64,000 nt of DNA from Centipeda infelix ATCC 43532. Its GTDB lineage: Bacteria; Bacillota; Negativicutes; Selenomonadales; Selenomonadaceae. Below, piece after piece: positions 1 through 64,000 of this stretch. The position numbers and the translations under genes are program-made. Every line of letters begins with the position of its first letter. Positions within the stretch are counted from its first letter, which is position 1. The stretch is taken from the NCBI RefSeq assembly GCF_000234095.1, contig NZ_JH376798.1:339424-403423 (forward strand), read 5' to 3'. Below the pieces are notes generated by a model. It did not search any database. It was not told the DNA's origin and worked only from the letters and a program-made list of their open reading frames with translations.

Positions 1-13
1 GATCTAACTATGC

Positions 14-19
14 TATCAT
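14..19 (+). promoter_or_regulatory. -10 element of the toxin transcript
   Basis: TATCAT preceded by TGC makes an extended -10. The -35 would lie off the window edge. The identification rests on the homologous segment at 18522-18595, where the same TATCAT has a TTGAAC -35 exactly 17 bases upstream. The two copies share ATCATGTGATTGAAAC from the -10 into the start of the transcript. Confidence 0.5.
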
Positions 20-39
20 GTGATTGAAACGTCCTGGGC

Positions 40-83
40 AGGAGCAATCCTGCGGCGGTATCTTTCCCCCGAAAGGGGGTGAG
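40..83 (+). promoter_or_regulatory. structured 5' leader with hidden Shine-Dalgarno
   Basis: Two short hairpins can be drawn in the leader of the small peptide. The first is GCAGGA-GCAA-TCCTGC, a 6-bp stem with a GNRA loop. The second, at 66-79, is CCCCC-GAAA-GGGGG, whose 3' arm is the G-run of the ribosome site GGGGGTGAG. Alternative pairings exist: TCCTG-GG-CAGGA, and CTTTC-CCCC-GAAAG, which frees the G-run. A leader that can close or open its own ribosome site is typical of type I toxin mRNAs. Confidence 0.55.
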
Positions 84-88
84 TAAGT

Positions 89-160
89 ATGACAGAAGTT
101 GACGCGATCGTTTTTCTGGTCGTTGCCACCGGATATCTGCTTGCAATAGCAAAAAAGTAA
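89..160 (+). CDS. 23-residue hydrophobic peptide, putative type I toxin
   Basis: A very short frame, MTEVDAIVFLVVATGYLLAIAKK. It has an acidic N-terminus, one hydrophobic stretch of about 15 residues (7-21) able to span the membrane, and a Lys-Lys end. This is the usual shape of membrane-active type I toxins. The start is set by GGGGGTGAG six to nine bases upstream, which is buried in a GNRA hairpin. The stop codon adjoins a terminator stem that serves an antisense transcript arising at about 239. No database family is recognised; the resemblance to TxpA/BsrG or holin-like toxins is by architecture only. It could instead be a leader peptide or a small membrane regulator. Confidence 0.5.
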   Translation: MTEVDAIVFLVVATGYLLAIAKK

Positions 161-239
161 CCGCCCACTCTGCCAAGTGAGCGGTTGTTCAAAAACAATT
201 CGTGATCTAGGAAAGATGCCGTCAAGGACGTTTCTTTCT
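151..239 (-). ncRNA. putative antisense RNA (antitoxin)
   Basis: On the minus strand a near-consensus promoter (TTGTCA, 17 bases, TATAAT, with extended TGC) should start a transcript near 239. It would run about 89 nt leftward and end at the stem AACCGCTCACT/AGTGGGCGGTT followed by six T residues inside the 3' end of the peptide gene. The RNA would therefore overlap the 3' part of the peptide mRNA head-on, as RatA overlaps txpA in Bacillus. Existence and function are inferred from these signals. Confidence 0.55.
159..186 (-). terminator. antisense RNA terminator
   Basis: An 11-bp stem with one non-canonical pair and a 6-base loop at 170-175. On the minus strand it is followed by ACTTTTTT (158-151). 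On the plus strand the following bases are not T-rich, so it acts mainly leftward. Confidence 0.6.
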
Positions 240-245
240 GTATCT

Positions 246-274
246 ATTATAGCAGGAAACATTCACCTTGACAA
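246..274 (-). promoter_or_regulatory. strong promoter of the antisense RNA
   Basis: Read on the minus strand: TTGTCA at 274-269, a 17-base spacer, and TGC-TATAAT with the -10 at 251-246. Five of six -35 bases and all six -10 bases match the sigma-A consensus. No leftward gene exists between here and the window edge, which supports a noncoding RNA. Confidence 0.65.
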
Positions 275-289
275 GTCAGAATATCATAG

Positions 290-317
290 AAAAAGAGCCG
301 CATCAGCGGCTCTTTTT
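290..317. terminator. bidirectional terminator
   Basis: A perfect stem, AAAAAGAGCCGC-ATCA-GCGGCTCTTTTT, with T-runs in both directions. It lies between the minus-strand transporter gene and the toxin-like locus and can end both transcripts. Confidence 0.8.
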
Positions 318-335
318 GATGTGTTAAGAAAATCC

Positions 336-1883
336 TTATCCCACAATCCAGGTGACAAAGTAGAGGACGAGCGGGATGGTGACGCAGAAGATACCGATGA
401 AGTCGATGTAGACACCAGTCTTGATCATCTTCGTGATCGGGATGTAACCGGACGCGTAGACAATGGCGTTCGGCGGCGTCGACACGGGCAGCATAAAGCC
501 GAGCGACGAGGAGAGTGCAATGCCGACCGCGACGTGTACGGGGCTGAAGCCCGCAGCGACCGCCGCCGTGATGCCGAGAGGGCCGATCATATTGGTTGCT
601 GCCGTGTGGCTTGTGAGCTCGGAGAGGAGCAGTGCCATCACGCAGAAGATCGCAACGAGGGCGAACTCGGAGGGCTCGCCGCCGAGCATGCCGACGATCT
701 TGTCGCCGACCCACTGCGAGAGACCCGTCTTATACATCATGCCGCCCATCGCAAGGCCGCCGCCGAACAGGATGAGCGTACCCCACTCAACTCCCTGCAC
801 CGCTGACTTCCACTCGAGCGTGAACTGGCGCTCCTTGAAGTTGATCGGCATGAGGAAGAGGAGCAGCGCACCGAACATCGCTGCAACCGCCTCGGGGAAG
901 AGGTGGTTATACATCTTGAGGATCGGCGAGGTGCTGCCGAGCGTCATCGAGAGGATGCCCGGGAAGACCCAGAGAGAGACAGCGACGAGGAAGCAGACGA
1001 GCGTGTTCTTCTGTGCGCGCGTCCAGCCGCCGAGCTCCGCGACGCGGGCGCGGATGAACTCCTCTGCGCCGTCGATGCGTGCCACATCGGGCGGGAACAT
1101 CCGAATGAGGATGAAGTATGTGATGATGAAGTAGACGACCATGGCGATTGCACCCCACGTCATCCATTCAAAGAAGGAGATGTGGATGTTCGCCATCTGG
1201 TCGAGGAAGCCGAGCATGATGATGTTCGGCGGGGTGCCGATCGGGGTGAGAACGCCGCCGATCGAGCAGGAATACGCGGTCATGAGCATGAGACCCGTTG
1301 CATACTTGTAGTCATGCAGGTCGATCTCCTTGCCGTTCGCCGCCATCATTTCCTTGATGGCACCGAGGAGACCGAGGGCAATCGGGAACATCATCGCGGC
1401 GGTCGCCGTGTTGCTGACCCAGCCGGAGCAGAGTGCTGCGGCAAGGCCGATTGCGAGGAAGATGCGGCGTGGATTCGAGCCGACCCATGAGCGGGCGAGC
1501 AGCCAGTAGGCGAACCGCTTGTCCAGCCCGTGATCCATCATCGCCTTTGCGAGGATGAATCCGCCCATGAAGAGGAAGATCATCGGATTTGCAAAGGCAG
1601 CGTACGCGTCCTTTGCGGTGACAACGCCGGTGACAACGGCGAGCGTCGGACCGATCAGAGACGTGACGGGGATGGGAACCGGTTCGGTAATCCACCAGAG
1701 AGCGACGAGAACCATGATGGCAAGCAGTTTGTGTGATGCGACCGTCAGTCCTTCGATGGGTGTCAGGAATACCAACAGGGCAAGGATTGGTGCTCCGAAC
1801 AGTCCTACCAGACGTCGTGTCCGATCAAACTTTTGCTCTGCCTCATGGATTCTTTGGGCTTCTTTGCTTTGATCAGCACTCAT
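336..1883 (-). CDS. DASS family (SLC13) anion/dicarboxylate transporter
   Basis: A 515-residue inner-membrane protein of the divalent anion:sodium symporter family, expected to import succinate, malate or related anions with sodium. About a dozen hydrophobic segments follow a charged N-terminus of about 30 residues. The family's Ser-Asn-Thr signature is seen in SNTATAAMM (about residue 157), and the matching second-half element lies near ATNMIGPLG. The start is the ATG preceded by AAGGAGG eight bases away; an upstream in-frame ATG would put that ribosome site inside the gene. The gene is monocistronic, with a bidirectional terminator just downstream. The substrate cannot be told from sequence. 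Confidence 0.85.
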   Translation of the reverse strand: MSADQSKEAQRIHEAEQKFDRTRRLVGLFGAPILALLVFLTPIEGLTVASHKLLAIMVLVALWWITEPVPIPVTSLIGPTLAVVTGVVTAKDAYAAFANPMIFLFMGGFILAKAMMDHGLDKRFAYWLLARSWVGSNPRRIFLAIGLAAALCSGWVSNTATAAMMFPIALGLLGAIKEMMAANGKEIDLHDYKYATGLMLMTAYSCSIGGVLTPIGTPPNIIMLGFLDQMANIHISFFEWMTWGAIAMVVYFIITYFILIRMFPPDVARIDGAEEFIRARVAELGGWTRAQKNTLVCFLVAVSLWVFPGILSMTLGSTSPILKMYNHLFPEAVAAMFGALLLFLMPINFKERQFTLEWKSAVQGVEWGTLILFGGGLAMGGMMYKTGLSQWVGDKIVGMLGGEPSEFALVAIFCVMALLLSELTSHTAATNMIGPLGITAAVAAGFSPVHVAVGIALSSSLGFMLPVSTPPNAIVYASGYIPITKMIKTGVYIDFIGIFCVTIPLVLYFVTWIVG

Positions 1884-2006
1884 TTCTTCAGCCTCCTTAT
1901 ACATTACAGTAATAATTTCCTTACCCAGTTATTATTATACGAAATTTTCAACCCTTTTGGCAACTATTTTCTTGTCATGATATTAACTTTTTTTTTCCAC
2001 AATTTC

Positions 2007-2015
2007 TGCTATAAT
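2007..2015 (+). promoter_or_regulatory. extended -10 for the alcohol dehydrogenase operon
   Basis: TGC-TATAAT lies about 40 bases before the start codon at 2054. No good -35 is present (a T-rich tract lies there), as is normal for extended -10 promoters. Confidence 0.5.
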
Positions 2016-2053
2016 ATAGATGCTGAATTCGTAACAATATGAGGAGGATTTTC

Positions 2054-3238
2054 ATGCAAAGCTTTACCTATCACTGCCCGACCGAGATCATCTTCGGACG
2101 GGACGCGGAGAATGCGGTCGCCGAGAAGCTGCGCGCGTTCGGGGCGAGCCGCGTGCTCATCCTCTACGGCGGCGGCAGCGCAGAGCGTTCGGGGCTGCTC
2201 TCGCGGATTGAGAAAAATCTGACCTCTGAGGGACTGGCGTTCCTCGTCATGGGCGGCGTGCGCCCAAATCCGCGTGTCTCGTTCGTGCGTGAGGCGATCC
2301 GCGAGGGAGTTGCCGCCAATGTCAACTTCATCCTTGCCGTCGGCGGCGGCAGTGTCATCGACTCGGCAAAGGCGGTCGCGCACGGCATTGCAAATCCACA
2401 TGTTGATATCTGGGATATCTGGACGCGCAAGGCGGAGCTCACAAAGACCATGCCCTTTGGTGCGGTGCTCACGATCCCGGCGGCGGGCAGCGAGACGAGT
2501 GACTCGGCAGTGCTCACGAACGAGGATACGGGGCGCAAGGTGGGGCTGAACACTCAGCTGAACCGACCCGTCGTTGCCTTTATGAACCCGGAGCTCGCGT
2601 TTACCTTGCCGCGCGAACAGATTGCGGCGGGGGCGGCGGACATCATGATGCACACGATGGAGCGCTATTTTACAAGTGTCAAGGAGCCGAATCTCCTCAC
2701 TGACCGCATTTCCACAGAGCTCCTGCGCACCGTGATGGAGTCTGTGCGCCGGCTTCTCGTCAGCCGCAAGGACTACGATGCAATGAGCGAGCTGATGTGG
2801 GCGGGCAGTCTCTCACACTGCGGCATCACCGAGCTCGGACGCAGGAAGGACTTCTCCGTGCACAAGCTCGGACACGAGCTGTCTGCACGCTACGATGCGA
2901 CGCATGCACAGACCCTCACCGCGCTCTGGGGCTCGTGGGCACGGTACGTCTACAAGTATGATGCGGCGCGTTTTGCACAGTTCGCAGGGGCGATCTTTGG
3001 TGTCGATGCGGGCACGGACGAAGAGCGTACACGCGCGGGCATCCGCAAAATGGAGGAATTCTTCGTCGCGATCGGAATGCCGACGAGCCTTGCGGGGCTT
3101 GGCATCGGGGAGCTCTCGAAGGGGATGATCGAGGAGCTTGCGGGCGCTGCGACAGCGAATGATACGATCCGTCTCGGTGACTTCCACCCGCTCACACGCG
3201 ACGATGCCATTGCAATCTACGACATGGCGAATCACTGA
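2054..3238 (+). CDS. iron-containing alcohol dehydrogenase (butanol dehydrogenase-like)
   Basis: A 394-residue member of the iron-dependent group III alcohol dehydrogenases, NAD(P)H-dependent aldehyde reductases of the YqhD/BdhA type. The nucleotide-binding GGGS motif is in AVGGGSVIDSAKA (about residue 94). The metal site is expected in the second half, in the histidines of AADIMMHTMERYF, HKLGHELSARYDATHAQT and nearby. The start is chosen at the ATG six bases after GAGGAGG; an earlier ATG overlaps that site. A RpiR regulator follows after 14 bases, so the two are probably co-transcribed. The natural substrate is unknown. Confidence 0.85.
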   Translation: MQSFTYHCPTEIIFGRDAENAVAEKLRAFGASRVLILYGGGSAERSGLLSRIEKNLTSEGLAFLVMGGVRPNPRVSFVREAIREGVAANVNFILAVGGGSVIDSAKAVAHGIANPHVDIWDIWTRKAELTKTMPFGAVLTIPAAGSETSDSAVLTNEDTGRKVGLNTQLNRPVVAFMNPELAFTLPREQIAAGAADIMMHTMERYFTSVKEPNLLTDRISTELLRTVMESVRRLLVSRKDYDAMSELMWAGSLSHCGITELGRRKDFSVHKLGHELSARYDATHAQTLTALWGSWARYVYKYDAARFAQFAGAIFGVDAGTDEERTRAGIRKMEEFFVAIGMPTSLAGLGIGELSKGMIEELAGAATANDTIRLGDFHPLTRDDAIAIYDMANH

Positions 3239-3252
3239 GGTATGCTGCAACG

Positions 3253-4095
3253 ATGAAGATACTCAACCGGCTGGACCAGCCTCCGTTTCGCGTGTCCAAG
3301 GGCGACCGCAAGATCATTGACTGCATTCGCGCACACCTCACGGAGATCCCGCGCATGACCATCTCCGAGATCGCGCTTGCGAGCGGAACGGCGGAGGCGA
3401 CCTGCACGCGCTTTGTCCGCAAGATGGGCTTCGCGGGGCTCGCCGACTTCAAGGCGGCACTTGCTGAGGAGGGGGCGGAGCTCGGACGCTATCTCGATCG
3501 TGGGAACATCCGAAACAGCGAGACACCGCGCGAGACGGCACGCAAGCTCCTCTCCGCGAATATGATCGCACTCGAAAAGACGCAGGACATCATCCGCGAC
3601 GAGGTGATCGGCGCGTGTGCACACCTTCTCATCGGTGCGCACCGCATCGCCTTCATTGGACTGGGCTACTCCGGCATCATCGCGCAGGACTCGTATTTCA
3701 AATTCATGCGCATTGGCATGAACTGCGTCGCCCTGCACGACAACCACACCATGCGGATGCTCGCCGCCATCATGGAGCCGGACGATGTCGTTGTCGCCGT
3801 CTCCCACTCGGGTGAGACCGCAGAGATCCTTGAGACCGTCGCGCTCGCACGCGCACGCGGCGTGCGGATCATCTCACTCACAGAGGAGCACCGCTCGCGC
3901 CTGCGTGCGGCATCTGACGTGAGCCTCACCTACATCGCCGAGGAGACCCCGCTCGAGACCGGCTCCATCGCCTCCAAGACGGCGCAGTTCTTCCTCGTTG
4001 ACCTCGTCTATACCGAGGTGCTGAAGATCCTCCCGCCGAGTGCGATGGAAAAGAAAATCCGCACGACCGAAGCCGTGCGGCAGACTAAGATATAG
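3253..4095 (+). CDS. MurR/RpiR family transcriptional regulator
   Basis: A 280-residue regulator with an N-terminal helix-turn-helix of the RpiR type (about residues 5-80, including ISEIALASGTAEATCTRFVRKMGF) and a C-terminal SIS sugar-phosphate isomerase domain (about 125-255). Such proteins sense phosphosugars and usually control a nearby catabolic gene. Here the partner is the upstream alcohol dehydrogenase, 14 bases away. A hairpin terminator follows. The ligand is not predictable. Confidence 0.85.
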   Translation: MKILNRLDQPPFRVSKGDRKIIDCIRAHLTEIPRMTISEIALASGTAEATCTRFVRKMGFAGLADFKAALAEEGAELGRYLDRGNIRNSETPRETARKLLSANMIALEKTQDIIRDEVIGACAHLLIGAHRIAFIGLGYSGIIAQDSYFKFMRIGMNCVALHDNHTMRMLAAIMEPDDVVVAVSHSGETAEILETVALARARGVRIISLTEEHRSRLRAASDVSLTYIAEETPLETGSIASKTAQFFLVDLVYTEVLKILPPSAMEKKIRTTEAVRQTKI

Positions 4096-4116
4096 CGCAG
4101 CTGCGACTCCCGAAAG

Positions 4117-4153
4117 AAAACCTCCGTCTCTCAGCATAAGAGGCGGAGGTTTT
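4117..4153. terminator. terminator
   Basis: The stem AAAACCTCCG ... CGGAGGTTTT, with inner pairing, sits between the convergent RpiR gene and the acetyltransferase gene and can serve both. Confidence 0.75.
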
Positions 4154-4164
4154 GCCGTTTGTTA

Positions 4165-5196
4165 TCAGAGCGGCGGAAAGACCAGTCCTCCGTGGTCCAG
4201 CCCATAGCGGATCGTAAGTCCTGCATCGGCGGCATAGTCCACGGCGCGGGAGCAGACGGGCTCGCGCGTTGTGATGTAGACGTTCGATGACTGGAGTGCT
4301 GCGATGGAAAAGGGCATCGTGCTGCTGCATCGGTGGGAGAGAACGAGCGGCATATGGTCACCGTAGTCTCTGATGCGGGCGGCGATTCCCTCCTCATAGA
4401 GGTGGATATCCTCCCGCTCGGGCATCGCCAGGACGAGTGCCGCCCGATCCTGTTCTGTATACGCCGCGAGGAAGCTGTCGATCACGCGCGGCCAAGCACA
4501 GTAGGGGATGGGAATCTCGAAATCGGGGATGAAGTAGGAGACCGTATAGCCCTGCGTGCGCAGCTGCTCGATGGCGGCTGCCGTCTCATCCTGCGCCGCC
4601 TCCTGCGGCGGCAGATCAAATTGGGCAAGAAAGCACTCCATATCATCGTGATGCGCGAGGAGGAGCGGCTCGATCTCCTCCTGCGGCAGGTTCCACCACT
4701 TGATGCGCTGTAGGCGCGCAATCGTCTCCGTATCGAAGCGGTACTTGATCACGCGCGCGGGGTTGCCGACCACAATGGCATACGGCGGCACATCCTTTGT
4801 GATGACTGCGCCTGCACCGATGACGGCCCCGTTGCCGATGTGTACGCCGCTCATCAGCAGCACATCGCCGCCGATCCACACATCGTTTCCGATGATGATC
4901 TGATGGCGGTTGATGTTGGTGAACTCATCTTCATTACATCCGTCAAATGCAGAGGCGAGCGGATAGGTCGTGATCGCATGATGATCGTGGTTCAGCCCAA
5001 GATAGAAGGAAAGATTGTGCGCGAGCGAGCTGTATCTGCCGACGAGGATGTGCGCATCGGTTGAGGGGAGATACGCCGTCCCGCCCACCAGATAGCTGCG
5101 CGCATCGAGCGTCAGGAGCGCCATGTCCGCATGATCCTTGATGGGGATCTTGCGCACCCGTGGCGAGAACTCGAGCATATCAATGGTCTGAATCAA
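4165..5196 (-). CDS. left-handed beta-helix O-acetyltransferase with C-terminal extension
   Basis: About 343 residues. Residues about 60-160 are a hexapeptide-repeat acyltransferase of the CatB/streptogramin acetyltransferase type ([46 protein letters not shown]). The segment [10 protein letters not shown] carries the expected catalytic histidine. It should transfer an acetyl group from acetyl-CoA to a sugar or small molecule. About 140 residues follow the helix, ending in a [17 protein letters not shown]-like segment that I do not recognise; the family normally ends at about 210. The start is probably the TTG after AGAGGG; ATG at 5178 is the alternative. A drug-resistance role should not be assumed. 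Confidence 0.7.
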
Positions 5197-5238
5197 ATCC
5201 GTTCCCTCTCTTTCAGGCTGTGTGGATGTGTGATGGTT

Positions 5239-5403
5239 TAGGGAAGTACTGATCAATTCAGCCGCGCCATCTTAGCGCATCTTTTTTGCCCGCTTTTCGT
5301 TAGCAAATCCTCCACATAGCTTTGGCTATGCGTCCGATTTTCCTCCTTGTTCGGACAAAAAATCTACGCCAATCGGAGGGGCTGTTTTATCAGCGATTCC
5401 TTA
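5239..5403. mobile_element. MITE-like element, copy A
   Basis: A 165-bp noncoding element with inverted ends: TAGGGAAGTACTGATCAATT on the left and TTTTATCAGCGATTCCTTA on the right. Its interior (a TTCGGACAAAAAATCTACGCCAAT-like block) recurs in copy C at 52221-52577 and in part in copy B at 35013-35105. No transposase is encoded, so it would be moved by an enzyme elsewhere. It fills the space between two minus-strand genes. Confidence 0.65.
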
Positions 5404-5485
5404 GATTCGCGGCATACAGATCAATTTCCTGCTTACGATCAAAAATCCCCCGCTTCCCATGGAGGCGGGGGATCTTGTATGCGAC

Positions 5486-7933
<2,448 letters not shown>

Positions 7934-7974
7934 AATGTCACCTCTTTGTGTTCGTTCCATAAAATGCCACGTTG

Positions 7975-8003
7975 ATTATAGCATTTTCGCGGGGAAAAGT
8001 CTA
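7975..8003 (-). promoter_or_regulatory. gyrA promoter
   Basis: On the minus strand: TAGACT (8003-7998), 17 bases, then TATAAT (7980-7975) with an extended TGC. Transcription would begin near 7968, giving a leader of about 35 nt to the TTG start at 7933. Confidence 0.6.
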
Positions 8004-8034
8004 TGTTTGCGGGGAATGTGGGGGCGTTTCTGCT

Positions 8035-8197
8035 TGCGTACTCCTCGCAGAACCCTCGTTACGCAAGTGGTCGGGCTCTTATCTGCCTAAATACCTGCGG
8101 ATTCCAAACGCGCTTCGCTTGAACGGTTAAAATCCGCAGGGGGCAGAACGAGCCCTTTCCTCCGCTTGCTCCACTAGGGTTTGCTACGGAGCACGCA
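8035..8197. repeat. nested palindromic repeat R3, copy 1
   Basis: A 163-bp element that is almost wholly self-complementary. The outer arms are TGCGTACTCC.../...GGAGCACGCA. Inside them lie AACCCTCGTTACGCAAG/CTTGCTCCACTAGGGTT, then GGGCTC/GAGCCC, then CCTGCGGATT/AATCCGCAGG around CGCGCTTCGCTTGAACG. Homologous copies occur at 44777-44948 and 48551-48726. The sequence from 7961 to 8346 (between gyrA and the glycosyltransferase gene) holds only the gyrA promoter and this element; the last 150 bases show nothing recognisable apart from the next gene's ribosome site. Confidence 0.8.
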
Positions 8198-8346
8198 TAG
8201 CGGCATATCCATCCGTCCGCATCATTTAGGCTTACGCGAGGAGTTCGCATGGCTGCATTGCCATTCCCCATACATTAGCTGCACGCATAGCACGCTAAAA
8301 GGGATTTTGTATCTCATCGTCGAATAAAGCGGATGGAGGTGGACGC

Positions 8347-10068
8347 ATGAAGAACATAGCAGCGCGACGGCAGGAGATGCTGATGCGGGCGAATGCGCTG
8401 TACGAGGCGAAGGAGTACGCACGCGCGGCAGAGGCGGCGGCGGAGCTGCTCGCGGCTCTGCCCGAGGATGTGGAGATGCGCTACATCCGTGCGGCGGCAT
8501 TGACGGGGCTGGAGCGATACGAGGAGGCACGCGCGGAGATCGCACGCATCCGCACGATTCGTCCCGATCACGTGGGGGCGGCGCGGCAGGAGGTCTACAT
8601 CGACCGTGCGGAGGGGAAGTTCTGCACTGAGATCGTGCATCTGCGCACCTTGATCGCCGCACTGGAACGGCGCATCGCCGCAGGGGATAACATCGCCTAT
8701 CATACGGTCTTTCTCGCGAGTGCCTACAGCCTCCTCGGCGAGGCTCTGACGCTGACGGGTGAGAGCGCGGCGGCGGTCGATGCCTTCCGCGCATCCGGCC
8801 GTCACGAGACACGCCCCGCGCAGAGGGCGGCAGAGTACAGCAACGCCCTCTTTGCTGCGAACTATCTGCCCGAGGGTCTGCGCTCCTCGTACACAGATCT
8901 TGCACGCGGCTACGGTGCGCTCTATGCGGATGTCACGCCGCTCGCGTCTCGTGCGGACGCTGCGCGCGGGCACGACCGCATCCGCGTCGGCTACATCTCG
9001 CCTGACCTGCGCACGCACCCTGTGGGTACGCTGATCCGCCCACTCCTCGCACTCCATGACCGCACGCGTTTTACCGTCTGCTGCTATGCGAACTGCATGG
9101 AGGACGCACTCTCGCACGGGCTGCGTGCGGCGGCGGATGCGTGGCGCAACATACAGGGGATGCCCGCAGAGGAGGTCGCGGCACTGGTACGCGCGGACGA
9201 GATCGACATTCTCGTTGACCTCGCGGGACACACACAGCACAACTGCCTTCCCGTGCTCGCGCACAAGCCCGCGCCCGTGCAGGTGACGGGCATCGGCTAC
9301 TTCAATACGACGGGGCTGCCCGCCATTGACTATATGCTCTCGGATGTGCACGTCGATCCCATAGGGACGGCAGATCCCTCCTTCACGGAGGAGATGATCC
9401 GTTTGCCGCACAGCCATTTCTGCTATGTGCTGCCCGAGGGGCTTCCCCCCGTTGCCCCGCCGCCGATGGAGCAGAGCGGTTCTGTGACGTTCGGCTCGTT
9501 CAACAATTTCAGCAAGGTGACGGACGAGGTACTGCGTCTCTGGAAAGAGGTGCTCGATGTCGTACCGCGCTCCCGTCTTCTCCTGAAGAGCAAACTCTTT
9601 GCGAGTGCGGAGGGCAGAGAGCTCGCGGCAGAGCGTTTCTCGCGCTGCGGGATTCCCCCGGAACGCGTGGAGATGCGTGCGTTCAGCCGAGACCATCTCG
9701 CAGAGTACGGGGATATGGACATCGCGCTCGACACATTCCCCTATACGGGCGGCATCACCACCTGCGAGGCTTTGGCGATGGGCGTGCCCGTTGTGACTCT
9801 GCGCGGGGCGAGCCACGGTGCGCGGTTCGGGGAGAGCCTCCTTACAAATGCAAACCTCGCGGAACTGATCGCCGATACCCCTGCGGACTATGTGCAGATC
9901 GCGGCGACACTGGCATCCGCGCCCGAGACCCTCGCCTCCCTGCGGACGAATCTGCGCACGATCCTCGCGCACGCCCCGCTGACCGACGCACGCACGTATG
10001 TCTGTGACGTGGAGGCGGCATATGCAGAGATCTGGGAGCGGTTCGTACGCGCTGCGGACAGAATGTGA
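8347..10068 (+). CDS. TPR-containing O-GlcNAc transferase-like protein (GT41, SPINDLY type)
   Basis: A 573-residue cytoplasmic glycosyltransferase. TPR-like helices occupy about residues 10-115 and the GT41 catalytic region about 215-565. Visible family elements are RVGYISPDLRTHPVG, DLAGHTQHN, PVQVTGIGYFNTTGLPAIDY, TFGSFNNFSKVTDEVLRLW, LLLKSKLF (nucleotide-binding Lys) and the donor-site segment DTFPYTGGITTCEALAMGVPVVT. It should transfer a sugar from a UDP donor to protein Ser/Thr. In Selenomonas relatives such enzymes are often linked to surface protein or flagellin modification, but no target gene adjoins it. GGAGGTGG precedes the ATG. The next gene starts 11 bases after its stop. Confidence 0.85.
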   Translation: MKNIAARRQEMLMRANALYEAKEYARAAEAAAELLAALPEDVEMRYIRAAALTGLERYEEARAEIARIRTIRPDHVGAARQEVYIDRAEGKFCTEIVHLRTLIAALERRIAAGDNIAYHTVFLASAYSLLGEALTLTGESAAAVDAFRASGRHETRPAQRAAEYSNALFAANYLPEGLRSSYTDLARGYGALYADVTPLASRADAARGHDRIRVGYISPDLRTHPVGTLIRPLLALHDRTRFTVCCYANCMEDALSHGLRAAADAWRNIQGMPAEEVAALVRADEIDILVDLAGHTQHNCLPVLAHKPAPVQVTGIGYFNTTGLPAIDYMLSDVHVDPIGTADPSFTEEMIRLPHSHFCYVLPEGLPPVAPPPMEQSGSVTFGSFNNFSKVTDEVLRLWKEVLDVVPRSRLLLKSKLFASAEGRELAAERFSRCGIPPERVEMRAFSRDHLAEYGDMDIALDTFPYTGGITTCEALAMGVPVVTLRGASHGARFGESLLTNANLAELIADTPADYVQIAATLASAPETLASLRTNLRTILAHAPLTDARTYVCDVEAAYAEIWERFVRAADRM

Positions 10069-10079
10069 GATGTGCTGAT

Positions 10080-10892
10080 ATGAAGCGATGGGTCTGTCTT
10101 TCGGTGCTTGTCCTGCTGTGTTCCATGCTTTTGGGTTGTGATTTTTGGGTGACGGAAAACAGCGATCCTGCTGCGGCAGATGAGGTTGCCGTGCGTGTCA
10201 ATGACACGTTTCATGCCTATGGGACACATGTTGTGCCGGAGTCGGTGCAGGTCGAGCGGGAGAAGCCGTTTCAGAAGAATGTCTATGCGCTCTATGACGA
10301 AGGAAACGGGATTCACTTCACCTGCACGGCGGAGATTCGGCGCGCTCATTTCCCCTATCCATTCCTCTATCGCGATACGGATGCCGCTGCGACGTATGCG
10401 GAGGCGTATTTCGCTCATCTCTATCCCAAGGTGTGTGCCATCACGTCGGGATATCATCTCACGGCGGCTTCTCCGGAGGAGGCAGAGGCACTGCGGGAGT
10501 GTTCGCTGACAGATCCCATACAGGGGGATACGCTCTTTGGAAAGGGGGATATCATCTTCCTCCATGAGGCACACGGAGCGGATGTGGTACGTGTGTGTCG
10601 GGAGCTGCATGCGCTCTACCGTCCACAGGGCGACGACACGCTGCTCGCTGAGGCACATGGGCGCAGGATTACGTTTTACTATTTGCCGACGCACACGGAG
10701 GATCGGACGCGTGCCGTTCGGGTGATGACGTTCTATCTGCGCGCGGAGGGAGACTGGACGGCGACGCTGTACGAGAATCCAGGGCATTCGTCCGGTGAGA
10801 AGGACACGGCGGTCTTGGAGGAGCGTCTGGCGCACTATTTTGAGGTATGTCAAAGGTCAGCAAAGGCGTATCTCAGAGATCATAAGCAATAA
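10080..10892 (+). CDS. putative lipoprotein of unknown function
   Basis: 270 residues. The N-terminus MKRWVCLSVLVLLCSMLLGC is a lipoprotein signal with lipobox LLGC, so the mature protein begins at Cys20 and is lipid-anchored. The rest is soluble, mixed alpha/beta, without a family I recognise. The ATG lies 11 bases after the glycosyltransferase stop, and an in-frame GTG at 10065 overlaps that gene, suggesting translational coupling. A functional link to the glycosyltransferase is possible but unproven. Confidence 0.7.
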   Translation: MKRWVCLSVLVLLCSMLLGCDFWVTENSDPAAADEVAVRVNDTFHAYGTHVVPESVQVEREKPFQKNVYALYDEGNGIHFTCTAEIRRAHFPYPFLYRDTDAAATYAEAYFAHLYPKVCAITSGYHLTAASPEEAEALRECSLTDPIQGDTLFGKGDIIFLHEAHGADVVRVCRELHALYRPQGDDTLLAEAHGRRITFYYLPTHTEDRTRAVRVMTFYLRAEGDWTATLYENPGHSSGEKDTAVLEERLAHYFEVCQRSAKAYLRDHKQ

Positions 10893-10896
10893 AATA

Positions 10897-10935
10897 AGGG
10901 CTTCTCTGCGAGGATGTTCCGCAGAAAAGCCCTTA
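10897..10935. terminator. bidirectional terminator
   Basis: AAGGGCTT-C-TCTGCG ... CGCAGA-A-AAGCCCTT lies between the convergent lipoprotein and autotransporter genes. Confidence 0.75.
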
Positions 10936-10954
10936 ATTTGTTGTCAGTGATTTT

Positions 10955-13747
10955 TTAGAAGCTGAATCGCACGCCCACATCTGCACGCCAGTCATTCTTG
11001 AGCGCTGCACCGAAATCCTTTGTGAGGGTTCCGTAGACATAGGCTGCGTTACTGAGTTTGTAGCTGCCGCCAAACTCGACATCCAGCCAGGTGTCTTTCA
11101 GATCCACCTCGGTGCTGCTCGTCGGCTCACTGGGTGCGCTGTAGGTGTTCCTGACCTTGGCACTAAACTCATGCGCAAGCGCGAGTTTCAAGAAGATGTT
11201 GCTCTTCTCGGTTTCCTGACCGATGCCGATACCGATGCGTCCAATGGTCGAGTTGATGGCATCCTGCTGAACGTGCAGCACTTTGCCGGGGATGTCGCTC
11301 GCAGCATCGTAGTTCTTGCCCGCGAGATGCCCCATCGTCAGCTCGACGCTTGGGTCGATGTAGAAGCCGTGCGGCTGTGCGATACGCTTGCCGTATTCCA
11401 TGCTGAGCGATACGCCGTTTGTACGGTAGTCTGCCTCGACACGGTGTCCCATATCATTGAACACCTTGTATTCGTTCTGAATGTTGCTGAACTTGCCGAT
11501 GACATCGAGATAGTCACCGCGCTTGCCCTGATGAAGCGCATAGACGGCCAGTCCGCCGAGGTGTCCCGTGCCGCTGCCGCTCCCATAGGAAACGCTGGAT
11601 TTTCCATACTCTCCAGCGACGCCGAATGTCCAGTCACGCACCTTCTGATCGTAGCCGACCTGCATGATGTTGTACCGCTGGCTCATGTTCGTGCGCTGTT
11701 CATTCAGGCTCATCTTACCGCCGAGGTACCGCGCCCAAACGCCGCGCTCCGCACTGTTCAGACGCAGCTCGCCCATGCGGCGCTGCAGATCGTTGTTGTT
11801 GCCGCGCCAGAAAATGGCAGACCCCGTCGCTGCACTCTTTGCACCGCGCATGATCTGTGTCTCCGAATCACCACGCGTGACCTTCGTCTCCATATCGGTG
11901 TCGATGAGGTCATTCGACTGCGGCGAACGCTTGGACGCACCTGTAAATTCACCCTGTCCGTCCGCCTTGTAGCCGATCTCTCCATAGCGGAGGGATGCCG
12001 ATGCCGCGGTCAGCCCCTCGGCGATCTCAACGAGACCCCGGAGGTTGCGCTCCCCCTGTGCATAGCCCTGATAGCGCAGCTTGCCCGCGAGCGCATTCAG
12101 TGTTTCGTTGACCTTTGCCTTCTCTGCGGCATCCTCCGAGGAGGTGTTGAGGCCTGTGTTGTCTGTGCGCAGTGTGATGAGCGAGCCGGGAGCAGCCTGT
12201 TTGACAATGAAGTCGCCGCCTGCGATGCTGCCGTCCGCCTTGCGCCCATAGATGACGCGCTCATAGCCGCGGTAGCTGTTGACGGTGATCGGCGTATCCT
12301 CCTGCTGGAAGATATTGCCCTGCTGCCGATAGGTTGCACCGCCGAAGAGGGTGCGTACCTTGCTGCCCTTGTAGAGGTAGGTCTCTGCGTTCTCACGTGC
12401 CTGTACGGCCTTTGCCCGATGTGCGCCGAGCCACTGGTTGTTCCACTGTGCGCCGCCCGAAAGATAGAGATCGACACCGGAGTCGTATTTGTTCGCACCG
12501 CTTTCCTCGTACTCGTTCAGAATGCCGCCCGTGAGCACGGAGTCTGCCGTGGGCAGCGAGAGGGAGATAAAGGAGCCGTGCTTGTCCGGATTCGGATCCA
12601 TGCCGTAGTTCTTGTGGATGACACCGAGATTGCCGGTGATGTTCACGCGACGCATACCGCGCTCCTGCCCGAGTTTGCCCGTGTTCATAAAGACAGAGCC
12701 TTCTTCGGCGAGAAGGGCATAGGTATCCGATGTCGTGAGTGCGTGCGTCTTGATCGTGCCGCCACCCACAGTGATGTATCCGTCCTTGTTCGCCTGCAGA
12801 CCGACGCCTACGACATCCATATCAAGGTCGCCGTGGAGGGTGAACCTCGTGTTGTTGTTGTCCCCATCGCCGCTGACTCCGCCATAGCCCGCATAGACGC
12901 CGCTCATGTAGTAGTGGGCGACATCCGCGCCGGGCGCATCGCCGCGCGTTGCCGGCGCAGCATTGGCAAGGCGGAGCTTCAGATTGCCGTTGATCGTCAG
13001 CTGTCCGCCGTCGAGGAGGTAGAGCCCTGTCACATTCTTGTGCGCATTACCGCCGCCGGAGCCGGAGACATCGACGGTGACGTTGTCATTCCAGAAAACC
13101 TTTTTGTTGTCAATCAGCCGATAGCCGATGCTAGCGCCTGTCGAATGCTTTTCGATCTTGCGCTCGGTGGTCGGCAGCGGAAGAGTGTCCGTGCTCGTGT
13201 AAGCGCCTTTGCCATCGGGGGTATAGCTGATCTCCCCGACCTTGAGCACGGCTGCCGGGGCGGTTAGACCCTCGGCGATCTCCACCTGTCCCGTGAGGTT
13301 GCGTTCGCCGCTCTGGTAGGCGACGTAGTGCAGCTTTTGCGCGAGGCTGTTGAGTGTGTCGTTGACCTTCAAGCGATCCATCGGATCCGCCGAGCCCGTG
13401 TTCAGCCCCGTGTTATCCGTCCGCAGGATGATGCCGGAGTTTGGCGCGGCGTGTTTCACGACGAAGTCCCCGGACTCGAAGACGCCTTTTGCATTGCGCT
13501 CGTAGATGACGCGCTGCCAGCCGCTGTAGTTCTCAACGGTGATTGGCTTGGACTCCTGCTGGAAGATCGTTCCGGCGGTATTGCGCGTTGCGCCGCCAAC
13601 GAGATTGCGGACCTTGCTGCCTGTGTAAAGGTAGGATTTCTTGGAGCCCTGATCGGCAGGACGATCCGACACAGCGACGCGTTTCGCGCCAATCCATACC
13701 CCCTTATAAAATTGAAGCACTCGCTTATTTGTCGTGATTGCAAGCAA
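10955..13747 (-). CDS. autotransporter, 5'-truncated (no signal peptide)
   Basis: A 930-residue frame. The last about 280 residues form an autotransporter beta-barrel that ends in DVGVRFSF with the expected terminal Phe. The passenger contains two related blocks, about residues 30-180 and 445-605, each with YLYxGSKVRxLxGGAT, NIFQQE/TIFQQE, RTDNTGLNT and GLVEIAEGLTA-like segments. The frame opens at a TTG with no ribosome site and no Sec signal; an in-frame TAA lies three codons upstream, and the DNA beyond is AT-rich and noncoding. A 9-bp inverted repeat (13723-13753) straddles the first codons. The gene is either a broken remnant or a silent cassette awaiting recombination with a promoter and signal sequence. 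Confidence 0.75.
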   Translation of the reverse strand: MLAITTNKRVLQFYKGVWIGAKRVAVSDRPADQGSKKSYLYTGSKVRNLVGGATRNTAGTIFQQESKPITVENYSGWQRVIYERNAKGVFESGDFVVKHAAPNSGIILRTDNTGLNTGSADPMDRLKVNDTLNSLAQKLHYVAYQSGERNLTGQVEIAEGLTAPAAVLKVGEISYTPDGKGAYTSTDTLPLPTTERKIEKHSTGASIGYRLIDNKKVFWNDNVTVDVSGSGGGNAHKNVTGLYLLDGGQLTINGNLKLRLANAAPATRGDAPGADVAHYYMSGVYAGYGGVSGDGDNNNTRFTLHGDLDMDVVGVGLQANKDGYITVGGGTIKTHALTTSDTYALLAEEGSVFMNTGKLGQERGMRRVNITGNLGVIHKNYGMDPNPDKHGSFISLSLPTADSVLTGGILNEYEESGANKYDSGVDLYLSGGAQWNNQWLGAHRAKAVQARENAETYLYKGSKVRTLFGGATYRQQGNIFQQEDTPITVNSYRGYERVIYGRKADGSIAGGDFIVKQAAPGSLITLRTDNTGLNTSSEDAAEKAKVNETLNALAGKLRYQGYAQGERNLRGLVEIAEGLTAASASLRYGEIGYKADGQGEFTGASKRSPQSNDLIDTDMETKVTRGDSETQIMRGAKSAATGSAIFWRGNNNDLQRRMGELRLNSAERGVWARYLGGKMSLNEQRTNMSQRYNIMQVGYDQKVRDWTFGVAGEYGKSSVSYGSGSGTGHLGGLAVYALHQGKRGDYLDVIGKFSNIQNEYKVFNDMGHRVEADYRTNGVSLSMEYGKRIAQPHGFYIDPSVELTMGHLAGKNYDAASDIPGKVLHVQQDAINSTIGRIGIGIGQETEKSNIFLKLALAHEFSAKVRNTYSAPSEPTSSTEVDLKDTWLDVEFGGSYKLSNAAYVYGTLTKDFGAALKNDWRADVGVRFSF

Positions 13748-13753
13748 ATAAGC
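13723..13753. repeat. inverted repeat at the truncated autotransporter start
   Basis: GCTTATTTG and CAAATAAGC are separated by 13 bases and lie exactly where the open frame begins. Beyond it, 13754-13855 is about three-quarters AT, unlike the GC-rich surroundings. It could be a recombinase site or a deletion scar. Confidence 0.45.
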
Positions 13754-13861
13754 ACATTAAATCGAAGCATATCATTTGAAACGAGATTAAGAAAATATAT
13801 TTTATTTATATAGCGAACTATTATTCCTGTGATTCGTTTATAGGTGTATCTATGCAAAAAA

Positions 13862-13903
13862 GGGCTGCTGCACAAAGACAGAAACGTCTTTGTGCAGCAG
13901 CCC
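13862..13903 (-). terminator. malic enzyme terminator
   Basis: An 18-bp perfect stem, GGGCTGCTGCACAAAGAC with its complement and a 6-base loop, followed on the minus strand by six T residues. Its CTGCTGCAC core recurs in several other terminators of the window. Confidence 0.9.
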
Positions 13904-13922
13904 CAGTGATGTTCTATGCGAT

Positions 13923-15167
13923 TTAGGCAACCGTATGTCCGAGCAGTTCGCGCGTATGGGCGGCGACGGCCTCGGGGGTGATGTCCGTCAGGCGGGCAAC
14001 ACCGGTGTCGAGTGCCGCCTTTGCGACGGCGGCAGCGACGGTCGGAGCGACGCGCGGGTCGAGCGGGCTTGCGATGATGTTGGTCTCGTTGAGCTCGCAC
14101 TCGGGGATGAGGGAGGCAATCGCATTGGCTGCGGCGATCTTCATCTCATCGTTGATCTCCTTCGCACGCACGTCGAGCGCCCCACGGAAGATGCCGGGGA
14201 ATGCGAGGAGGTTATTGACCTGGTTCGGGAAGTCGGAGCGGCCCGTGCAGACGATGCGTGCACCCGCCGCCTTTGCCTCGTTGGGCAAAATCTCGGGGAC
14301 GGGGTTTGCCATCGCCATGATGACGGGATCCGCATTCATGCTCTTGATCATCTCGGGCGTGAGGCTGCCGGGCGCGGAGACACCGATAAAGATGTCCTTG
14401 TCCTTGATGATCTGCGCGAGTGTGCCCTTTTCCTTCTGGCGGTTGGAGACCTTTGCAAGGGCGTCCTTGTACGGGTTCATGTTCTCGGTACGCCCCTCGT
14501 AGACCGCGCCCGTGGTGTCGCAGAGAACGACGGTCTGGATGCCGTAGGCAAAGAGGAGGCGCGCGATCGCCTGTCCTGCCGCGCCCGCGCCGTTGATGAC
14601 GATCTTCGCCGCACGCAGATCGCGGTCGAGGTACTTGTATGCGTTGAGGAGCGCGGAGACGACGACGATCGCCGTGCCGTGCTGGTCATCATGGAATACG
14701 GGGATGTCGAGGGTCTTCTTGAGCTCGTTCTCGATGTCAAAGCACTGGGGGGCCTTGATGTCTTCAAGGTTGATGCCGCCGTAGGTGGGGGCGATCAGCT
14801 GGCAGACCTTGATCACATCCTCGACTTTCTGGCTGTTCACGCAGACCGGGACGGAGTCCACGCCCGCGAAGCCCTTGAAGAGGATGGATTTGCCCTCCAT
14901 GACGGGCAGTCCTGCGCCTGCGCCGATGTTGCCGAGGCCGAGGACGGCGGTGCCGTTCGTGACGACGGCGACCATGTTGCCCTTGGTGGTGTAGTCGTAG
15001 ATGGTCTCGGGGTTCTCCTTGATCGCCAGGCACGGTGCGGCAACGCCCGGTGTATAGGCGCGGCTGAGGTCGTCACGCGTGCCGAGGGGGACGGTCGGGG
15101 TGACGGCGAGTTTGCCGTGATAACGCTTGTGAAGTTCGAGTGCCTCTGCGTCAAATTTGCTTGCCAT
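13923..15167 (-). CDS. NAD(P)-dependent malic enzyme
   Basis: A 414-residue short-form bacterial malic enzyme, converting malate to pyruvate and CO2 with reduction of NAD(P). Visible are the catalytic region YTPGVAAPC, the Lys of FKGFAGVD, the metal-binding segment VFHDDQHGTAIV, and the nucleotide-binding NGAGAAGQAIARLL. The length matches the YtsJ/MaeB core without a phosphotransacetylase tail. AAAGGAA lies eight bases before the ATG. It is a single gene with a strong terminator. Malate metabolism fits a fermenter that also carries a dicarboxylate transporter at 336-1883. A TATAAT at 15225-15220 is a likely -10. Confidence 0.9.
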   Translation of the reverse strand: MASKFDAEALELHKRYHGKLAVTPTVPLGTRDDLSRAYTPGVAAPCLAIKENPETIYDYTTKGNMVAVVTNGTAVLGLGNIGAGAGLPVMEGKSILFKGFAGVDSVPVCVNSQKVEDVIKVCQLIAPTYGGINLEDIKAPQCFDIENELKKTLDIPVFHDDQHGTAIVVVSALLNAYKYLDRDLRAAKIVINGAGAAGQAIARLLFAYGIQTVVLCDTTGAVYEGRTENMNPYKDALAKVSNRQKEKGTLAQIIKDKDIFIGVSAPGSLTPEMIKSMNADPVIMAMANPVPEILPNEAKAAGARIVCTGRSDFPNQVNNLLAFPGIFRGALDVRAKEINDEMKIAAANAIASLIPECELNETNIIASPLDPRVAPTVAAAVAKAALDTGVARLTDITPEAVAAHTRELLGHTVA

Positions 15168-15342
15168 GATGAATCTTCCTTTCTGTGGGAAATCTCCCGC
15201 TGCTCTCCTAATGAAATAAATTATATTATTGTATGTATCTGTACCGATATGATGTCCGATGCAAACGCTTTGTTGCGCAAGGGATCACGTACTTCCTAGG
15301 GGTTGCTTTTGGACATCAGAACCTTGCATCAGCACAATCGTG

Positions 15343-16674
15343 CTATTCCTCCTTGCCGGAACCTGCACTCCCGCGCGTGGGTGCATCGGTGTCCGCACTG
15401 CGGCTTGTCCGCGCGGAGGACTGCTCCGCGGGAGCATCTGCGCTCTGTCGCGTGCTTGCGTGGCGGCCTGTATCGGAGGTGGCTGTGGTATCGCTGCTGC
15501 GTCCGGGACGCGACGCGCTCTCGTCCGCCGAATCACGCGCATTGGTCCGCGTACGATCGGAGGAGCTGTCCTTGCGCGTATCGCGGCTTTCTTTGGCATC
15601 CTTGTCGGATTTTTTCCGACTGTTGCCCAGTGCCTCGTCGGCACTGACGGCACGTCCGACGGAGGTATCTCCCTCAGGGATCTCGGTCGCTCCTGCGGGG
15701 ATGGAGTCCTCGTACTCCTGTACGGCGCGCTCCATGCGGCTGCGATCGTTGTTCGTGAGTGTAACGCCGAGTGCGCTCGCCATGCCGCGCCGCAGCTGTG
15801 CCATGTCGGGGATCCAGTAGCTCACGCCGTCGATGTAAAGCGGGCGTCCGGGGACCATGTCGGTGCGCAGCCCCTTTGCTTGCGACTCCTTGAGGGTGCC
15901 GATGAACTCAAGCATCTGGCGGACGCTGAGGTCGGTCTTGACGCTGTCGATGACGCTGCTGATGATGCCCGGCAGGCGTGGCAGGATCGCAGGCGTGGTG
16001 ACGGCATCGACACAGGCGCGCATGAACTTCTGCTGGCGCTTGACGCGTCCGATGTCGCCCTCCTCGTCGCGATAGCGGACGTAGGTGACGGCGGTCTTGC
16101 CGTCCATGTGCTGCAGTCCCGGGCGCAGGTCGATGATGAGCCCCCCGTCGTCATCCCACGGATCTTCGTAGTACATCCGCTTTTCCACGTTGATGTCGAT
16201 GCCGCCGATGGCATCGATGATCTTTTGGAATGCGTGGGTGTTGATGATGATGTAGTGGTCGATGCGTACGCCGAGGAAATCTTCGACCGTGCGCTGCGTC
16301 AGTTTCTCTCCGCCGTATGCGTATGCGGCGTTGATCTTGTCGTAGCCGTTGCGGGGAATCGCCACGCGCGTATCGCGCGGGATCGAAAGAAGCGAGGTCT
16401 CGTTCCGCACGGGGTCGATTGTCGCGACCATGAGCGTATCGCTGCGCCCCACATCGTCCTCGCGCTCGTCAACCCCCATAATCATGATCGTCGCCTTGTC
16501 CTTTGCGACGAGGAGCTCTTCCTTGTGGTCGGTCTTTGCGCGGTCGAGCAGACTGCTCTGGGCGAAGAATGCACCCGCAACTGCCGCGAGGACAAAGATG
16601 AAGATGGTGCCGAGCAGAACGTACGGCCAGACCCTCTTCTTCGTTGTACGTCTCTTGGGTGGTAATGTTGTCAA
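15343..16674 (-). CDS. LytR-CpsA-Psr (LCP) family protein
   Basis: About 443 residues. One N-terminal membrane helix (WPYVLLGTIFIFVLAAVAGAFF) precedes an extracytoplasmic LCP domain (about residues 65-290) with MIMGVDERED, RSDTLMVATIDP, SIPRDTRVAI and the Arg-rich site YRDEEGDIGRVKRQQ. LCP proteins attach or transfer lipid-linked glycopolymers at the envelope. The final about 100 residues are a Ser/Asp/Arg/Thr-rich, probably disordered tail. The start is uncertain: TTG at 16674 lies 12 bases after GGAAAGG, while an ATG at 16824 would add 50 unlikely residues. The polymer handled in this diderm is unknown. Confidence 0.8.
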   Translation of the reverse strand: MTTLPPKRRTTKKRVWPYVLLGTIFIFVLAAVAGAFFAQSSLLDRAKTDHKEELLVAKDKATIMIMGVDEREDDVGRSDTLMVATIDPVRNETSLLSIPRDTRVAIPRNGYDKINAAYAYGGEKLTQRTVEDFLGVRIDHYIIINTHAFQKIIDAIGGIDINVEKRMYYEDPWDDDGGLIIDLRPGLQHMDGKTAVTYVRYRDEEGDIGRVKRQQKFMRACVDAVTTPAILPRLPGIISSVIDSVKTDLSVRQMLEFIGTLKESQAKGLRTDMVPGRPLYIDGVSYWIPDMAQLRRGMASALGVTLTNNDRSRMERAVQEYEDSIPAGATEIPEGDTSVGRAVSADEALGNSRKKSDKDAKESRDTRKDSSSDRTRTNARDSADESASRPGRSSDTTATSDTGRHASTRQSADAPAEQSSARTSRSADTDAPTRGSAGSGKEE

Positions 16675-16923
16675 AGCAGGATCGATCCTTTCCTCCCCTA
16701 TATTCCCGTGATGTGTTGCTCTGCACGAACGTCCATGCAGGGCAGCGCACCGTATGATCGAAAGATTCCCTACCTGTGGCGGATGTGTATTCAGTACTGC
16801 CGCCTTGCGTTCAGGCGCGTGCACTGATAGAATAACCTCATCCGTTCAGTATCACATAATATATAGCAAATGCGCGGAATATGCAAGGGCTTCTTCAATA
16901 GAATCCAGAAAGGACGCGGCTTC

Positions 16924-17397
16924 ATGGGTGTTGAAATCGAACGAAAATTCAAGGTAAACGATAGCTTTCGTCCGACAACCGTCGGTATCGAAATGGCACA
17001 GGGCTATCTCTCGCGTGACCCGAGCCGAACCGTACGAATCCGAACGGCAGGGAGGCAGGGCTTCCTGACGATCAAGGGCAAAACAGAAGGGGCGCGGCGG
17101 CTCGAATACGAGTACGAGATTCCCCATGCCGAGGCGCAGGAACTGTTCACACTCTGCGACGAGCCTCTTGTGGAAAAGACACGCTATGTGGAAAACTATG
17201 CCGGGCACGTCTGGGAGGTGGATGTGTTCCACGGGGCAAACGAAGGGCTCATTGTCGCCGAAATCGAGCTCACCTCCGAGACGGAGGTGTTCGCTCTGCC
17301 CGCGTGGGCAGGGGCGGAGGTAACGGGACTGAAACGCTACTACAACGCGGCTCTGATTGCACATCCCTACCGTTTGTGGAGGGCGGAGGAACGCTGA
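16924..17397 (+). CDS. CYTH domain protein (triphosphate tunnel metalloenzyme)
   Basis: 157 residues. The N-terminal GVEIERKF is the ExExK signature of CYTH/TTM enzymes, followed by the usual strands with basic residues (RTVRIRTAG, FLTIKGKTEG) and acidic ones (EYEYEIP, VAEIELTSE). The family acts on inorganic triphosphate, thiamine triphosphate or nucleotide substrates with a divalent metal. The ATG is nine bases after AAAGGA; an earlier in-frame ATG lacks a site. The region between the LCP start and this gene (16675-16923) presumably holds both promoters, but I see no convincing -35/-10 pair. Confidence 0.85.
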   Translation: MGVEIERKFKVNDSFRPTTVGIEMAQGYLSRDPSRTVRIRTAGRQGFLTIKGKTEGARRLEYEYEIPHAEAQELFTLCDEPLVEKTRYVENYAGHVWEVDVFHGANEGLIVAEIELTSETEVFALPAWAGAEVTGLKRYYNAALIAHPYRLWRAEER

Positions 17398-17440
17398 CGG
17401 GATTGCACAAAACCGTGGGCGTACAGCAAAATAAAATCCA

Positions 17441-17685
17441 CTGTTTTATCCCACAGGAGTGTGGATAAGTTATGTGCCTTATCGTACAAAATATAGATTT
17501 TCAGATATTTTTCACTCCATATATGGGGTTATCCACCATTTTATCCACATTATCCACAGAAATTGTAAATTCGTTCGTAAAAATTATGCACACTGTGTAA
17601 AACTATGTGGATAAAGGCGTTTTCGGGATTTTGAACAATTTTGTCCACAGAGTTCTGCACAGCTGTGGATAATGTGGAACAGTGC
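17441..17685. other. DnaA-box cluster, candidate oriC
   Basis: Five perfect DnaA boxes (TTATCCACA or its complement) lie at 17460-17468, 17541-17549, 17550-17558, 17606-17614 and 17664-17672. One-mismatch boxes are at 17529-17537 and 17641-17649. Two perfect boxes abut in tandem. An AT-rich tract (17479-17528) could unwind. The whole 17398-17766 stretch is noncoding. Several rightward housekeeping genes (rplI, dnaB, parA, parB) and leftward gyrA point away from it, and parS sites lie 33-35 kb away. There is no dnaA or dnaN beside it, so it may be a secondary DnaA-binding locus. Confidence 0.65.
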
Positions 17686-17766
17686 TCATATGTACTCCTT
17701 GCGAACGCATCGTTACGCTGCCGAGTACAGATTTATCAAAGGTATATTATAGAAGGGAAGTAACTC

Positions 17767-18444
17767 ATGCAGGAATGGGAAATCTGCCTGCGCCTCGTGC
17801 TTGCGTGCGCGATGGGCGGGATCATCGGCTACGAGCGGCAGATGCGGCACAAGTCGGCGGGGCTCAGGACGAATATGCTGGTCGCGCTCGGCGCGTGCCT
17901 GATCATGATCCTGTCACAGGCACTCTACGACAATGTGGAGGGAAAGACGAACGCCGATCCCGCACGTCTGGCGGCACAGGTTGTCTCCGGTATCGGTTTC
18001 CTTGGTGCGGGGGCGATCATGAAGGAGGGGCTGACCGTTACGGGGCTTACGACGGCAGCGACGCTCTGGGTTGTTGCGGGCGTGGGGCTCGCCGTCGGTG
18101 CGGGCTTCTACCTCGGTGCGGGCGTGACAACGGCGATTGTCTTTCTGATCCTCGGCAACCTCTCGCGCCTTGACGCATGGGTCGACCACGATCACATGCT
18201 CTCGCTCTCCATCCATACCGTCGACCGCCCGGGACAGATCATGCGCATCAGTGCGTGCATCGAGGATCTGCACCTGCGTTCGCGCGGTGTGAAGGTCAAG
18301 ACCGACGAGGACGAGGCGGAGACTGACGGCGAGCGGCGCGTCTACCTCAACTTCGAGGTGTATAACGGCGAACACCTGAAGCCCACCTTCATCGTCGATA
18401 CCCTCCGTCAGATCGACGGTGTACTGCGCGTAGATCTGGTGTAA
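17767..18444 (+). CDS. MgtC/SapB family membrane protein
   Basis: 225 residues. Residues about 1-140 form four or five membrane helices with the MgtC signature GGIIGYERQMRHKSAGLRTNMLVALGAC and GIGFLGAGAIMKEG. A soluble C-terminal ACT-like domain follows (about 145-225). Relatives are tied to magnesium limitation and membrane-potential control. AAGGGAAG precedes the ATG by six bases. It is alone in its unit, flanked by the DnaA-box cluster and a terminator. Confidence 0.85.
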   Translation: MQEWEICLRLVLACAMGGIIGYERQMRHKSAGLRTNMLVALGACLIMILSQALYDNVEGKTNADPARLAAQVVSGIGFLGAGAIMKEGLTVTGLTTAATLWVVAGVGLAVGAGFYLGAGVTTAIVFLILGNLSRLDAWVDHDHMLSLSIHTVDRPGQIMRISACIEDLHLRSRGVKVKTDEDEAETDGERRVYLNFEVYNGEHLKPTFIVDTLRQIDGVLRVDLV

Positions 18445-18464
18445 TTGCTGCAGACGAAACAAAG

Positions 18465-18507
18465 AGAGACTGCTGCGTGAGGGGCGAATCTTCGTGCAGC
18501 AGTCTCT
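18465..18507 (+). terminator. mgtC terminator
   Basis: AGAGACTGCTGC ... GCAGCAGTCTCT with a 19-base loop. The stem has the CTGCTGC core shared with other terminators here. The T-run is weak. Confidence 0.6.
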
Positions 18508-18521
18508 GTTGGAAAGTGTGT

Positions 18522-18595
18522 TTGAACTTTATCTATCATTGTCGTATCATGTGATTGAAACATCCTGGGCAGGAGGAATCCTGCGGCGATACAAG
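18522..18595 (+). repeat. second copy of the toxin promoter and leader
   Basis: TTGAAC (18522-18527), 17 bases, TATCAT (18545-18550), then about 45 bases nearly identical to 17-60, including the hairpin GCAGGA-GGAA-TCCTGC. The stem is kept while the loop changes from GCAA to GGAA, still GNRA. Similarity stops at about 18592, with no peptide frame. Any transcript would run rightward, antisense to the 3' end of the threonine aldolase gene. Confidence 0.65.
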
Positions 18596-18606
18596 CAAAT
18601 TTTCTC

Positions 18607-19638
18607 TTACAGCACCGCGATCAATCGCTCCACGTCCGCATCCCGTGTCGCCCAGCTGGTCGCGATGCGCATGATGGTCACGTCGCCCTGTTTCTCCCAG
18701 AATCCCATGCTGACGTGCGCGGAGAGGTGCATGAGTTGCGCGTCATCGAGCGCGAGAAAGATCTGGTTTGTCGGGCTGTCGATGGCGATACGGTAGCCCT
18801 TTTCCGTGAGTGCCGCGCGGATGCGGTCGGCTGCCGCTACCGCGTGCGCTCCGCCACGCTCGTACAGTCCATCGGTAAAGAGTGTGTCGAACTGGATGCC
18901 GAGCACGCGCCCCTTTGCGAGCAGTGCGCCGCTTTGCTTGACGATGGTGAAGAAGTGCGGGATGGCAGCGGGCTTCGGGAACACAACCGCCTCGCCGCAG
19001 AGTGCACCGCACTTTGTCCCGCCGATGTAGAACACATCCGTCAGGCGTGCGATGGCGGGCAGGGGCAGCTCATTCGCGGGGCAGCCGAGCGCGTACGCGA
19101 GCCGCGCACCGTCGAGGAAGAGCGGGATCTTGTTCGCACGGCAGATCGCGCTGATGACCTCCAGCTCGTCCATCGTGTAGAGCGTGCCGTACTCCGTCGG
19201 ATGCGAGAGATAGACCATGCCGGGACGCACCATGTGGTCGCGGTTCGCGTCCTCGTAATAGGCACGCAGACAGGCTTCAATGGCGCGTGCCGTGAGTTTG
19301 CCGTCCGTGTGCGGGAGCGCGAGCACCTTGTGACCGCCGCACTCGATCGCGCCCGCCTCGTGTACGGTGATGTGCCCTGTGTCTGCGGCAATCACGCCTT
19401 CGTAGGGATGCAGCAGAGATGAGATCACAATGCGGTTCGTCTGCGTTCCGCCCGCGAGAAAATGAATCTCTGCCCGCGGACTGCGGCATGCCTTTCGGAT
19501 CTTCTCCCGTGCCGCATCGGAGTAAGTGTCCAGTCCATAGCCCGCCGTCTGCTCCAGATTTGTCGCAGCAAGCCGCTGCAGGATCTCCGTGTGTGCGCCC
19601 TCCAGATAGTCCGAGCCAAAGGACAGCAGTTCGCTCAT
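18607..19638 (-). CDS. low-specificity L-threonine aldolase
   Basis: 343 residues. A PLP-dependent aldolase splitting threonine/allo-threonine to glycine and acetaldehyde. Fold-type I features are seen: FLAGGTQTNRIV near the N-terminus, the substrate-side segment LSHPTEYGTLYT, the cofactor Asp in LFLDGARLAYA, and the Schiff-base Lys in YIGGTKCGALCGEA. The ATG is nine bases from AAGGAG; an upstream ATG directly abuts that site and is rejected. The beta-eliminating lyase family is related, but the Lys context fits threonine aldolase. Confidence 0.88.
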   Translation of the reverse strand: MSELLSFGSDYLEGAHTEILQRLAATNLEQTAGYGLDTYSDAAREKIRKACRSPRAEIHFLAGGTQTNRIVISSLLHPYEGVIAADTGHITVHEAGAIECGGHKVLALPHTDGKLTARAIEACLRAYYEDANRDHMVRPGMVYLSHPTEYGTLYTMDELEVISAICRANKIPLFLDGARLAYALGCPANELPLPAIARLTDVFYIGGTKCGALCGEAVVFPKPAAIPHFFTIVKQSGALLAKGRVLGIQFDTLFTDGLYERGGAHAVAAADRIRAALTEKGYRIAIDSPTNQIFLALDDAQLMHLSAHVSMGFWEKQGDVTIMRIATSWATRDADVERLIAVL

Positions 19639-19783
19639 TCTCGTCATCTCCTTTTTCGTACGATTCTATATTATCGGAAAACCGATGGGAATTCAAGGAA
19701 AAATGTTAAGAACGATGGAATTTCTCCGATAGAAATGGTAAGGAAGTCGATACCAAGCAGGAAGCGCGAAGGGAGGGAAATCG

Positions 19784-20191
19784 ATGGAACTCGAGAAGCT
19801 CTATGGCAGTCGTGGAGTTGTGCCGGCATCTACTGAGCGGCGTACAAATCCCGTCAAGGAGGATACGTCCGATACTTTCGCGAAGATGCTGCAGAATTTC
19901 AAGGAGATGAAGGCAGCGGAGGCATGTGACTGGGCGGATAAGGTCGGCGATACGGTCATCACGCGCGTGCTTGCGGACGGTACGGTCATCACGCAGATCT
20001 ACGAGGGGACGAAGCTCGTCTCCCAGATCGTGACGCGCGGCTCGCACCCCGAGGCGGGCAAGGATCTCGTCTCCGAAACGATCGAGAAGATGAAGCATCA
20101 GGCACTTGAGCAGAGCACGGATCCGCTGCTCATGTCGAAGGCGGCGCAAAGCTCCATCGCGACGGCGGCGGCTGTCTCGGCGATGCTGTAA
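19784..20191 (+). CDS. hypothetical protein
   Basis: 135 residues, soluble, with no signal peptide or membrane segment and no family I recognise. The middle (GDTVITRVLADGTVITQIYEGTKLVSQIVTRG) looks like a short beta-hairpin repeat between helical ends. GGGAGGG lies just before the ATG and a terminator follows, so it is a genuine single-gene unit. Confidence 0.65.
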   Translation: MELEKLYGSRGVVPASTERRTNPVKEDTSDTFAKMLQNFKEMKAAEACDWADKVGDTVITRVLADGTVITQIYEGTKLVSQIVTRGSHPEAGKDLVSETIEKMKHQALEQSTDPLLMSKAAQSSIATAAAVSAML

Positions 20192-20204
20192 CGACATCAC
20201 ACAC

Positions 20205-20242
20205 AAAGACCTCTCACACTGTGGATGGTGTGGGAGGTCTTT
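20205..20242 (+). terminator. terminator
   Basis: AAAGACCTC-T-CACAC ... GTGTG-G-GAGGTCTTT, a 15-bp stem with one mismatch, directly after the hypothetical gene. Confidence 0.8.
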
Positions 20243-20283
20243 GCTGTAGGCTCTTTTATGGTGCAGGCAGGAGAGGTATGCGA

Positions 20284-20721
20284 ATGGAAGAAATTATTTG
20301 GATCACGGTGCTCCTGTCAGCCGGCATCGCTGTGGGTGTATTGACGGTACGGTTTCTCGCGCGTTCTCGAGAGGAGGATGCGTTTTATGATATGCTGCGC
20401 ATCGAGGACGGTCACCTAATTGCATTTTACCACGGACTGTGCGGCACGGCAGAGGAGAGCTATGCGTTTGATGAGATTCGCGTCGTGCGTTTTTTCTGCC
20501 GCTCGACCAAAGGGAACCTCACATTTATGGGGGAGATGCAGATTGTGAAAAAGGATGGGCAGAAGAGCCGCCGCTATGTTTATGATGGAAGCTCATACCT
20601 TAAAAAGATGGTCTGGCGCACGTCTCGTCCTCTGCTGCTGCGCACGACCGAGCAGATTGCAGAGGAGCTCGCGCTCCACGGGATTCGCTCCGAGGTGGAT
20701 CCGCTGATGTATCGCCAATAA
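20284..20721 (+). CDS. hypothetical membrane-anchored protein
   Basis: 145 residues. One N-terminal membrane helix (IIWITVLLSAGIAVGVLTVRFL) is followed by a cytoplasmic domain that looks PH-like or small-barrel in its strand pattern (residues about 40-125). It is not a family I recognise. GGAGAGG lies seven bases before the chosen ATG; the ATG six bases earlier nearly abuts the site. A compact terminator follows. Confidence 0.65.
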   Translation: MEEIIWITVLLSAGIAVGVLTVRFLARSREEDAFYDMLRIEDGHLIAFYHGLCGTAEESYAFDEIRVVRFFCRSTKGNLTFMGEMQIVKKDGQKSRRYVYDGSSYLKKMVWRTSRPLLLRTTEQIAEELALHGIRSEVDPLMYRQ

Positions 20722-20747
20722 AAATGCCCCCGTGAAAGGGGCATTTT
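20721..20747. terminator. bidirectional terminator
   Basis: AAAATGCCCC-CGTGAAA-GGGGCATTTT lies between the convergent hypothetical gene and the second autotransporter gene. Confidence 0.85.
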
Positions 20748-20799
20748 GTATATGATGATTGACCGTTCGGCACGATGCCGTAGATCCTTATTTGATGTG

Positions 20800-23700
20800 T
20801 TAGAATCTCCAGTCAAAACCTGCCTTGAAGGTAACACCGCGCTGCTTGCCTGCCCAGCCCTCGACGCTGAGGTCGGCAGTGGCGTTTTTGCTGAGCGGGG
20901 CTTTCCAGCCGAGCTCGAGGCTCGCGGAGAGACCCTTGAGCGAGGGGCTCGGGGTATCGTAGGAGAAGCCGCCCGTGTGGTAAGTTGCACCTGCGTCCCC
21001 CTTGAATTCATACTGAAGGGAAGTGCCGAGGATGAGTGCGCCGCTCCCCTTCGGGATCGTCCAGCGTGCGCCCGTGCGCAGGCGGTGGCTGTCGACGGCG
21101 TGGAAGTCATAGCGGTCGCCGGTCGAGAGGGTTGCGCTCGCACCGTTCTGATGCGTATAGAAGTAGCGCAGATAGAGCTCGCGCTCCGTTCCGTTTGCCG
21201 CCTTTGCCGTATGTCCGAGACCGAGATGTGCACCGACATAGTTCGCGTCCGTATCATAGGACGCACGGCGTGTGATCCCGCCGACAGGAAGGTCTGCCTC
21301 GTAGTCTGTGCTCATGCGGCCAAGGCGCAGACTGCCTTCGTAGAATATGCCGTCCTTTTTCTCCTGCTTGAGGAAGACGCCGCCGCCGACGTAGTGGGTA
21401 TTCCCTTCGCCGTGCGTGCCGTCATCGAGATAGGAGTCGTAGCTGCCGCGTCCGTACTCGACGATGGGACCGAAGAGGATGCGGTCATCGCCGCGCATGA
21501 CCTCACGTGAGAAGCCAACGGCAAGATTCATGCCTCGGACATTCACATGAGAGCCGGTTTCATGGCGCAGACTCGATCCGCCGACGGCAGCAAAGGGGGC
21601 GAATCCACTCGCTCCCGCTGCTTCTGCTGAGGCGCTCGTCATGCCGCCGCCTGCGATGAGGTCGCCGCTCGCACCGAGGAACGCGGCAGTACCGGTCATG
21701 GTCTCAGCAAGGGACTTCGTGTTCTCATGCAGGACGAAGCCGTTATTGCCCGGATTGGGATTTGGGTTCGGATTCGGGTTCGGGTTGGGATTTGGGTTCG
21801 GATTCGGATTCGGGTTGGGGTTGGGATTTGGATTCGGGTTCGGATTCGGGTTTGGATTTGGATTTGGGTTCGGGTTGGGATTTGGATTCGGGTTTGGGTT
21901 TGGGTTGGGATTTGGATTCGGGTTTGGGTTTGGGTTGGGATTTGGATTCGGGTTCGGGTTTGGGTTCGGGTTGGGATTCGGGGGGGTATTCCCGTCGATC
22001 GCACTGCCGTCGACCTTGACGACCAGCTCCTTCTTATCGTTCGTGACCCCCATCTTTGCCGTGCGATGCCCCGAGACGCCTTCGTAGACAGTCATGGTCG
22101 TCGCGCTGTCGGTCTCGATCTGCGCGTTCTCCGTGCGCAGGAGGCGCAGACGATTTGCCGTCGAACTGCCCGGCAGATATGCCGCGAGCGTTGTGCCGCT
22201 GAGGTTGGTATTGGCATTCGAGGTCACACGCAGCATCGTATCATTTACAGTCATGCCTGCAGGCACGTAGAATGCGAGTTTTTGAAAATCCCCAATGCTC
22301 TGCGCTGTGATGTTTTTCGTCTCACGCACGATGAGTGTGTTGTCCGCGCGCACTACACTTGCCGCTCTGGCATCGCCGCCGTACAGCTGCGCCCGCGTGA
22401 GATCGGGGGCGCCCGCGATCTCAACGATGTTGCCGCGCACGATTGCCGTCGTATGCGCAGCGGCATTCGTCCACGCACGCCCGCCGTAGATGGAACCCAT
22501 GTAGGTGCCGCCGCGCAGATACACCTCATTGCTCTCTGCTGTGGCAACTGCTGTGCCGCGCGTCGCCTGTGCGTAGCTGTCACCGCCGAAGATATCCTTT
22601 TCGAAGGTTCCGCCGTTCAGCGTGACGATATTCCCGCTCGCGACAGCCTGTGCCTCGGTGTCGAGCGCATTTGCATTTGCATTGCCGCCGCGGATCTCCT
22701 CCCATGGGGCACGCACGGGGCTGAGTGTGATGCGGTTCGCGTGTGCCGTCGCTGCGACCGTGCGCAGCTCACCCGATGCACCTGCATTTCCGCCCGTGAC
22801 ATCGCGTCCGTCGCTGTAGGTGCCCGCCGTGACGGTGACCGTGTTCTCCTGTGCCGTTGCGGCCGCGCCTCTCGTCGTACGCTGTGCGTAGGCAGCACCG
22901 CCGGTGAGATTGCCGATGATTGCACCCGACCCATTCTCGATCGTGATGCTGTTGCGCTTCGTGAGGGCGGTCGCCGCATTCGAGCGTGCATACGCCGTGC
23001 CGTTGCCCGCTGCCATGCCCGCCGTTACGCGAGTGCCTGTCAGCGTAATTTGATTGCCCTCGACGAGGGTCTCTGCCGTGCCGTACAGGGCATCGGCATA
23101 GGCCCTTCCCGCAAGCGCTCCATACATGAGCGTGCCGCCCGATGCCGTGATCTGATTGTCCGCGGCGTTGATGCGAACATTTCCCGCCCCGTTCGTCGTG
23201 AGCGAGGCGCGTGCGGCAGTCACGTTATTTGCCGTGCCGCCATTGTTGATGGTCACCGTATTCCTGTTCACCTCAGCGGCAAAGGACACAGCATCTAGTG
23301 CGCCGACCTGTTCAATGGACGCGCCGTTCAGATCGCCGTTTTGCGTGCCGTGCGTTCCGATCACGACGGCGTTCTCGTTCGCCGTGTAGGAGACGGCACC
23401 GCCGTGCGTACTCGTCACATGGATGCGTCCGCCAAAGACATGCGTGAGCGTGCCCTTGGTCAGCGTGATGCGGTTGCGGTCTGCTGCGAGCGTCGTTATG
23501 CCCGCTGTCGTCGCATTCGTCGCGCGCGTATAGATCATACTGCTGCCGCGAATGTCGGTCATGTTAAAGTCTCTGCTGTTCACCTCAATGGTATTGCCGC
23601 TCGTCGACGCCTCGCTGTCCCCGTTCGCATGGGTCAGATTGAGGTAACCGCCGTTCATCCGCCATGTCTGTATGTCATCTGTGATCGTCAGTTGATGATT

Positions 23701-23805
23701 GTCATCGGTAATCGGTGCCGCATATGCCGCCGTACTCCCGAGCGCCAGTCCTGCTGCGATCAGTGCACCGAGGCCTCTGCGCGTGTGTTTTCCGTGGCTC
23801 CTCAT
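20800..23805 (-). CDS. autotransporter with Pro-Asn repeat tract
   Basis: 1001 residues. The Sec signal peptide MRSHGKHTRRGLGALIAAGL...AYAA is probably cut before PITDDN. The passenger to about residue 600 consists of repeated short strands of the form (V/I)EGNxITLxGGT...GGxAxA, a right-handed beta-helix pattern with Ala/Asn/Thr-rich turns. Residues about 607-686 are an unbroken Pro-Asn alternation of about 40 units. The barrel (about 700-1001) ends in FDWRF. AAGGAG precedes the ATG by eight bases; an ATG 27 bases upstream is rejected. Probably a surface adhesin or coat protein in which the Pro-Asn stalk spaces the passenger from the barrel. Confidence 0.85.
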   Translation of the reverse strand: MRSHGKHTRRGLGALIAAGLALGSTAAYAAPITDDNHQLTITDDIQTWRMNGGYLNLTHANGDSEASTSGNTIEVNSRDFNMTDIRGSSMIYTRATNATTAGITTLAADRNRITLTKGTLTHVFGGRIHVTSTHGGAVSYTANENAVVIGTHGTQNGDLNGASIEQVGALDAVSFAAEVNRNTVTINNGGTANNVTAARASLTTNGAGNVRINAADNQITASGGTLMYGALAGRAYADALYGTAETLVEGNQITLTGTRVTAGMAAGNGTAYARSNAATALTKRNSITIENGSGAIIGNLTGGAAYAQRTTRGAAATAQENTVTVTAGTYSDGRDVTGGNAGASGELRTVAATAHANRITLSPVRAPWEEIRGGNANANALDTEAQAVASGNIVTLNGGTFEKDIFGGDSYAQATRGTAVATAESNEVYLRGGTYMGSIYGGRAWTNAAAHTTAIVRGNIVEIAGAPDLTRAQLYGGDARAASVVRADNTLIVRETKNITAQSIGDFQKLAFYVPAGMTVNDTMLRVTSNANTNLSGTTLAAYLPGSSTANRLRLLRTENAQIETDSATTMTVYEGVSGHRTAKMGVTNDKKELVVKVDGSAIDGNTPPNPNPNPNPNPNPNPNPNPNPNPNPNPNPNPNPNPNPNPNPNPNPNPNPNPNPNPNPNPNPNPNPNPNPNPNPNPNPGNNGFVLHENTKSLAETMTGTAAFLGASGDLIAGGGMTSASAEAAGASGFAPFAAVGGSSLRHETGSHVNVRGMNLAVGFSREVMRGDDRILFGPIVEYGRGSYDSYLDDGTHGEGNTHYVGGGVFLKQEKKDGIFYEGSLRLGRMSTDYEADLPVGGITRRASYDTDANYVGAHLGLGHTAKAANGTERELYLRYFYTHQNGASATLSTGDRYDFHAVDSHRLRTGARWTIPKGSGALILGTSLQYEFKGDAGATYHTGGFSYDTPSPSLKGLSASLELGWKAPLSKNATADLSVEGWAGKQRGVTFKAGFDWRF
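21747..21985 (-). repeat. hexanucleotide repeat encoding (Pro-Asn)n
   Basis: About 240 bp of degenerate 6-bp units (GGRTTY/GGGTTY on the plus strand) with nested 18-24 bp higher-order units, all in frame within the autotransporter gene. Variation by whole hexamers changes length by two residues without frameshift, so stalk length may vary among strains. Confidence 0.85.
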
Positions 23806-24165
23806 AAAATTGACTCCTTTCGCTAATCCCACTCACCTATACACTAATCTGGAACAAATGAACGAAAACCTATCTATCTATTTCATAACATAATCCATAG
23901 AGGGGGTAAATGAGACGAAAGAGGGAGGTGGATCGGGACATCCTTGGCCTTCTTCGGATAGTGTGGGCGCAGTATTAAATATCAAATCGGATCATTTGTG
24001 CAAACCGTTCTGCAGACGCATATTTGACAATGTGTTTCGCATTTCTTAGAGTTTCGCGCAAACGAATAGGACTGTAGTGCGATATGCGCAATACAGTCCT
24101 ATTTTGACGCATTAAATGTTATTGAAGAAAGATGATTTTTTCCTGAAAGGCACGATCCGTATCCG
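23806..24165. other. intergenic region between autotransporter and WG-repeat genes
   Basis: 360 bp without a credible gene. The part next to the autotransporter is AT-rich and must hold its promoter, though no clear -35/-10 pair is seen. An inverted repeat at 24065-24103 (AATAGGACTGTA ... TACAGTCCTATT) is the probable terminator of the WG-repeat gene. Confidence 0.5.
24065..24103 (-). terminator. terminator of the WG-repeat gene
   Basis: A 12-bp perfect outer stem with a 15-base inner segment, 63 bases after the stop codon of the minus-strand gene. T-runs are short on both sides. Confidence 0.5.
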
Positions 24166-25716
24166 TTACAGACGGTCCGTCGTGTACTGATGCGTGAGCA
24201 CTTCGTCGTATGCAGGGGCGATGACGACCGTGCCCGTGCGGTCGATAAAGCCCCATGCGAGATCGATCTTCACAGGTGCAAATCCCTCGTTGAACATTCC
24301 GATCTCCGTAATCATATTGGGGAGGAGGAAGGGCACGCGTCCGGTCTTGTCGATGAAGAAGGACCTTGTGCCCTGCCGCACGGCGGCAAGTCCGTCGGTG
24401 AAGTCGTGCACTTCGTCGTATCTCGGTTCGATCACGATTTTGCCGTCACGTCCGACAAAGCCCCACTTGTCGCCGTCCTGTACCGCCGCGAGATCGTCGT
24501 AGAAGAAGTGGATGCCCTTGTACTTCGGCTCGACGACGTACGCGCCTTTCCGATCGACGATGCCCCATTTGCTCTTGACGCGGACGAGTGCAACACCGTC
24601 CATGAAGGGGGAGTTGTAGTCGTTCTTCGTCGAGATGATCTCCGTGCCGGTCTTGTCGATGTAGCCGCGTTTGACCTTCTCGCCGATGAGATCGGTACCG
24701 ACCCCGAACGTCGGCACTCCCGTGGCAAAGGAGACGGCACTGGTGAGGAAGCCGCCGAGCAGTCCGACCTTGACTTCACGGCGCACCTCGGCGAGCCCGT
24801 TCTCAAACGGCATCACGTCGCTGTAGCGCGTCTGGATCACCTTTGCGCCCGTCTTGTCGATGAATGCACGGTACTTCTTTTCCTTCACCATTGCAAGCCC
24901 GTCCTGGAAGTCCCAGACGTCTCCGGGGCGGTACTGCGGCGGGATGACCATTGTGCCGGACTTGTCGATAAAGCCGATCTTTTTCTTGATTTCGACGCGG
25001 CTCAGTCCTTCCTGAAAACCGCCTGCCCAATCATAGGCGGCAGGAATGACTAACGTCCCCGTGGTATCGATGAACCCGTACTTTCCGCTTGGTGTTTTGA
25101 CGGGAGCAAGCCCCTCGGAGAAGGAATACGCCGCATCGTACACATCGTTTGTCAGCAGACTGCCGTCCTGCCGATAGAATACGTATTTTTTATCATTCCG
25201 CTGCACACAGGAAATCCCATCGCTGAACGGACCGACCGCGAGGTATTCAACGGGCAGGATCTGTTTGCCCGCCATGTTGTATGCACCGACCTTGTCCTTT
25301 GCGTCACCGACAATGATGATATCCGAAGACAGCGGCTGTATGGTCTTGTAGATGGCGGGTACGATGACTGTGCCGTCGAGGCGTACGACGCCCCATTTCT
25401 TGCCCTGACGGACGGCGACCGCGTCCGCCGAGTAGGATGTGATCTGATCGTACTCAGCAGGGATGGTGAGGTTGCCCGAGGGGGCGACTGCACCCCACTT
25501 CTTGTCCACGCGGACAACGGCAAACGGTCTGGCGGTCTGGATCTCTTTGTGTGCAGGTGCTGTCTGCGCTGCGGCGGAGCTTGTCTGTGCCGATGTCTCC
25601 GTGGCGGGCACGTTCTGCATCTGTGCCTCTGCCGCAAAACCCGCCGGCATTGCGTAGAGCACGGCCGTCGCCGTCATTGCGGCGATCATTGTACGAAGTT
25701 TCTTGTGCTTTGTCAT
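24166..25716 (-). CDS. secreted WG-repeat protein
   Basis: 516 residues. A signal peptide (KLRTMIAAMTATAVLYAMPAGFAA) is followed by a Gln/Thr/Ala-rich linker and then about ten WG repeats of 40-45 residues, each with a core such as KWGAVAPSGN, KWGVVRLDGT, KYGFIDTTGT and AWGFIDRTGT followed by VIPxxYD. WG repeats form beta-propeller-like surfaces, probably for binding. One repeat holds a longer insert (GLLGGFLTSAVSFATGVPTFGVGTD). AAAGGAG lies just before the ATG. It is most likely periplasmic or surface-exposed. Confidence 0.8.
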   Translation of the reverse strand: MTKHKKLRTMIAAMTATAVLYAMPAGFAAEAQMQNVPATETSAQTSSAAAQTAPAHKEIQTARPFAVVRVDKKWGAVAPSGNLTIPAEYDQITSYSADAVAVRQGKKWGVVRLDGTVIVPAIYKTIQPLSSDIIIVGDAKDKVGAYNMAGKQILPVEYLAVGPFSDGISCVQRNDKKYVFYRQDGSLLTNDVYDAAYSFSEGLAPVKTPSGKYGFIDTTGTLVIPAAYDWAGGFQEGLSRVEIKKKIGFIDKSGTMVIPPQYRPGDVWDFQDGLAMVKEKKYRAFIDKTGAKVIQTRYSDVMPFENGLAEVRREVKVGLLGGFLTSAVSFATGVPTFGVGTDLIGEKVKRGYIDKTGTEIISTKNDYNSPFMDGVALVRVKSKWGIVDRKGAYVVEPKYKGIHFFYDDLAAVQDGDKWGFVGRDGKIVIEPRYDEVHDFTDGLAAVRQGTRSFFIDKTGRVPFLLPNMITEIGMFNEGFAPVKIDLAWGFIDRTGTVVIAPAYDEVLTHQYTTDRL

Positions 25717-25765
25717 GGGGTCATCTCCTTTGAAAAGATATCATTATACAATACTTATCCTTCGC

Positions 25766-26707
25766 TCAGCAGTTCCCGCGATGGACGTGCCGCAGATGCC
25801 GCCGTGCGACTTCTGTGAGTCGATCGACGGTTGCGATCGGTGTCGGCGGTGAGCTCATGCGGTGACGCGGGAAATAGCGGCTGATGTGGAGCGGGAGGTC
25901 GGGAGAGAGGGTGGCAAGCCAATGCGCCTCCTCGTCCATATCCTCGGCACGGTCGCTGATGCCTGGGACGACGAGGGTTGTCACCTCGACGTGCACGCCG
26001 TGTGCGACGGCGGTTGCGATGGTCGACTTCACCGCCTCTAGGTCGCCGCCAAGCCGCCGATAGGTGTCTGTGTGCCATGCCTTCAGATCTATGTTCATCG
26101 CATCGACGTGCGGCAGGAGACGCGTGAGCGGCTCCGTGCAGATCATGCCGTTCGTGACGAGTACGACCTTCAGCCCTGCCGCGTGCAGGAGCGGGGCCGT
26201 GTCCATGATGTACTCATAGCCGACGAGCGGCTCGTTGTAGGTAAAGGCGACGCCGATGTTGCCGCGCGGCTGATGATGCAGCTCCTCGGCGAATGCGGCA
26301 AGCTGCGCGGGGGTGACGTTCTCCGTCTCGATGTGCTCGTCTGCCATTGCGATTCCCACATTCTGGCAGAACGGACACGCGAGGCTGCAGCCGAAGCTGC
26401 CGACCGAGAGAATTTGACGGTTGGGATAAAAATGGTAGAGCGGCTTTTTCTCAATCGGGTCGAGTGCGAGCGCGGTGAGTCGCCCGTAGTTGATGGCGCG
26501 GATCGTGCCGTCCTCGTTCCTGCGTGCACGGCAGAATCCCGTCGCGCCCGCACGCAGACGGCAGGCATGGGGGCAGAGCGTACAGGTGATCGGTGTGTCC
26601 GCGCCCGTGGGAGACGCAGCAGCGTCCACAGATCCGCTCGCACGTATAGTCTGTGTATCTATAGACGTGTCCACCGCTCCATCCGCGCAGATGAGCCGTG
26701 TATCCAT
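25766..26707 (-). CDS. amrS: AmmeMemoRadiSam system radical SAM enzyme
   Basis: 313 residues. The radical-SAM cluster CSLACPFCQN (CxxxCxxC) follows an N-terminal Cys-rich segment (CTLCPHACRLRAGATGFC) typical of the PflA-like AmrS group. Later parts (TYNEPLVGYEYIMDTAPLLHA, MNIDLKAW, VTTLVVPGISDR) match the TIM barrel. The true start ATG is one base after the stop of the upstream gene; a longer frame only reads through that gene. The system (radical SAM + Memo/LigB + AMMECR1) is widespread, but its reaction is unknown. Confidence 0.85.
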   Translation of the reverse strand: MDTRLICADGAVDTSIDTQTIRASGSVDAAASPTGADTPITCTLCPHACRLRAGATGFCRARRNEDGTIRAINYGRLTALALDPIEKKPLYHFYPNRQILSVGSFGCSLACPFCQNVGIAMADEHIETENVTPAQLAAFAEELHHQPRGNIGVAFTYNEPLVGYEYIMDTAPLLHAAGLKVVLVTNGMICTEPLTRLLPHVDAMNIDLKAWHTDTYRRLGGDLEAVKSTIATAVAHGVHVEVTTLVVPGISDRAEDMDEEAHWLATLSPDLPLHISRYFPRHRMSSPPTPIATVDRLTEVARRHLRHVHRGNC

Positions 26708-26708
26708 C

Positions 26709-28091
26709 TCAGTGGTGCCGCTCGACGGTAAACCGCCAGATGCGGATCGGTGCATCGGCGGGGATGCCGCCCTTCTGGCGGGCGATGCGCAGCTGCTCCT
26801 CCACCGTATCCACGCCCGCGAGATCGGGCAGCAGCAGCCCCTTGCGTGCGCGGTACTCGACAATCACACCGTACTTTTTCACATCGAGCGCATCCGCACC
26901 CGCGACCAGCTCCGGCTCTGTGAGCACATCCACGGAGTAGACGAGCGCGTCCAGTTCCTCCTTCTTGACGGGTGGAAAACGCGGGTCGCGCAGAGCGGCA
27001 GAGGCGGCGTTTTGGAGAATCTCCTCCGCGATATTCTTTGTCGTGGGCTCAAACGTGCCGATGCAGCCGCGCAGTTCGCCGTCCTTTTTGAGCGAGACGA
27101 AGACACCCGCACGCTCCGACATCTCGGACGGAAGTCCCTGTGGGAGTTCTGCATTTTTCCCCGTATGGACAATCGTCTCAATCGCGTGGCGTGCGAGCCG
27201 CACATAATCGTCCTCGGCGGCGCGCCGCTCCTCCTGCGCCCGCCGTTCGAGCATCTCGTAGCGTTCGGCAAAGCTGCGGCGCACATCCTCACGCGTCACG
27301 CGGAGCGACACAACACCGTAGCCGACACCGAACGGCCCTTGATAGGAGAGCTTCTTGATCTTGAGCGCCTGCCCATCGAGTGCACCTGCCATCATCCAGA
27401 ACGTGCGCAGTCCGCACTCCGCCGCCGGCTCGTAGAGGGCGCGATCCATCCGCAGGAGCTTTAGGAAGTCGCCCTCCTCAAGGTACTTCATGCACGCCTT
27501 GTCAAAGCGCGGCCCCTCGGGGGCGAATCCGTACGGGCCTTCGGGGGTGAGCTTGTGCGAGAGGTCGCCGCTCGCGATGAAGACCGCCCGCCGTCCGAGC
27601 GTATCGACGGCGCGTGCGACGCATTTGCCAAAATTGTAGTGTGCGAGCGGGGACAGCCCCGAGATGCCGAGCCGCACCACGCGGAAGTCTCGCGTGTGCG
27701 CGTGCAGGAAGTGGAGCGGGATCATGACGGCGTGATCGAGCGCGGCATTCCGGCCGCCGACAGGGCCCGCCTCGATGCCGATCTCCCCCGCCTCCATTTC
27801 GATCTCCTTTGCGAGCACCGTGTCATACCGCGCTGCAACCGTGACCTCCTCCGCGCCGAACTGGGCAAAGCTGCCCTCTGCCTCCTCGCCCGGCGCGATG
27901 TGGAAGTAGTCGGCGTACATGACCGTGTGCGGGCTCGCGATGATGACCGTATCGGGCTTCTGCTCCGCCGCCTCCTTCATGGCGCGTTCGTAGGCATTTA
28001 CCGTGAGCTGGATCTTCTTCTCCTCGCCCCGCCCGACCTCGGGGAGGATCAGCGGCGGGTGGGGCAGAACGTATGCGGCAAGTATGGACAT
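26709..28091 (-). CDS. amrA: AmmeMemoRadiSam proteins B and A fused (Memo/LigB + AMMECR1)
   Basis: 460 residues in two domains. Residues about 1-265 are a Memo/class III extradiol dioxygenase-like domain with metal-site histidines in LPHPPLI, ASPHTVMY and SGDLSHKL. Residues about 285-460 are an AMMECR1 domain with GVFVSLKKDGELRGCIGTFEP. Elsewhere the two are often separate genes, so here three parts of the system sit on two genes one base apart. GAGGAGG lies seven bases before the ATG. The biochemical role is undefined; peptide or nucleotide modification has been proposed. Confidence 0.85.
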   Translation of the reverse strand: MSILAAYVLPHPPLILPEVGRGEEKKIQLTVNAYERAMKEAAEQKPDTVIIASPHTVMYADYFHIAPGEEAEGSFAQFGAEEVTVAARYDTVLAKEIEMEAGEIGIEAGPVGGRNAALDHAVMIPLHFLHAHTRDFRVVRLGISGLSPLAHYNFGKCVARAVDTLGRRAVFIASGDLSHKLTPEGPYGFAPEGPRFDKACMKYLEEGDFLKLLRMDRALYEPAAECGLRTFWMMAGALDGQALKIKKLSYQGPFGVGYGVVSLRVTREDVRRSFAERYEMLERRAQEERRAAEDDYVRLARHAIETIVHTGKNAELPQGLPSEMSERAGVFVSLKKDGELRGCIGTFEPTTKNIAEEILQNAASAALRDPRFPPVKKEELDALVYSVDVLTEPELVAGADALDVKKYGVIVEYRARKGLLLPDLAGVDTVEEQLRIARQKGGIPADAPIRIWRFTVERHH

Positions 28092-28160
28092 GGGAACTCC
28101 TCCTCTCGCTTTCTCTTTGTATTGATTCGCCGTTCTGCGCGAAAGCCCTGCAACTTTTAA

Positions 28161-28189
28161 TTGATTCTGCTGGGAGCAGACAGTATACT
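28161..28189 (+). promoter_or_regulatory. promoter of the small secreted protein gene
   Basis: TTGATT, 17 bases, TATACT. Transcription would start near 28196, giving a leader of about 67 nt before the ATG at 28263. Confidence 0.65.
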
Positions 28190-28262
28190 ATATAGGAAAC
28201 ATAAAAAATACCATTTTTTATGTTTCCGTTTTCTCGACTATAATTTTTGGAGGTTGAGGATT

Positions 28263-28772
28263 ATGAACAAGAAAATCGCTGTACTGCTCGCTGTCCTTAT
28301 GCTTGTGATGTCCGGCATAGCAACGGCGGCGTACAAGGATCAGATCAATCGGGATGGACATGTGCTGCAGCGCAGCGACATCGCGCTCGGTGGGCTCATG
28401 GTCGGAACGACGCGTGCACAGGTCGAGGCAATCTACGGCGCACCGACTGCTCGGACCGAGCCGCGGATGAGCCCGGCACTGGATGAGATGATGGACGAGT
28501 ACACCTATGGAACGTCATTCAAGGTCATTTTCATCAAGGACACGGTCATGTACCTCAACACGAATGCGCACAACGGGATTGCAACGCCGGCCGGCGTGAC
28601 CGTCGGCGACCCCGCAGAGAGGGTCATGCAGACGTACGGCAAGCCGTGGCGCGACACGAAATATGAGGATGGCAGGGAGAATCTCGTCTACCGCGACCCG
28701 TACGATATCGCGATTGTGTTCCGCACCGAGCAGGGGAAAATCACCTACATCGGGATTGTTGGCTCGGAGTGA
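28263..28772 (+). CDS. secreted protein with two SmpA-like repeats
   Basis: 169 residues. A clear signal peptide (KKIAVLLAVLMLVMSGIATAA) is followed by two similar segments, LGGLMVGTTRAQVEAIYGAP and VTVGDPAERVMQTYGKP. These resemble the BamE/SmpA-type 'GMTxxQVxxxxGxP' helix-turn unit. It is probably periplasmic. GGAGG lies nine bases before the ATG, and a promoter is placed correctly upstream. The function is unknown. Confidence 0.75.
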   Translation: MNKKIAVLLAVLMLVMSGIATAAYKDQINRDGHVLQRSDIALGGLMVGTTRAQVEAIYGAPTARTEPRMSPALDEMMDEYTYGTSFKVIFIKDTVMYLNTNAHNGIATPAGVTVGDPAERVMQTYGKPWRDTKYEDGRENLVYRDPYDIAIVFRTEQGKITYIGIVGSE

Positions 28773-28796
28773 GGGGCCGGAGACGTGGATCAATGG

Positions 28797-28833
28797 GGGC
28801 TGCTGTACGAAAAACTCGTGCAACGTCATTTTT
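28797..28833 (+). terminator. weak terminator
   Basis: TGTACGA-AAAAC-TCGTGCA followed by ACGTCATTTTT, 25 bases after the stop. It shares its core with the CTGCTGCACGAAG terminator set. Confidence 0.45.
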
Positions 28834-28931
28834 CATGTATACATGGACATTTCGTGCTTTATCATGGTAAAATACCCGCATATTTTCATTTATGAAAGAA
28901 AATGAAAATACACTATTGAGGGGGTATCGCC

Positions 28932-30293
28932 ATGGACTCATTTCTGCCCATACTGAACGCCATTGACTCATTTCTCTGGGGCGTTCCGCTCATCACTCTG
29001 CTCGTCGGCACGGGCATCCTGCTCACCATCCGCCTCTCGCTGATCCAGGTCGTGCACCTGCCGCGTGCGCTCGGACTGATCCTCCGTGCGAAGAACAGGG
29101 GCGCGGGCGACATCTCAAGCTTCAAGGCGCTGTGCGTCGCGCTCGCCGCGACCATTGGCACGGGCAACATCGTCGGTGTCGCGACAGCGGTCAAGGTCGG
29201 CGGCCCCGGTGCGATCTTCTGGATGTGGATGGCGGCGTTCTTCGGTATGGCGACGAAGTATGCGGAGGGGCTGCTCGCCGTCAAGTACCGTACGACCGAT
29301 GAACACGGCGAGATCGCAGGCGGCCCGATGTACTACATTCGGCGCGGTATGGGGGAGAAGTATCGCCCGCTCGCGGGCTTCTTTGCCGTGGCGACCGTCC
29401 TCGTCGCCTTCTTCGGCATCGGCACGTTCCCGCAGGTCAACGCCATTGTTGACTCCGTGGAGCTCTCCTTCGGCGTCTCGCGCGTTGTGACCGACATCGC
29501 GCTCACCGTGCTCATTGCCGCAATCACCATCGGCGGTCTGCGCAGCATCGCCGAGGTTGCCGCGCGTATCATCCCCTTTATGGCGGTGCTCTACATTGTC
29601 ATCTGTGTGGGGATCATCCTCATGCACATCGGCGAGATCCCCGCGGCACTCGCCCTCATCCTTGACAGCGCGTTCACGGGCACGGCGGCGGCGGGCGGAT
29701 TCGCCGGCTCGACGATCATGATGGCGATGCAGAACGGCATCGCACGCGGCGTGTTCTCGAACGAGTCGGGTCTCGGCTCCGCGCCGATTGCTGCGGCGGC
29801 GGCAAAGACAAAGGAACCCGCCGAGCAGGGTCTCATCTCTATGACGGGCACGTTTATTGATACCATCATTATCTGCTCCATGACGGGGCTCGTGCTCGTC
29901 CTCACGGGCGCATGGCACGGTGATGCTGCCGGTGCGGCAATGACGGGCGCGGCATTCACCAGCCTCTATGGCTCGATCGGCGGCATGCTCCTCACCGTCT
30001 CGCTCGCCCTCTTTGCATTCACCACCATCCTCGGCTGGAACTACTACGGCGAGCGTGCCGTGCTCTATCTTGCGGGCGTGCGTGCCATCCTGCCGTACCG
30101 CCTTGTCTTCATCGCGCTCATCGCATGCGGCGCATTCCTGAAACTCGAGGCGATCTGGGTGCTTGCCGACATCGTCAACGGACTCATGGCGATCCCGAAT
30201 CTCATCGCCCTCATCGCACTGTCGGGTATCGTCGTACATGAGACGCGGCACTACCTTGAGAAAGTGAAGCGCGGGACACGGATGCGGCGGTAG
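28932..30293 (+). CDS. sodium:alanine/glycine symporter (AGCS family)
   Basis: 453 residues with about 11 membrane segments. AGCS hallmarks are seen: SFKALCVALAATIGTGNIVGVATAV near the N-terminus, GGPMYYIRRGMG, and NESGLGSAPIAAAAAKT with the conserved SGLGS motif, then TMTG-like segments and FTTILGWNYYGERA. It imports alanine, glycine or related amino acids with sodium. GAGGGGGT precedes the ATG. It is a single gene. Confidence 0.9.
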   Translation: MDSFLPILNAIDSFLWGVPLITLLVGTGILLTIRLSLIQVVHLPRALGLILRAKNRGAGDISSFKALCVALAATIGTGNIVGVATAVKVGGPGAIFWMWMAAFFGMATKYAEGLLAVKYRTTDEHGEIAGGPMYYIRRGMGEKYRPLAGFFAVATVLVAFFGIGTFPQVNAIVDSVELSFGVSRVVTDIALTVLIAAITIGGLRSIAEVAARIIPFMAVLYIVICVGIILMHIGEIPAALALILDSAFTGTAAAGGFAGSTIMMAMQNGIARGVFSNESGLGSAPIAAAAAKTKEPAEQGLISMTGTFIDTIIICSMTGLVLVLTGAWHGDAAGAAMTGAAFTSLYGSIGGMLLTVSLALFAFTTILGWNYYGERAVLYLAGVRAILPYRLVFIALIACGAFLKLEAIWVLADIVNGLMAIPNLIALIALSGIVVHETRHYLEKVKRGTRMRR

Positions 30294-30386
30294 AGTTGCG
30301 CCCCATGCGCAGGGAACGCCTTGTACGGCGGGCAGTTCCGTGCTATACCAATTTCAAAACCACATCCCTGTAAGGGGCCGAAACAA

Positions 30387-30461
30387 AAAACTCTCCTTTT
30401 CTGCTGTTGCAGCAAGTATTTCTTAGGAAAGAAACTTGCAAACACAGGAAAGGAGAATTTT
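30387..30461 (+). promoter_or_regulatory. long hairpin burying the ribosome site
   Basis: An outer 17-bp arm pair with two mismatches (30387-30403 with 30445-30461) encloses an inner stem, GCAAGT-A-TTTCTT / AAGAAA-CTTGC. The 3' outer arm contains AAAGGAGAA (30449-30457), the ribosome site of the small membrane protein starting at 30463. When folded, that site would be paired along its whole length. It may be a translational switch or an attenuator. Confidence 0.6.
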
Positions 30462-30462
30462 T

Positions 30463-30636
30463 ATGCGAAACTATCTGCCGCGTGTGGACTGGATGGTCGG
30501 GACGGGGCTGGTCGTGGTCGCGATCCTGTCCGTCTTCTACGGGAGCGCAGAGCTGACGAGCAACATTGCCTCGGGGCTGATCGGATTTCTCGGGCGGACG
30601 GTCATGATGCGAAATGAAAAGGAGGGCGTACGATGA
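30463..30636 (+). CDS. small membrane protein, holin-like
   Basis: 57 residues. Short polar N-terminus, one hydrophobic segment (MVGTGLVVVAILSVFYG), a second weaker one (IASGLIGFLGRTVMM) and a basic tail. It overlaps the following amidase gene by ATGA, so the two are translationally coupled. The order small membrane protein then cell-wall amidase matches phage lysis cassettes, but no holin family is recognised and no other phage gene is nearby. Confidence 0.6.
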   Translation: MRNYLPRVDWMVGTGLVVVAILSVFYGSAELTSNIASGLIGFLGRTVMMRNEKEGVR

Positions 30637-31262
30637 GTTCGGTACTGCCCGCCTCCGCGATGCGGCGCGTGACCTGCGCAGAGCTCAGGGAGCTCGCAGC
30701 GGCATACCGTCCTGCGCTCTGCTATGCTGCCGCCCGCTGTGCGCGTGAGACGAGGCTCTACTTGCACTGGACGGCGGGGCACTACGGGCAGTTCTTCGCG
30801 GACTACCATGTGCAGATCGATACGGACGGCGGCATCTACGTCATCGGGGATGGTGTACTCGACGATGTGCTTGCCGCGACCTACCTGCGCAACAGCGGGA
30901 GCGTCAGCATCGCCCTCCTCGGCTGTATCGGTGCGACGACGGACGACCTCGGGCGCGAGCCGCCGACCGCCGCACAGATCGAGGCTCTGGCACAGGCGGT
31001 GACAGTACTCGCGGACGGCCTGTGGCTCACCATCGACAAGGAACGCATCCTCACCCACGGTGAGGCGGCGGACAACGAGGACGGCGTACATGCCCACGCG
31101 CCCTACGGCCCGCGCTCCACCTGCGAGCGTTGGGATCTGGAGTACCTCGGTACAGAGGAGAGCCCTGCATTCCGTCCGTGGGCGACAGATGGCACGCGCG
31201 GCGGCGATGTGCTGCGCGGCAAGGCGAACTACTATCGCACCCATCTCAGCATAACTCAATGA
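30633..31262 (+). CDS. N-acetylmuramoyl-L-alanine amidase-like protein
   Basis: 209 residues, no signal peptide. It is similar to zinc amidase_2/PGRP endolysins: the first zinc His in YLHWTAGHYGQFFADYHVQID, the core strand GSVSIALLGC, the later THGEAADNEDGVH, and the C-terminal RWDLEYL. It would cleave the bond between MurNAc and the stem peptide. Lack of its own export signal fits dependence on the holin-like protein. Relatives occur as single-domain proteins in Selenomonas prophages and chromosomes. Possibly a domesticated lysis pair. Confidence 0.75.
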   Translation: MSSVLPASAMRRVTCAELRELAAAYRPALCYAAARCARETRLYLHWTAGHYGQFFADYHVQIDTDGGIYVIGDGVLDDVLAATYLRNSGSVSIALLGCIGATTDDLGREPPTAAQIEALAQAVTVLADGLWLTIDKERILTHGEAADNEDGVHAHAPYGPRSTCERWDLEYLGTEESPAFRPWATDGTRGGDVLRGKANYYRTHLSITQ

Positions 31263-31374
31263 ATTTTCATGCAACTACTCAAAATTAGAACCAACTCCTA
31301 ACAAAACTCGCATTCCCCTCGAATGGAATTCCCATCCATCGGCGGTATGATCTCTTTACAACGGGAAGAGATTT

Positions 31375-31410
31375 TAAGGAATCGCTGATCATGTATCAGG
31401 GACTCCATCA
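31375..31410. mobile_element. minimal MITE-like hairpin, copy D
   Basis: TAAGGAATCGCTGAT, then CATGT, then ATCAGGGACTCC. Both ends of the MITE family are present face to face with almost no interior (10 of 12 inner bases pair). It sits 27 bases upstream of the next gene. The rest of 31263-31436 is AT-richer DNA with no feature seen. Confidence 0.45.
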
Positions 31411-31436
31411 CAACCCTCTGAAAGGACGGGATTCAC

Positions 31437-31718
31437 ATGATGACAATGAAGACGATGAAGAAAACCGCAGTCCTCGCACTCGTCGGTGTACTCGGCTATG
31501 GCGGGCTCGGCGCGGCGGAGGTCTCCGCACATCCGCTGCGCGTGCCGCAGCAGGAGCGCTCAGCATACGCGGGCATGGACGGGCGTGCGGAGGTACAGCA
31601 GCTCGCATGGGGTGGCCGCAAGAACCGCAAGGGCGGCAAGAAGTACTCGCAGGGCAGCGTCAACACCGCGATCATCGCAGGTGCTGTGATCGGCGCAATC
31701 ATTGCGAAGAATACGTAA
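31437..31718 (+). CDS. small exported glycine-zipper-like protein
   Basis: 93 residues. Signal peptide (KKTAVLALVGVLGYGGLGAAEVSA), a basic Gly/Lys/Arg-rich middle (WGGRKNRKGGKKYSQG) and a C-terminal helix NTAIIAGAVIGAIIA with small-residue spacing. Probably a periplasmic or envelope-associated peptide of unknown function. AAAGGA lies before the first of several nearby ATG codons, so the start could be three bases later. Confidence 0.6.
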   Translation: MMTMKTMKKTAVLALVGVLGYGGLGAAEVSAHPLRVPQQERSAYAGMDGRAEVQQLAWGGRKNRKGGKKYSQGSVNTAIIAGAVIGAIIAKNT

Positions 31719-31729
31719 GCACAGCAGGG

Positions 31730-31762
31730 CTGCCGTACGAAATGTGTGTACGGCAGTTTTTT
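31730..31762 (+). terminator. terminator
   Basis: CTGCCGTAC-GAAATGTGT-GTACGGCAG followed by six T residues, just after the small exported protein gene and ahead of the tRNA. Confidence 0.9.
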
Positions 31763-31818
31763 GTTCCTCTGCGGGCGGGGTTGCATATCCCGTCCAAATT
31801 TGATACACTTGATGCGAT

Positions 31819-31895
31819 GCGGTTGTAGCTCAGTAGGATAGAGCATCTGCCTCCTAAGCAGAGGGTCGCGCGTTCGACTCGCGCCAATCGCACCA
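31819..31895 (+). tRNA. tRNA-Arg (CCT)
   Basis: A 77-nt cloverleaf with encoded CCA. The acceptor GCGGTTG/CAATCGC includes one G-T pair. The D-loop contains AGCTCAGTAGGATAGAGC, the anticodon arm TCTGC-CTCCTAA-GCAGA has anticodon CCT (reads AGG), and the T arm is GCGCG-TTCGACT-CGCGC. A terminator follows at 31911. Confidence 0.95.
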
Positions 31896-31910
31896 TGGAT
31901 CGGATGAAAG

Positions 31911-31938
31911 GACTTCTCGTTATGAGAAGTCTTTTTTT
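31911..31938 (+). terminator. tRNA terminator
   Basis: GACTTCTC-GTTAT-GAGAAGTC followed by seven T residues. Confidence 0.9.
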
Positions 31939-31953
31939 GAAAGGAGCGGAGCG

Positions 31954-32802
31954 ATGAGACGGATGATGATGGCGGGGCTTGCAGCCGCAGCCGTGTTCTG
32001 CGCTGCATTGCCGCAGGGACAGGCGGCGGACGGTGCGGCGATGACGACGGTGGAGATGCGCGGTCTTTCCGAGACGTATACGAAGAGTGCAGAGCCGCCT
32101 GTGGAGGATGTGTCTGAGGATGCAGTGCCGCGCCTTTTCCCCCTTCTGCGCGTGGAGGATTATCCCGGCGCACTGCGTGCGGATGGACGTGTGATCGCGT
32201 GGGTCAGTCATCCTGAGATTAGCGTCGTGGGGGACGACTATCCTGTCCTTGCGCGTGTGCTTCGGAATTGGAGCAATGCCCAGCGGCAGCAGAGCAACGA
32301 GGAGGCTGCGTATCTGGGCGCGGCAGCACGCGAATGGATGCCATCCAGTCCCTACTATTCGTACACGGTCGTCGAGCGCTGGGGGCGAACCGACGAGCGA
32401 ATGGTCAGCTTTGCCCTGCGCAATGAGGAATACAGCGGAGGCGCGCATCCACTCCACAGGATTGTGACGGAGAACATCGACGTGGAGACGGGGGAGCAGG
32501 TCTCCATTGACGAGATTGTCACAGGGCGCGACATCCTGATGCTTGCACTTGCGGAGGCCTTCCGCACGCAGTACCCACAGCGCGAGGAGGATCTCTTTTC
32601 ACATGACATTGACAAGACGTTGGAGGATTATCATGATGGCAGTGACTGGCAGGAGCATATCATATGGATGCTGGATGCAAACCATGATCTCCATGTCTTC
32701 TACAATCCTTACGACATTGCCTCCTATGCCGAGGGCAGCTTTGAGGTGATCGTGCGTCGTGATGTCTATCCCGAGGTATTTTGGATGGATGATGTGGAGT
32801 AA
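31954..32802 (+). CDS. secreted DUF3298 (RsiV-like) protein
   Basis: 282 residues. A signal peptide (MMMAGLAAAAVFCAALPQGQAA) and a linker precede a domain like the extracytoplasmic part of RsiV. The two best landmarks are RNEEYSGGAHPLHRIVTENIDVETGEQ and FYNPYDIASYAEGSFEVIV. In Bacillus RsiV this domain binds lysozyme, but here there is no membrane anchor or sigma factor, so only the fold is inferred. AAAGGAG lies seven bases before the ATG. Confidence 0.75.
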   Translation: MRRMMMAGLAAAAVFCAALPQGQAADGAAMTTVEMRGLSETYTKSAEPPVEDVSEDAVPRLFPLLRVEDYPGALRADGRVIAWVSHPEISVVGDDYPVLARVLRNWSNAQRQQSNEEAAYLGAAAREWMPSSPYYSYTVVERWGRTDERMVSFALRNEEYSGGAHPLHRIVTENIDVETGEQVSIDEIVTGRDILMLALAEAFRTQYPQREEDLFSHDIDKTLEDYHDGSDWQEHIIWMLDANHDLHVFYNPYDIASYAEGSFEVIVRRDVYPEVFWMDDVE

Positions 32803-32816
32803 TGTGACGCGATCAT

Positions 32817-32864
32817 AAAAGGGACTTCTGCACGGATTTTTCATTCGTGCAGAAGTCCCTTTTT
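32817..32864. terminator. bidirectional terminator
   Basis: AAAGGGACTTCTGCACG ... CGTGCAGAAGTCCCTTT, 17 perfect pairs plus flanking A/T runs, between convergent genes. The stem belongs to the shared terminator set. Confidence 0.9.
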
Positions 32865-32870
32865 GTGTGT

Positions 32871-33146
32871 TCATCCCTTTCCGAATCCGAATAGGGACTT
32901 GAGCCTGCCGGTGATACCGGAGGACTTATCTGCGGGGATGACGTTGTCATCATCGGGGACATCGTCATAGAGGTCGGAGTCCATCACCTTGCGTGGAGGT
33001 GCGTCATTCCTGCTCTCGCTGTCATCGTCACCGAGGTCGAAGCCCGCGCCGTAGTTTGGAGAGAATCCCGTGATGATGGGGATGCCGCAGTTCGGGCAGG
33101 CATTGGCGGAGGAGGGGACGAATTTGCTGCATTTCGGACAGAACAT
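32871..33146 (-). CDS. zinc-ribbon protein
   Basis: 91 residues. The N-terminal CPKCSKFVPSSANACPNCG is a CxxC...CxxC zinc ribbon. An acidic, Ser/Asp-rich linker and a short basic helix (ITGRLKSLFGFGKG) follow. The family is a widespread small zinc-ribbon type without known function. The ATG is eight bases after GAGG; an ATG 48 bases upstream has no site. Confidence 0.7.
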   Translation of the reverse strand: MFCPKCSKFVPSSANACPNCGIPIITGFSPNYGAGFDLGDDDSESRNDAPPRKVMDSDLYDDVPDDDNVIPADKSSGITGRLKSLFGFGKG

Positions 33147-33218
33147 AGGAGAAACCTCGCTTTCTAAAGACGTATGATTTGCATGATTCCCCAATAAGAC
33201 TATGGTATGTCGGTGCAG

Positions 33219-33274
33219 GCGCCCCCACCGTCACGCTTGCGCGTGCCACCTCCCCCGCTGCGGCAGGGGAGGCT
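33219..33274. repeat. GC-rich dyad repeat R2, copy 1
   Basis: GGCGCCCCCACCG ... CCACCTCCCCCGCTGCGGCAGGGGAGG. It is related to repeats at 40566-40619, 52303-52500, 56081-56186 and 62235-62309. It abuts the stop codon of the next minus-strand gene at 33274-33276. Confidence 0.6.
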
Positions 33275-34359
33275 CATACAGCAGCATCCGCTCTGAGAAG
33301 TCGTACCACACCCACGAGTGACAGCACGGCGCAGAGCACCCAGAGTGCGATAAAGGCAGTATCGCCCGCCGTACTGATGGTGAGGATCTCGTCGATGATG
33401 ATGTCGCCGAGCTCGTCTCCGCCGAGCAGGGCGAGCCTGCCGAAAATGTGGGCGGTATGCGCGGTGGCGATGACATTCGGCAGGAGTGCGGCGTAGACGA
33501 TGACCGCCTCCCATTTCGCCAGCCCGAGGGTATGCAGCCGCCGCAGGACGAGCGGCAGGGTGGCAAGCGGGTAGACTGTACCGCCGATGAAGAGTGTGAA
33601 GAAGTCCGCGCCGGCGGGGACGAGATGAAGTGCGTCGAGGATGGTGACGAGCGGGTAGAGGACGGTCTGACCGGCGGCGGGGACGATGATCCCTGCAGCG
33701 GCGAGGACGATCAGGCTGCGCAGGACAAACGGTCTGCGTGCAATCGTCCCCGTACTGCTGAGAAAAGCCGCACGGACGGAGGGAATCGCCTCCTCGACGG
33801 GCGGCTCTCCGTAGCGGTTCGCGATGGGCATTCCCTTTTTCAGAAAGATCCATCCGCCGTAGACGGACAGGATCACAAAGGAGACGAGGCAAAGGGCGGC
33901 ATAGAGAAATATGAGTGTGCCAAAGATGAAGCCCATCTCGTCAGGGCTGTCAAACACAGTGAGATCGGGGACGCGCTTCATCCCTTCAATCAGTGCGCCA
34001 AGAAATGCAAGGAAGAGAATGGGCAGACCGAGGGCGACAAGGCTCACGAGGATCAGTGGGAACGCGAGCCAGCCGCCGTGGCCGATGTCGTGCAGCCGCC
34101 GCACGGTGGCGGGGATAGCGAGGGGCGGCAGGAGAAGGGCGGCAAGGAGGAAGATGAGGGCAAGCCCTGCGATCAGGAGAATCCAGAACGCGGCACTTTC
34201 CTCACGAAAGAATGCTGTCGCTGTAAAATAGGTCAGCGGCAGGAGGGTGGAGACGGCGGCAAAGGTCAGGAGCGATGTGCCACCGCATAGTGCTCCAATC
34301 GTCAACGCATAGTCACGACGCGTCAATCTGCCATGCATTGTAAATATTGCATGATTCAT
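33274..34359 (-). CDS. tandem DUF805 membrane protein
   Basis: 361 residues made of two DUF805 units. The first (about 1-160) has MHGRLTRRDYAL at its start and TVRRLHDIGHGGWLA inside. The second (about 205-361) has GTIARRPFVLRSL and LRRLHTLGLAKWEAV. About eight to nine membrane segments. DUF805 proteins are inner-membrane proteins of unknown role. The stop codon is supplied at the edge of an R2 repeat. AAGGTG lies seven bases before the ATG. A single-unit DUF805 gene lies immediately upstream. Confidence 0.75.
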   Translation of the reverse strand: MNHAIFTMHGRLTRRDYALTIGALCGGTSLLTFAAVSTLLPLTYFTATAFFREESAAFWILLIAGLALIFLLAALLLPPLAIPATVRRLHDIGHGGWLAFPLILVSLVALGLPILFLAFLGALIEGMKRVPDLTVFDSPDEMGFIFGTLIFLYAALCLVSFVILSVYGGWIFLKKGMPIANRYGEPPVEEAIPSVRAAFLSSTGTIARRPFVLRSLIVLAAAGIIVPAAGQTVLYPLVTILDALHLVPAGADFFTLFIGGTVYPLATLPLVLRRLHTLGLAKWEAVIVYAALLPNVIATAHTAHIFGRLALLGGDELGDIIIDEILTISTAGDTAFIALWVLCAVLSLVGVVRLLRADAAV

Positions 34360-34370
34360 GACGGTGCACC

Positions 34371-34862
34371 TTAGTCGCGGGGTTCAGCGGGCGGCTGAAT
34401 ATCCGTCGGCGTGTCTGTGTACGCCCCGCGTGCATACGGATTCGCGGGTTCCGGTGCGGCGCAGACAGTACCGAGTGGGTCTGCGCCATAGGCGTTGTCG
34501 CCCTCCGTGCCATGCTTGCAGAGGAGGTAGAGGAGCAGTCCGAGGCTGACGAACGGGATGAAGGCGAGTAGGATGAAGTAGCCCGAGAGCCCAACGTCAT
34601 GCAGGCGGCGGATCATAAGCATATAGCTTGCGACGGTGATGGGAATGCTGAGCAGGGTGCAGAGACCGTAGATCCCCATAATCGTCTCCTCACTCGGCCG
34701 CATCGTTCCGTCTGCGTAGACGACGAGGAGGACGCCCATGAGGATGTAGAGGACGATGCCGACACCTGTGAGCGCGAGCAGACGCATGATGAAGCGTTTA
34801 CGGTTCAGCCGACCGTTCCATCGGAAGAAGTTCTCCTTGATACCGCTGTCGATTTGGTGCAT
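34371..34862 (-). CDS. DUF805 membrane protein
   Basis: 163 residues. Family start FFRWNGRLNRKRFIMRLL, three to four membrane helices, the IRRLHDVGLSGYF motif, and a Pro-rich C-terminal tail with APEPANPYARG and DIQPPAEP. AAAGGAG precedes the ATG. The downstream DUF805 duplicate starts 11 bases after its stop, so they form an operon. Confidence 0.8.
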   Translation of the reverse strand: MHQIDSGIKENFFRWNGRLNRKRFIMRLLALTGVGIVLYILMGVLLVVYADGTMRPSEETIMGIYGLCTLLSIPITVASYMLMIRRLHDVGLSGYFILLAFIPFVSLGLLLYLLCKHGTEGDNAYGADPLGTVCAAPEPANPYARGAYTDTPTDIQPPAEPRD

Positions 34863-34944
34863 TTGATTCTCCTTTGATTCTACTATAAAAACGCCCTTAT
34901 TGTAGCACAGGAATCGGAGATTGGCAAAAAAGCGACATTATAAA

Positions 34945-34984
34945 ATGGACAGAGCACCGTTTGCGGAAACGGTGCTCTGTCCAT
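34945..34984. terminator. perfect-stem hairpin
   Basis: An 18-bp perfect stem, ATGGACAGAGCACCGTTT, with loop GCGG. It lies between the DUF805 promoter region and the MITE copy B. No T-run is seen, so it may act as a boundary hairpin rather than a true terminator. Confidence 0.5.
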
Positions 34985-35012
34985 GTCTATAAATAAAGTG
35001 TGGTATGGGGGC

Positions 35013-35105
35013 TAGGAAAGCACTGATAAATTCAGCCGCATCTTTTCCGCTCACTCTGCGCGGACCGGTCTCCCTGATTGGACGAAACATCTGCGGCCAA
35101 TGTGG
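35013..35105. mobile_element. truncated MITE-like element, copy B
   Basis: The left end TAGGAAAGCACTGATAAATT and interior blocks TTCAGCCGCATCTTTTCCGC and TTGGACGAAACATCTGCGGC correspond to copy A, but the right terminal repeat is missing. It runs into the 3' flank of the diguanylate cyclase gene. Confidence 0.5.
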
Positions 35106-35112
35106 GATACGG

Positions 35113-36837
35113 CTAAGCCGCTCCCTCCTCGTTCTCGGCGGAGACAACGTTGCGGCCCTTTTCTTTGGAGAGGTAGAGGGCACGGTCGGCACGCTCCATG
35201 AGGGTGCGGAGGCGATCCTTTTTGCCGTGCCAGGTCGAGACACCAAAACTGAGGGTGACCCCGTCAAGGGTGTGCTCAAGGATCTCGCGCAGGTGCTCAC
35301 AGAATGCGACCATCGCCTCGAGGTCGTAGTGCAGAGCGAGCAGGACGAACTCGTCGCCGCCGTAGCGGATGAAGAGATGGCGGCGGTCGATCTCCTCGTG
35401 GATGGTGTCGGCGATCTGTTTGAGGATACGGTCGCCTGCGAGGTGTCCCTTCGTATCGTTGACGGTCTTGAAGTGATCTACGTCAAAGATGGCGAACGAG
35501 AATTTGAACCCGCGCTGAGATGAGAGGGCGGTGAATTTTGCGAATCCGTCGCCAAGCTGATGGCGGTTGTAGCAGCCGGTGAGGAAGTCCCGCTGCGCCT
35601 CGTTCTGCGAGATCTCAAGTTCGCGTACGAGCTCCTCGTTCTGCTCGGCGAGTGCCGCGTCCTTCAGCATCTGTTCACGGATGGTGTGGAAGATGAAGGG
35701 GATGGCAGCGTAGATGGAGTATACGGTGATCGCGAGCATGACGGAGATTTGGTGGTATTCCCAGTGCAGGGCGTCGATGCTGCCAAAGATGACGATTGCG
35801 GTCATGGCGAATGTGCCATAGCGGCAGCTGGGATGATATTTCCAGCTCGAGCGTGCGAGGGCGTAGATGAGCATAAGGCAGCCGGCGAAGAGAATCGGGT
35901 GGTAGAGATAGAGCATATTCATGTAGCCGTCAAAGCCTGCAACCTCGGTGATGGTTGCGACGGCAAAGAGGATGGCGAAGATGATCGCAGTGCTCTTGAC
36001 TCGCCCGATATAGCGCGGGGAGACAATCTCCTGTGTGATCCGCGCACAGAAGATGGGCATGAGGTAGAACATGACGAGATGGAGTTCCCACCAGAAGTTC
36101 GACATGCCGTACATGCGCGGGAAGAAGGACGAGCTGCCCGTCGTCCACAGGATGAAGGTCGCGAGGTATCCGATGAGGTAGAACTGGACACGGCGACGGC
36201 GTGCGTATGCGCCGCGCCACGCGAGATCCATAACGAGGAAGACGAGCAGAGCGATGCCGACCGACAGGCTCGAGATGTAGATCGCATCCGCGAGACTGAG
36301 GTTTTGCAGGAAGACCTTGGAGCTGCCGATCAGGAAGTAGTCGATGCTGCCAAGCCAGTTTGAATAGCCCGTGTTCAGCATGATGGTGAGACGCTTGCCC
36401 GCGAGGCTCTGATCGAGATGGAGGTAGTGGAACGCGCGCCCGCGTGAGCCCGTCAGGTCGCTCCAGTCGCCGTGCACATAGACAAGCTCGTCGTCCAGAT
36501 AGACGTAGGCGTTCTGATTTGTCGTGGCGAACAGGATGTGTTCGTTTGTAAAGCGTGCCGCGATCGGAATGCGGAACGAGAGACAGACGGTTGTTGTGCC
36601 GTGCGGTATGGGCGGCGGTGCGGGGTAGTCATACTCCTGCCAGTCGAGATTGCCCGCACGAAACCCGATGATGTCATTGTATGTGGGATTTCCCTGCATG
36701 ATGGCGTACTCCGCATGAATGTGGGGGTCGAGCGGCGTTGCGAGCAGTCGCCATGCAAGCATCGATGCGCCGATGAGGAGCGATACGCAGAGCAGGGTGA
36801 GTATGTTCTCCCGCAGAAATGTGAAAAGCTTACGCAT
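35113..36837 (-). CDS. membrane diguanylate cyclase (7TM + GGDEF)
   Basis: 574 residues. A first membrane helix, an extracytoplasmic beta-rich sensor domain (about 40-190, with AYVYLDDELVYVHGDWSD), seven or eight membrane helices (about 195-400), a short coiled coil (AALAEQNEELVRELEISQNEAQRD), and a GGDEF domain (about 415-560) with intact RYGGDEF. It should make cyclic di-GMP from GTP. The inhibitory RxxD site is absent: the bases upstream of the motif encode IDRRHLFI. GGGGG precedes the ATG by eight bases. It is a close paralogue of the next gene. Confidence 0.88.
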   Translation of the reverse strand: MRKLFTFLRENILTLLCVSLLIGASMLAWRLLATPLDPHIHAEYAIMQGNPTYNDIIGFRAGNLDWQEYDYPAPPPIPHGTTTVCLSFRIPIAARFTNEHILFATTNQNAYVYLDDELVYVHGDWSDLTGSRGRAFHYLHLDQSLAGKRLTIMLNTGYSNWLGSIDYFLIGSSKVFLQNLSLADAIYISSLSVGIALLVFLVMDLAWRGAYARRRRVQFYLIGYLATFILWTTGSSSFFPRMYGMSNFWWELHLVMFYLMPIFCARITQEIVSPRYIGRVKSTAIIFAILFAVATITEVAGFDGYMNMLYLYHPILFAGCLMLIYALARSSWKYHPSCRYGTFAMTAIVIFGSIDALHWEYHQISVMLAITVYSIYAAIPFIFHTIREQMLKDAALAEQNEELVRELEISQNEAQRDFLTGCYNRHQLGDGFAKFTALSSQRGFKFSFAIFDVDHFKTVNDTKGHLAGDRILKQIADTIHEEIDRRHLFIRYGGDEFVLLALHYDLEAMVAFCEHLREILEHTLDGVTLSFGVSTWHGKKDRLRTLMERADRALYLSKEKGRNVVSAENEEGAA

Positions 36838-37004
36838 AGTCAGCACCCCCTTGGAGCGAGGAGTGAATATGATATTCTGCCGGTATTTTATGTTTATTAT
36901 ATCATATCCATTGGATATAGAACAATAGGAAAATGAAAAAGAATACGATTATTTGTAGATAAAAGGCGCGTATACAAGAACGTATTTGATGGAAGAAATG
37001 CAAA

Positions 37005-37046
37005 GAAGGGACGTTGCACAAAGTGAAAACTTCGTACAACGTCCCT
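37005..37046 (-). terminator. terminator of the second cyclase gene
   Basis: AAGGGACGTTG ... CAACGTCCCTT with additional imperfect pairing of CACAAAG and CTTCGTA, 10 bases after the stop. Confidence 0.75.
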
Positions 37047-37055
37047 TTGTGTGTA

Positions 37056-38831
37056 TCAGTTCTCTGCAGTCGGCGGGTCTGGTGGTGTAGTGGGCACGGT
37101 GGGAGTGTCGGTGTCGGCGGGCACTTCGTCCTCGCCGGAGACGCTGTTGCGCCCCTTTTCCTTCGAGATATAGAGCGCGCGGTCGGCACGTTCCATCAGC
37201 GATGTCATGTGGTCGTCTGTGCCGTGCCACGTCGAGACGCCAAAGCTCATGGTGACACCGCCGAGGGTCTGCTCCAGTGTCTTGCGGAGATCCTCACAGA
37301 GTGTGACCATCTGGCGCAGATCATGATGCAGACCGAGCAGGACGAACTCGTCGCCGCCGTAGCGGATGAAGATGTGGCGGCGGTCGATCTTTGCGTGCAC
37401 GGTGTCAGCGATCTGCTTGAGGATGTGGTCGCCGCCGAGATGGCCGCGTGTGTCATTGACTTGCTTGAAGTGATCCACGTCAAAGATGGCGAAGGAGAAG
37501 GTGAAGCCGCGCGTATTTGCGAGCATCGAGAACTTTGCAATGCCGTCGGCAAGTTGGTGACGGTTGAACGCACCCGTAAGAAAGTCGCGTACGGCCTCGT
37601 TCTGTGATTCCTGCAGCTCGCGTGCAAGGGTCTCGTTTTTCCGAGCGAGGTGTGCGTCCCGCAGCATTTGCTCGCGAATGAGGAAGAAGACGAACGGGAT
37701 CGCGGCATAGATGGAGAAGACGGTGGTTGAGAGTGCGGCGGTGAGGAGGTGGTACTCCCAGTGGAGGGCATCCACGCCGACAAAGAAGGTCAGTGCCGTC
37801 ACGGCAACTGTGCCGTAGCGGCAGGAGGGATACGACTGCCAGTCCGAGCGTACGAGTGTATAGATGAGGACGAGCCAGCTGATGAAGAGAATCGGGTAGA
37901 AGAGATAGAGCAGGTTCATATAGCCGTTGAATCCGCAGATCTCTGTGATGGTCGCAACAATGAAGAGTAGTACATAGACAACGACTACGGCGCGTGCTGC
38001 TTTTTTATATTTAGGAGCAACAATTTCCTGTGTGATCTTGCCGCAGGTGATGGGCATGACGTAGAGCATGATGAGGTGGATCTCCCACCAGAGCGCGGGG
38101 AATCCGAAGATGCGCGAGAAGAAGGAGGAGGTGCCCGTCGTCCACAGGATGAAGCTTATGAGGAAGGCGACGAGGTAGATCTGGATCTGCCGCCGCTTTT
38201 GGATGCCGCGCCAGACGAGATCCATGATGAGGAAGACGATGAGCGAGAGCGCGATGGAGAGGCTGGCGATGTAGATCGCGTCCGCAAGTCCGACCTTGTG
38301 GATGAGGGCGTTTTCGCTGCCGATGAAGATATAGTCGATGCTGCCGAGCCAGTTTGCATAGCCCGAGTGCAGCATGATGGTGATGCGCTTTCCTGCGAGG
38401 CCCTCATCGGTATGGATGAAGTGCATGGCGCGCCCACGTGAGTCCAGAAGCTCACCCCAGTTGCCGTGGATGTAGATGAGCTCGTCGTCGAGATAGACAT
38501 AGGCATCCTGATTTGTCGTGGTAAAGAGGAGGTGGTCGACGAAGAGGGGCGTGTTCTCCGCGATCTGCCAGGAGAGGTAGACCGTATGTGCGCCGGGCGG
38601 GATGGGCGGCGGAGTAGGGTAGTCATACTCTTTCCAGTCAAAGTTCTCGGGTCGAAAGCCGATGATGTCCTTGTACTCAAGGGCTCCTTCGCGGACGGCG
38701 TACACCGGCCGCTGCTGAATGTATGTTGTATTGGACAGGGACTGCCACGCGAGTAGGGATACATACGCAAGCACTGCCATGCACACCAGCAATATGCCGT
38801 TTTCCTGCAGTACGCGCGAGATCTTTTTCAT
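37056..38831 (-). CDS. membrane diguanylate cyclase, paralogue
   Basis: 591 residues with the same architecture as the gene at 35113-36837 and long stretches of identity (FLTGxxNRHQLxDGxAKF, FSFAIFDVDHFKxVNDTxGHL, RYGGDEFVLL). It also lacks the RxxD inhibitory site (IDRRHIFI). It differs by a C-terminal Asp/Thr/Pro tail (ADTDTPTVPTTPPDPPTAEN). The two genes are separate units in tandem, each with its own terminator or spacer, a recent duplication. AAGGAG lies ten bases before the ATG. Confidence 0.88.
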   Translation of the reverse strand: MKKISRVLQENGILLVCMAVLAYVSLLAWQSLSNTTYIQQRPVYAVREGALEYKDIIGFRPENFDWKEYDYPTPPPIPPGAHTVYLSWQIAENTPLFVDHLLFTTTNQDAYVYLDDELIYIHGNWGELLDSRGRAMHFIHTDEGLAGKRITIMLHSGYANWLGSIDYIFIGSENALIHKVGLADAIYIASLSIALSLIVFLIMDLVWRGIQKRRQIQIYLVAFLISFILWTTGTSSFFSRIFGFPALWWEIHLIMLYVMPITCGKITQEIVAPKYKKAARAVVVVYVLLFIVATITEICGFNGYMNLLYLFYPILFISWLVLIYTLVRSDWQSYPSCRYGTVAVTALTFFVGVDALHWEYHLLTAALSTTVFSIYAAIPFVFFLIREQMLRDAHLARKNETLARELQESQNEAVRDFLTGAFNRHQLADGIAKFSMLANTRGFTFSFAIFDVDHFKQVNDTRGHLGGDHILKQIADTVHAKIDRRHIFIRYGGDEFVLLGLHHDLRQMVTLCEDLRKTLEQTLGGVTMSFGVSTWHGTDDHMTSLMERADRALYISKEKGRNSVSGEDEVPADTDTPTVPTTPPDPPTAEN

Positions 38832-38988
38832 GGGTTGACTGCTCCTTGGTTGGTTGTCCCGAGGGGGTATAATTTCTTCAAACAATTGGCTTATGCAATA
38901 TCCGTATTATAGCATAAAAGATACACACTGCCTATTGTCAAATATAAAGGGGGAATATAAATTTTCGATTCCTGTATTTTGCAAAGAA

Positions 38989-39027
38989 AAACTGCTGCAC
39001 GAAGTTGTTTGCTTCGTGCAGCAGTTT
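38989..39027 (-). terminator. phosphohexomutase terminator
   Basis: AAACTGCTGCACGAAG-TTGTTTG-CTTCGTGCAGCAGTTT, a 16-bp perfect stem directly after the minus-strand stop. It is a prototype of the shared stem family. Confidence 0.9.
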
Positions 39028-39033
39028 CCGGTA

Positions 39034-40542
39034 TCAGACGTGGAATCCCGACAGATCCAGCGCATCAAATCCAGCGAGGAGCTCCTTTACGGTGCGCTCG
39101 ATCTCGTCCGCACCGCCCTCTGCGTCTGCCTCGATGTTGAGCGGCATGTTCGGATCATGCAGTGACATCCGCAGCAGCGCCCAGCCTCCATCAAAGACGA
39201 TGCGTACGCCCTCGTAGGAGGGGCTGGCGATCATGAGCCCCTTCGCACGCGCACGTTCTTCGAACGCGGTGAGTACCTCCTGCCCATAGGTGCGGACGCT
39301 GTCCGTGTCGATGATCTTGATGCGGATCTCGCGTGCCTCGGCGGGATAGCGGAGCTTTGCGATGAGGTCGGCGAGCGTCCTGCTCTCTGCGCGTGCCTTT
39401 GCCGCCGCGATGATGAGTTTGACCGCGAGGTATGCGCCGTCGTCGAGGTAGTAGTTCTCGCTGAGTGCGCCGTGCCCCGAGGTCTCGATGGCGAGCGGTG
39501 AGATCTCGCCTGCCTCGTTGCGGCGGATGCACTCGTTGATGACGTTCTTGTAGCCGCGCATGTAGCGCAGGTGCTTCAGATGCAGCTCGCCCTCAAGGAA
39601 GTCATGCAGCCCGTCCGAGGTCACGGAGTCCGTGATGATGGTCGAGCCTGGGTAGTCGGGCGCGAGGATGGCTGCCATCATGGCGATCAGGGCGTTGCGG
39701 CTGACATCTGTGCCGTCGGCAAGGACGGCACTCATACGGTCTACATCGGTGTCGAAGATGAGCCCGAGGTCGGCATTGTTCTCAATGACGGCTTTCTGGA
39801 TCGCCCGCATGGCGGCGGGGTCTTCGGGGTTCGGAACGTGGTTCGGGAAGTGTCCGTCGGGGTCGAGGAACTGACTGCCCGTGGTGTCCGCGCCGAGCGG
39901 GGTGAGGATGCGTCCCGCGAAGAAGCCTCCCGCGCCGTTGCCCGCATCGACAACGATGTGCATTCCGGCGAGCGGCTTTTCTGCGCCGCCGAGCGCTGTG
40001 CGTATTTTATTGGCGAGATGCTCGCTGTAGCGGCCGATGAGGTCGAATTTCAGGACGTGCTCAAGTGTGCCGTGCGCCTCCTCTGCCTCCGCCGCGTAAG
40101 CGAGAATCTTTTGAATGTCGGACTTGTCCGCGCCGCCTGCGGCGGTGAAGAATTTCAGCCCGTTGCGGTTGTAGGGGAGGTGGCTCGCCGTAATCATGAT
40201 CGAGCCGTCCGCAGCCGTGTCCTCGAAGATGGTCGCCATGAACATGGCGGGGGTGGAGGCGAGGACGCAGTCGATGCCGTGTGCGCCCGTGTGCGTGAGC
40301 CCCGTGAGGACGCAGTCCTTGATGGCGAGTGCGGAGATGCGCGAGTCGTGTCCAACAGCGATCTGCAGCTCGGCGGGCTGCTTGCCGGTGTTTTCCGATA
40401 GGAGGCGAACGAAGCCCATCGCAATGCGGTTCGCCGCCTCGGGCGTGAGGGTGACGGGCTCGCCTGCGACTCCTGGGACGGCGACACCTCGGATGTCGCT
40501 GCCGTTCGCGAGCTTTTTGAAGTCCTCATAGGTCAGTGGCAT
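39034..40542 (-). CDS. phosphomannomutase/phosphoglucomutase
   Basis: 502 residues of the alpha-D-phosphohexomutase superfamily, interconverting hexose 1- and 6-phosphates. The phosphoserine loop is in MITASHLPYNRNGLKFF (Ser about residue 99). The metal loop is FDTDVDRMSAV, and the sugar-binding loop is ETSGHGALSENYYLDDGAY. It supplies mannose- or glucose-1-phosphate for surface glycans. AGGAGGAA lies five bases before the ATG. GmhA follows upstream in the same direction with an R2 repeat between. Confidence 0.88.
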   Translation of the reverse strand: MPLTYEDFKKLANGSDIRGVAVPGVAGEPVTLTPEAANRIAMGFVRLLSENTGKQPAELQIAVGHDSRISALAIKDCVLTGLTHTGAHGIDCVLASTPAMFMATIFEDTAADGSIMITASHLPYNRNGLKFFTAAGGADKSDIQKILAYAAEAEEAHGTLEHVLKFDLIGRYSEHLANKIRTALGGAEKPLAGMHIVVDAGNGAGGFFAGRILTPLGADTTGSQFLDPDGHFPNHVPNPEDPAAMRAIQKAVIENNADLGLIFDTDVDRMSAVLADGTDVSRNALIAMMAAILAPDYPGSTIITDSVTSDGLHDFLEGELHLKHLRYMRGYKNVINECIRRNEAGEISPLAIETSGHGALSENYYLDDGAYLAVKLIIAAAKARAESRTLADLIAKLRYPAEAREIRIKIIDTDSVRTYGQEVLTAFEERARAKGLMIASPSYEGVRIVFDGGWALLRMSLHDPNMPLNIEADAEGGADEIERTVKELLAGFDALDLSGFHV

Positions 40543-40565
40543 GGGGATTCCTCCTTTACTGTATC

Positions 40566-40619
40566 AAGCCTCCCCCAGCGCAATGGGAGAGGGGAACCGC
40601 TTGCGGTGGAAGGGGCGCT
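40566..40619. repeat. GC-rich dyad repeat R2, copy 2
   Basis: AAGCCTCCCCCAGCGC ... GGTGGAAGGGGCGCT. It fills the space between the phosphohexomutase and gmhA genes. Confidence 0.55.
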
Positions 40620-40642
40620 ATGGGCGGCTGCCGTTATCTCGC

Positions 40643-41308
40643 CTACGCGCCGAAAAATTCCTCCTCGACTGCAATGCAGAGGGCGTGGTAGATCGGGAGG
40701 TGGTACTCTTGAATCTGATACGTTTCGTCGGCAGGGGCTTTGATCGTGATGTCAGCGCAGCCGTCCGAGGCGCACTTGCCGCCCGATGCGCCCGTGAGGG
40801 CGATGGTTTTCATGCCGAGCGCCCGCGCCATGCGGAAGGCATAGAGCACGTTCTTCGAGTTGCCCGAGGTAGTGATGCCGAGGAGGATGTCCTCGGGCTT
40901 TCCAAGGCCCAATACCTGCTGGGCAAAGGTGAGGTCGGGGGCCTGATCGTTTGAGAACGCCGTGCTGATCGCGAGCTGCGATGGCAGAGAAATCGCGGGG
41001 AGCGCCCCCTGCAGGTTCTGCATGAGATAGTCAACGGTTTTGGGGTCGCTCGCGTCGCACGCTGCGTGCAGCTTTTCGAGCATATCCTCGCCGAGGTGGC
41101 GCGGCAGGAGGAAGCCCTTCATCAGTTCGCCGACGATGTGCTCCGCATCTGAGGCGGAGCCGCCGTTGCCGCAGACGATGAGCTTGCCGCCCGCACGGTA
41201 GCTCGTCACGAGTGCCTCAATCGCGGTGCGGACATCCGCTGCGCAGACCGCGAGCGCAGGATACCGCGCAATCAGCGTGTCTACGACGGCGTAGGTGGAT
41301 TCTTTCAT
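40643..41308 (-). CDS. gmhA: sedoheptulose-7-phosphate isomerase
   Basis: 221 residues. A SIS-fold isomerase making D-glycero-D-manno-heptose 7-phosphate, the first step to LPS core heptose. Visible are CGNGGSASDAEHIVGELMKGF and a later LGITTSGNSKNVLYAFRMARALGMKTIALTG. Residues for the zinc site (Asp/His after NGGSA and Glu of GEL) are in place. AAAGGAG is ten bases before the ATG. It is strong evidence for a lipopolysaccharide outer membrane. Confidence 0.85.
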   Translation of the reverse strand: MKESTYAVVDTLIARYPALAVCAADVRTAIEALVTSYRAGGKLIVCGNGGSASDAEHIVGELMKGFLLPRHLGEDMLEKLHAACDASDPKTVDYLMQNLQGALPAISLPSQLAISTAFSNDQAPDLTFAQQVLGLGKPEDILLGITTSGNSKNVLYAFRMARALGMKTIALTGASGGKCASDGCADITIKAPADETYQIQEYHLPIYHALCIAVEEEFFGA

Positions 41309-41530
41309 AGGTGTGATGCTCCTTTACAAACCAATCTTCTCTTATTATGGACGATGTGAATTTTTTTTCAAGGGAAAATATACACAGAAGATGTTATTTT
41401 TAGATGTATTTATTTTAATTTATATCTATTTATCGTTATTTTATAGAATTGATTTGTATTTATTGGTTGACGGCATATTACGTATATCTGACAATGTTTC
41501 TGGACAATTTAGGGAATCGCGGAAATACAA

Positions 41531-41561
41531 ATCCCCCGCAGGAGTAAATCCTGCGGGGGAT
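41531..41561. terminator. bidirectional terminator
   Basis: ATCCCCCGCAGGA-GTAAA-TCCTGCGGGGGAT. It lies 15 bases after the stop of the next minus-strand gene. The DNA between it and gmhA (41335-41480) is very AT-rich, without a frame, and must contain the gmhA promoter. Confidence 0.75.
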
Positions 41562-41575
41562 GCTTGTCTGTGTTG

Positions 41576-42259
41576 TTACCGATTGCGATAGTGGTCGGCA
41601 ATCGTGTGCGGGCTTTCGCCTGCAATCGTGCCGCGTGCCATTGGGGCTGCGTAGGATGTGGGTGCACCCTGTGGGCGGATGTCCGTGATGGGCGGCTGCG
41701 GGGCTGCCTGCGGATGCTGCACATTCTGATAGACGTTCTCCTCCTTGCGACCGCGGAAGCGATTCCACGCCCAGCGGAGTACCATGAAGGCGACCACGGC
41801 GATCGCGACGTTCGCGAGGACACCGAGGATGTCGGCGAGCATTCCGCCGCCCATGCCGAACATGGAGGCAAGCAGCCCGCCGAGCATCATGCCGCCCGCG
41901 AGAAGTCCGATGTTCCGCAGGGTGTTGCCCCAGCCCGAGCTTCTCTGTGCCTGACTTGCGGCGTTTGACGTGCTCGATTTTGCACCTGCGGCGGGGGCGT
42001 TTTTGTCGAGCTGGTTTGCGCTCTTGGATGGGGCATAGCCCTCGCCGTTGCCCGAGACGGATTTGCTCTTGCTGCCGCTCTGCGTGCTCGGTGCCGCCTT
42101 TGGTGCGGACGGAGCCGCTTTCGGCGCGATGCGTGCGCCGCCCTTTGCCGCCTCCGCCTGCGCACCGAGGGTGCTCTGCACGGTCTGCGGGAGGATGAGG
42201 GGGGCGGTAAAGGTCAGCGAGCCGACCATTGCCGCAGCAATGAGGTTCTTTAGTTTCAT
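41576..42259 (-). CDS. Tim44-like secreted/membrane protein
   Basis: 227 residues. Signal peptide (KNLIAAAMVGSLTFTAPLILPQTV), an Ala/Pro/Ser/Lys-rich linker, a Gly/Met-rich hydrophobic hairpin (NIGLLAGGMMLGGLLASMFGMGGG), a membrane helix (VAIAVVAFMVLRWAW) and a Pro/Gln-rich tail. The Gly-Met-Leu hairpin resembles the N-terminal half of bacterial Tim44-domain proteins, but the C-terminal Tim44 domain itself is not seen. The function is unknown. Confidence 0.6.
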   Translation of the reverse strand: MKLKNLIAAAMVGSLTFTAPLILPQTVQSTLGAQAEAAKGGARIAPKAAPSAPKAAPSTQSGSKSKSVSGNGEGYAPSKSANQLDKNAPAAGAKSSTSNAASQAQRSSGWGNTLRNIGLLAGGMMLGGLLASMFGMGGGMLADILGVLANVAIAVVAFMVLRWAWNRFRGRKEENVYQNVQHPQAAPQPPITDIRPQGAPTSYAAPMARGTIAGESPHTIADHYRNR

Positions 42260-42314
42260 TCGATGTTCTCCTTTGTATTCTTTCGATACGGAGGTTATCC
42301 TCCGGTATTCGCAG

Positions 42315-42590
42315 TTACTCCCGATAGGATTTCACATCCTCGGGGAAGGCGTAGATCTCGCCGACGGTGTCGAGCTCACCCGAGAGATAGCGGTCGATGT
42401 CGTCCACATCGATGTAGAGCTTGCAGTCGATGTCGAGATAGCCTTGCTCGCGCCCGTCCGAGAGGTCGCGGATCGCCATGAGCTTTTCGCGCAGCTTCAT
42501 GAGGTCGGTGCGTGTCGCGTGCACGTCGAGGCGCAGCTGCGGCACGCCGTACTCCTTGAGAACTTCCTCCATGGTCATACGCTGTGACAT
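42315..42590 (-). CDS. hypothetical protein
   Basis: 91 residues, soluble, acidic. It opens with TMEEVLKEYGVPQLRLDVHATR and contains a helical pair and a DIDRYLSGELDTVGE segment. No family is recognised. AAAGGA lies seven bases before the chosen ATG, and an upstream ATG is unsupported. Confidence 0.55.
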   Translation of the reverse strand: MSQRMTMEEVLKEYGVPQLRLDVHATRTDLMKLREKLMAIRDLSDGREQGYLDIDCKLYIDVDDIDRYLSGELDTVGEIYAFPEDVKSYRE

Positions 42591-42659
42591 AGTTATTTCC
42601 TTTCTATGCAATCAATTCTTGACTATTTGTCTTTTATCCTACCTGATGATGCTGAATTT

Positions 42660-42848
42660 TTACTGAATATTACGCTGCGTGTTTTCCTGTTCCCGCCGCT
42701 TTCGCAGGGCGAGGAGGGCGGCGGTGAGGGCACGCTTTTCGTGGAGATGTGTCTCGTAGTCGAGATCGCCGACCGCGCTTTGCATACGAGCTTCGAGGGC
42801 GCGCATCGCTGCCTCTGTGCGTCGAATCGCATTGCCCAGATCTGACAT
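42660..42848 (-). CDS. small coiled-coil protein
   Basis: 62 residues, almost wholly helical and charged (RRTEAAMRALEARMQSAVGDLDYETHLHEKRALTAALLALRKRRE), suggesting a coiled coil. GGGAGGAA lies five bases before the ATG. It is divergent from the MutS-like gene. Function unknown. Confidence 0.5.
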   Translation of the reverse strand: MSDLGNAIRRTEAAMRALEARMQSAVGDLDYETHLHEKRALTAALLALRKRREQENTQRNIQ

Positions 42849-42920
42849 CGCAGTTCCTCCCATCGTCTCTATAGTGTAGCAGTTTTGAGAAAAATTGTCT
42901 ACATTCATAAATCAAGCTGT

Positions 42921-42928
42921 GCTATAAT
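42921..42928 (+). promoter_or_regulatory. extended -10 of the MutS-like gene
   Basis: GTGC-TATAAT (TATAAT at 42923-42928) lies 34 bases before the TTG start at 42962. The -35 is weak. Confidence 0.5.
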
Positions 42929-42961
42929 GAAAATTATTGCAAAATGATAAGGAGTTTCGCT

Positions 42962-44743
42962 TTGAAGAAACAGTTCTATGAAAATGTGCGGGAGAATACG
43001 ATTGCACTGGAACGGTCGCAGAACAAGCAGCGGACGCGGTACATCCTTGCGCGTACGGTGGTCTTTCCTGTGATGCTGGTGGTGCTGATCCACGGCTATG
43101 ATATGGGCTCGGCGGCAGAGCTGATGCTCGGCGGATTCCTGCTGCTGCTCTTTATGGTGCTTGTCGCGCGCCATCGGAAATTGGAGCGGCTGCGCCTCCT
43201 GACGAAGGCGTATCTTGCGGTGACGGCAGGCTATCTCATGCGCTTCTCGGGGGAGTGGAAGTCCCTGCCCGAGGACGGTGCTGTCTATGGCAAGGAAAAG
43301 CGTCCGCCCGACCGCGATCTGCACATCTTCGGCACGGCGTCGCTCTATCAGTATCTCTGCGCGGCTCGTACACAGGCGGGACGGGAACGGCTCGCCGCTG
43401 CGCTCACGGCAACGCCGCGTGATCTCGAACGGACGCGCAGGCGGCAGGCAGCAGTGGCGGAGCTGCTGGCACATCCGCTTCTGTGCATCGAGCTGGAGGC
43501 GCGCGGTGCGCGTCTGCCGGATGGACACGATACGCGCGCGCTGGCAAAGGAATTGGCTCAGCCGCTTAGAGGATCACTAAAGACAATATCTTGTATTGGC
43601 ATTGTATTTGCGAATGCGTTTGTTTTATCGTTTCTGTGGGCCGCTTTCGCGGGAGGATCATGGGCACCGCCGCTCGTCCTCTTTATGTTCAACCTGACGG
43701 TAGCGATGGCATTTTACACACGCACGCAGCGCGAGCTTGCGCCGCTCGGGCATCTCGCGCGGGAACTGCGGCTGTATGGGAGGATTTTCTATGCGCTTGA
43801 ACGGGCACCGCTGCGCGGGGAGGCATTTGCGGCGGTGCTCGCACCGCTCTTCGCGCCTGTCCGTGCGCGGCAGGCGCAGAGCCGTCTCACAACGCTCGCA
43901 CAGTGCGCGGCGATGCGGCGCAATTTTGTCTTTTTCATGCTTGCCAACGGTGTTCTCCTCTGGGATCTGCACTGCATGGCGTATTTCTCCCATTGGCGGA
44001 TGCAGGCGGGAGCTGCTGCCGCAGGATGGTTGAAGGTCTGGGCGGAGGTGGAGGTACTGCTCTCGCTTGCGCGCATTGGTCATACGCGTGAGGTGCACTG
44101 CTTCCCGCAGTTCATCGAGGGGGATGCACCGCGTCTCGATGTGGAGGGGGCAATGCCGCTCGTGATCGCCGAGGAGACGGCGACACCGAACGATGCACAC
44201 CGCGCGGCGGGGACGCTTGTCATCACGGGATCGAATATGTCGGGCAAGACGACGTATATGCGGACGCTGGGATCTAACGCTGTTTTGGCATACTCGGGCG
44301 CGCCTGTGTGTGCAAAAGCGTTTGCTCTGACACCGATGGCGGTCTATACGTCGATCCAGATCAGCGATGATCTCGCGGGCGGGATCTCGACGTTCTATGC
44401 AGAGCTCCTGCGTATCAAGAAAATGATGACTTACAGCAAGCGTGGAAAGCCGATGCTCATTCTGATTGACGAGATCTTCCGTGGGACGAATTCCGCCGAC
44501 CGCATTGTCGGCGCGCGTGAGGCGATCCGACGGCTGACGCTGCCGCACGCGATCACGATTGTGACGACGCATGACTTTGAGCTGTGCGACCTCGCGTGCG
44601 CGGGTGTGCCCGTGGAGAACGCGCATTTTGAGGAGCATTACGAGGGGGACAAGATTCTCTTTGACTTTAAGATCCGCGCGGGTCGCTGCCGCACGACGAA
44701 CGCGCAGTATTTGCTGCGGATGGCGGGCATCATGGGGGAGTGA
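42962..44743 (+). CDS. MutS-family ATPase with N-terminal membrane segment
   Basis: 593 residues. Two hydrophobic segments lie near the N-terminus (ARTVVFPVMLVVLIHGY and LMLGGFLLLLFMVLVAR) and two near residues 210-250. The C-terminal part is a MutS ATPase: Walker A ITGSNMSGKTTYMRTLG, then Walker B PMLILIDEIFRGTN and THDFELCDL. No mismatch-binding domain I is present, so it is not canonical MutS; this membrane-linked group has no defined role. The TTG start is seven bases after AAGGAG. An R3 repeat follows. Confidence 0.8.
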   Translation: MKKQFYENVRENTIALERSQNKQRTRYILARTVVFPVMLVVLIHGYDMGSAAELMLGGFLLLLFMVLVARHRKLERLRLLTKAYLAVTAGYLMRFSGEWKSLPEDGAVYGKEKRPPDRDLHIFGTASLYQYLCAARTQAGRERLAAALTATPRDLERTRRRQAAVAELLAHPLLCIELEARGARLPDGHDTRALAKELAQPLRGSLKTISCIGIVFANAFVLSFLWAAFAGGSWAPPLVLFMFNLTVAMAFYTRTQRELAPLGHLARELRLYGRIFYALERAPLRGEAFAAVLAPLFAPVRARQAQSRLTTLAQCAAMRRNFVFFMLANGVLLWDLHCMAYFSHWRMQAGAAAAGWLKVWAEVEVLLSLARIGHTREVHCFPQFIEGDAPRLDVEGAMPLVIAEETATPNDAHRAAGTLVITGSNMSGKTTYMRTLGSNAVLAYSGAPVCAKAFALTPMAVYTSIQISDDLAGGISTFYAELLRIKKMMTYSKRGKPMLILIDEIFRGTNSADRIVGAREAIRRLTLPHAITIVTTHDFELCDLACAGVPVENAHFEEHYEGDKILFDFKIRAGRCRTTNAQYLLRMAGIMGE

Positions 44744-44776
44744 GGTTAGATTTTAGGCATGAGTCGCTGAGAACGC

Positions 44777-44948
44777 CATGCGCACTCCACGCAAACGCTT
44801 AGTTACGCAAGCGGTCGGGCGCTTATCTGCATAAATACCTGCGGACTTCTTAAACGCGCTTCGCTTGAACGAAAGAAATCCGCAGGGGGGGCAGAACGTG
44901 CCCTTTTTTCCGCTTGCTCCACTAGGGTTTGCTTAGGAGCATCACATG
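44777..44948. repeat. nested palindromic repeat R3, copy 2
   Basis: 172 bp homologous to 8035-8197. The arm pair is GGGCGC/GTGCCC, paired through one G-U, and the outer arms CATGCGCACTCC / GGAGCATCACATG differ from the other copies but still pair. The 44744-45089 gap contains this element and the following promoter. Confidence 0.8.
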
Positions 44949-45003
44949 GCTTCGTTTCTTGTTTTCCGTAATATACGGATAAAGAGTCGTTCGTTTCGAC
45001 TCC

Positions 45004-45032
45004 GTGACAGCGTGCCTAAAATCTGTTATAAT
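45004..45032 (+). promoter_or_regulatory. promoter of the DUF2232-gdpP-rplI operon
   Basis: GTGACA, 17 bases, TATAAT. It starts transcription near 45040 and supports the start codon at 45090 rather than an ATG at 44946. Confidence 0.7.
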
Positions 45033-45089
45033 AGGAAAGTATTTTATATAAGGAAGGGAATGCGAATAAACCCGCAGAAAGGATATGGA

Positions 45090-46055
45090 ATGAGTGAGCA
45101 AGGTGCTCGCCCTGCCGCGACGGCGGGGGTTATGACGGCTGCGGCGGTGGTCTACGCGCTCGCGGCAATCTATCTGCCCATGCTGACAATGATGATGGGG
45201 ATGTTCTGGCCGGTCTTTATCGCACTTGTAACGGTGCGTGAGGGGCTGCGCTGGGGCGTGCTTGCGGCTGTTGCGTCGCTGCTGCTCACGATGCTGTTTG
45301 CAACGCCGGTGACGGGGGCGTTCTTCGTGCTCTCGTTCGCACCGACAGGACTTGCCCTTGGGGGGCTCTTTCGCCGCAGCGCGAATACGGTGCGTGCGCT
45401 CACGGGCGGCATTGTCGCCTCGCTCGTCGGCAAGGCTGCCGCTGCGGGGATGATGCTGTTGCTCTTCGGGCTGAATCCGTTTGCGATGGATCTCTCCATG
45501 GCGAATGAGGCGATGGACGAGACGCTTGCGATGTACCGCAGTCTTGGCATGAACGAGGCCCAGCTGGAGGAGACACGGGCCGCCTCGGCGCAGGTTCTTG
45601 AGATCTTTGTACTCATGCTGCCAGCGCTGTTCCTCGGCAGTTCTGTGATCGAGGCTGCGGCGTGCTTTGCCGTGCTGCACAAGGTGCTCGTGCGCCTCGG
45701 GATATCGGCGACACCGTTCCCTCCGTTTATTGAGTGGCGGCTGCCCGTCGTCTTCCCCTATCTCTTCGCGTTCTCGCTGATCGGGATCTACTGGGGGACG
45801 ACGCGTGACATCGCGTGGCTCTACCAGGCGGCACTGAACGGTTATCTGATTGCGTTTATTGCAGGTCTGGTGCAGGGGCTTTCTCTGGTGCATTTCCTGA
45901 TGAAGCATTTCAAGGTGTCTGCGTTTGTGCGTATTCTCATCTATGCGTTTATCGTGTTGAACGGCTTTGTGACACAGATTGTCTCATGGACGGGGCTGTT
46001 CGATATGGCATTTGACTACCGGAAAAAATTTCGGGAACGCAATCATTTACAGTAA
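45090..46055 (+). CDS. DUF2232 membrane protein (YybS-like)
   Basis: 321 residues with eight or nine membrane segments. YybS/DUF2232 proteins lie beside gdpP and rplI in many Firmicutes, as here, and are of unknown function. Visible landmarks are the GMFWPVFIALVTVREGLRWGVL stretch and ALPALFLGSS-like central helices. AAAGGAT precedes the ATG by five bases. The gap to gdpP is 48 bases, probably the same transcript. Confidence 0.8.
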   Translation: MSEQGARPAATAGVMTAAAVVYALAAIYLPMLTMMMGMFWPVFIALVTVREGLRWGVLAAVASLLLTMLFATPVTGAFFVLSFAPTGLALGGLFRRSANTVRALTGGIVASLVGKAAAAGMMLLLFGLNPFAMDLSMANEAMDETLAMYRSLGMNEAQLEETRAASAQVLEIFVLMLPALFLGSSVIEAAACFAVLHKVLVRLGISATPFPPFIEWRLPVVFPYLFAFSLIGIYWGTTRDIAWLYQAALNGYLIAFIAGLVQGLSLVHFLMKHFKVSAFVRILIYAFIVLNGFVTQIVSWTGLFDMAFDYRKKFRERNHLQ

Positions 46056-46103
46056 AATAACGCTATTTGTATATACATTATCCATATAAAAGAAGGTGAT
46101 TCT

Positions 46104-48116
46104 ATGCCGCGGAATTTGTCCGCGTGGATCGACCTCACGGTCCATCTGATCGTTATGCTCGCGCTCGCGCTTGTGACGTTCTGTTACAATTCCTATGTAG
46201 GGACGGCCGCGCTCCTGCTCTGGGCGATCCTTGCCGCATTTGCGTGGGAGCGTTGTCGTGACAGGGAACGGCGATTTGAACGCTATTGTATGGGCGTTAT
46301 CCGTAATGTTAACAATGTGATGAACTATGCGGTCGATTCCCTGCCGCAGGCGATTTTCCTCGTCAATCAAGATGGTCATCTGGAGTGGTGCAATCAACAG
46401 CTCGGTGTCTTTTTGGGGGGCGCGAAGCCCGAACAGGGGACGGCGATTGCCGATTTCTGGCCGACGTTCAGCTTTGAGACGGTCTGGGGCAGCGAGGGGG
46501 AGTACCATTTCGCACACGAGGGGCGTTCTTACCGCATCTATCATCGTATGGTACCGACTCCGCCGCAGATGGATCCGCTGCTCGCGCTCTATGTGGAGGA
46601 TGAGACGGAGTTTGCCGATCTGCAGAAACGATTCCATGAGAGTCGGACGGCGCTTCTCTACATCCAGCTTGACAACTACGATGAAATTATGCAGGGGCAG
46701 TCGGAGGCGGAGAAGTCGATGCTGCTGCTCGCTGTGCGCGAGCGTCTGGACGCGTGGATGAACGGTCTCGGTGGCTTTATGCGCAGCATTTCGGATGGCG
46801 AGTTCGTCGCGCTGCTTGACCGCGCAGCACTCGATCATGCGATTGCGGAGAAGTTTGACATTCTCGACCAGGTGCGCAAGATTGTCAACTCGAAGGGGCT
46901 TCCCGTGACGCTCTCCATCGGGCTCTCGCTTGCGGCGGATCAGTCGCTCAAGGAGCTCGGTGAGGAGGCGGAGGCAAAGCTCGACCTCGCGCTCGGTCGC
47001 GGCGGCGATCAGGTGGCACTCGATATCAGCGGCAAGACGCAGTTCTTCGGCGGCAAGGCAAAGGCGGTCGAAAAGCATACGCGCGTCAAGGCACGCGTGG
47101 TGGCGCATGCCCTGCGCGACATCATGGAGTCGGCGGACGAGGTCTATGTCATGGGGCATCACAACGAGGACTATGACTGCTTCGGCGCGGCGATGGGCGT
47201 TGCGTGTATGGCGCGTGCGATTGGCAAGCCTGTGCACATTGTGCTCAGCGATACGAATGAGGGCATTGACCGCATTCTCGACATGGTAGGGAAAGACGAG
47301 GCGTATGACGGACTTTTCGTTCGCGCAGGCGATATCGCAGGCGTTGCCTCGCTTACCGCGCTGCTCGTCGTGGTAGATGCGCACATCCCGCACATTCTTG
47401 CCGACCCGACCCTGTTGGAGCGCATTCCAAAGATTGTCGTGATCGACCATCACCGCCGCAGCGAGAACTTTGTCAAGAACCCGCTGCTTGTCTACATTGA
47501 GACGGCATCCAGCTCGGCAAGTGAGCTGGTGACGGAGCTTCTGATGTACTTTGGCGACAATATCCGACCGACGCGGCTCGACGCGACAGCACTCTACTCG
47601 GGTGTCGTGGTGGATACGAAGAATTTTAACGTCGGCGCGGGTGTCCGCACGTTCGATGCGGCGGCGTATCTGCGCCGCGCGGGTGCCGATCCTGTGCTCG
47701 TTCGGGCACTGTTTCAGAGTGACTATGAGACCACGGTCGCACTTGCGCGTGCAAAGGCAAATGCGGAGTATTTCCCCGGTGGGCTGATTGTCGGGAGTAT
47801 CCCCGAGCGTCTGGCGAACGGACAGATCATCGCTGCACAGGCGGCGGACGGAATGCTGCGCGTGGACGGGGTGCGGATGAGCATCTATGTGTTCCAGCTG
47901 CCGGGCGATGTCGTTGGCATCAGTGCACGCTCGACAGGGGAACTCAATGTTCAGGTGATTATGGAGGCGTTCGGCGGCGGCGGTCATGCGAATGTGGCGG
48001 GGGCGCAAGTCAAGGGCGTGCCGCTCAGCGTGGTGCGCGGCAATGTCGTTGAGCGCGCGCGGGAATATATAGAGGAGAGTGACAAACATGAAGGTAATAC
48101 TGCAGGCGGACGTTAA
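46104..48116 (+). CDS. gdpP: cyclic di-AMP phosphodiesterase (GdpP type)
   Basis: 670 residues. Two membrane helices (about 5-50), a PAS-like domain (about 70-160), a degenerate GGDEF domain (about 170-300, with ISDGEF in place of GGDEF) and a DHH/DHHA1 phosphodiesterase (about 340-665). Motifs are MGHHNEDYDCFGAA, VVVDAHIP, VIDHHRRSENF and the C-terminal GGGGHANVAGAQ. It hydrolyses c-di-AMP to pApA. The gene overlaps rplI by 29 bases. Confidence 0.92.
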   Translation: MPRNLSAWIDLTVHLIVMLALALVTFCYNSYVGTAALLLWAILAAFAWERCRDRERRFERYCMGVIRNVNNVMNYAVDSLPQAIFLVNQDGHLEWCNQQLGVFLGGAKPEQGTAIADFWPTFSFETVWGSEGEYHFAHEGRSYRIYHRMVPTPPQMDPLLALYVEDETEFADLQKRFHESRTALLYIQLDNYDEIMQGQSEAEKSMLLLAVRERLDAWMNGLGGFMRSISDGEFVALLDRAALDHAIAEKFDILDQVRKIVNSKGLPVTLSIGLSLAADQSLKELGEEAEAKLDLALGRGGDQVALDISGKTQFFGGKAKAVEKHTRVKARVVAHALRDIMESADEVYVMGHHNEDYDCFGAAMGVACMARAIGKPVHIVLSDTNEGIDRILDMVGKDEAYDGLFVRAGDIAGVASLTALLVVVDAHIPHILADPTLLERIPKIVVIDHHRRSENFVKNPLLVYIETASSSASELVTELLMYFGDNIRPTRLDATALYSGVVVDTKNFNVGAGVRTFDAAAYLRRAGADPVLVRALFQSDYETTVALARAKANAEYFPGGLIVGSIPERLANGQIIAAQAADGMLRVDGVRMSIYVFQLPGDVVGISARSTGELNVQVIMEAFGGGGHANVAGAQVKGVPLSVVRGNVVERAREYIEESDKHEGNTAGGR

Positions 48117-48531
48117 GAATATCGGGAAAAAGGGCGAGATCGTGGAGGTTGCGGACGGGTACGGGCGCAATTTCCTTCTGCCGAAGAAGCTCGCACTGCC
48201 CGCAAACAGTGAGAATGTGAACGTCGCAAAGGCGCAGGCAGGCGCGAAGGCACGCAAGGATGCGATGGCGGTCGATGAGGCAAAGCTGATGGCGGCGCAG
48301 CTCGAAAAGGTCGAGGTGGAGATCCCCGTGCGCATCGGCGAGAACGGACGACTCTTTGGTGCAGTGACGGGCAAGGATGTCGCGGAGGCTCTGAAGAAGA
48401 AGAACATCGATGTGGATCGCCGCAAGATTACGATTCGCGGCGAGGTGGTCGGCGAGGGCCTGTACGAGGCCATCGTCAAGGTGCATCCGAACATCTCCAC
48501 GACGATCAAGATTCATGTGAAGAAAGAGTAG
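48088..48531 (+). CDS. rplI: 50S ribosomal protein L9
   Basis: 147 residues with the usual MKVILQADVKNIGKKGEIVEVADGYGRNFLLPKKLA start and the C-terminal domain RIGENGRLFGAVTGKDVAEAL. GAGGAG lies inside the end of gdpP, ten bases before the ATG, so translation is coupled. An in-frame ATG nine bases upstream is less well placed. Confidence 0.95.
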   Translation: MKVILQADVKNIGKKGEIVEVADGYGRNFLLPKKLALPANSENVNVAKAQAGAKARKDAMAVDEAKLMAAQLEKVEVEIPVRIGENGRLFGAVTGKDVAEALKKKNIDVDRRKITIRGEVVGEGLYEAIVKVHPNISTTIKIHVKKE

Positions 48532-48550
48532 GGACGGCATTTTTTACACA

Positions 48551-48726
48551 GGCTGTGGAGTATCCCCTTCGCAGAACCTCGTTACGCAATCGATCGGGTG
48601 CTTATCTGCCTAAATACCTGCGGATTCCAAACGCGCTTCGCTTGAACGGTTAAAATCCGCAGGGGGCAGAACGCACCCTTGTTTCCGCTTGCTCCACTAG
48701 GTTTGCTACAGGGGATCCCCACAGCC
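48551..48726. repeat. nested palindromic repeat R3, copy 3
   Basis: 176 bp homologous to copies 1 and 2. The arm pair is GGGTGC/GCACCC, a double compensatory change against GGGCTC/GAGCCC in copy 1. Outer arms GGCTGTGG ... CCACAGCC pair here but not in sequence with the other copies. The rest of the 48532-48862 gap shows nothing clear beyond the next ribosome site. Confidence 0.8.
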
Positions 48727-48862
48727 TATCATGTCAGAACGGTCAACTTTTTCTGTATTGATGCAGGGAGTTCAATGTGTTGGGCAGCACGGCACAACAA
48801 TTTCATCCAACAGGCTGGTGAGGATTGCCTCATCAGCTTTTCTCTCAGAAGGAAACATTTCT

Positions 48863-50935
48863 ATGTCATTTTTTAAGGACTTATTTGTCGGCGATGGAAA
48901 GACGGAAAAGCCTCCTGAGCTTTCCACCGAGGCGCGGGTCGATGCGGAGATCGCGACAATCTTTCGGATGCTTGCGGATACAATGGGCACGGAGCATCTT
49001 GTCATACAGGCGGGCAAGATGAACGCGATGACGCTCATGCGCTCGGAGAACCGCCGTGAGCGTGTGCTCGCTCTCATGCGCATTCTTGAGGAGGATCCGC
49101 TGCTTTCACCACCGCCGTCCGAGGCGGAGATCCCCGAGATCCTAAATCGCATGACGGAACAGCTTGCGGTGATTCTTGCGCGGCGCGACCTTGAGGATCG
49201 CATTGAGCGTAAGGTGACGGAGAAACTGGAGAAGGATCACGAGGAGTATGTGGACGATATCCGCCGTCAGGTGATCTCGGAGGAGAGCCCCGGCACGGAG
49301 TCGCCGCATGACAAAAAGAAACGTGAGGATCTGGAGGCCCTTGAGAACGTCCACCTTACGCAGTCGGTCATGGAGCTTTTGCGTCCGCAGAGCTTTGACG
49401 AGATCGTCGGACAGGAGCGTGCGGTGCGCTCGCTCATGGCAAAGCTGTCCTCGCCCTATCCGCAGCATCTCCTTCTCTATGGACCGCCGGGGGTGGGCAA
49501 GACGACGGCGGCGCGTCTTGTGCTTGAGGCGGCGAAGAAGCGTGCGGTATCGCCGTTCGCAGAGGGGGCACCATTTGTGGAGACAGACGGGACAACCCTG
49601 CGCTGGGACCCGCGCGACATGACGAACCCACTGCTCGGCTCCGTGCATGACCCCATCTATCAGGGAGCGCAAAAGAGCCTCGCGGACAGCGGTGTGCCCG
49701 AGCCAAAGCCGGGGCTGGTAACAGATGCACATGGCGGTATTCTATTCATCGACGAGATCGGCGAAATGGATGAGATGCTGCAAAATAAGCTGCTCAAGGT
49801 GCTTGAGGATAAGCGTGCGTATTTTGAGTCAGCGTACTACGATCCTGACGATAAGCGTGTCCCACCCTACATTCGGAAACTATTTGAGGAGGGCGCTCCT
49901 GCGGACTTTGTTCTCATCGGTGCGACAACGCGCGATGCAGAACATATCAATCCTGCGCTGCGTTCGCGCTGTGCAGAGATCTACTTCGAACCGCTGACCC
50001 CCGCGCACATTCTTACGATTGTGGAGAATGCGGCACGCCGGCTCAATGTACAGCTTGCGGAGGGGGCGGCGCGGCTCATCAGTGAGTACACAATTGAGGG
50101 ACGTAAGGCAATCAACATTCTCGCGGATGCGTACAGCCTTGCGCTGAACCGCCTCGGGGATGCGGAGATCGAGCAGATTGTTTCACGTGAAACAATGAAC
50201 GAGGGGGAAGATGCAGCGACGGGAAATGAGCAGGACGCTGTTTCACGTGAAACAGCGACAGTGCCCCTCCTTGTCACAAAGGATGATATTTACGAGGTCG
50301 CCCAGGTTAGCCGCCTCTATCAGTTCGGGCGCAGAAAAGCGTCGGATACGCCTGCCGTCGGCAGAGTATTCGGGCTCGGCGTGGCGGGCTTTCTCGGCTC
50401 AATCATTGAGATCGAGGCGGTCGCTTTCCCCGCGGCGGAGAAGGGGAAGGGAACGGTGCGCTTCAATGAGACGGCGGGCAGCATGGCAAAGGATTCTGTG
50501 TTCAATGCGGCATCGGTCATGCGCCAGCTCACGGGGCGCGACATCCATGACTATGATATCCACGTCAATGTGATCGGCGGTGGCAACATCGACGGCCCGA
50601 GCGCAGGCACTGCTATCCTTGCGGCGATTGTGAGTGCGGTGACGGGGGCAGCAATCCGTCAGGATGTTGCTGTGACGGGGGAGATCTCTCTGCAAGGGGA
50701 GATCAAACCCGTTGGTGGCGTATTCGAGAAGGCGTACGGTGCACGGCAGGCGGGGATCTCGACGCTCATCATCCCATGGGAAAATAAGAAGGACATCCCC
50801 GAGGAACATCTGGGACTGACCATTCATCGTCTGAAGAAGGCAGAGGAAGCATTTGCGATTCTCTTTGCGGATGACAAGTGGAAGGAGAAAGGAGAGTCTC
50901 ATGACGGAAGGACGCATTCCACCGCAGAGCATTGA
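48863..50935 (+). CDS. Lon-type ATP-dependent protease (LonB/LonC group)
   Basis: 690 residues. An N-terminal helical region (about 1-180), an AAA+ module with Walker A LLLYGPPGVGKTT and Walker B GGILFIDEIGEMD, and a C-terminal S16 protease with catalytic Ser in GGGNIDGPSAGTA and Lys in EIKPVGGVFEKAYG. It lacks the classical LonA N-domain. A peculiarity: the linker at about residues 439-464 contains VSRET twice, because two parS sites are embedded in the reading frame. The ATG follows AGAAGGAA; upstream in-frame ATGs give an unlikely leader. The end overlaps dnaB by 35 bases. Confidence 0.88.
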   Translation: MSFFKDLFVGDGKTEKPPELSTEARVDAEIATIFRMLADTMGTEHLVIQAGKMNAMTLMRSENRRERVLALMRILEEDPLLSPPPSEAEIPEILNRMTEQLAVILARRDLEDRIERKVTEKLEKDHEEYVDDIRRQVISEESPGTESPHDKKKREDLEALENVHLTQSVMELLRPQSFDEIVGQERAVRSLMAKLSSPYPQHLLLYGPPGVGKTTAARLVLEAAKKRAVSPFAEGAPFVETDGTTLRWDPRDMTNPLLGSVHDPIYQGAQKSLADSGVPEPKPGLVTDAHGGILFIDEIGEMDEMLQNKLLKVLEDKRAYFESAYYDPDDKRVPPYIRKLFEEGAPADFVLIGATTRDAEHINPALRSRCAEIYFEPLTPAHILTIVENAARRLNVQLAEGAARLISEYTIEGRKAINILADAYSLALNRLGDAEIEQIVSRETMNEGEDAATGNEQDAVSRETATVPLLVTKDDIYEVAQVSRLYQFGRRKASDTPAVGRVFGLGVAGFLGSIIEIEAVAFPAAEKGKGTVRFNETAGSMAKDSVFNAASVMRQLTGRDIHDYDIHVNVIGGGNIDGPSAGTAILAAIVSAVTGAAIRQDVAVTGEISLQGEIKPVGGVFEKAYGARQAGISTLIIPWENKKDIPEEHLGLTIHRLKKAEEAFAILFADDKWKEKGESHDGRTHSTAEH
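50179..50194. promoter_or_regulatory. parS site 1 (inside the Lon-type gene)
   Basis: TGTTTCACGTGAAACA, the perfect ParB-binding palindrome, extended to 20 bp by flanking AT/AT. In frame it encodes Val-Ser-Arg-Glu-Thr. Confidence 0.92.
50239..50254. promoter_or_regulatory. parS site 2 (inside the Lon-type gene)
   Basis: A second perfect TGTTTCACGTGAAACA exactly 60 bp from the first, in the same reading frame, extended to 20 bp by GC/GC. Confidence 0.92.
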
Positions 50936-52223
50936 GGCGGAGCTGTCCGTACTTGGCGCAATGATGCTGAAACCGGCGGCGACCACACAGGCGATCGAGC
51001 TATTGCGCGCGGACGAGTTCTATCGGCAGGCACACCGCGCCGTGTTCGAGACGATGGAGGAGCTAGTAAAGAACGGCGAGCCGGTCGACATTGTGACGGT
51101 AACGGAGCTGCTGAAGAAGAAAAACCTCATTGAGCAGGTCGGTGGGATCTCGTTCCTTGCCAATCTGACGAACAGTGTGCCGAGCACGGCGAATCTCGCC
51201 CATTATGCAAAGATCGTCAAGGAGAAGGCAATCTTGCGCTCTCTGATCGATGCGAGCACGGAGATCGCGGGCGCGGCGTACGAGGCGAGTGAGGACATCG
51301 CCGAGCAGCTGGACGATGCAGAGCGCAAGATCCTCGCGATTGCGGGCGGACAGACGACGGGGGCGTTCATCCCTGCCAAGGATGTCGTCTTTGATGCCGT
51401 TGATCGCGTGAGTGAACTTGCCAAGGCAAAGGGTGGCATTACAGGTCTATCTACGGGGCTTGCAACGCTCGACTCCGTGACGCGTGGTCTGCAAAAGTCT
51501 GATCTCATCATCGTTGCCGCACGTCCCGCGATGGGCAAGACGGCGTTCGTCCTCAACCTTGCGACACACGTTGCACTGCAGGGCGGTACGGTCGCATTTT
51601 TCTCCCTTGAGATGCCGCGCGAGCAGCTGATGCACCGTATCTTCTGCGCCGAGGGACAGATCGATGCGACGCGCCTTGCACGCGGAGAGCTTGATGATGA
51701 GGAATGGGCTCGTCTTGTAAAGGTTGCCGATCGCATCATGAAGACGAACCTCTACTTCGATGATACAAGCAGTACCACGGTACTCGATATTCGCACGCGT
51801 GCGCGGAGGCTGAAGGCGGAGCACGGACTTGATCTCATCGCCATTGATTACCTTCAGTTGATCCAAGCACCCGGACGCGCGGAGAACCGCACGCTCGCCG
51901 TTGCCGAGATGACGCGCTCGCTCAAGGTGCTCGCCCGCGAGCTCTCTGTGCCGATCGTCGTCCTTTCGCAGCTCTCGCGTGCAACCGAGGGGCGCTCGGA
52001 CAAACGTCCCATGCTCTCCGATCTGCGTGAGTCCGGCTCCATCGAGCAGGACGCGGATATTGTCATGTTCCTCTACCGCGAGGACTATTACAATCAAGAC
52101 ACGGAGAATGCGAACATCACCGAGCTCAGCATCGCGAAGCACCGCAATGGTGCAACCGATACGGTGAGGATGTTCTTTCAGAAGGAGTATACGCGCTTCC
52201 GTGATCTGACAAGAGAAAGTTAA
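50901..52223 (+). CDS. dnaB: replicative DNA helicase
   Basis: 440 residues. The N-terminal DnaB domain (IPPQSIEAELSVLGAMML ... AHRAVFETMEELVKNGEP) precedes a RecA-like helicase with Walker A VAARPAMGKTAFVLN, Walker B DLIAIDYLQLIQ and SQLSRATEGRSDKRPMLSDLRESGSIEQDADIVMFLYR. It unwinds DNA at the fork as a hexamer. AAAGGAG lies six bases before the ATG, within the end of the protease gene. The stop codon coincides with the left end of a MITE copy. Confidence 0.95.
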   Translation: MTEGRIPPQSIEAELSVLGAMMLKPAATTQAIELLRADEFYRQAHRAVFETMEELVKNGEPVDIVTVTELLKKKNLIEQVGGISFLANLTNSVPSTANLAHYAKIVKEKAILRSLIDASTEIAGAAYEASEDIAEQLDDAERKILAIAGGQTTGAFIPAKDVVFDAVDRVSELAKAKGGITGLSTGLATLDSVTRGLQKSDLIIVAARPAMGKTAFVLNLATHVALQGGTVAFFSLEMPREQLMHRIFCAEGQIDATRLARGELDDEEWARLVKVADRIMKTNLYFDDTSSTTVLDIRTRARRLKAEHGLDLIAIDYLQLIQAPGRAENRTLAVAEMTRSLKVLARELSVPIVVLSQLSRATEGRSDKRPMLSDLRESGSIEQDADIVMFLYREDYYNQDTENANITELSIAKHRNGATDTVRMFFQKEYTRFRDLTRES

Positions 52224-52577
52224 GGAAGCACGGATAAATTCAGCGCCATCATCTTGACGCATCTTTTTACCTGCCCCTTGTCATTATGTCCGCGGTATCG
52301 CTACAAGCGCCCCTTCCACCGCTCGTGCGGCCCCCTCCCCCGTGTCAAGCGGGCAACGTCATCCAATCACACTCCGCTTACGCTTGTGTTCTTGGGCGGT
52401 TTTCCCATACGACCTGTTACCCGCTCAGCTGCCCCCTTCGGGCTTGTTTCTCGGACAGGTCAGTAAGTGGCGAGCGCAGCGAGTCGATAGGGGCGCTTGT
52501 GCAACAGTCCCTTGTCTCCTTGTTCGGGCAAAAATCTACGCCAATCCAGCGGACTTCATTTTATCAGCGATTCCTTA
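52221..52577. mobile_element. MITE-like element, copy C, with nested R2 repeat
   Basis: Left end TAAGGAAGCACGGATAAATT and right end TTTTATCAGCGATTCCTTA are inverted repeats. Copy A's blocks are present but split by an R2 element at 52303-52500, so this copy is 357 bp. It supplies the dnaB stop codon and ends directly against the third parS palindrome. Confidence 0.65.
52303..52500. repeat. GC-rich dyad repeat R2, copy 3, inserted in the MITE
   Basis: Perfect 11-bp inverted ends ACAAGCGCCCC/GGGGCGCTTGT bound about 200 bp of noncoding DNA. Since the MITE is interrupted, this repeat arrived later and can itself move. Confidence 0.6.
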
Positions 52578-52580
52578 AAA

Positions 52581-52596
52581 TGTTTCACGTGAAACA
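52581..52596. promoter_or_regulatory. parS site 3 (intergenic)
   Basis: TGTTTCACGTGAAACA, flanked by AAAA and TTTT to make a perfect 24-bp palindrome. It lies between the MITE and the terminator at 52609 and upstream of pfkA-parA-parB. Confidence 0.92.
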
Positions 52597-52608
52597 TTTT
52601 GGCCGCGG

Positions 52609-52635
52609 CCCCTCAAAAAAGAGGGGATTTTTTTT
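52609..52635 (+). terminator. terminator upstream of pfkA
   Basis: CCCCTC-AAAAAA-GAGGGG followed by A and eight T residues. Further on, TGC-TATGAT (about 52649-52657) is a plausible extended -10 for pfkA. Confidence 0.75.
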
Positions 52636-52721
52636 GTCATTTGTGCTATGATGAGAGAGTATGAAAGAATGGGTATGCGTTTATTTGCGCACTTTATAAA
52701 TGGGTAGGGGAGGAAGAAGTC

Positions 52722-53684
52722 GTGTTAAAGAGTATTGCGATCATGACGAGCGGGGGAGACAGCCCGGGGATGAATGCGGCGGCGCGCGCGGTTGCACGCA
52801 CGGCGCTCTATGAGGGCGTGAAAGTCTGGGGCATCAACGACGGCTACCACGGACTGCTCGAAGAGGATATGCGGGAACTCGAGTCCAAGGATGTGGGCGA
52901 TATCATCCAGCGCGGCGGCACCTTCCTCGGAACGGCACGCTGCAAGCGTTGGCAGACCCCCGAGGGACGTCGGCAGGGACACGAAAATCTCATCAAACGC
53001 GGCATCGAGGGGCTTTGTGTCATCGGTGGTGATGGTTCCCTGCGCGGCGCGCAGCTGCTCTCGGAGGAATACGGTTTTCCGATTGTGGGGCTGCCGGGCA
53101 CGATCGACAACGATGTCTGGGGCATGGACTACACGATTGGCTGTGATACGGCAGCGAACACAATCATCGACGCAATCAATAAACTGCGTGATACGGCATC
53201 GGCACATCGCCGCGTGATCGTGCTCGAGGTCATGGGGCGCGGCAGCGGCTGGCTGGCACTCGTCTCCGGCATCTCGGGCGGTGCGGAGTACATCATTGTG
53301 CCCGAGGAGGAGTTCAACATCGAGGAGATCACAAAGGATCTCTCAAGAGCCTATGAGCACGGCAAACGCTATATCCTCATCGTGGTCGCTGAGGGCGCGG
53401 CAAGCGGACAGGAGATCTGCGACTACATCGCCAAGCATACGGATATCGAGACGCGCGTCTCCGTACTCGGGCATATCCAGCGCGGCGGCTCGCCGACGGT
53501 CATCGACCGTGTACGCGCGAGCCAGCTCGGTGAGCAGGCAGCACTTGCCCTCATCTCGGGGCTCTCGGGTGTGGTATTCGGCTACAGCAAGGGACACGTC
53601 GTCTCGGTTAACCTCTATGATGCCGTGAATAACAAGAAGAAGCTCGACCCCGACTATCTGCATCTGGCGAAGGTGCTGTTCTAA
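52722..53684 (+). CDS. pfkA: ATP-dependent 6-phosphofructokinase
   Basis: 320 residues. The committed step of glycolysis, fructose 6-phosphate to the 1,6-bisphosphate. Visible are IMTSGGDSPGMNA, GGDGSLRGA and the catalytic LPGTIDNDVWGMDYTIG, with Gly at both positions that distinguish ATP- from PPi-dependent enzymes. EVMGRGSGWLAL and LGHIQRGGSPT follow. GTG start eight bases after GGGGAGG. The parA gene begins 67 bases after it. Confidence 0.92.
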   Translation: MLKSIAIMTSGGDSPGMNAAARAVARTALYEGVKVWGINDGYHGLLEEDMRELESKDVGDIIQRGGTFLGTARCKRWQTPEGRRQGHENLIKRGIEGLCVIGGDGSLRGAQLLSEEYGFPIVGLPGTIDNDVWGMDYTIGCDTAANTIIDAINKLRDTASAHRRVIVLEVMGRGSGWLALVSGISGGAEYIIVPEEEFNIEEITKDLSRAYEHGKRYILIVVAEGAASGQEICDYIAKHTDIETRVSVLGHIQRGGSPTVIDRVRASQLGEQAALALISGLSGVVFGYSKGHVVSVNLYDAVNNKKKLDPDYLHLAKVLF

Positions 53685-53751
53685 GAAAGGGCACTTTCCC
53701 CCTGCAAAATCTAATTGTCAGAATAAACACTCCCGCAGAAAGGATGATCCC

Positions 53752-54516
53752 GTGGCAAAGATCATTGCGATTGCCAGTCAGAAGGGCGGCGTCGGCAAAA
53801 CGACGACGGCGGTGAATCTCTCCGCTGCTGTCGCACGCGCCAAACGGCGTGTCCTGCTCGTCGACATCGACCCACAGGGGAATGCGACGAGCGGCTTTGG
53901 CATCGACAAGACGATGCTCATGTCGACCACCTACCGCGTCCTCATCGAGGGGCGCAGTATGCGGGAGTCGATTGTTCACTCGGATTACCGCGTGGATGTC
54001 CTGCCCGCGAACGTCGAGCTTGCAGGCGCAGAGGTTGAGCTGGCAGGAATGGAGCGGCGCGAGACACGTCTCAGGGATGCGCTGACCGAGGTGGAGCACG
54101 ACTACGACTACGTCTTCATCGACTGCCCCCCGTCCCTCGGCTTCCTCACTCTGAATGCCCTCGCGGCAGCGCACTCCGTTCTCATTCCAATCCAGTGTGA
54201 GTTCTATGCACTCGAGGGAGTTGCGCAGCTGATGAACACAATCAGCCTCGTGCAGGAGAGCGCAAATCCTGCGCTCGGCGTGCAGGGGGTTGTTATGACG
54301 ATGTACGACGGTCGGACGCGGATTGCAACGCAGGTCGTTGACGAGGTGAAAAATGTCTTTGGTGCGGCACTTTACGAGACGCTGATCCCGCGCAACGTAC
54401 GCCTTTCAGAGGCGCCGTCCTTTGGACAGCCCATCACATCCTATGACATCACATCGCGCGGTGCAGAGAGCTACATCGGGCTCGCAAGGGAGGTCATGAA
54501 GCGTGAAGAAAGCTAA
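53752..54516 (+). CDS. parA: chromosome partitioning ATPase ParA (Soj)
   Basis: 254 residues. The deviant Walker A SQKGGVGKTTTAVNL, DIDPQGNATSGFGI, and FIDCPPSLGFLTLNAL are all present. With ParB and parS it organises and segregates the origin region, and in relatives it also modulates DnaA. GTG start after AAAGGAT. It overlaps parB by 14 bases. Confidence 0.95.
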   Translation: MAKIIAIASQKGGVGKTTTAVNLSAAVARAKRRVLLVDIDPQGNATSGFGIDKTMLMSTTYRVLIEGRSMRESIVHSDYRVDVLPANVELAGAEVELAGMERRETRLRDALTEVEHDYDYVFIDCPPSLGFLTLNALAAAHSVLIPIQCEFYALEGVAQLMNTISLVQESANPALGVQGVVMTMYDGRTRIATQVVDEVKNVFGAALYETLIPRNVRLSEAPSFGQPITSYDITSRGAESYIGLAREVMKREES

Positions 54517-55519
54517 ACAGGGCGGCCTCGGGCGTGGGCTCGGCGCACTCGGGCTTGGGAAAAATGTCCTTGCGGGTACAAAGAAAACAGACATCCCTGC
54601 GGACGTGCAGCCGGCGGAGAAAGATTCTCCCGCAGCATCCGCCGTGCCCGAGAACCCGACCGAAATCTCTGTCGAGGTGATTGTACCGAACCGTTTCCAG
54701 CCCCGTCGCGAATTTGATGAGGCGGCACTGGAGGAACTCCGCGAGTCCATCGCACGCCACGGCATCCTCCAGCCGCTCTCCGTGCGTGCTGTCGGCGATG
54801 GGAAGTACGAGCTCATCGCGGGCGAGCGCCGCCTTCGTGCGGCACGCCTGGCGGGGCGCGCGACCGTTCCCGTGGTTGTGCGTACGGCATCGGATGCAGA
54901 GATGGCGGAGATGGCTCTCATTGAGAACATCCAGCGTGAGGATCTGAATCCCATCGAGGAGGCGCGCGCCTACGAGCAGCTGCTGACGAAGTTTCGCCTT
55001 TCGCAGGAGGAACTGGCACGCCGCGTGGCACGCAGCCGCTCGGCGATCGCCAACAGCGTCCGCCTCCTGCGGCTCGCCGAAGAGGTGCAGGCATTTATTG
55101 CGAACGGCGTCCTCTCCATGGGACAGACGCGTCCGCTTCTCGCACTTGAGAGCAAAACCCTCCAACGCGAGGCAGCGGAGTATATCCAGGAGCACGAACT
55201 CTCCGCACGCGGGGCGGAGGCACTGGTAAAGCGCCTTCTCAAAGATCCGAACGCCCTCAAAAAGGCGACACAGCCCGCGAAGGCGCGTACGCCTGACATC
55301 TTTGTCCGCGAGGCGGAGGAGCGGCTGACACGCAGCCTTGGAACGAAAGTCCGCATACAGGAGGGCCGTGAGCAGGGCAAGGGACGCCTTGAGATCAGCT
55401 ATTTCTCCGCAGATGATCTGGAGCGCCTGCTGGCACTCCTCACGGGCTCGGACAGCGCGATAAAGGAGGACAAGCGCGCGGCACTGCGTGCCATTTCCAC
55501 GCAGTCCTTTACGGTGTGA
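54503..55519 (+). CDS. parB: chromosome partitioning protein ParB (Spo0J)
   Basis: 338 residues. After the basic start KQGGLGRGLGALGLGK and a Pro-rich linker, the CTP-binding ParB domain (about 50-140) has NRFQPRREFDEAALEEL, GHGILQPL-like and AGERRLRAARLAG. The helix-turn-helix RVARSRSAIANSVRLLRL and a C-terminal dimer domain follow. It binds the three parS sites at 50179, 50239 and 52581. The GTG lies inside the end of parA after AGGGAGG. Confidence 0.95.
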   Translation: MKKAKQGGLGRGLGALGLGKNVLAGTKKTDIPADVQPAEKDSPAASAVPENPTEISVEVIVPNRFQPRREFDEAALEELRESIARHGILQPLSVRAVGDGKYELIAGERRLRAARLAGRATVPVVVRTASDAEMAEMALIENIQREDLNPIEEARAYEQLLTKFRLSQEELARRVARSRSAIANSVRLLRLAEEVQAFIANGVLSMGQTRPLLALESKTLQREAAEYIQEHELSARGAEALVKRLLKDPNALKKATQPAKARTPDIFVREAEERLTRSLGTKVRIQEGREQGKGRLEISYFSADDLERLLALLTGSDSAIKEDKRAALRAISTQSFTV

Positions 55520-55555
55520 ATACCCCAAATAATGTAGGGAAGAAGGGAAAAAGCA

Positions 55556-56077
55556 TTGTTTCTGAACAATCTTGTCAACTATATTGCGGCACATGAGGCG
55601 TCCCTCCTGCTCGCCTCGATGCTGCTCATTCTGGTCTTATTGATTCTCGTCATTTATACGATGGTGCGCCTCTCGACGATGAGCAGCCGTTACCGTGAGA
55701 TGATGCGCGGCTCGGAGACGGAGGACATCGAGGGGATGCTGATCCAACACATCCACGAGGTCGAACAGGTCGCCGCAACGAACACACGCATCCTTGAGGA
55801 GAACGAACTCATTCGTCAGTTCATTCGCAAATCTCTCGTACGCACTGCGATGGTGCGTTTCCGCGCCTTCGAGGACATGGGCGGCGATCTCAGCTATGCT
55901 GTCGCCATGCTCGACGCGAACAACGACGGCGTAATCTTCTCAAGTATCTTCGCGCGGGCAGACTCGCGCAGCTACATCAAGCCGATTAAGGGAGGCTCTT
56001 CGGACTACCCTCTGACCGATGAGGAAAAGAGTGTGCTGCGTGAGGCAATGGCGCAGCCGCTGCCGATCCAGTATTAA
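55556..56077 (+). CDS. DUF4446 protein
   Basis: 173 residues. One N-terminal membrane helix (ASLLLASMLLILVLLILVIYTMV), a helical linker and a small domain with VRFRAFEDMGGDLSYAVAMLDANNDGVIFSSIFAR, the DUF4446 signature. It is found after parB in many Firmicutes, as here, and its role is unknown. TTG start after GAAGGG, eight bases away. Confidence 0.85.
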   Translation: MFLNNLVNYIAAHEASLLLASMLLILVLLILVIYTMVRLSTMSSRYREMMRGSETEDIEGMLIQHIHEVEQVAATNTRILEENELIRQFIRKSLVRTAMVRFRAFEDMGGDLSYAVAMLDANNDGVIFSSIFARADSRSYIKPIKGGSSDYPLTDEEKSVLREAMAQPLPIQY

Positions 56078-56080
56078 AGG

Positions 56081-56186
56081 GCGCCCCCACCGGCTCGCAG
56101 AGCTCGCCACCTCCCCCGTATCGACGGGGGAGGCTAATATGCCGTATCCAAAAGCCTGCCCCGCCACAGCGGTGGAAGGGGCACTT
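56081..56186. repeat. GC-rich dyad repeat R2, copy 4
   Basis: GCGCCCCCACCGG ... CTCCCCCGTATCGACGGGGGAG ... CCGCCACAGCGGTGGAAGGGGC. It has two inner hairpins and imperfect outer arms, directly after the DUF4446 gene. Confidence 0.6.
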
Positions 56187-56200
56187 CTGCCAATATCAAG

Positions 56201-56236
56201 AAAACCTGCTGAAACTCAGCAGGTTTTCATTTTTTT
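56201..56236 (+). terminator. terminator
   Basis: AAAACCTGCTGA-AAC-TCAGCAGGTTTT followed by CA and seven T residues. Confidence 0.9.
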
Positions 56237-56288
56237 CGGCTAGGATAGGGCGAAGGAAACGGAACACATCATAGCATAGGAGAACGAC

Positions 56289-57197
56289 TTGAACGAAGAA
56301 AAACGCTATAAAATCCAATTCATCGACAGCGAGGAGGATGTGACGCGCACGGTGCGCCTCTCACTCCGTTCCCTGCGCGTGCTCGCCATCGGAGCGGGCG
56401 CGGTAGTTGCCCTCCTCACTGTCGGTGCTGTGCTCTCCATCTATACGCTGATGAACGGTGAAATGCACGCATCCGAGACGGCACAGCTGCGCGAGGCGAA
56501 CCGCATCCAGCAGGAGCAGATCCTGCAGGTGTCGAAAAAGGCATCTGCGCTCCAACAGGATCTTGACAGCCTCCGCCGCGCCGAGGACGGGCTGCGTGCC
56601 ATCGTCGGTGCACCGCCCGCCGCGGCGGACGAGACCGTGCAGGAGGGGACGGTCTCGCCGACGGGGGGCGAGCAGCATACGCCGACTACGGCGGATCTCT
56701 CCGAGGCACTTGAGATGATCGAGGAGCGTCTCAGTACGCGCCGCTCGTCCATTGACCTCCTCGCCGAGACCATGCGCAGGGAGTTCCCCGGTGCGGCCTC
56801 CTATGCCTCGGACAGTGCCCCCCACACGACGCCCTCCATCTGGCCGGCGGCGGGCTACGTCAGCTCGCCCTACGGGTTGCGCTTTAACGGCACGGAGTTC
56901 CATCAGGGGATCGACATTGCCGCCGATATGGGCGCCCCCATCGTTGCGACCGCTGACGGTGTCGTCACGGCGGCGGGCTGGAACGGCGGCTATGGCAACA
57001 TGGTCGATGTGGATCACGGCGGCGGTATTGTGACGCGCTACGGGCACGCTTCCGCCGTCGCTGTGACGGTTGGACAGCAGGTGCGGCGCGGTGAGGTCAT
57101 CGCTTATGTCGGCTCGACGGGACGCTCTACGGGACCCCATGTTCACTACGAGGTGCGCGTTGATGGGCAGCCCGTCAACCCCGCAGGATATTTATAA
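56289..57197 (+). CDS. M23 family peptidase (LytM-like)
   Basis: 302 residues. A membrane helix (about 30-57), a coiled coil (ETAQLREANRIQQEQILQVSKKASALQQDLDSLRRAED) and a C-terminal zinc endopeptidase domain with HQGIDIAADMGAP (first His and Asp) and GPHVHYEVRVDG (HxH). It cleaves peptidoglycan cross-links, or activates amidases if inactive. All zinc ligands are present, so activity is likely. TTG start six bases after TAGGAG. Confidence 0.88.
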   Translation: MNEEKRYKIQFIDSEEDVTRTVRLSLRSLRVLAIGAGAVVALLTVGAVLSIYTLMNGEMHASETAQLREANRIQQEQILQVSKKASALQQDLDSLRRAEDGLRAIVGAPPAAADETVQEGTVSPTGGEQHTPTTADLSEALEMIEERLSTRRSSIDLLAETMRREFPGAASYASDSAPHTTPSIWPAAGYVSSPYGLRFNGTEFHQGIDIAADMGAPIVATADGVVTAAGWNGGYGNMVDVDHGGGIVTRYGHASAVAVTVGQQVRRGEVIAYVGSTGRSTGPHVHYEVRVDGQPVNPAGYL

Positions 57198-57208
57198 GGG
57201 AGAATGCT

Positions 57209-57985
57209 ATGAAATCCTTCATTTGTATGATTGCCGCAGGACTTTTTCTCCTGCCTGCATGGGGCGTGAGCGCGGAGAAGAAGGACATCCACGAGGTCAT
57301 GACGGCGCAGGAGCACCACGGGAGCACCGCGCCCGCAGAAGCGCATACACGCGCGCGTACATCGGACGAGGAGAGCGTCCTGGACGAGGAGATGGACGAG
57401 CTGGGCGATGAGCCTGTCGGCTCGGGCGCGGCAGCCGCCACCGCTCATCCCACCGATGAGGGGACGGTGAAAAAGGATGCCGTCGTGGAGCAGTCCGCAC
57501 CGCAGGACGGTGGGCACGGGATCGGCATTGCTCCCGTGGCATCCGACGATGCTGCCTACGGCGCGGCGACGGCGATCGAACCCGTGACGCTCGCGGACGG
57601 CGACTGGGTCTTTATCGAGGGCGACGAGCGGCGCGGCTGGTTCTTTGACCGCGCGAAGATGCAGCGCAACAGCGATGGGAGCATATCCTACTGGCAGCTC
57701 ATCCTCTACAACGATCTCGGCAAGGCGCAGTTCGTGAATGCAATGCACGACGAAGCGTACCGCAATGTCGGCTACACACTCCAGCGCCGCGTGCTCGACA
57801 CAAAGAAAAACACGATCCGCACCTACGAGATCATCGCCTATGACGCTGAGAATACCGTCATTACAGACAGCTCGCGCGACGGGCACGCCGCCGAGATCCG
57901 CCCGCACACGATGGCGGCGAAGGAACGCGATGCCGTGAAGAAGGCGGCGAAGAAACGGAACATCAAAAATAAATCACACACATGA
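57209..57985 (+). CDS. secreted protein of unknown function
   Basis: 258 residues. Signal peptide (KSFICMIAAGLFLLPAWGVSA), an acidic, Ala/Thr/His-rich disordered stretch (about 25-130), then a compact domain (about 130-230) beginning DWVFIEGDERRGWFFDRAKMQRNSDGSISYWQLILYND, similar in pattern to surface-adhesin E-type beta domains. It ends in a strongly basic tail. It starts 11 bases after the peptidase stop, so it is co-transcribed. Function unknown. Confidence 0.7.
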   Translation: MKSFICMIAAGLFLLPAWGVSAEKKDIHEVMTAQEHHGSTAPAEAHTRARTSDEESVLDEEMDELGDEPVGSGAAAATAHPTDEGTVKKDAVVEQSAPQDGGHGIGIAPVASDDAAYGAATAIEPVTLADGDWVFIEGDERRGWFFDRAKMQRNSDGSISYWQLILYNDLGKAQFVNAMHDEAYRNVGYTLQRRVLDTKKNTIRTYEIIAYDAENTVITDSSRDGHAAEIRPHTMAAKERDAVKKAAKKRNIKNKSHT

Positions 57986-58004
57986 TGAGAATAGATATCA
58001 CATA

Positions 58005-58033
58005 TTGACAGTACGGCAATTTCCTGTTAGAAT
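58005..58033 (+). promoter_or_regulatory. near-consensus promoter ahead of a noncoding region
   Basis: TTGACA (perfect), 17 bases, TAGAAT. Transcription would start near 58040. No credible start codon with ribosome site follows for 440 bases. Confidence 0.75.
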
Positions 58034-58039
58034 TAATAA

Positions 58040-58335
58040 ATAATTAAGGAAGAGCTGCAAAGCTCTTTCACGTTTCCGAGCAAAAATATCTAAGGGCACC
58101 ATTCCTATGATATTGCGCCTGCGCTGCGGGATTCTCCCAAGATGTGCACAGGGTACGGGCAGAAATGCACGCGCCTTCCCGTCGGGAGGAATCGCCTCCC
58201 CATTGAAAAGGAAGCGACAGAATTGCCGTCACAGGGCTGTTTCATGCGTCTGTTTCAGGATGTGCAGATGCGGCGTATATGGCTGTGTTAAGGGGCTGTC
58301 TGTCGTGCCTTTGGGTGCGGGAGACAGCCCTTTTT
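58040..58335 (+). ncRNA. putative structured noncoding RNA or long leader
   Basis: About 295 nt from a strong promoter to a strong terminator. Stems visible by eye include 58049-58069 (GAAGAGCT-GCAA-AGCTCTTT), 58184-58200 (GGGAGG-AATCG-CCTCCC), 58245-58272 (TGCGTCTG/CAGATGCG) and the terminator. I could not match it to 6S, RNase P, tmRNA, SRP, or cobalamin or molybdenum-cofactor riboswitch signatures. It is either an independent RNA or a terminating leader of the hydrogenase operon. Only a poor 96-codon frame (58107-58397) overlaps it. The whole 57986-58484 gap is accounted for by this and the hydrogenase promoter region. Confidence 0.55.
58293..58335 (+). terminator. terminator of the putative ncRNA
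   Basis: GGGCTGTCT ... AGACAGCCC followed by five T residues. Confidence 0.85.
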
Positions 58336-58409
58336 GGATGCAAAAAACGAACGCAAAATTAGTTTTCGTACTGCACAAAAGTGTATTTCTTTTTTGATGG
58401 GATGGGTGT

Positions 58410-58465
58410 ATAATTATAAAAATTTTCTATAACTATGAGCAATAATTATCAATTATAAATGGTGT
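58410..58465 (+). promoter_or_regulatory. probable hydrogenase promoter with AT-rich dyad
   Basis: TATAAT at about 58411-58416 is a likely -10. Downstream, ATAATT-ATC-AATTAT (about 58441-58456) is a dyad that could bind a redox or metal regulator such as an FNR- or Fur-like protein. The regulator is not identifiable from sequence. Confidence 0.4.
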
Positions 58466-58484
58466 ATTGGTTAGGAGGATTCAT

Positions 58485-59573
58485 GTGAGTAAAAGGGAGA
58501 GTTTGTGGGAGGCCTATCTCGCAAAGGGCATGAGCCGCCGCAGCTTTTTGAAGGGCTGTGTGACGCTCACGTCCCTGATGGGGCTGAGCACGGACATGAT
58601 GACAAAGGTCGTCGAGGCGGCGGAGACGAAGCCGCTGCCGGTCGTGATCTGGCTGCATGGGCACGAGTGCACGGGCTGCGATGAGTCCTTCATCCGCTCG
58701 GGTGCACCGCTTGCATCCGATCTGGTGCTGAACAGCATCGCGCTCGAGTACAGCCATGTCCTGAGTGCGGGCTGCGGCGAGCCGTTCGAGGAGCACCTCG
58801 AGACCACGATCAAAAAGTACCACGGGGAGTACATCCTCGCGGTCGAGGGCGCAGTCGCATCGGGCGCGCACGAGTATACCTGCATGTCGGGCGGACATCC
58901 CTTCTCGCATACGCTCAAGCGTGTCGCCGAGGGGGCAAAGGCGGTCATCGCCTATGGGACGTGTGCGACGGCGGGCGGCATCCAGGCAGCTGCGCCGAAT
59001 CCGACGGAGTCCAAGGGCATCCGCTCGTTCATTGGCGCGAAACCCTACATCGCCGTGCCCGGCTGCCCGCCGATCCCCGAGGTCATGACGGGCGTCGTCA
59101 TGCACGTTGCGCTCTTTGGCACGCTGCCCCCGCTCGACGGGGAGGGGCGGCCGCGCCAGTTCTACGGCAACCGCATCCACGACACCTGCTATCGCCGTCC
59201 CTTCTTCGATGCGGGCATGTTTGCCGACCGCTTTGACGACGCGGGTGCAAAGGCGGGCTGGTGTCTCTATCACCTCGGCTGCAGAGGACCTGAGACGTAT
59301 AACTCGTGCGGAAATCTGCGCTGGTATCAGGGGCTGTCGTACCCCATTCAGTCGGGTGCGCCCTGTATCGGGTGCAGCAATGCAAATTTCTGGGACGATG
59401 CACCCTTCTCGAAACGCCTGCCCGAGTATGACGGCATCGACGTGGATATGGTCGGTGCGGGCCTTGCCGTGGCAACGGCGGTCGGTGTCGCGGCACACGC
59501 GGGCGCGAGCCTTGTACAGAAGAAATGCCACGAGAAGCAGCTCGAAAACGAGGGAAAGCAGGTGCATGAATGA
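58485..59573 (+). CDS. hyaA: [NiFe] hydrogenase small subunit
   Basis: 362 residues. A twin-arginine signal (MSRRSFLKGCVTLTSLMG) exports the folded complex. The mature part has LHGHECTGCDESF (proximal cluster Cys pair), CATAGGIQAAAPNPT, AVPGCPPIPEVMTG, the His/Cys site HDTCYRRPFFDAG and CIGCSNANFWDDAPF for the other Fe-S clusters. A C-terminal helix (VGAGLAVATAVGVAAHAG) anchors it to the membrane facing outward. GTG start six bases after AGGAGG. ATGA overlap with hyaB. Confidence 0.93.
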   Translation: MSKRESLWEAYLAKGMSRRSFLKGCVTLTSLMGLSTDMMTKVVEAAETKPLPVVIWLHGHECTGCDESFIRSGAPLASDLVLNSIALEYSHVLSAGCGEPFEEHLETTIKKYHGEYILAVEGAVASGAHEYTCMSGGHPFSHTLKRVAEGAKAVIAYGTCATAGGIQAAAPNPTESKGIRSFIGAKPYIAVPGCPPIPEVMTGVVMHVALFGTLPPLDGEGRPRQFYGNRIHDTCYRRPFFDAGMFADRFDDAGAKAGWCLYHLGCRGPETYNSCGNLRWYQGLSYPIQSGAPCIGCSNANFWDDAPFSKRLPEYDGIDVDMVGAGLAVATAVGVAAHAGASLVQKKCHEKQLENEGKQVHE

Positions 59574-61483
59574 AACACGTTGTTGTCGACCCGATTACGC
59601 GCATTGAGGGACATCTGCGCGTCGAGATCCAGGTGGATGAGACGACGGGTAAGGTCACGGATGCCATCTCCTCCGGTACGGCATGGCGCGGCCTTGAGCT
59701 CGTCATGAACGACCGCGACCCGCGTGACGCATGGGCATACATTCAGCGCATCTGCGGCGTCTGCACGTCGTCCCATGCGCTCGGCTGCCTGCGTGCCGTG
59801 GAGGATGCGTTCGGTATCACCATTCCGAAGAACGCACACTACATTCGCAACATCATCGCGGCGTGTCTCGGCCATCAGGACCACATCATTCATTTCTATC
59901 ATCTGCATGCCCTCGACTGGGTCAGTCCGCTCGAGGCGCTCAAGGCGGATCCTGCGGCGACGGCGGCACTCCAGAACACGGTGCTCGCAACCTATCGTCT
60001 GCCCTTCCGCGGCCCTGCGGGGCTCGAGACGGAGGCATACCCGCACGACGTACCCGTATCGAACCCCGAGTATTATGCGGCGATCAAGGCGAAGGTGCAG
60101 AAGATCGTGGAGAGCGGCCAGCTCGGTATTTTCTCCGCGCAGTGGTGGGATCACCCCGACTATCAGATGCTGCCGCCCGAGGTGCATCTGATGGCGATTT
60201 CACACTACCTTGAGATGCTGGACAAGCAGAAGGATCTCGTCGTGCCGCACGTCGTCTTCGGCGGCAAGAACCCGCACCCGCACTATTGCCTTGGCGGCAT
60301 GCCCTGCTCCATCTCGATGGAGGACGGCAATGCGCCGATCAACACGGCACGCCTGGCAATTGTTGACCGCTCGATCCAGTCCGCGCGTCACATGATGAAT
60401 GACTACTACCTGCCGGATGTGCTCGCCATCGGGCATCTGTATGTGCAGAAGGGCTATGTCTCGGGCGGCGGCCTTGCGAAGGAGCGCGTGCTCGCGTTCG
60501 GCATGTTCCCGCAGGAGCCGTTCAGCGGCGCGACGAACGGCGATTTCTTCAAGGATCTGCTCGTGCGCTGCAACGGCGTTGTCGAGAACTTTGCGGGCGG
60601 CGTGATGCAGGCAAAGGTCTATGACTTTAAGATGGAGGATGTCTCCGACCCCGAGGTCATCAGCGAGAGCGTCGAGCACGGCTGGTACGAGTACAGCGGC
60701 GGAGACAGCAAGGGGCTGCATCCGTGGGAGGGCGAGACGAAGCCGCACTATACGGAGCCGAAGGAAGGCACGAAGACGGAGTGGAAGGCTCTGAACGAGC
60801 AGGGTAAATACTCGTGGCTCAAGACCCCGAAATGGCGCGGCAAGCTCTGCGAGGTCGGCCCGCTCGCGCGTTACATCGTGCTCTACACGAAGGCAAAGCA
60901 GGGGCTGCTCGGCGACCTCACGTGGGCGGAGCAGATGATTGTCGATCAGATCGACGCGGTGACGAAGGTGCTCGGCGTTCCCGTCGAGGCATGGCTGCCC
61001 TCGACGGTCGGTCGCACGGCGGCGCGTGCGCTCGATGCGCAGCTGCAGGCGGAGATCAGCAAGTTCTTCTTTGACAAGCTTGTCGCGAACATCAAGAGCG
61101 GCGACACGCGCGTGGTGAACAACGAGAAGTGGGATCCCTCGACCTGGCCGAAGGAGGCAAAGGGCGTTGGCTTCTACGAGGCGCCGCGCGGCGCGCTCAG
61201 TCACTGGGTCGTCATCAAGGACGGCAAGGTGGCGAACTATCAAGCGGTTGTGCCGACGACGTGGAACGCCTGCCCGCGTGATGATGCGGCGGGACACGGC
61301 GCATACGAGATGACAATGATGGATACGCCCGTGAAGATTGCGGACAAGCCGCTCGAGATCGTGAAGGCGGTGCGCTCGTTCGACCCGTGCATGGCGTGCT
61401 CGACCCACCTCTTTAACGCGAAGGGGGAGAAGATCCGCGTCGTCACGACCGACCCCTACGCCGGCGTGCGCGTGGACGAATAG
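59570..61483 (+). CDS. hyaB: [NiFe] hydrogenase large subunit
   Basis: 637 residues holding the Ni-Fe centre. N-terminal RICGVCTSSHALGC and C-terminal DPCMACSTH supply the four cysteine ligands. After the final His an extension of 24 residues (LFNAKGEKIRVVTT...) must be cut by the maturation protease encoded at 63622. The length suits group 1 uptake hydrogenases. It oxidises hydrogen and passes electrons through HyaA to the cytochrome b. Two central inserts (about residues 355-420) are longer than in E. coli HyaB. Confidence 0.93.
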   Translation: MKHVVVDPITRIEGHLRVEIQVDETTGKVTDAISSGTAWRGLELVMNDRDPRDAWAYIQRICGVCTSSHALGCLRAVEDAFGITIPKNAHYIRNIIAACLGHQDHIIHFYHLHALDWVSPLEALKADPAATAALQNTVLATYRLPFRGPAGLETEAYPHDVPVSNPEYYAAIKAKVQKIVESGQLGIFSAQWWDHPDYQMLPPEVHLMAISHYLEMLDKQKDLVVPHVVFGGKNPHPHYCLGGMPCSISMEDGNAPINTARLAIVDRSIQSARHMMNDYYLPDVLAIGHLYVQKGYVSGGGLAKERVLAFGMFPQEPFSGATNGDFFKDLLVRCNGVVENFAGGVMQAKVYDFKMEDVSDPEVISESVEHGWYEYSGGDSKGLHPWEGETKPHYTEPKEGTKTEWKALNEQGKYSWLKTPKWRGKLCEVGPLARYIVLYTKAKQGLLGDLTWAEQMIVDQIDAVTKVLGVPVEAWLPSTVGRTAARALDAQLQAEISKFFFDKLVANIKSGDTRVVNNEKWDPSTWPKEAKGVGFYEAPRGALSHWVVIKDGKVANYQAVVPTTWNACPRDDAAGHGAYEMTMMDTPVKIADKPLEIVKAVRSFDPCMACSTHLFNAKGEKIRVVTTDPYAGVRVDE

Positions 61484-61495
61484 GGGGCGATCCGC

Positions 61496-62179
61496 ATGAA
61501 ACAAGAAGTACGCAAGGAGTACTACCTCTTTAGCCCCTTCCTGCGCATCTTTCACTGGCTGATGGTCATTGCGATCATCGTGCTCTTTATCACGGGCTTC
61601 CTCATTACGAAGCCGCCCGTGATCCTTGCCTCCGAGCCGACGAATACGCCGCTCCTGATGAACCTCGTGCGCAACATCCATTTCATTGCGGCGTTTGCGT
61701 TCTGTGCGGGCTTCATCGGACGCATCTACGGCTTTATCATCAATCGCGGTGACCGCCTTTTCCCGCATTTCTGGAAAAAGCAGTATTACCGAGACACGAT
61801 CGATGTTGCGATGCACTACATGCTCATCAAGCCGACACACGCACCGTTCCTGCGCAACCCGCTTGCACGCGCTTCGTACGCGGGGCTGTATGTGCTCGTT
61901 GCCATCGAGGTGCTGACGGGCTTTGCCATGTACTACATGACGGAGCCGTCGGCGATCGGCGGCATCCTGTTCGGCTGGGTGAACCGTGTCCTCGGGAATG
62001 AGTTCATGTCGCATTTCGTGCATCACTATGCAGCGTGGGCGATCATTCTCTTTGCAATTGGACATTTCTACATGGTCATCCGTGCGGAGTTCATGGAGGG
62101 CGAGGCGGAGGTCTCAAGTATGTTCGCAGGCAGCAAGCTGCTGCGGCATACGGCGGCGGACGCGCAGGATGTGGAGTAG
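61496..62179 (+). CDS. hyaC: hydrogenase cytochrome b subunit
   Basis: 227 residues with four membrane helices and the expected haem histidines in FHWLMVIAIIV, IHFIAAFAF, HHYAAWAIILF and GHFYMVI. It anchors the hydrogenase and passes electrons to quinone. GGGGGCG lies six bases before the ATG. The haem and order of genes match hyaABC. A large R2 hairpin separates it from the accessory genes. Confidence 0.9.
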   Translation: MKQEVRKEYYLFSPFLRIFHWLMVIAIIVLFITGFLITKPPVILASEPTNTPLLMNLVRNIHFIAAFAFCAGFIGRIYGFIINRGDRLFPHFWKKQYYRDTIDVAMHYMLIKPTHAPFLRNPLARASYAGLYVLVAIEVLTGFAMYYMTEPSAIGGILFGWVNRVLGNEFMSHFVHHYAAWAIILFAIGHFYMVIRAEFMEGEAEVSSMFAGSKLLRHTAADAQDVE

Positions 62180-62234
62180 TTCGGTATTGTCGATTGTCCA
62201 GTTTGCCGTGCCAATCTCGCCATGCAAGTAACAA

Positions 62235-62309
62235 GCGCCCCTTCCACCGCCTCGCGGTCCCCCTCCCCCGTCGCGACGGGGGAGGGGGACCGCGAGGCGG
62301 TGGGGGCGC
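62235..62309. repeat. GC-rich dyad repeat R2, copy 5 (near-perfect hairpin)
   Basis: About 36 of 37 pairs are possible around the centre GTCGCGAC, from GCGCCCC to GGGGCGC. It lies inside the hydrogenase operon between hyaC and the HMA-like gene, and could slow or partly stop transcription and so set the ratio of structural to accessory proteins. Confidence 0.75.
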
Positions 62310-62357
62310 CTGTGGCGGATACAACAGACATTTATTTAGAATATAAAGGAGCAACAT

Positions 62358-62600
62358 ATGTGTAAAGAATGCGGCTGCGGGCTCGCGGAGAGTACAACGC
62401 ATTTGCAGTTTTTTGTCAAGGGCTATACGGCGGAGAATGCTGCCGCCGTGGAGAAGGCTCTGCTCGGCCTTGCGGGTGTGCTCTATGTACACATCCACAC
62501 GCACGACGGTGAGACGACGGTGGACTATGATCCGGCAAAGACGAAGATGACGGAACTCATCAGCACCTTTGCTGCACACGGTCTGACGGCGGAGCTGTAG
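62358..62600 (+). CDS. small HMA-like protein with N-terminal CxxCGC motif
   Basis: 80 residues. It begins MCKECGCG, a motif that in E. coli HypB (CTTCGCG) forms a high-affinity nickel site, then a ferredoxin-fold heavy-metal-associated-like domain (LQFFVKGYTAENAAAVEKALLGLAGVLYVHIHTHDGETTVDYDP). The domain lacks the usual GMxCxxC loop. AAAGGAG precedes the ATG by six bases, and hypA begins one base after its stop. The neighbouring HypB lacks the CxxCGC motif, so this protein may supply that site in trans. Confidence 0.75.
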   Translation: MCKECGCGLAESTTHLQFFVKGYTAENAAAVEKALLGLAGVLYVHIHTHDGETTVDYDPAKTKMTELISTFAAHGLTAEL

Positions 62601-62601
62601 G

Positions 62602-62940
62602 ATGCACGAGATGGCGATTGCCGAGGGCATCCTTGACATCGCCCTCACGCACGCGCGGGACAATGATGCGCAGCGCATCGAGCGCATCCACCTCCTCCTC
62701 GGGGAGCTCTCGGGGGTGGAGACGGAGGCGCTGACGCTTGCCTTTCGGACGCTCGTGCGCGGGACAATGGCGGAGACAGCGGCACTGACGTGGACGCGCA
62801 TCCCCCTTGCGGGACGCTGCCACGACTGCGGCAAAGAACGCGCGCTGCGCCCGCAGGACTACCTCTGCCCCGACTGCGGCGGCGGGATGGAGTTCACGCA
62901 TGGGCGCGAGATGCGCGTTGACTATATAGAGATGGAATAG
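62602..62940 (+). CDS. hypA: hydrogenase nickel metallochaperone
   Basis: 112 residues. N-terminal MHEMAIAEGI with the conserved nickel-binding His2 and Glu3, and a zinc ribbon CHDCGKE ... CPDCGG. It passes nickel to the large subunit with HypB. The gene is packed between the HMA-like protein and hypB. Confidence 0.93.
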   Translation: MHEMAIAEGILDIALTHARDNDAQRIERIHLLLGELSGVETEALTLAFRTLVRGTMAETAALTWTRIPLAGRCHDCGKERALRPQDYLCPDCGGGMEFTHGREMRVDYIEME

Positions 62941-62942
62941 GT

Positions 62943-63605
62943 ATGAAGGTAGTTGTAAAGGCGGACATCCTCGGACAGAACGAGGCGGCGGCGGCGGAGA
63001 ACGCGGCACTCTTTGCGCGGCATGGCATCTACGCGCTGAATCTCCTCGGCTCGCCCGGCTGCGGCAAGACCTCGCTGCTCGAGCAGACACTCGCGGCACT
63101 CGGCGGGGAGCTGCGCATGGCGGTCATCGAGGGGGATCTCTTCACGACGAAGGATGCGGCGCGCATCGAACGCTGCGGTGCACCTGTCGTGCAGATCAAT
63201 ACGAGCGGCGGCTGTCATCTGGATGCGGCGATGGTCGCGGCGGCACTTGGGAAACTGGATTTGTCCGCGCTCGACCTCCTCGTGATTGAAAATGTCGGCA
63301 ACCTTGTCTGTCCCGCCGAGTTTGCGCTCGGCGAGGATGCAAAGGCGGTCGCGCTCAGCATCACGGAGGGCGACGACAAGCCGCTGAAGTACCCGCTCAT
63401 TTTCAAGGAGTCGGCGGTGGCTCTCCTCAACAAGGTGGACATTCTGCCCTATACGAATTTCGATATGGAGGCGGCGGAGCGCGACATCACGGCACTCCAT
63501 CCCGGCATTGCCGTGATGCCCGTCTCGTGCCGTACGGGTGAGGGGCTCTCAGCGTGGTATGACTGGCTGCGCGCGCAGGTGCGGGCGAAGAAGAAACAGG
63601 CGTGA
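62943..63605 (+). CDS. hypB: hydrogenase maturation GTPase
   Basis: 220 residues. A SIMIBI GTPase with Walker A NLLGSPGCGKTSLLEQT, the metal-site region EGDLFTTKDAARIERCGAPVVQINTSGGCHLDA, and NKVDILPY. The N-terminal CxxCGC nickel motif of long HypB proteins is missing; the chain starts directly with MKVVVKADILGQNEAAAAENA. It starts two bases after the hypA stop. Confidence 0.93.
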   Translation: MKVVVKADILGQNEAAAAENAALFARHGIYALNLLGSPGCGKTSLLEQTLAALGGELRMAVIEGDLFTTKDAARIERCGAPVVQINTSGGCHLDAAMVAAALGKLDLSALDLLVIENVGNLVCPAEFALGEDAKAVALSITEGDDKPLKYPLIFKESAVALLNKVDILPYTNFDMEAAERDITALHPGIAVMPVSCRTGEGLSAWYDWLRAQVRAKKKQA

Positions 63606-63621
63606 CAATAGGAGGAAGGCG

Positions 63622-64000
63622 ATGAGCGTGATCGATGACCAGTTGGTTGCGGTGGCGCCCGTGACGGTGCTCGGGATCGGCAATATTATTTTGCGGGACG
63701 AGGGCTTTGGCGTGCGTGCCGTGGAGTATCTGGAGGAGCACTTCCACTTTCCACACGATGTCCGTCTGCTCGACGGCGGGACGCTCGGCCCCGAGCTGCT
63801 GCATTTCGTCACGGGGACAGAGAAGCTGCTCATCCTCGATGCGGTCGCGGGCGACGCACCTGCGGGCACGGTCTACCGCTTTGAGGACGACGCGGTGATG
63901 GCGCATTTTCAGGAAAAGATGTCTTCACATGAAATCGGGATTCAGGATGTGCTCGCGTGGCTGACGGTGACGGAGCGGGCGATTCCAAACGTCGTTGTGC
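63622..64000 (+). CDS. hyaD: hydrogenase maturation protease (partial)
   Basis: At least 126 residues, cut by the window end. GIGNIILRDEGFGVRAVEYL carries the first nickel-sensing acidic residue (Glu), LLILDAVAGD the Asp, and SSHEIG the His of the HycI/HybD/HyaD family. It removes the C-terminal extension of HyaB after nickel insertion. AGGAGG lies six bases before the ATG; the gene is 16 bases after hypB. Confidence 0.9.
   Translation, partial: MSVIDDQLVAVAPVTVLGIGNIILRDEGFGVRAVEYLEEHFHFPHDVRLLDGGTLGPELLHFVTGTEKLLILDAVAGDAPAGTVYRFEDDAVMAHFQEKMSSHEIGIQDVLAWLTVTERAIPNVVV

Follow-up and report, generated by a model that had tools for sequence, protein, structure and literature searches.

Three hairpin copies between genes

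The DNA analysed here, hereafter called the window, is a stretch of 64,000 nt from Centipeda infelix ATCC 43532. Two diverging genes enclose a long bulged hairpin (copy 1), and two further copies of it lie between genes of the same direction (Table 1). A reading of the sequence alone had placed three nested palindromes that fold end to end at positions 8035–8197, 44777–44948 and 48551–48726, and bulged end-to-end hairpins were located at all three positions. Each has a core of ~150 nt and comprises 170–178 nt with its outer arms. The inner arms GGGCTC/GAGCCC, GGGCGC/GTGCCC and GGGTGC/GCACCC were verified. Folded as single-stranded DNA, copy 1 reaches −44.2 kcal/mol, compared to −24.1 kcal/mol (sd 3.3) for shuffled sequences (z −6.1; 0 of 200 shuffles as stable).

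Table 1. Positions of the hairpin copies and their parts in the window
Feature	Position	Strand	Remarks
Copy 1, whole bulged hairpin with outer arms	8032..8201	+	flanked by gyrA-like gene (−) and family-41 glycosyltransferase gene (+)
Copy 1, core, covariance-model match	8043-8193	+	L001:1514-1664
Copy 1, outer left arm GCTTGCGTACTCC	8032..8044	+	pairs with 8188-8201
Copy 1, outer right arm GGAGCACGCATAGC	8188..8201	+	partner of 8032..8044
Copy 1, covarying inner arm GGGCTC	8073..8078	+	pairs with 8150-8155
Copy 1, covarying inner arm GAGCCC	8150..8155	+	partner of 8073..8078
Copy 1, tip AAACGCGCTTCGCTTGAACG	8106..8125	+	
Copy 2, whole hairpin	44775..44950	+	after MutS domain V gene (+), before DUF2232 gene (+)
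Copy 2, core, covariance-model match	44787-44941	+	L008:1509-1663
Copy 2, tip	44852..44871	+	
Copy 3, whole hairpin	48550..48727	+	after ribosomal protein L9 gene (+), before Lon-type ATPase/protease gene (+)
Copy 3, core, covariance-model match	48566-48716	+	L005:1498-1648
Copy 3, tip	48629..48648	+	

Other features of the window include a molybdenum/tungsten cofactor riboswitch (Rfam RF01055; 58062–58229; 48.1 bits), a repeat array with 12- and 18-nt steps within open reading frames on both strands (21722–22009), and a 47-nt repeat, 94% identical, at 14–60 and 18545–18591. Another palindromic repeat (ACAAGCGCCCCTTCCACCGC...) is found at 52303–52343, 62231–62271, 56161–56195 (reverse) and 62244–62303, the last being a perfect 30-bp inverted pair; similar GGGGAGG hairpins are found close to copies of the element in relatives.

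Copies in the genome and covariation of the stems

A blast search with copy 1 gave 44 pieces in the 2.41-Mb genome, which correspond to 38 places after we joined six pieces of interrupted copies. The 28 uninterrupted copies align over 155 columns. Variability among the copies of this genome is highest at the hairpin ends and lowest at the tip, and the nearly constant parts are the internal loop AAATACC and the tip AAACGCGCTNCGCTTGAACG, from which L031 alone among the 28 copies deviates. A core CCTGCGG...CCGCAGG had also been proposed as constant; this holds among the three window copies only, and elsewhere CCGGCGG/CCGCCGG, CCGTCGG/CCGACGG, CCGACGG/CCGTCGG and other combinations are found. No autonomous version, in which a gene would separate the two halves, was seen in this genome; its four lone end pieces stand apart.

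The claim that pairing is kept while the sequence changes was confirmed far beyond the level of shuffled alignments. For the 28 complete copies, a structure of 47 pairs, derived from the fold of one of them, is paired in 93.9% of the cells, compared to 85.2% in shuffles. The copies contain 119 two-sided changes (40.7 in shuffles) and 20 covarying pairs (12.3 in shuffles); none of 500 shuffles reached any of these three values. Sliding the partner by 1–3 columns lowered pairing to at most 49.2%, a control that is favourable to the structure chosen in this way. A second set comprises 99 matches, 87 of them distinct, that were collected from several genomes and aligned to the covariance model; it is paired in 95.3% of the cells and contains 380 two-sided cells (shuffled 110) and 30 covarying pairs (shuffled 13.4), again with 0 of 500 shuffles reaching these values.

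Distribution of the hairpin and its tip

The three copies belong to a family of hairpins dispersed between genes in oral relatives of Selenomonas. By covariance-model search, copies were detected in 12 of 14 genomes of the genus, including that of the window, and in 5 of 23 further genomes of the family, while the other two genus genomes and all 23 genomes of other families of the class gave no match. A closer search yielded 58 copies in G002, 45 in G005, 28 in G011, 26 in G001 and 18 in G012. The 20-nt tip is present in 27 of 300 genomes of the class, all within the window's family, and the reversed tip pattern had no match in the same 300 genomes.

Scanning the genomes of 84,980 species for the tip revealed at least 113 stretches. 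Among the matches listed are records of Mitsuokella, S. ruminantium, Lachnospiraceae, Eubacterium, Blautia and Bacteroidales, many of them metagenome-assembled genomes (MAGs) that are possibly misbinned. In records of Mitsuokella, S. ruminantium, Lachnospiraceae and Bacteroidales, the tip AAACGCGCTNCGCTTGAACG sits on top of hairpins whose arms are unrelated. Of 108 full contexts of the matches listed, own-family copies included, 97 have 40 or more cross-pairs within arms of 75 nt below the tip, compared to 3 of 199 random windows; of the remaining eleven contexts, ten have 0–29 cross-pairs and one has 30–39. Some low-pairing matches (Christensenellaceae, Woykebacteria, Diapherotrites) look like chance. 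The arms of the Lachnospiraceae-type and S. ruminantium-type hairpins are quite unlike those of the window's type, and they covary as well: with structures predicted from their own alignments and sets chosen by a sequence motif, 154 two-sided cells were counted for the former (n = 15, after dropping 2 of 17; shuffled 45) and 182 for the latter (n = 20, after dropping 10 of 30, mostly near-duplicates; shuffled 51), with 0 of 500 shuffles in both cases.

Searches with copy 1 at E 1e-5 gave no match among 50,697 phage and 72,556 plasmid records, and the exact tip is absent from the viral contigs of IMG/VR. In the openly accessible literature searched, the element is unnamed and the exact tip strings do not occur. 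In two rabbit-gut Clostridia MAG loci (L105, L153), the tip stands inside a different, forked hairpin.

Outer arms and exchange between copies

The outermost arms had been described as complementary within a copy and different between copies, and this was borne out: own left and right arms score 9.50 and swapped ones 5.59 (28 copies; 0 of 20,000 permutations). When the score is restricted to the outermost part, the values are 5.36 and 4.20 (0 of 20,000), with the own partner best or tied best in only 6 of the 28 copies. These arms are excluded from the covariance model. They are preserved at a given site across species (L021/L069; L042 set) and unlike between paralogs, and so mark each insertion like a tag. 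A possible origin of the outer arms as copies of the flank of another copy was examined by counting shared 11-mers: 11 matches were obtained for 27 copies of the window's genome and none for eight copies of G002, which is no clear excess over a rough expectation of ~5; the 66 matches in G005 come largely from a subset with ISL3-like flanks described below.

Seven same-site comparisons within one element contain 12 one-sided differences and one two-sided difference, whereas five between unlike elements, also at shared sites, contain 19 one-sided and 44 two-sided differences (38 of the 44 still paired); this grouping follows total divergence, and four of the seven same-element comparisons share L042. 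Two copies in G005 (L210 and L223) are identical over the inner 125 nt and have quite different outer arms, and in L053 the top helix is swapped on both sides relative to four orthologs; the inner part can thus be exchanged between copies. Such paired replacement of inner modules, with the rest of the copy unaltered, also suggests gene conversion between copies.

Filled and empty insertion sites

The comparison of filled and empty sites started from 145 elements detected by a regular expression, and the 40 highest-ranking filled/empty pairs were examined. A pair was excluded if its flanks had diverged strongly, if it showed long gaps, or if it contained masked bases or ISL3-like ends; five sites were used. 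At the first one (L044 of G012), an element with identical ends is present in G012, G001, G002, G010 and G006, and the flanks meet without a gap in the window's genome (L375) and in G005 (L374). The insertion adds 181 nt (179 in G006), both outer arms included. At four further pairs (L279/L175, L016/L288, L220/L387 and L264/L127; flanks 89–95% identical), 186, 187, 208 and 226 nt are added. A target duplication of more than ~3 nt was not visible at any of the five sites. These alignments show the units to be mobile; they insert between genes as pieces of ~180 nt that carry both outer arms.

Complementary arms could also arise by quasipalindrome correction, in which template switching during replication copies one arm onto the other and complementarity results without selection. 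The copy-specific outer arms and the scarcity of intermediates at pairs with several Watson–Crick types are in line with this process. However, it would erase bulges and loops, which are constant; at the L044 site both arms were brought in by the insert and neither is a copy of the flank (judged by eye); and one-sided changes distinguish same-site copies of one element. We therefore regard this explanation as unlikely.

Arms unique to each copy would likewise be obtained if the element inserted into pre-existing palindromes. In one comparison (L365 of G002, filled; L394 of the relative G005), G005 retains a 31-nt palindrome with both outer arms and without the inner part. We read this remnant as a probable internal deletion, but it could be the original palindrome; a remnant consisting of the arms only is also found at the L023 site in G002. 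The five other empty sites have no palindrome beyond chance, the longest inverted repeats across the empty junctions being 3–6 nt (random junctions: median 5, 95th percentile 7), and this origin of the outer arms is very improbable.

Some copies contain additional modules. A second hairpin of ~115 nt with CCAATC...TTCTTGG loops is found in the 3′ arm of four copies of the window's genome (C1:63342-63615, C2:277021-277284, C2:283311-283582 and C2:415275-415559; L032, L033, L040); it is missing from the G011 ortholog of the copy at C2:283 kb (flanks 95–97% identical), a like module occurs in a Veillonellaceae MAG (L147), and it looks like another mobile hairpin. In two copies of the same genome (C4:30445-30739 and C4:462096-462426; L035, L034), a miniature element with the ends GGAATCGCTGATAAA...TTTATCAGTGCTTCC is nested at TTAA.

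An ISL3-like carrier in one relative

In G005, recent near-identical copies are enclosed by the ends GGTTCTATGATAAATGTTACGGA ... TCCGTAACATATGACAAAGAGCC. An 8-bp duplication was found at 7 of 10 G005 loci for which both ISL3-like ends were called (five exact, two at 7 of 8 positions) and not at the other three. Ends beginning with GGCTCTTTGTCAA, which we take to be those of the ISL3 family, are present at 4 of 7 inspected ISL3 transposase loci; ISL3 transposase domains were detected in 6 of 14 genus genomes, including G005, and had no match in the genome of the window. A DDE element can thus carry the hairpin, as the ends and duplications of the G005 subset resemble those of ISL3 miniature transposons, but it serves as a carrier only, and most copies, including standalone ones, are not placed between such ends. 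That the hairpins are solely miniature transposons of an ordinary DDE transposase of the ISL3 type is hardly credible in view of these copies, of the missing transposase match in the window's genome and of the clean insertions elsewhere that lack such a duplication.

Orientation and strand

Replichores were assigned from GC-skew samples, which were clear in four genomes. Orientation with the leading strand was found for 32 of 38 copies in the window's genome, 36 of 58 in G002 (p 0.087), 16 of 26 in G001 (p 0.33) and 28 of 44 in G005, where one opposite-strand match of a palindrome had been dropped from the 45 copies; pooled, these are 112 of 166 (p 8e-6). After removal of the ISL3-flanked copies of G005, of which 8 of 16 are leading, 20 of 28 remain (p 0.036). 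The bias is thus strong only in the window's genome and individually significant also in G005 without ISL3-flanked copies. At 53 sites between tandem genes without ISL3 ends, 28 of 35 copies beside leading genes and 16 of 18 beside lagging genes are leading, with gene direction taken from a simple ORF heuristic and only the top-scoring loci used for G002 (8 of 58) and G001 (7 of 26). Since 16 of 18 copies are leading even beside lagging gene pairs, it is replication, more than transcription, that sets the direction of the element.

The covarying pairs of the window's type contain 43 G-T and 26 A-C cells, 25 of the 43 coming from one pair; the corresponding counts are 7 and 26 in the Lachnospiraceae type and 8 and 18 in the S. 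ruminantium type. A functional RNA of the + strand is expected to favour G-U. The missing preference for G-U among non-Watson–Crick cells would favour a function as DNA rather than as top-strand RNA, and an A-C excess would fit folding of the other strand.

These data bear on the explanation that the hairpin is a structured RNA, either a small RNA or a cis-regulatory element, which is selected at each site while an ordinary transposase spreads the copies. Covariation together with conserved internal loops and a conserved tip resembles structured RNA, five species carry nearly the same copy at the L042/L044 locus, and a G-U variant on the + strand is common at six pairs. On the other hand, orientation is independent of the genes, G-U is not favoured over A-C, same-site copies of the same element differ mainly on one side, and two genus genomes have no copies. 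The earlier statement that no known family matches was supported by Rfam: no family matches the hairpin at gathering score. With Rfam 15, the window and 19 tip-bearing loci gave only tRNA, Moco riboswitch, tmRNA and SAM riboswitch, and copy 1 alone, searched up to E 10, gave three matches, all under gathering score and at chance level. A structured RNA is therefore a rather doubtful explanation.

Comparison with known element classes

A link to REP-associated tyrosine transposases (RAYT) had been suggested. The corresponding Y1 domain (PF01797) is present in 7 of 14 genus genomes and absent from 7 of the 12 copy-bearing ones, namely G002 (58 copies), G005 (45), G011, G012, G008, G009 and G004; G013 has eight Y1 matches and zero copies, and the window's genome has one partial match. 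Y1 genes thus do not track the copies, and RAYT/Y1 was rejected as the mobiliser on this distribution. Intrinsic terminators of one gene family, the other alternative named at the outset, are not supported either, because a run TTTTT occurs within the last 26 nt of the downstream excerpt in only 1 of 28 copies and, of the 18 copies next to lagging gene pairs, 16 run antisense to both neighbours.

REPINs are described in the cited parts of the literature as REP doublets moved by RAYT/TnpA-REP, with compensatory changes across the hairpin, and a single-strand, lagging-strand route has been proposed there for Y1 enzymes (PMC3116915, PMC6006769). In comparison with these descriptions, the present elements are likewise short, non-autonomous, dispersed intergenic mobile hairpins with compensatory changes. 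However, two conserved, inverted REP sequences at the ends are not found; instead, tip and internal loops are constant, the size is ~150–180 nt, and Y1 does not track the copies. The bcr1 elements of the Bacillus cereus group, MITE-like and partly transcribed, and stem-loop repeat families dispersed between genes (PMC2267715, PMC3446304) are, as far as the cited sections describe them, similar in size, intergenic dispersal and common predicted stem-loop. In contrast to them, the stems here covary across genera, the tip is common to phyla, the outer arms are insertion-specific and the orientation is set by replication; in these sections the organisms studied here are apparently not covered.

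Insertion of IS200/IS605 elements makes no target duplication; at the five sites studied here, no duplication of more than ~3 nt is seen. The orientation bias is strong in one genome and weak in three. The cited part of the literature describes hairpin recognition, single-stranded DNA and use of the lagging-strand template for these elements (PMC6006769). Unlike them, the present hairpin has no coding region, and 7 of 12 copy-bearing genus genomes have no Y1 transposase. Integron attC sites, which are recombined as folded single strands, also conserve structure while their sequence varies. Their hallmarks are the core site GTTRRRY and the IntI integrase; no cassette arrays were seen here.

A probable mobile DNA hairpin

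The best explanation, to which we assign a probability of roughly 55%, is a dispersed, non-autonomous, REPIN-like mobile DNA hairpin; its movement probably takes place at replication forks and in single-stranded form. The folded unit would move in this form, and landed copies would then drift through one-sided changes. The single-strand step at the fork is inferred from orientation, the missing duplication and structure. In the earlier reading, covariation was ascribed either to selection on structure or to a copying mechanism; the filled and empty sites, the replication-set orientation and the absence of a G-U preference speak for a mobile DNA unit with a structure that is important for its movement. 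Against the mobile hairpin stand the weak orientation bias outside the window's genome, the G-T cells, which do not exceed A-C cells as folding of the + strand would predict, and the arms-only site L394, which can be read as a pre-existing palindrome. Neither a mobilising gene nor a transposition intermediate was found. The family is new in composition and REPIN-like in its working, yet it is not a REPIN member, since the defining enzyme was tested for and is not there.

A further-reaching proposal, which we hold as a tentative possibility, is a new structure-defined class of mobile DNA with free stems and a 20-nt tip common to Negativicutes, Lachnospiraceae and Bacteroidales. A widespread recombinase of neither the Y1 nor the DDE type would insert it at replication forks, and complementary outer arms would be newly made at each insertion.

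If the mobile-hairpin explanation is true, these copies would document hairpin mobility in nature many times over. Stems, tip and bulges could be told apart, so that the parts read by the enzyme could be deduced from alignments alone. Covariation among repeats would then not need to imply a functional RNA, and the tip would be a concrete sequence with which the mobilising enzyme could be sought in different phyla. A sharp question raised by the complementary arms of each insertion is how they are made.
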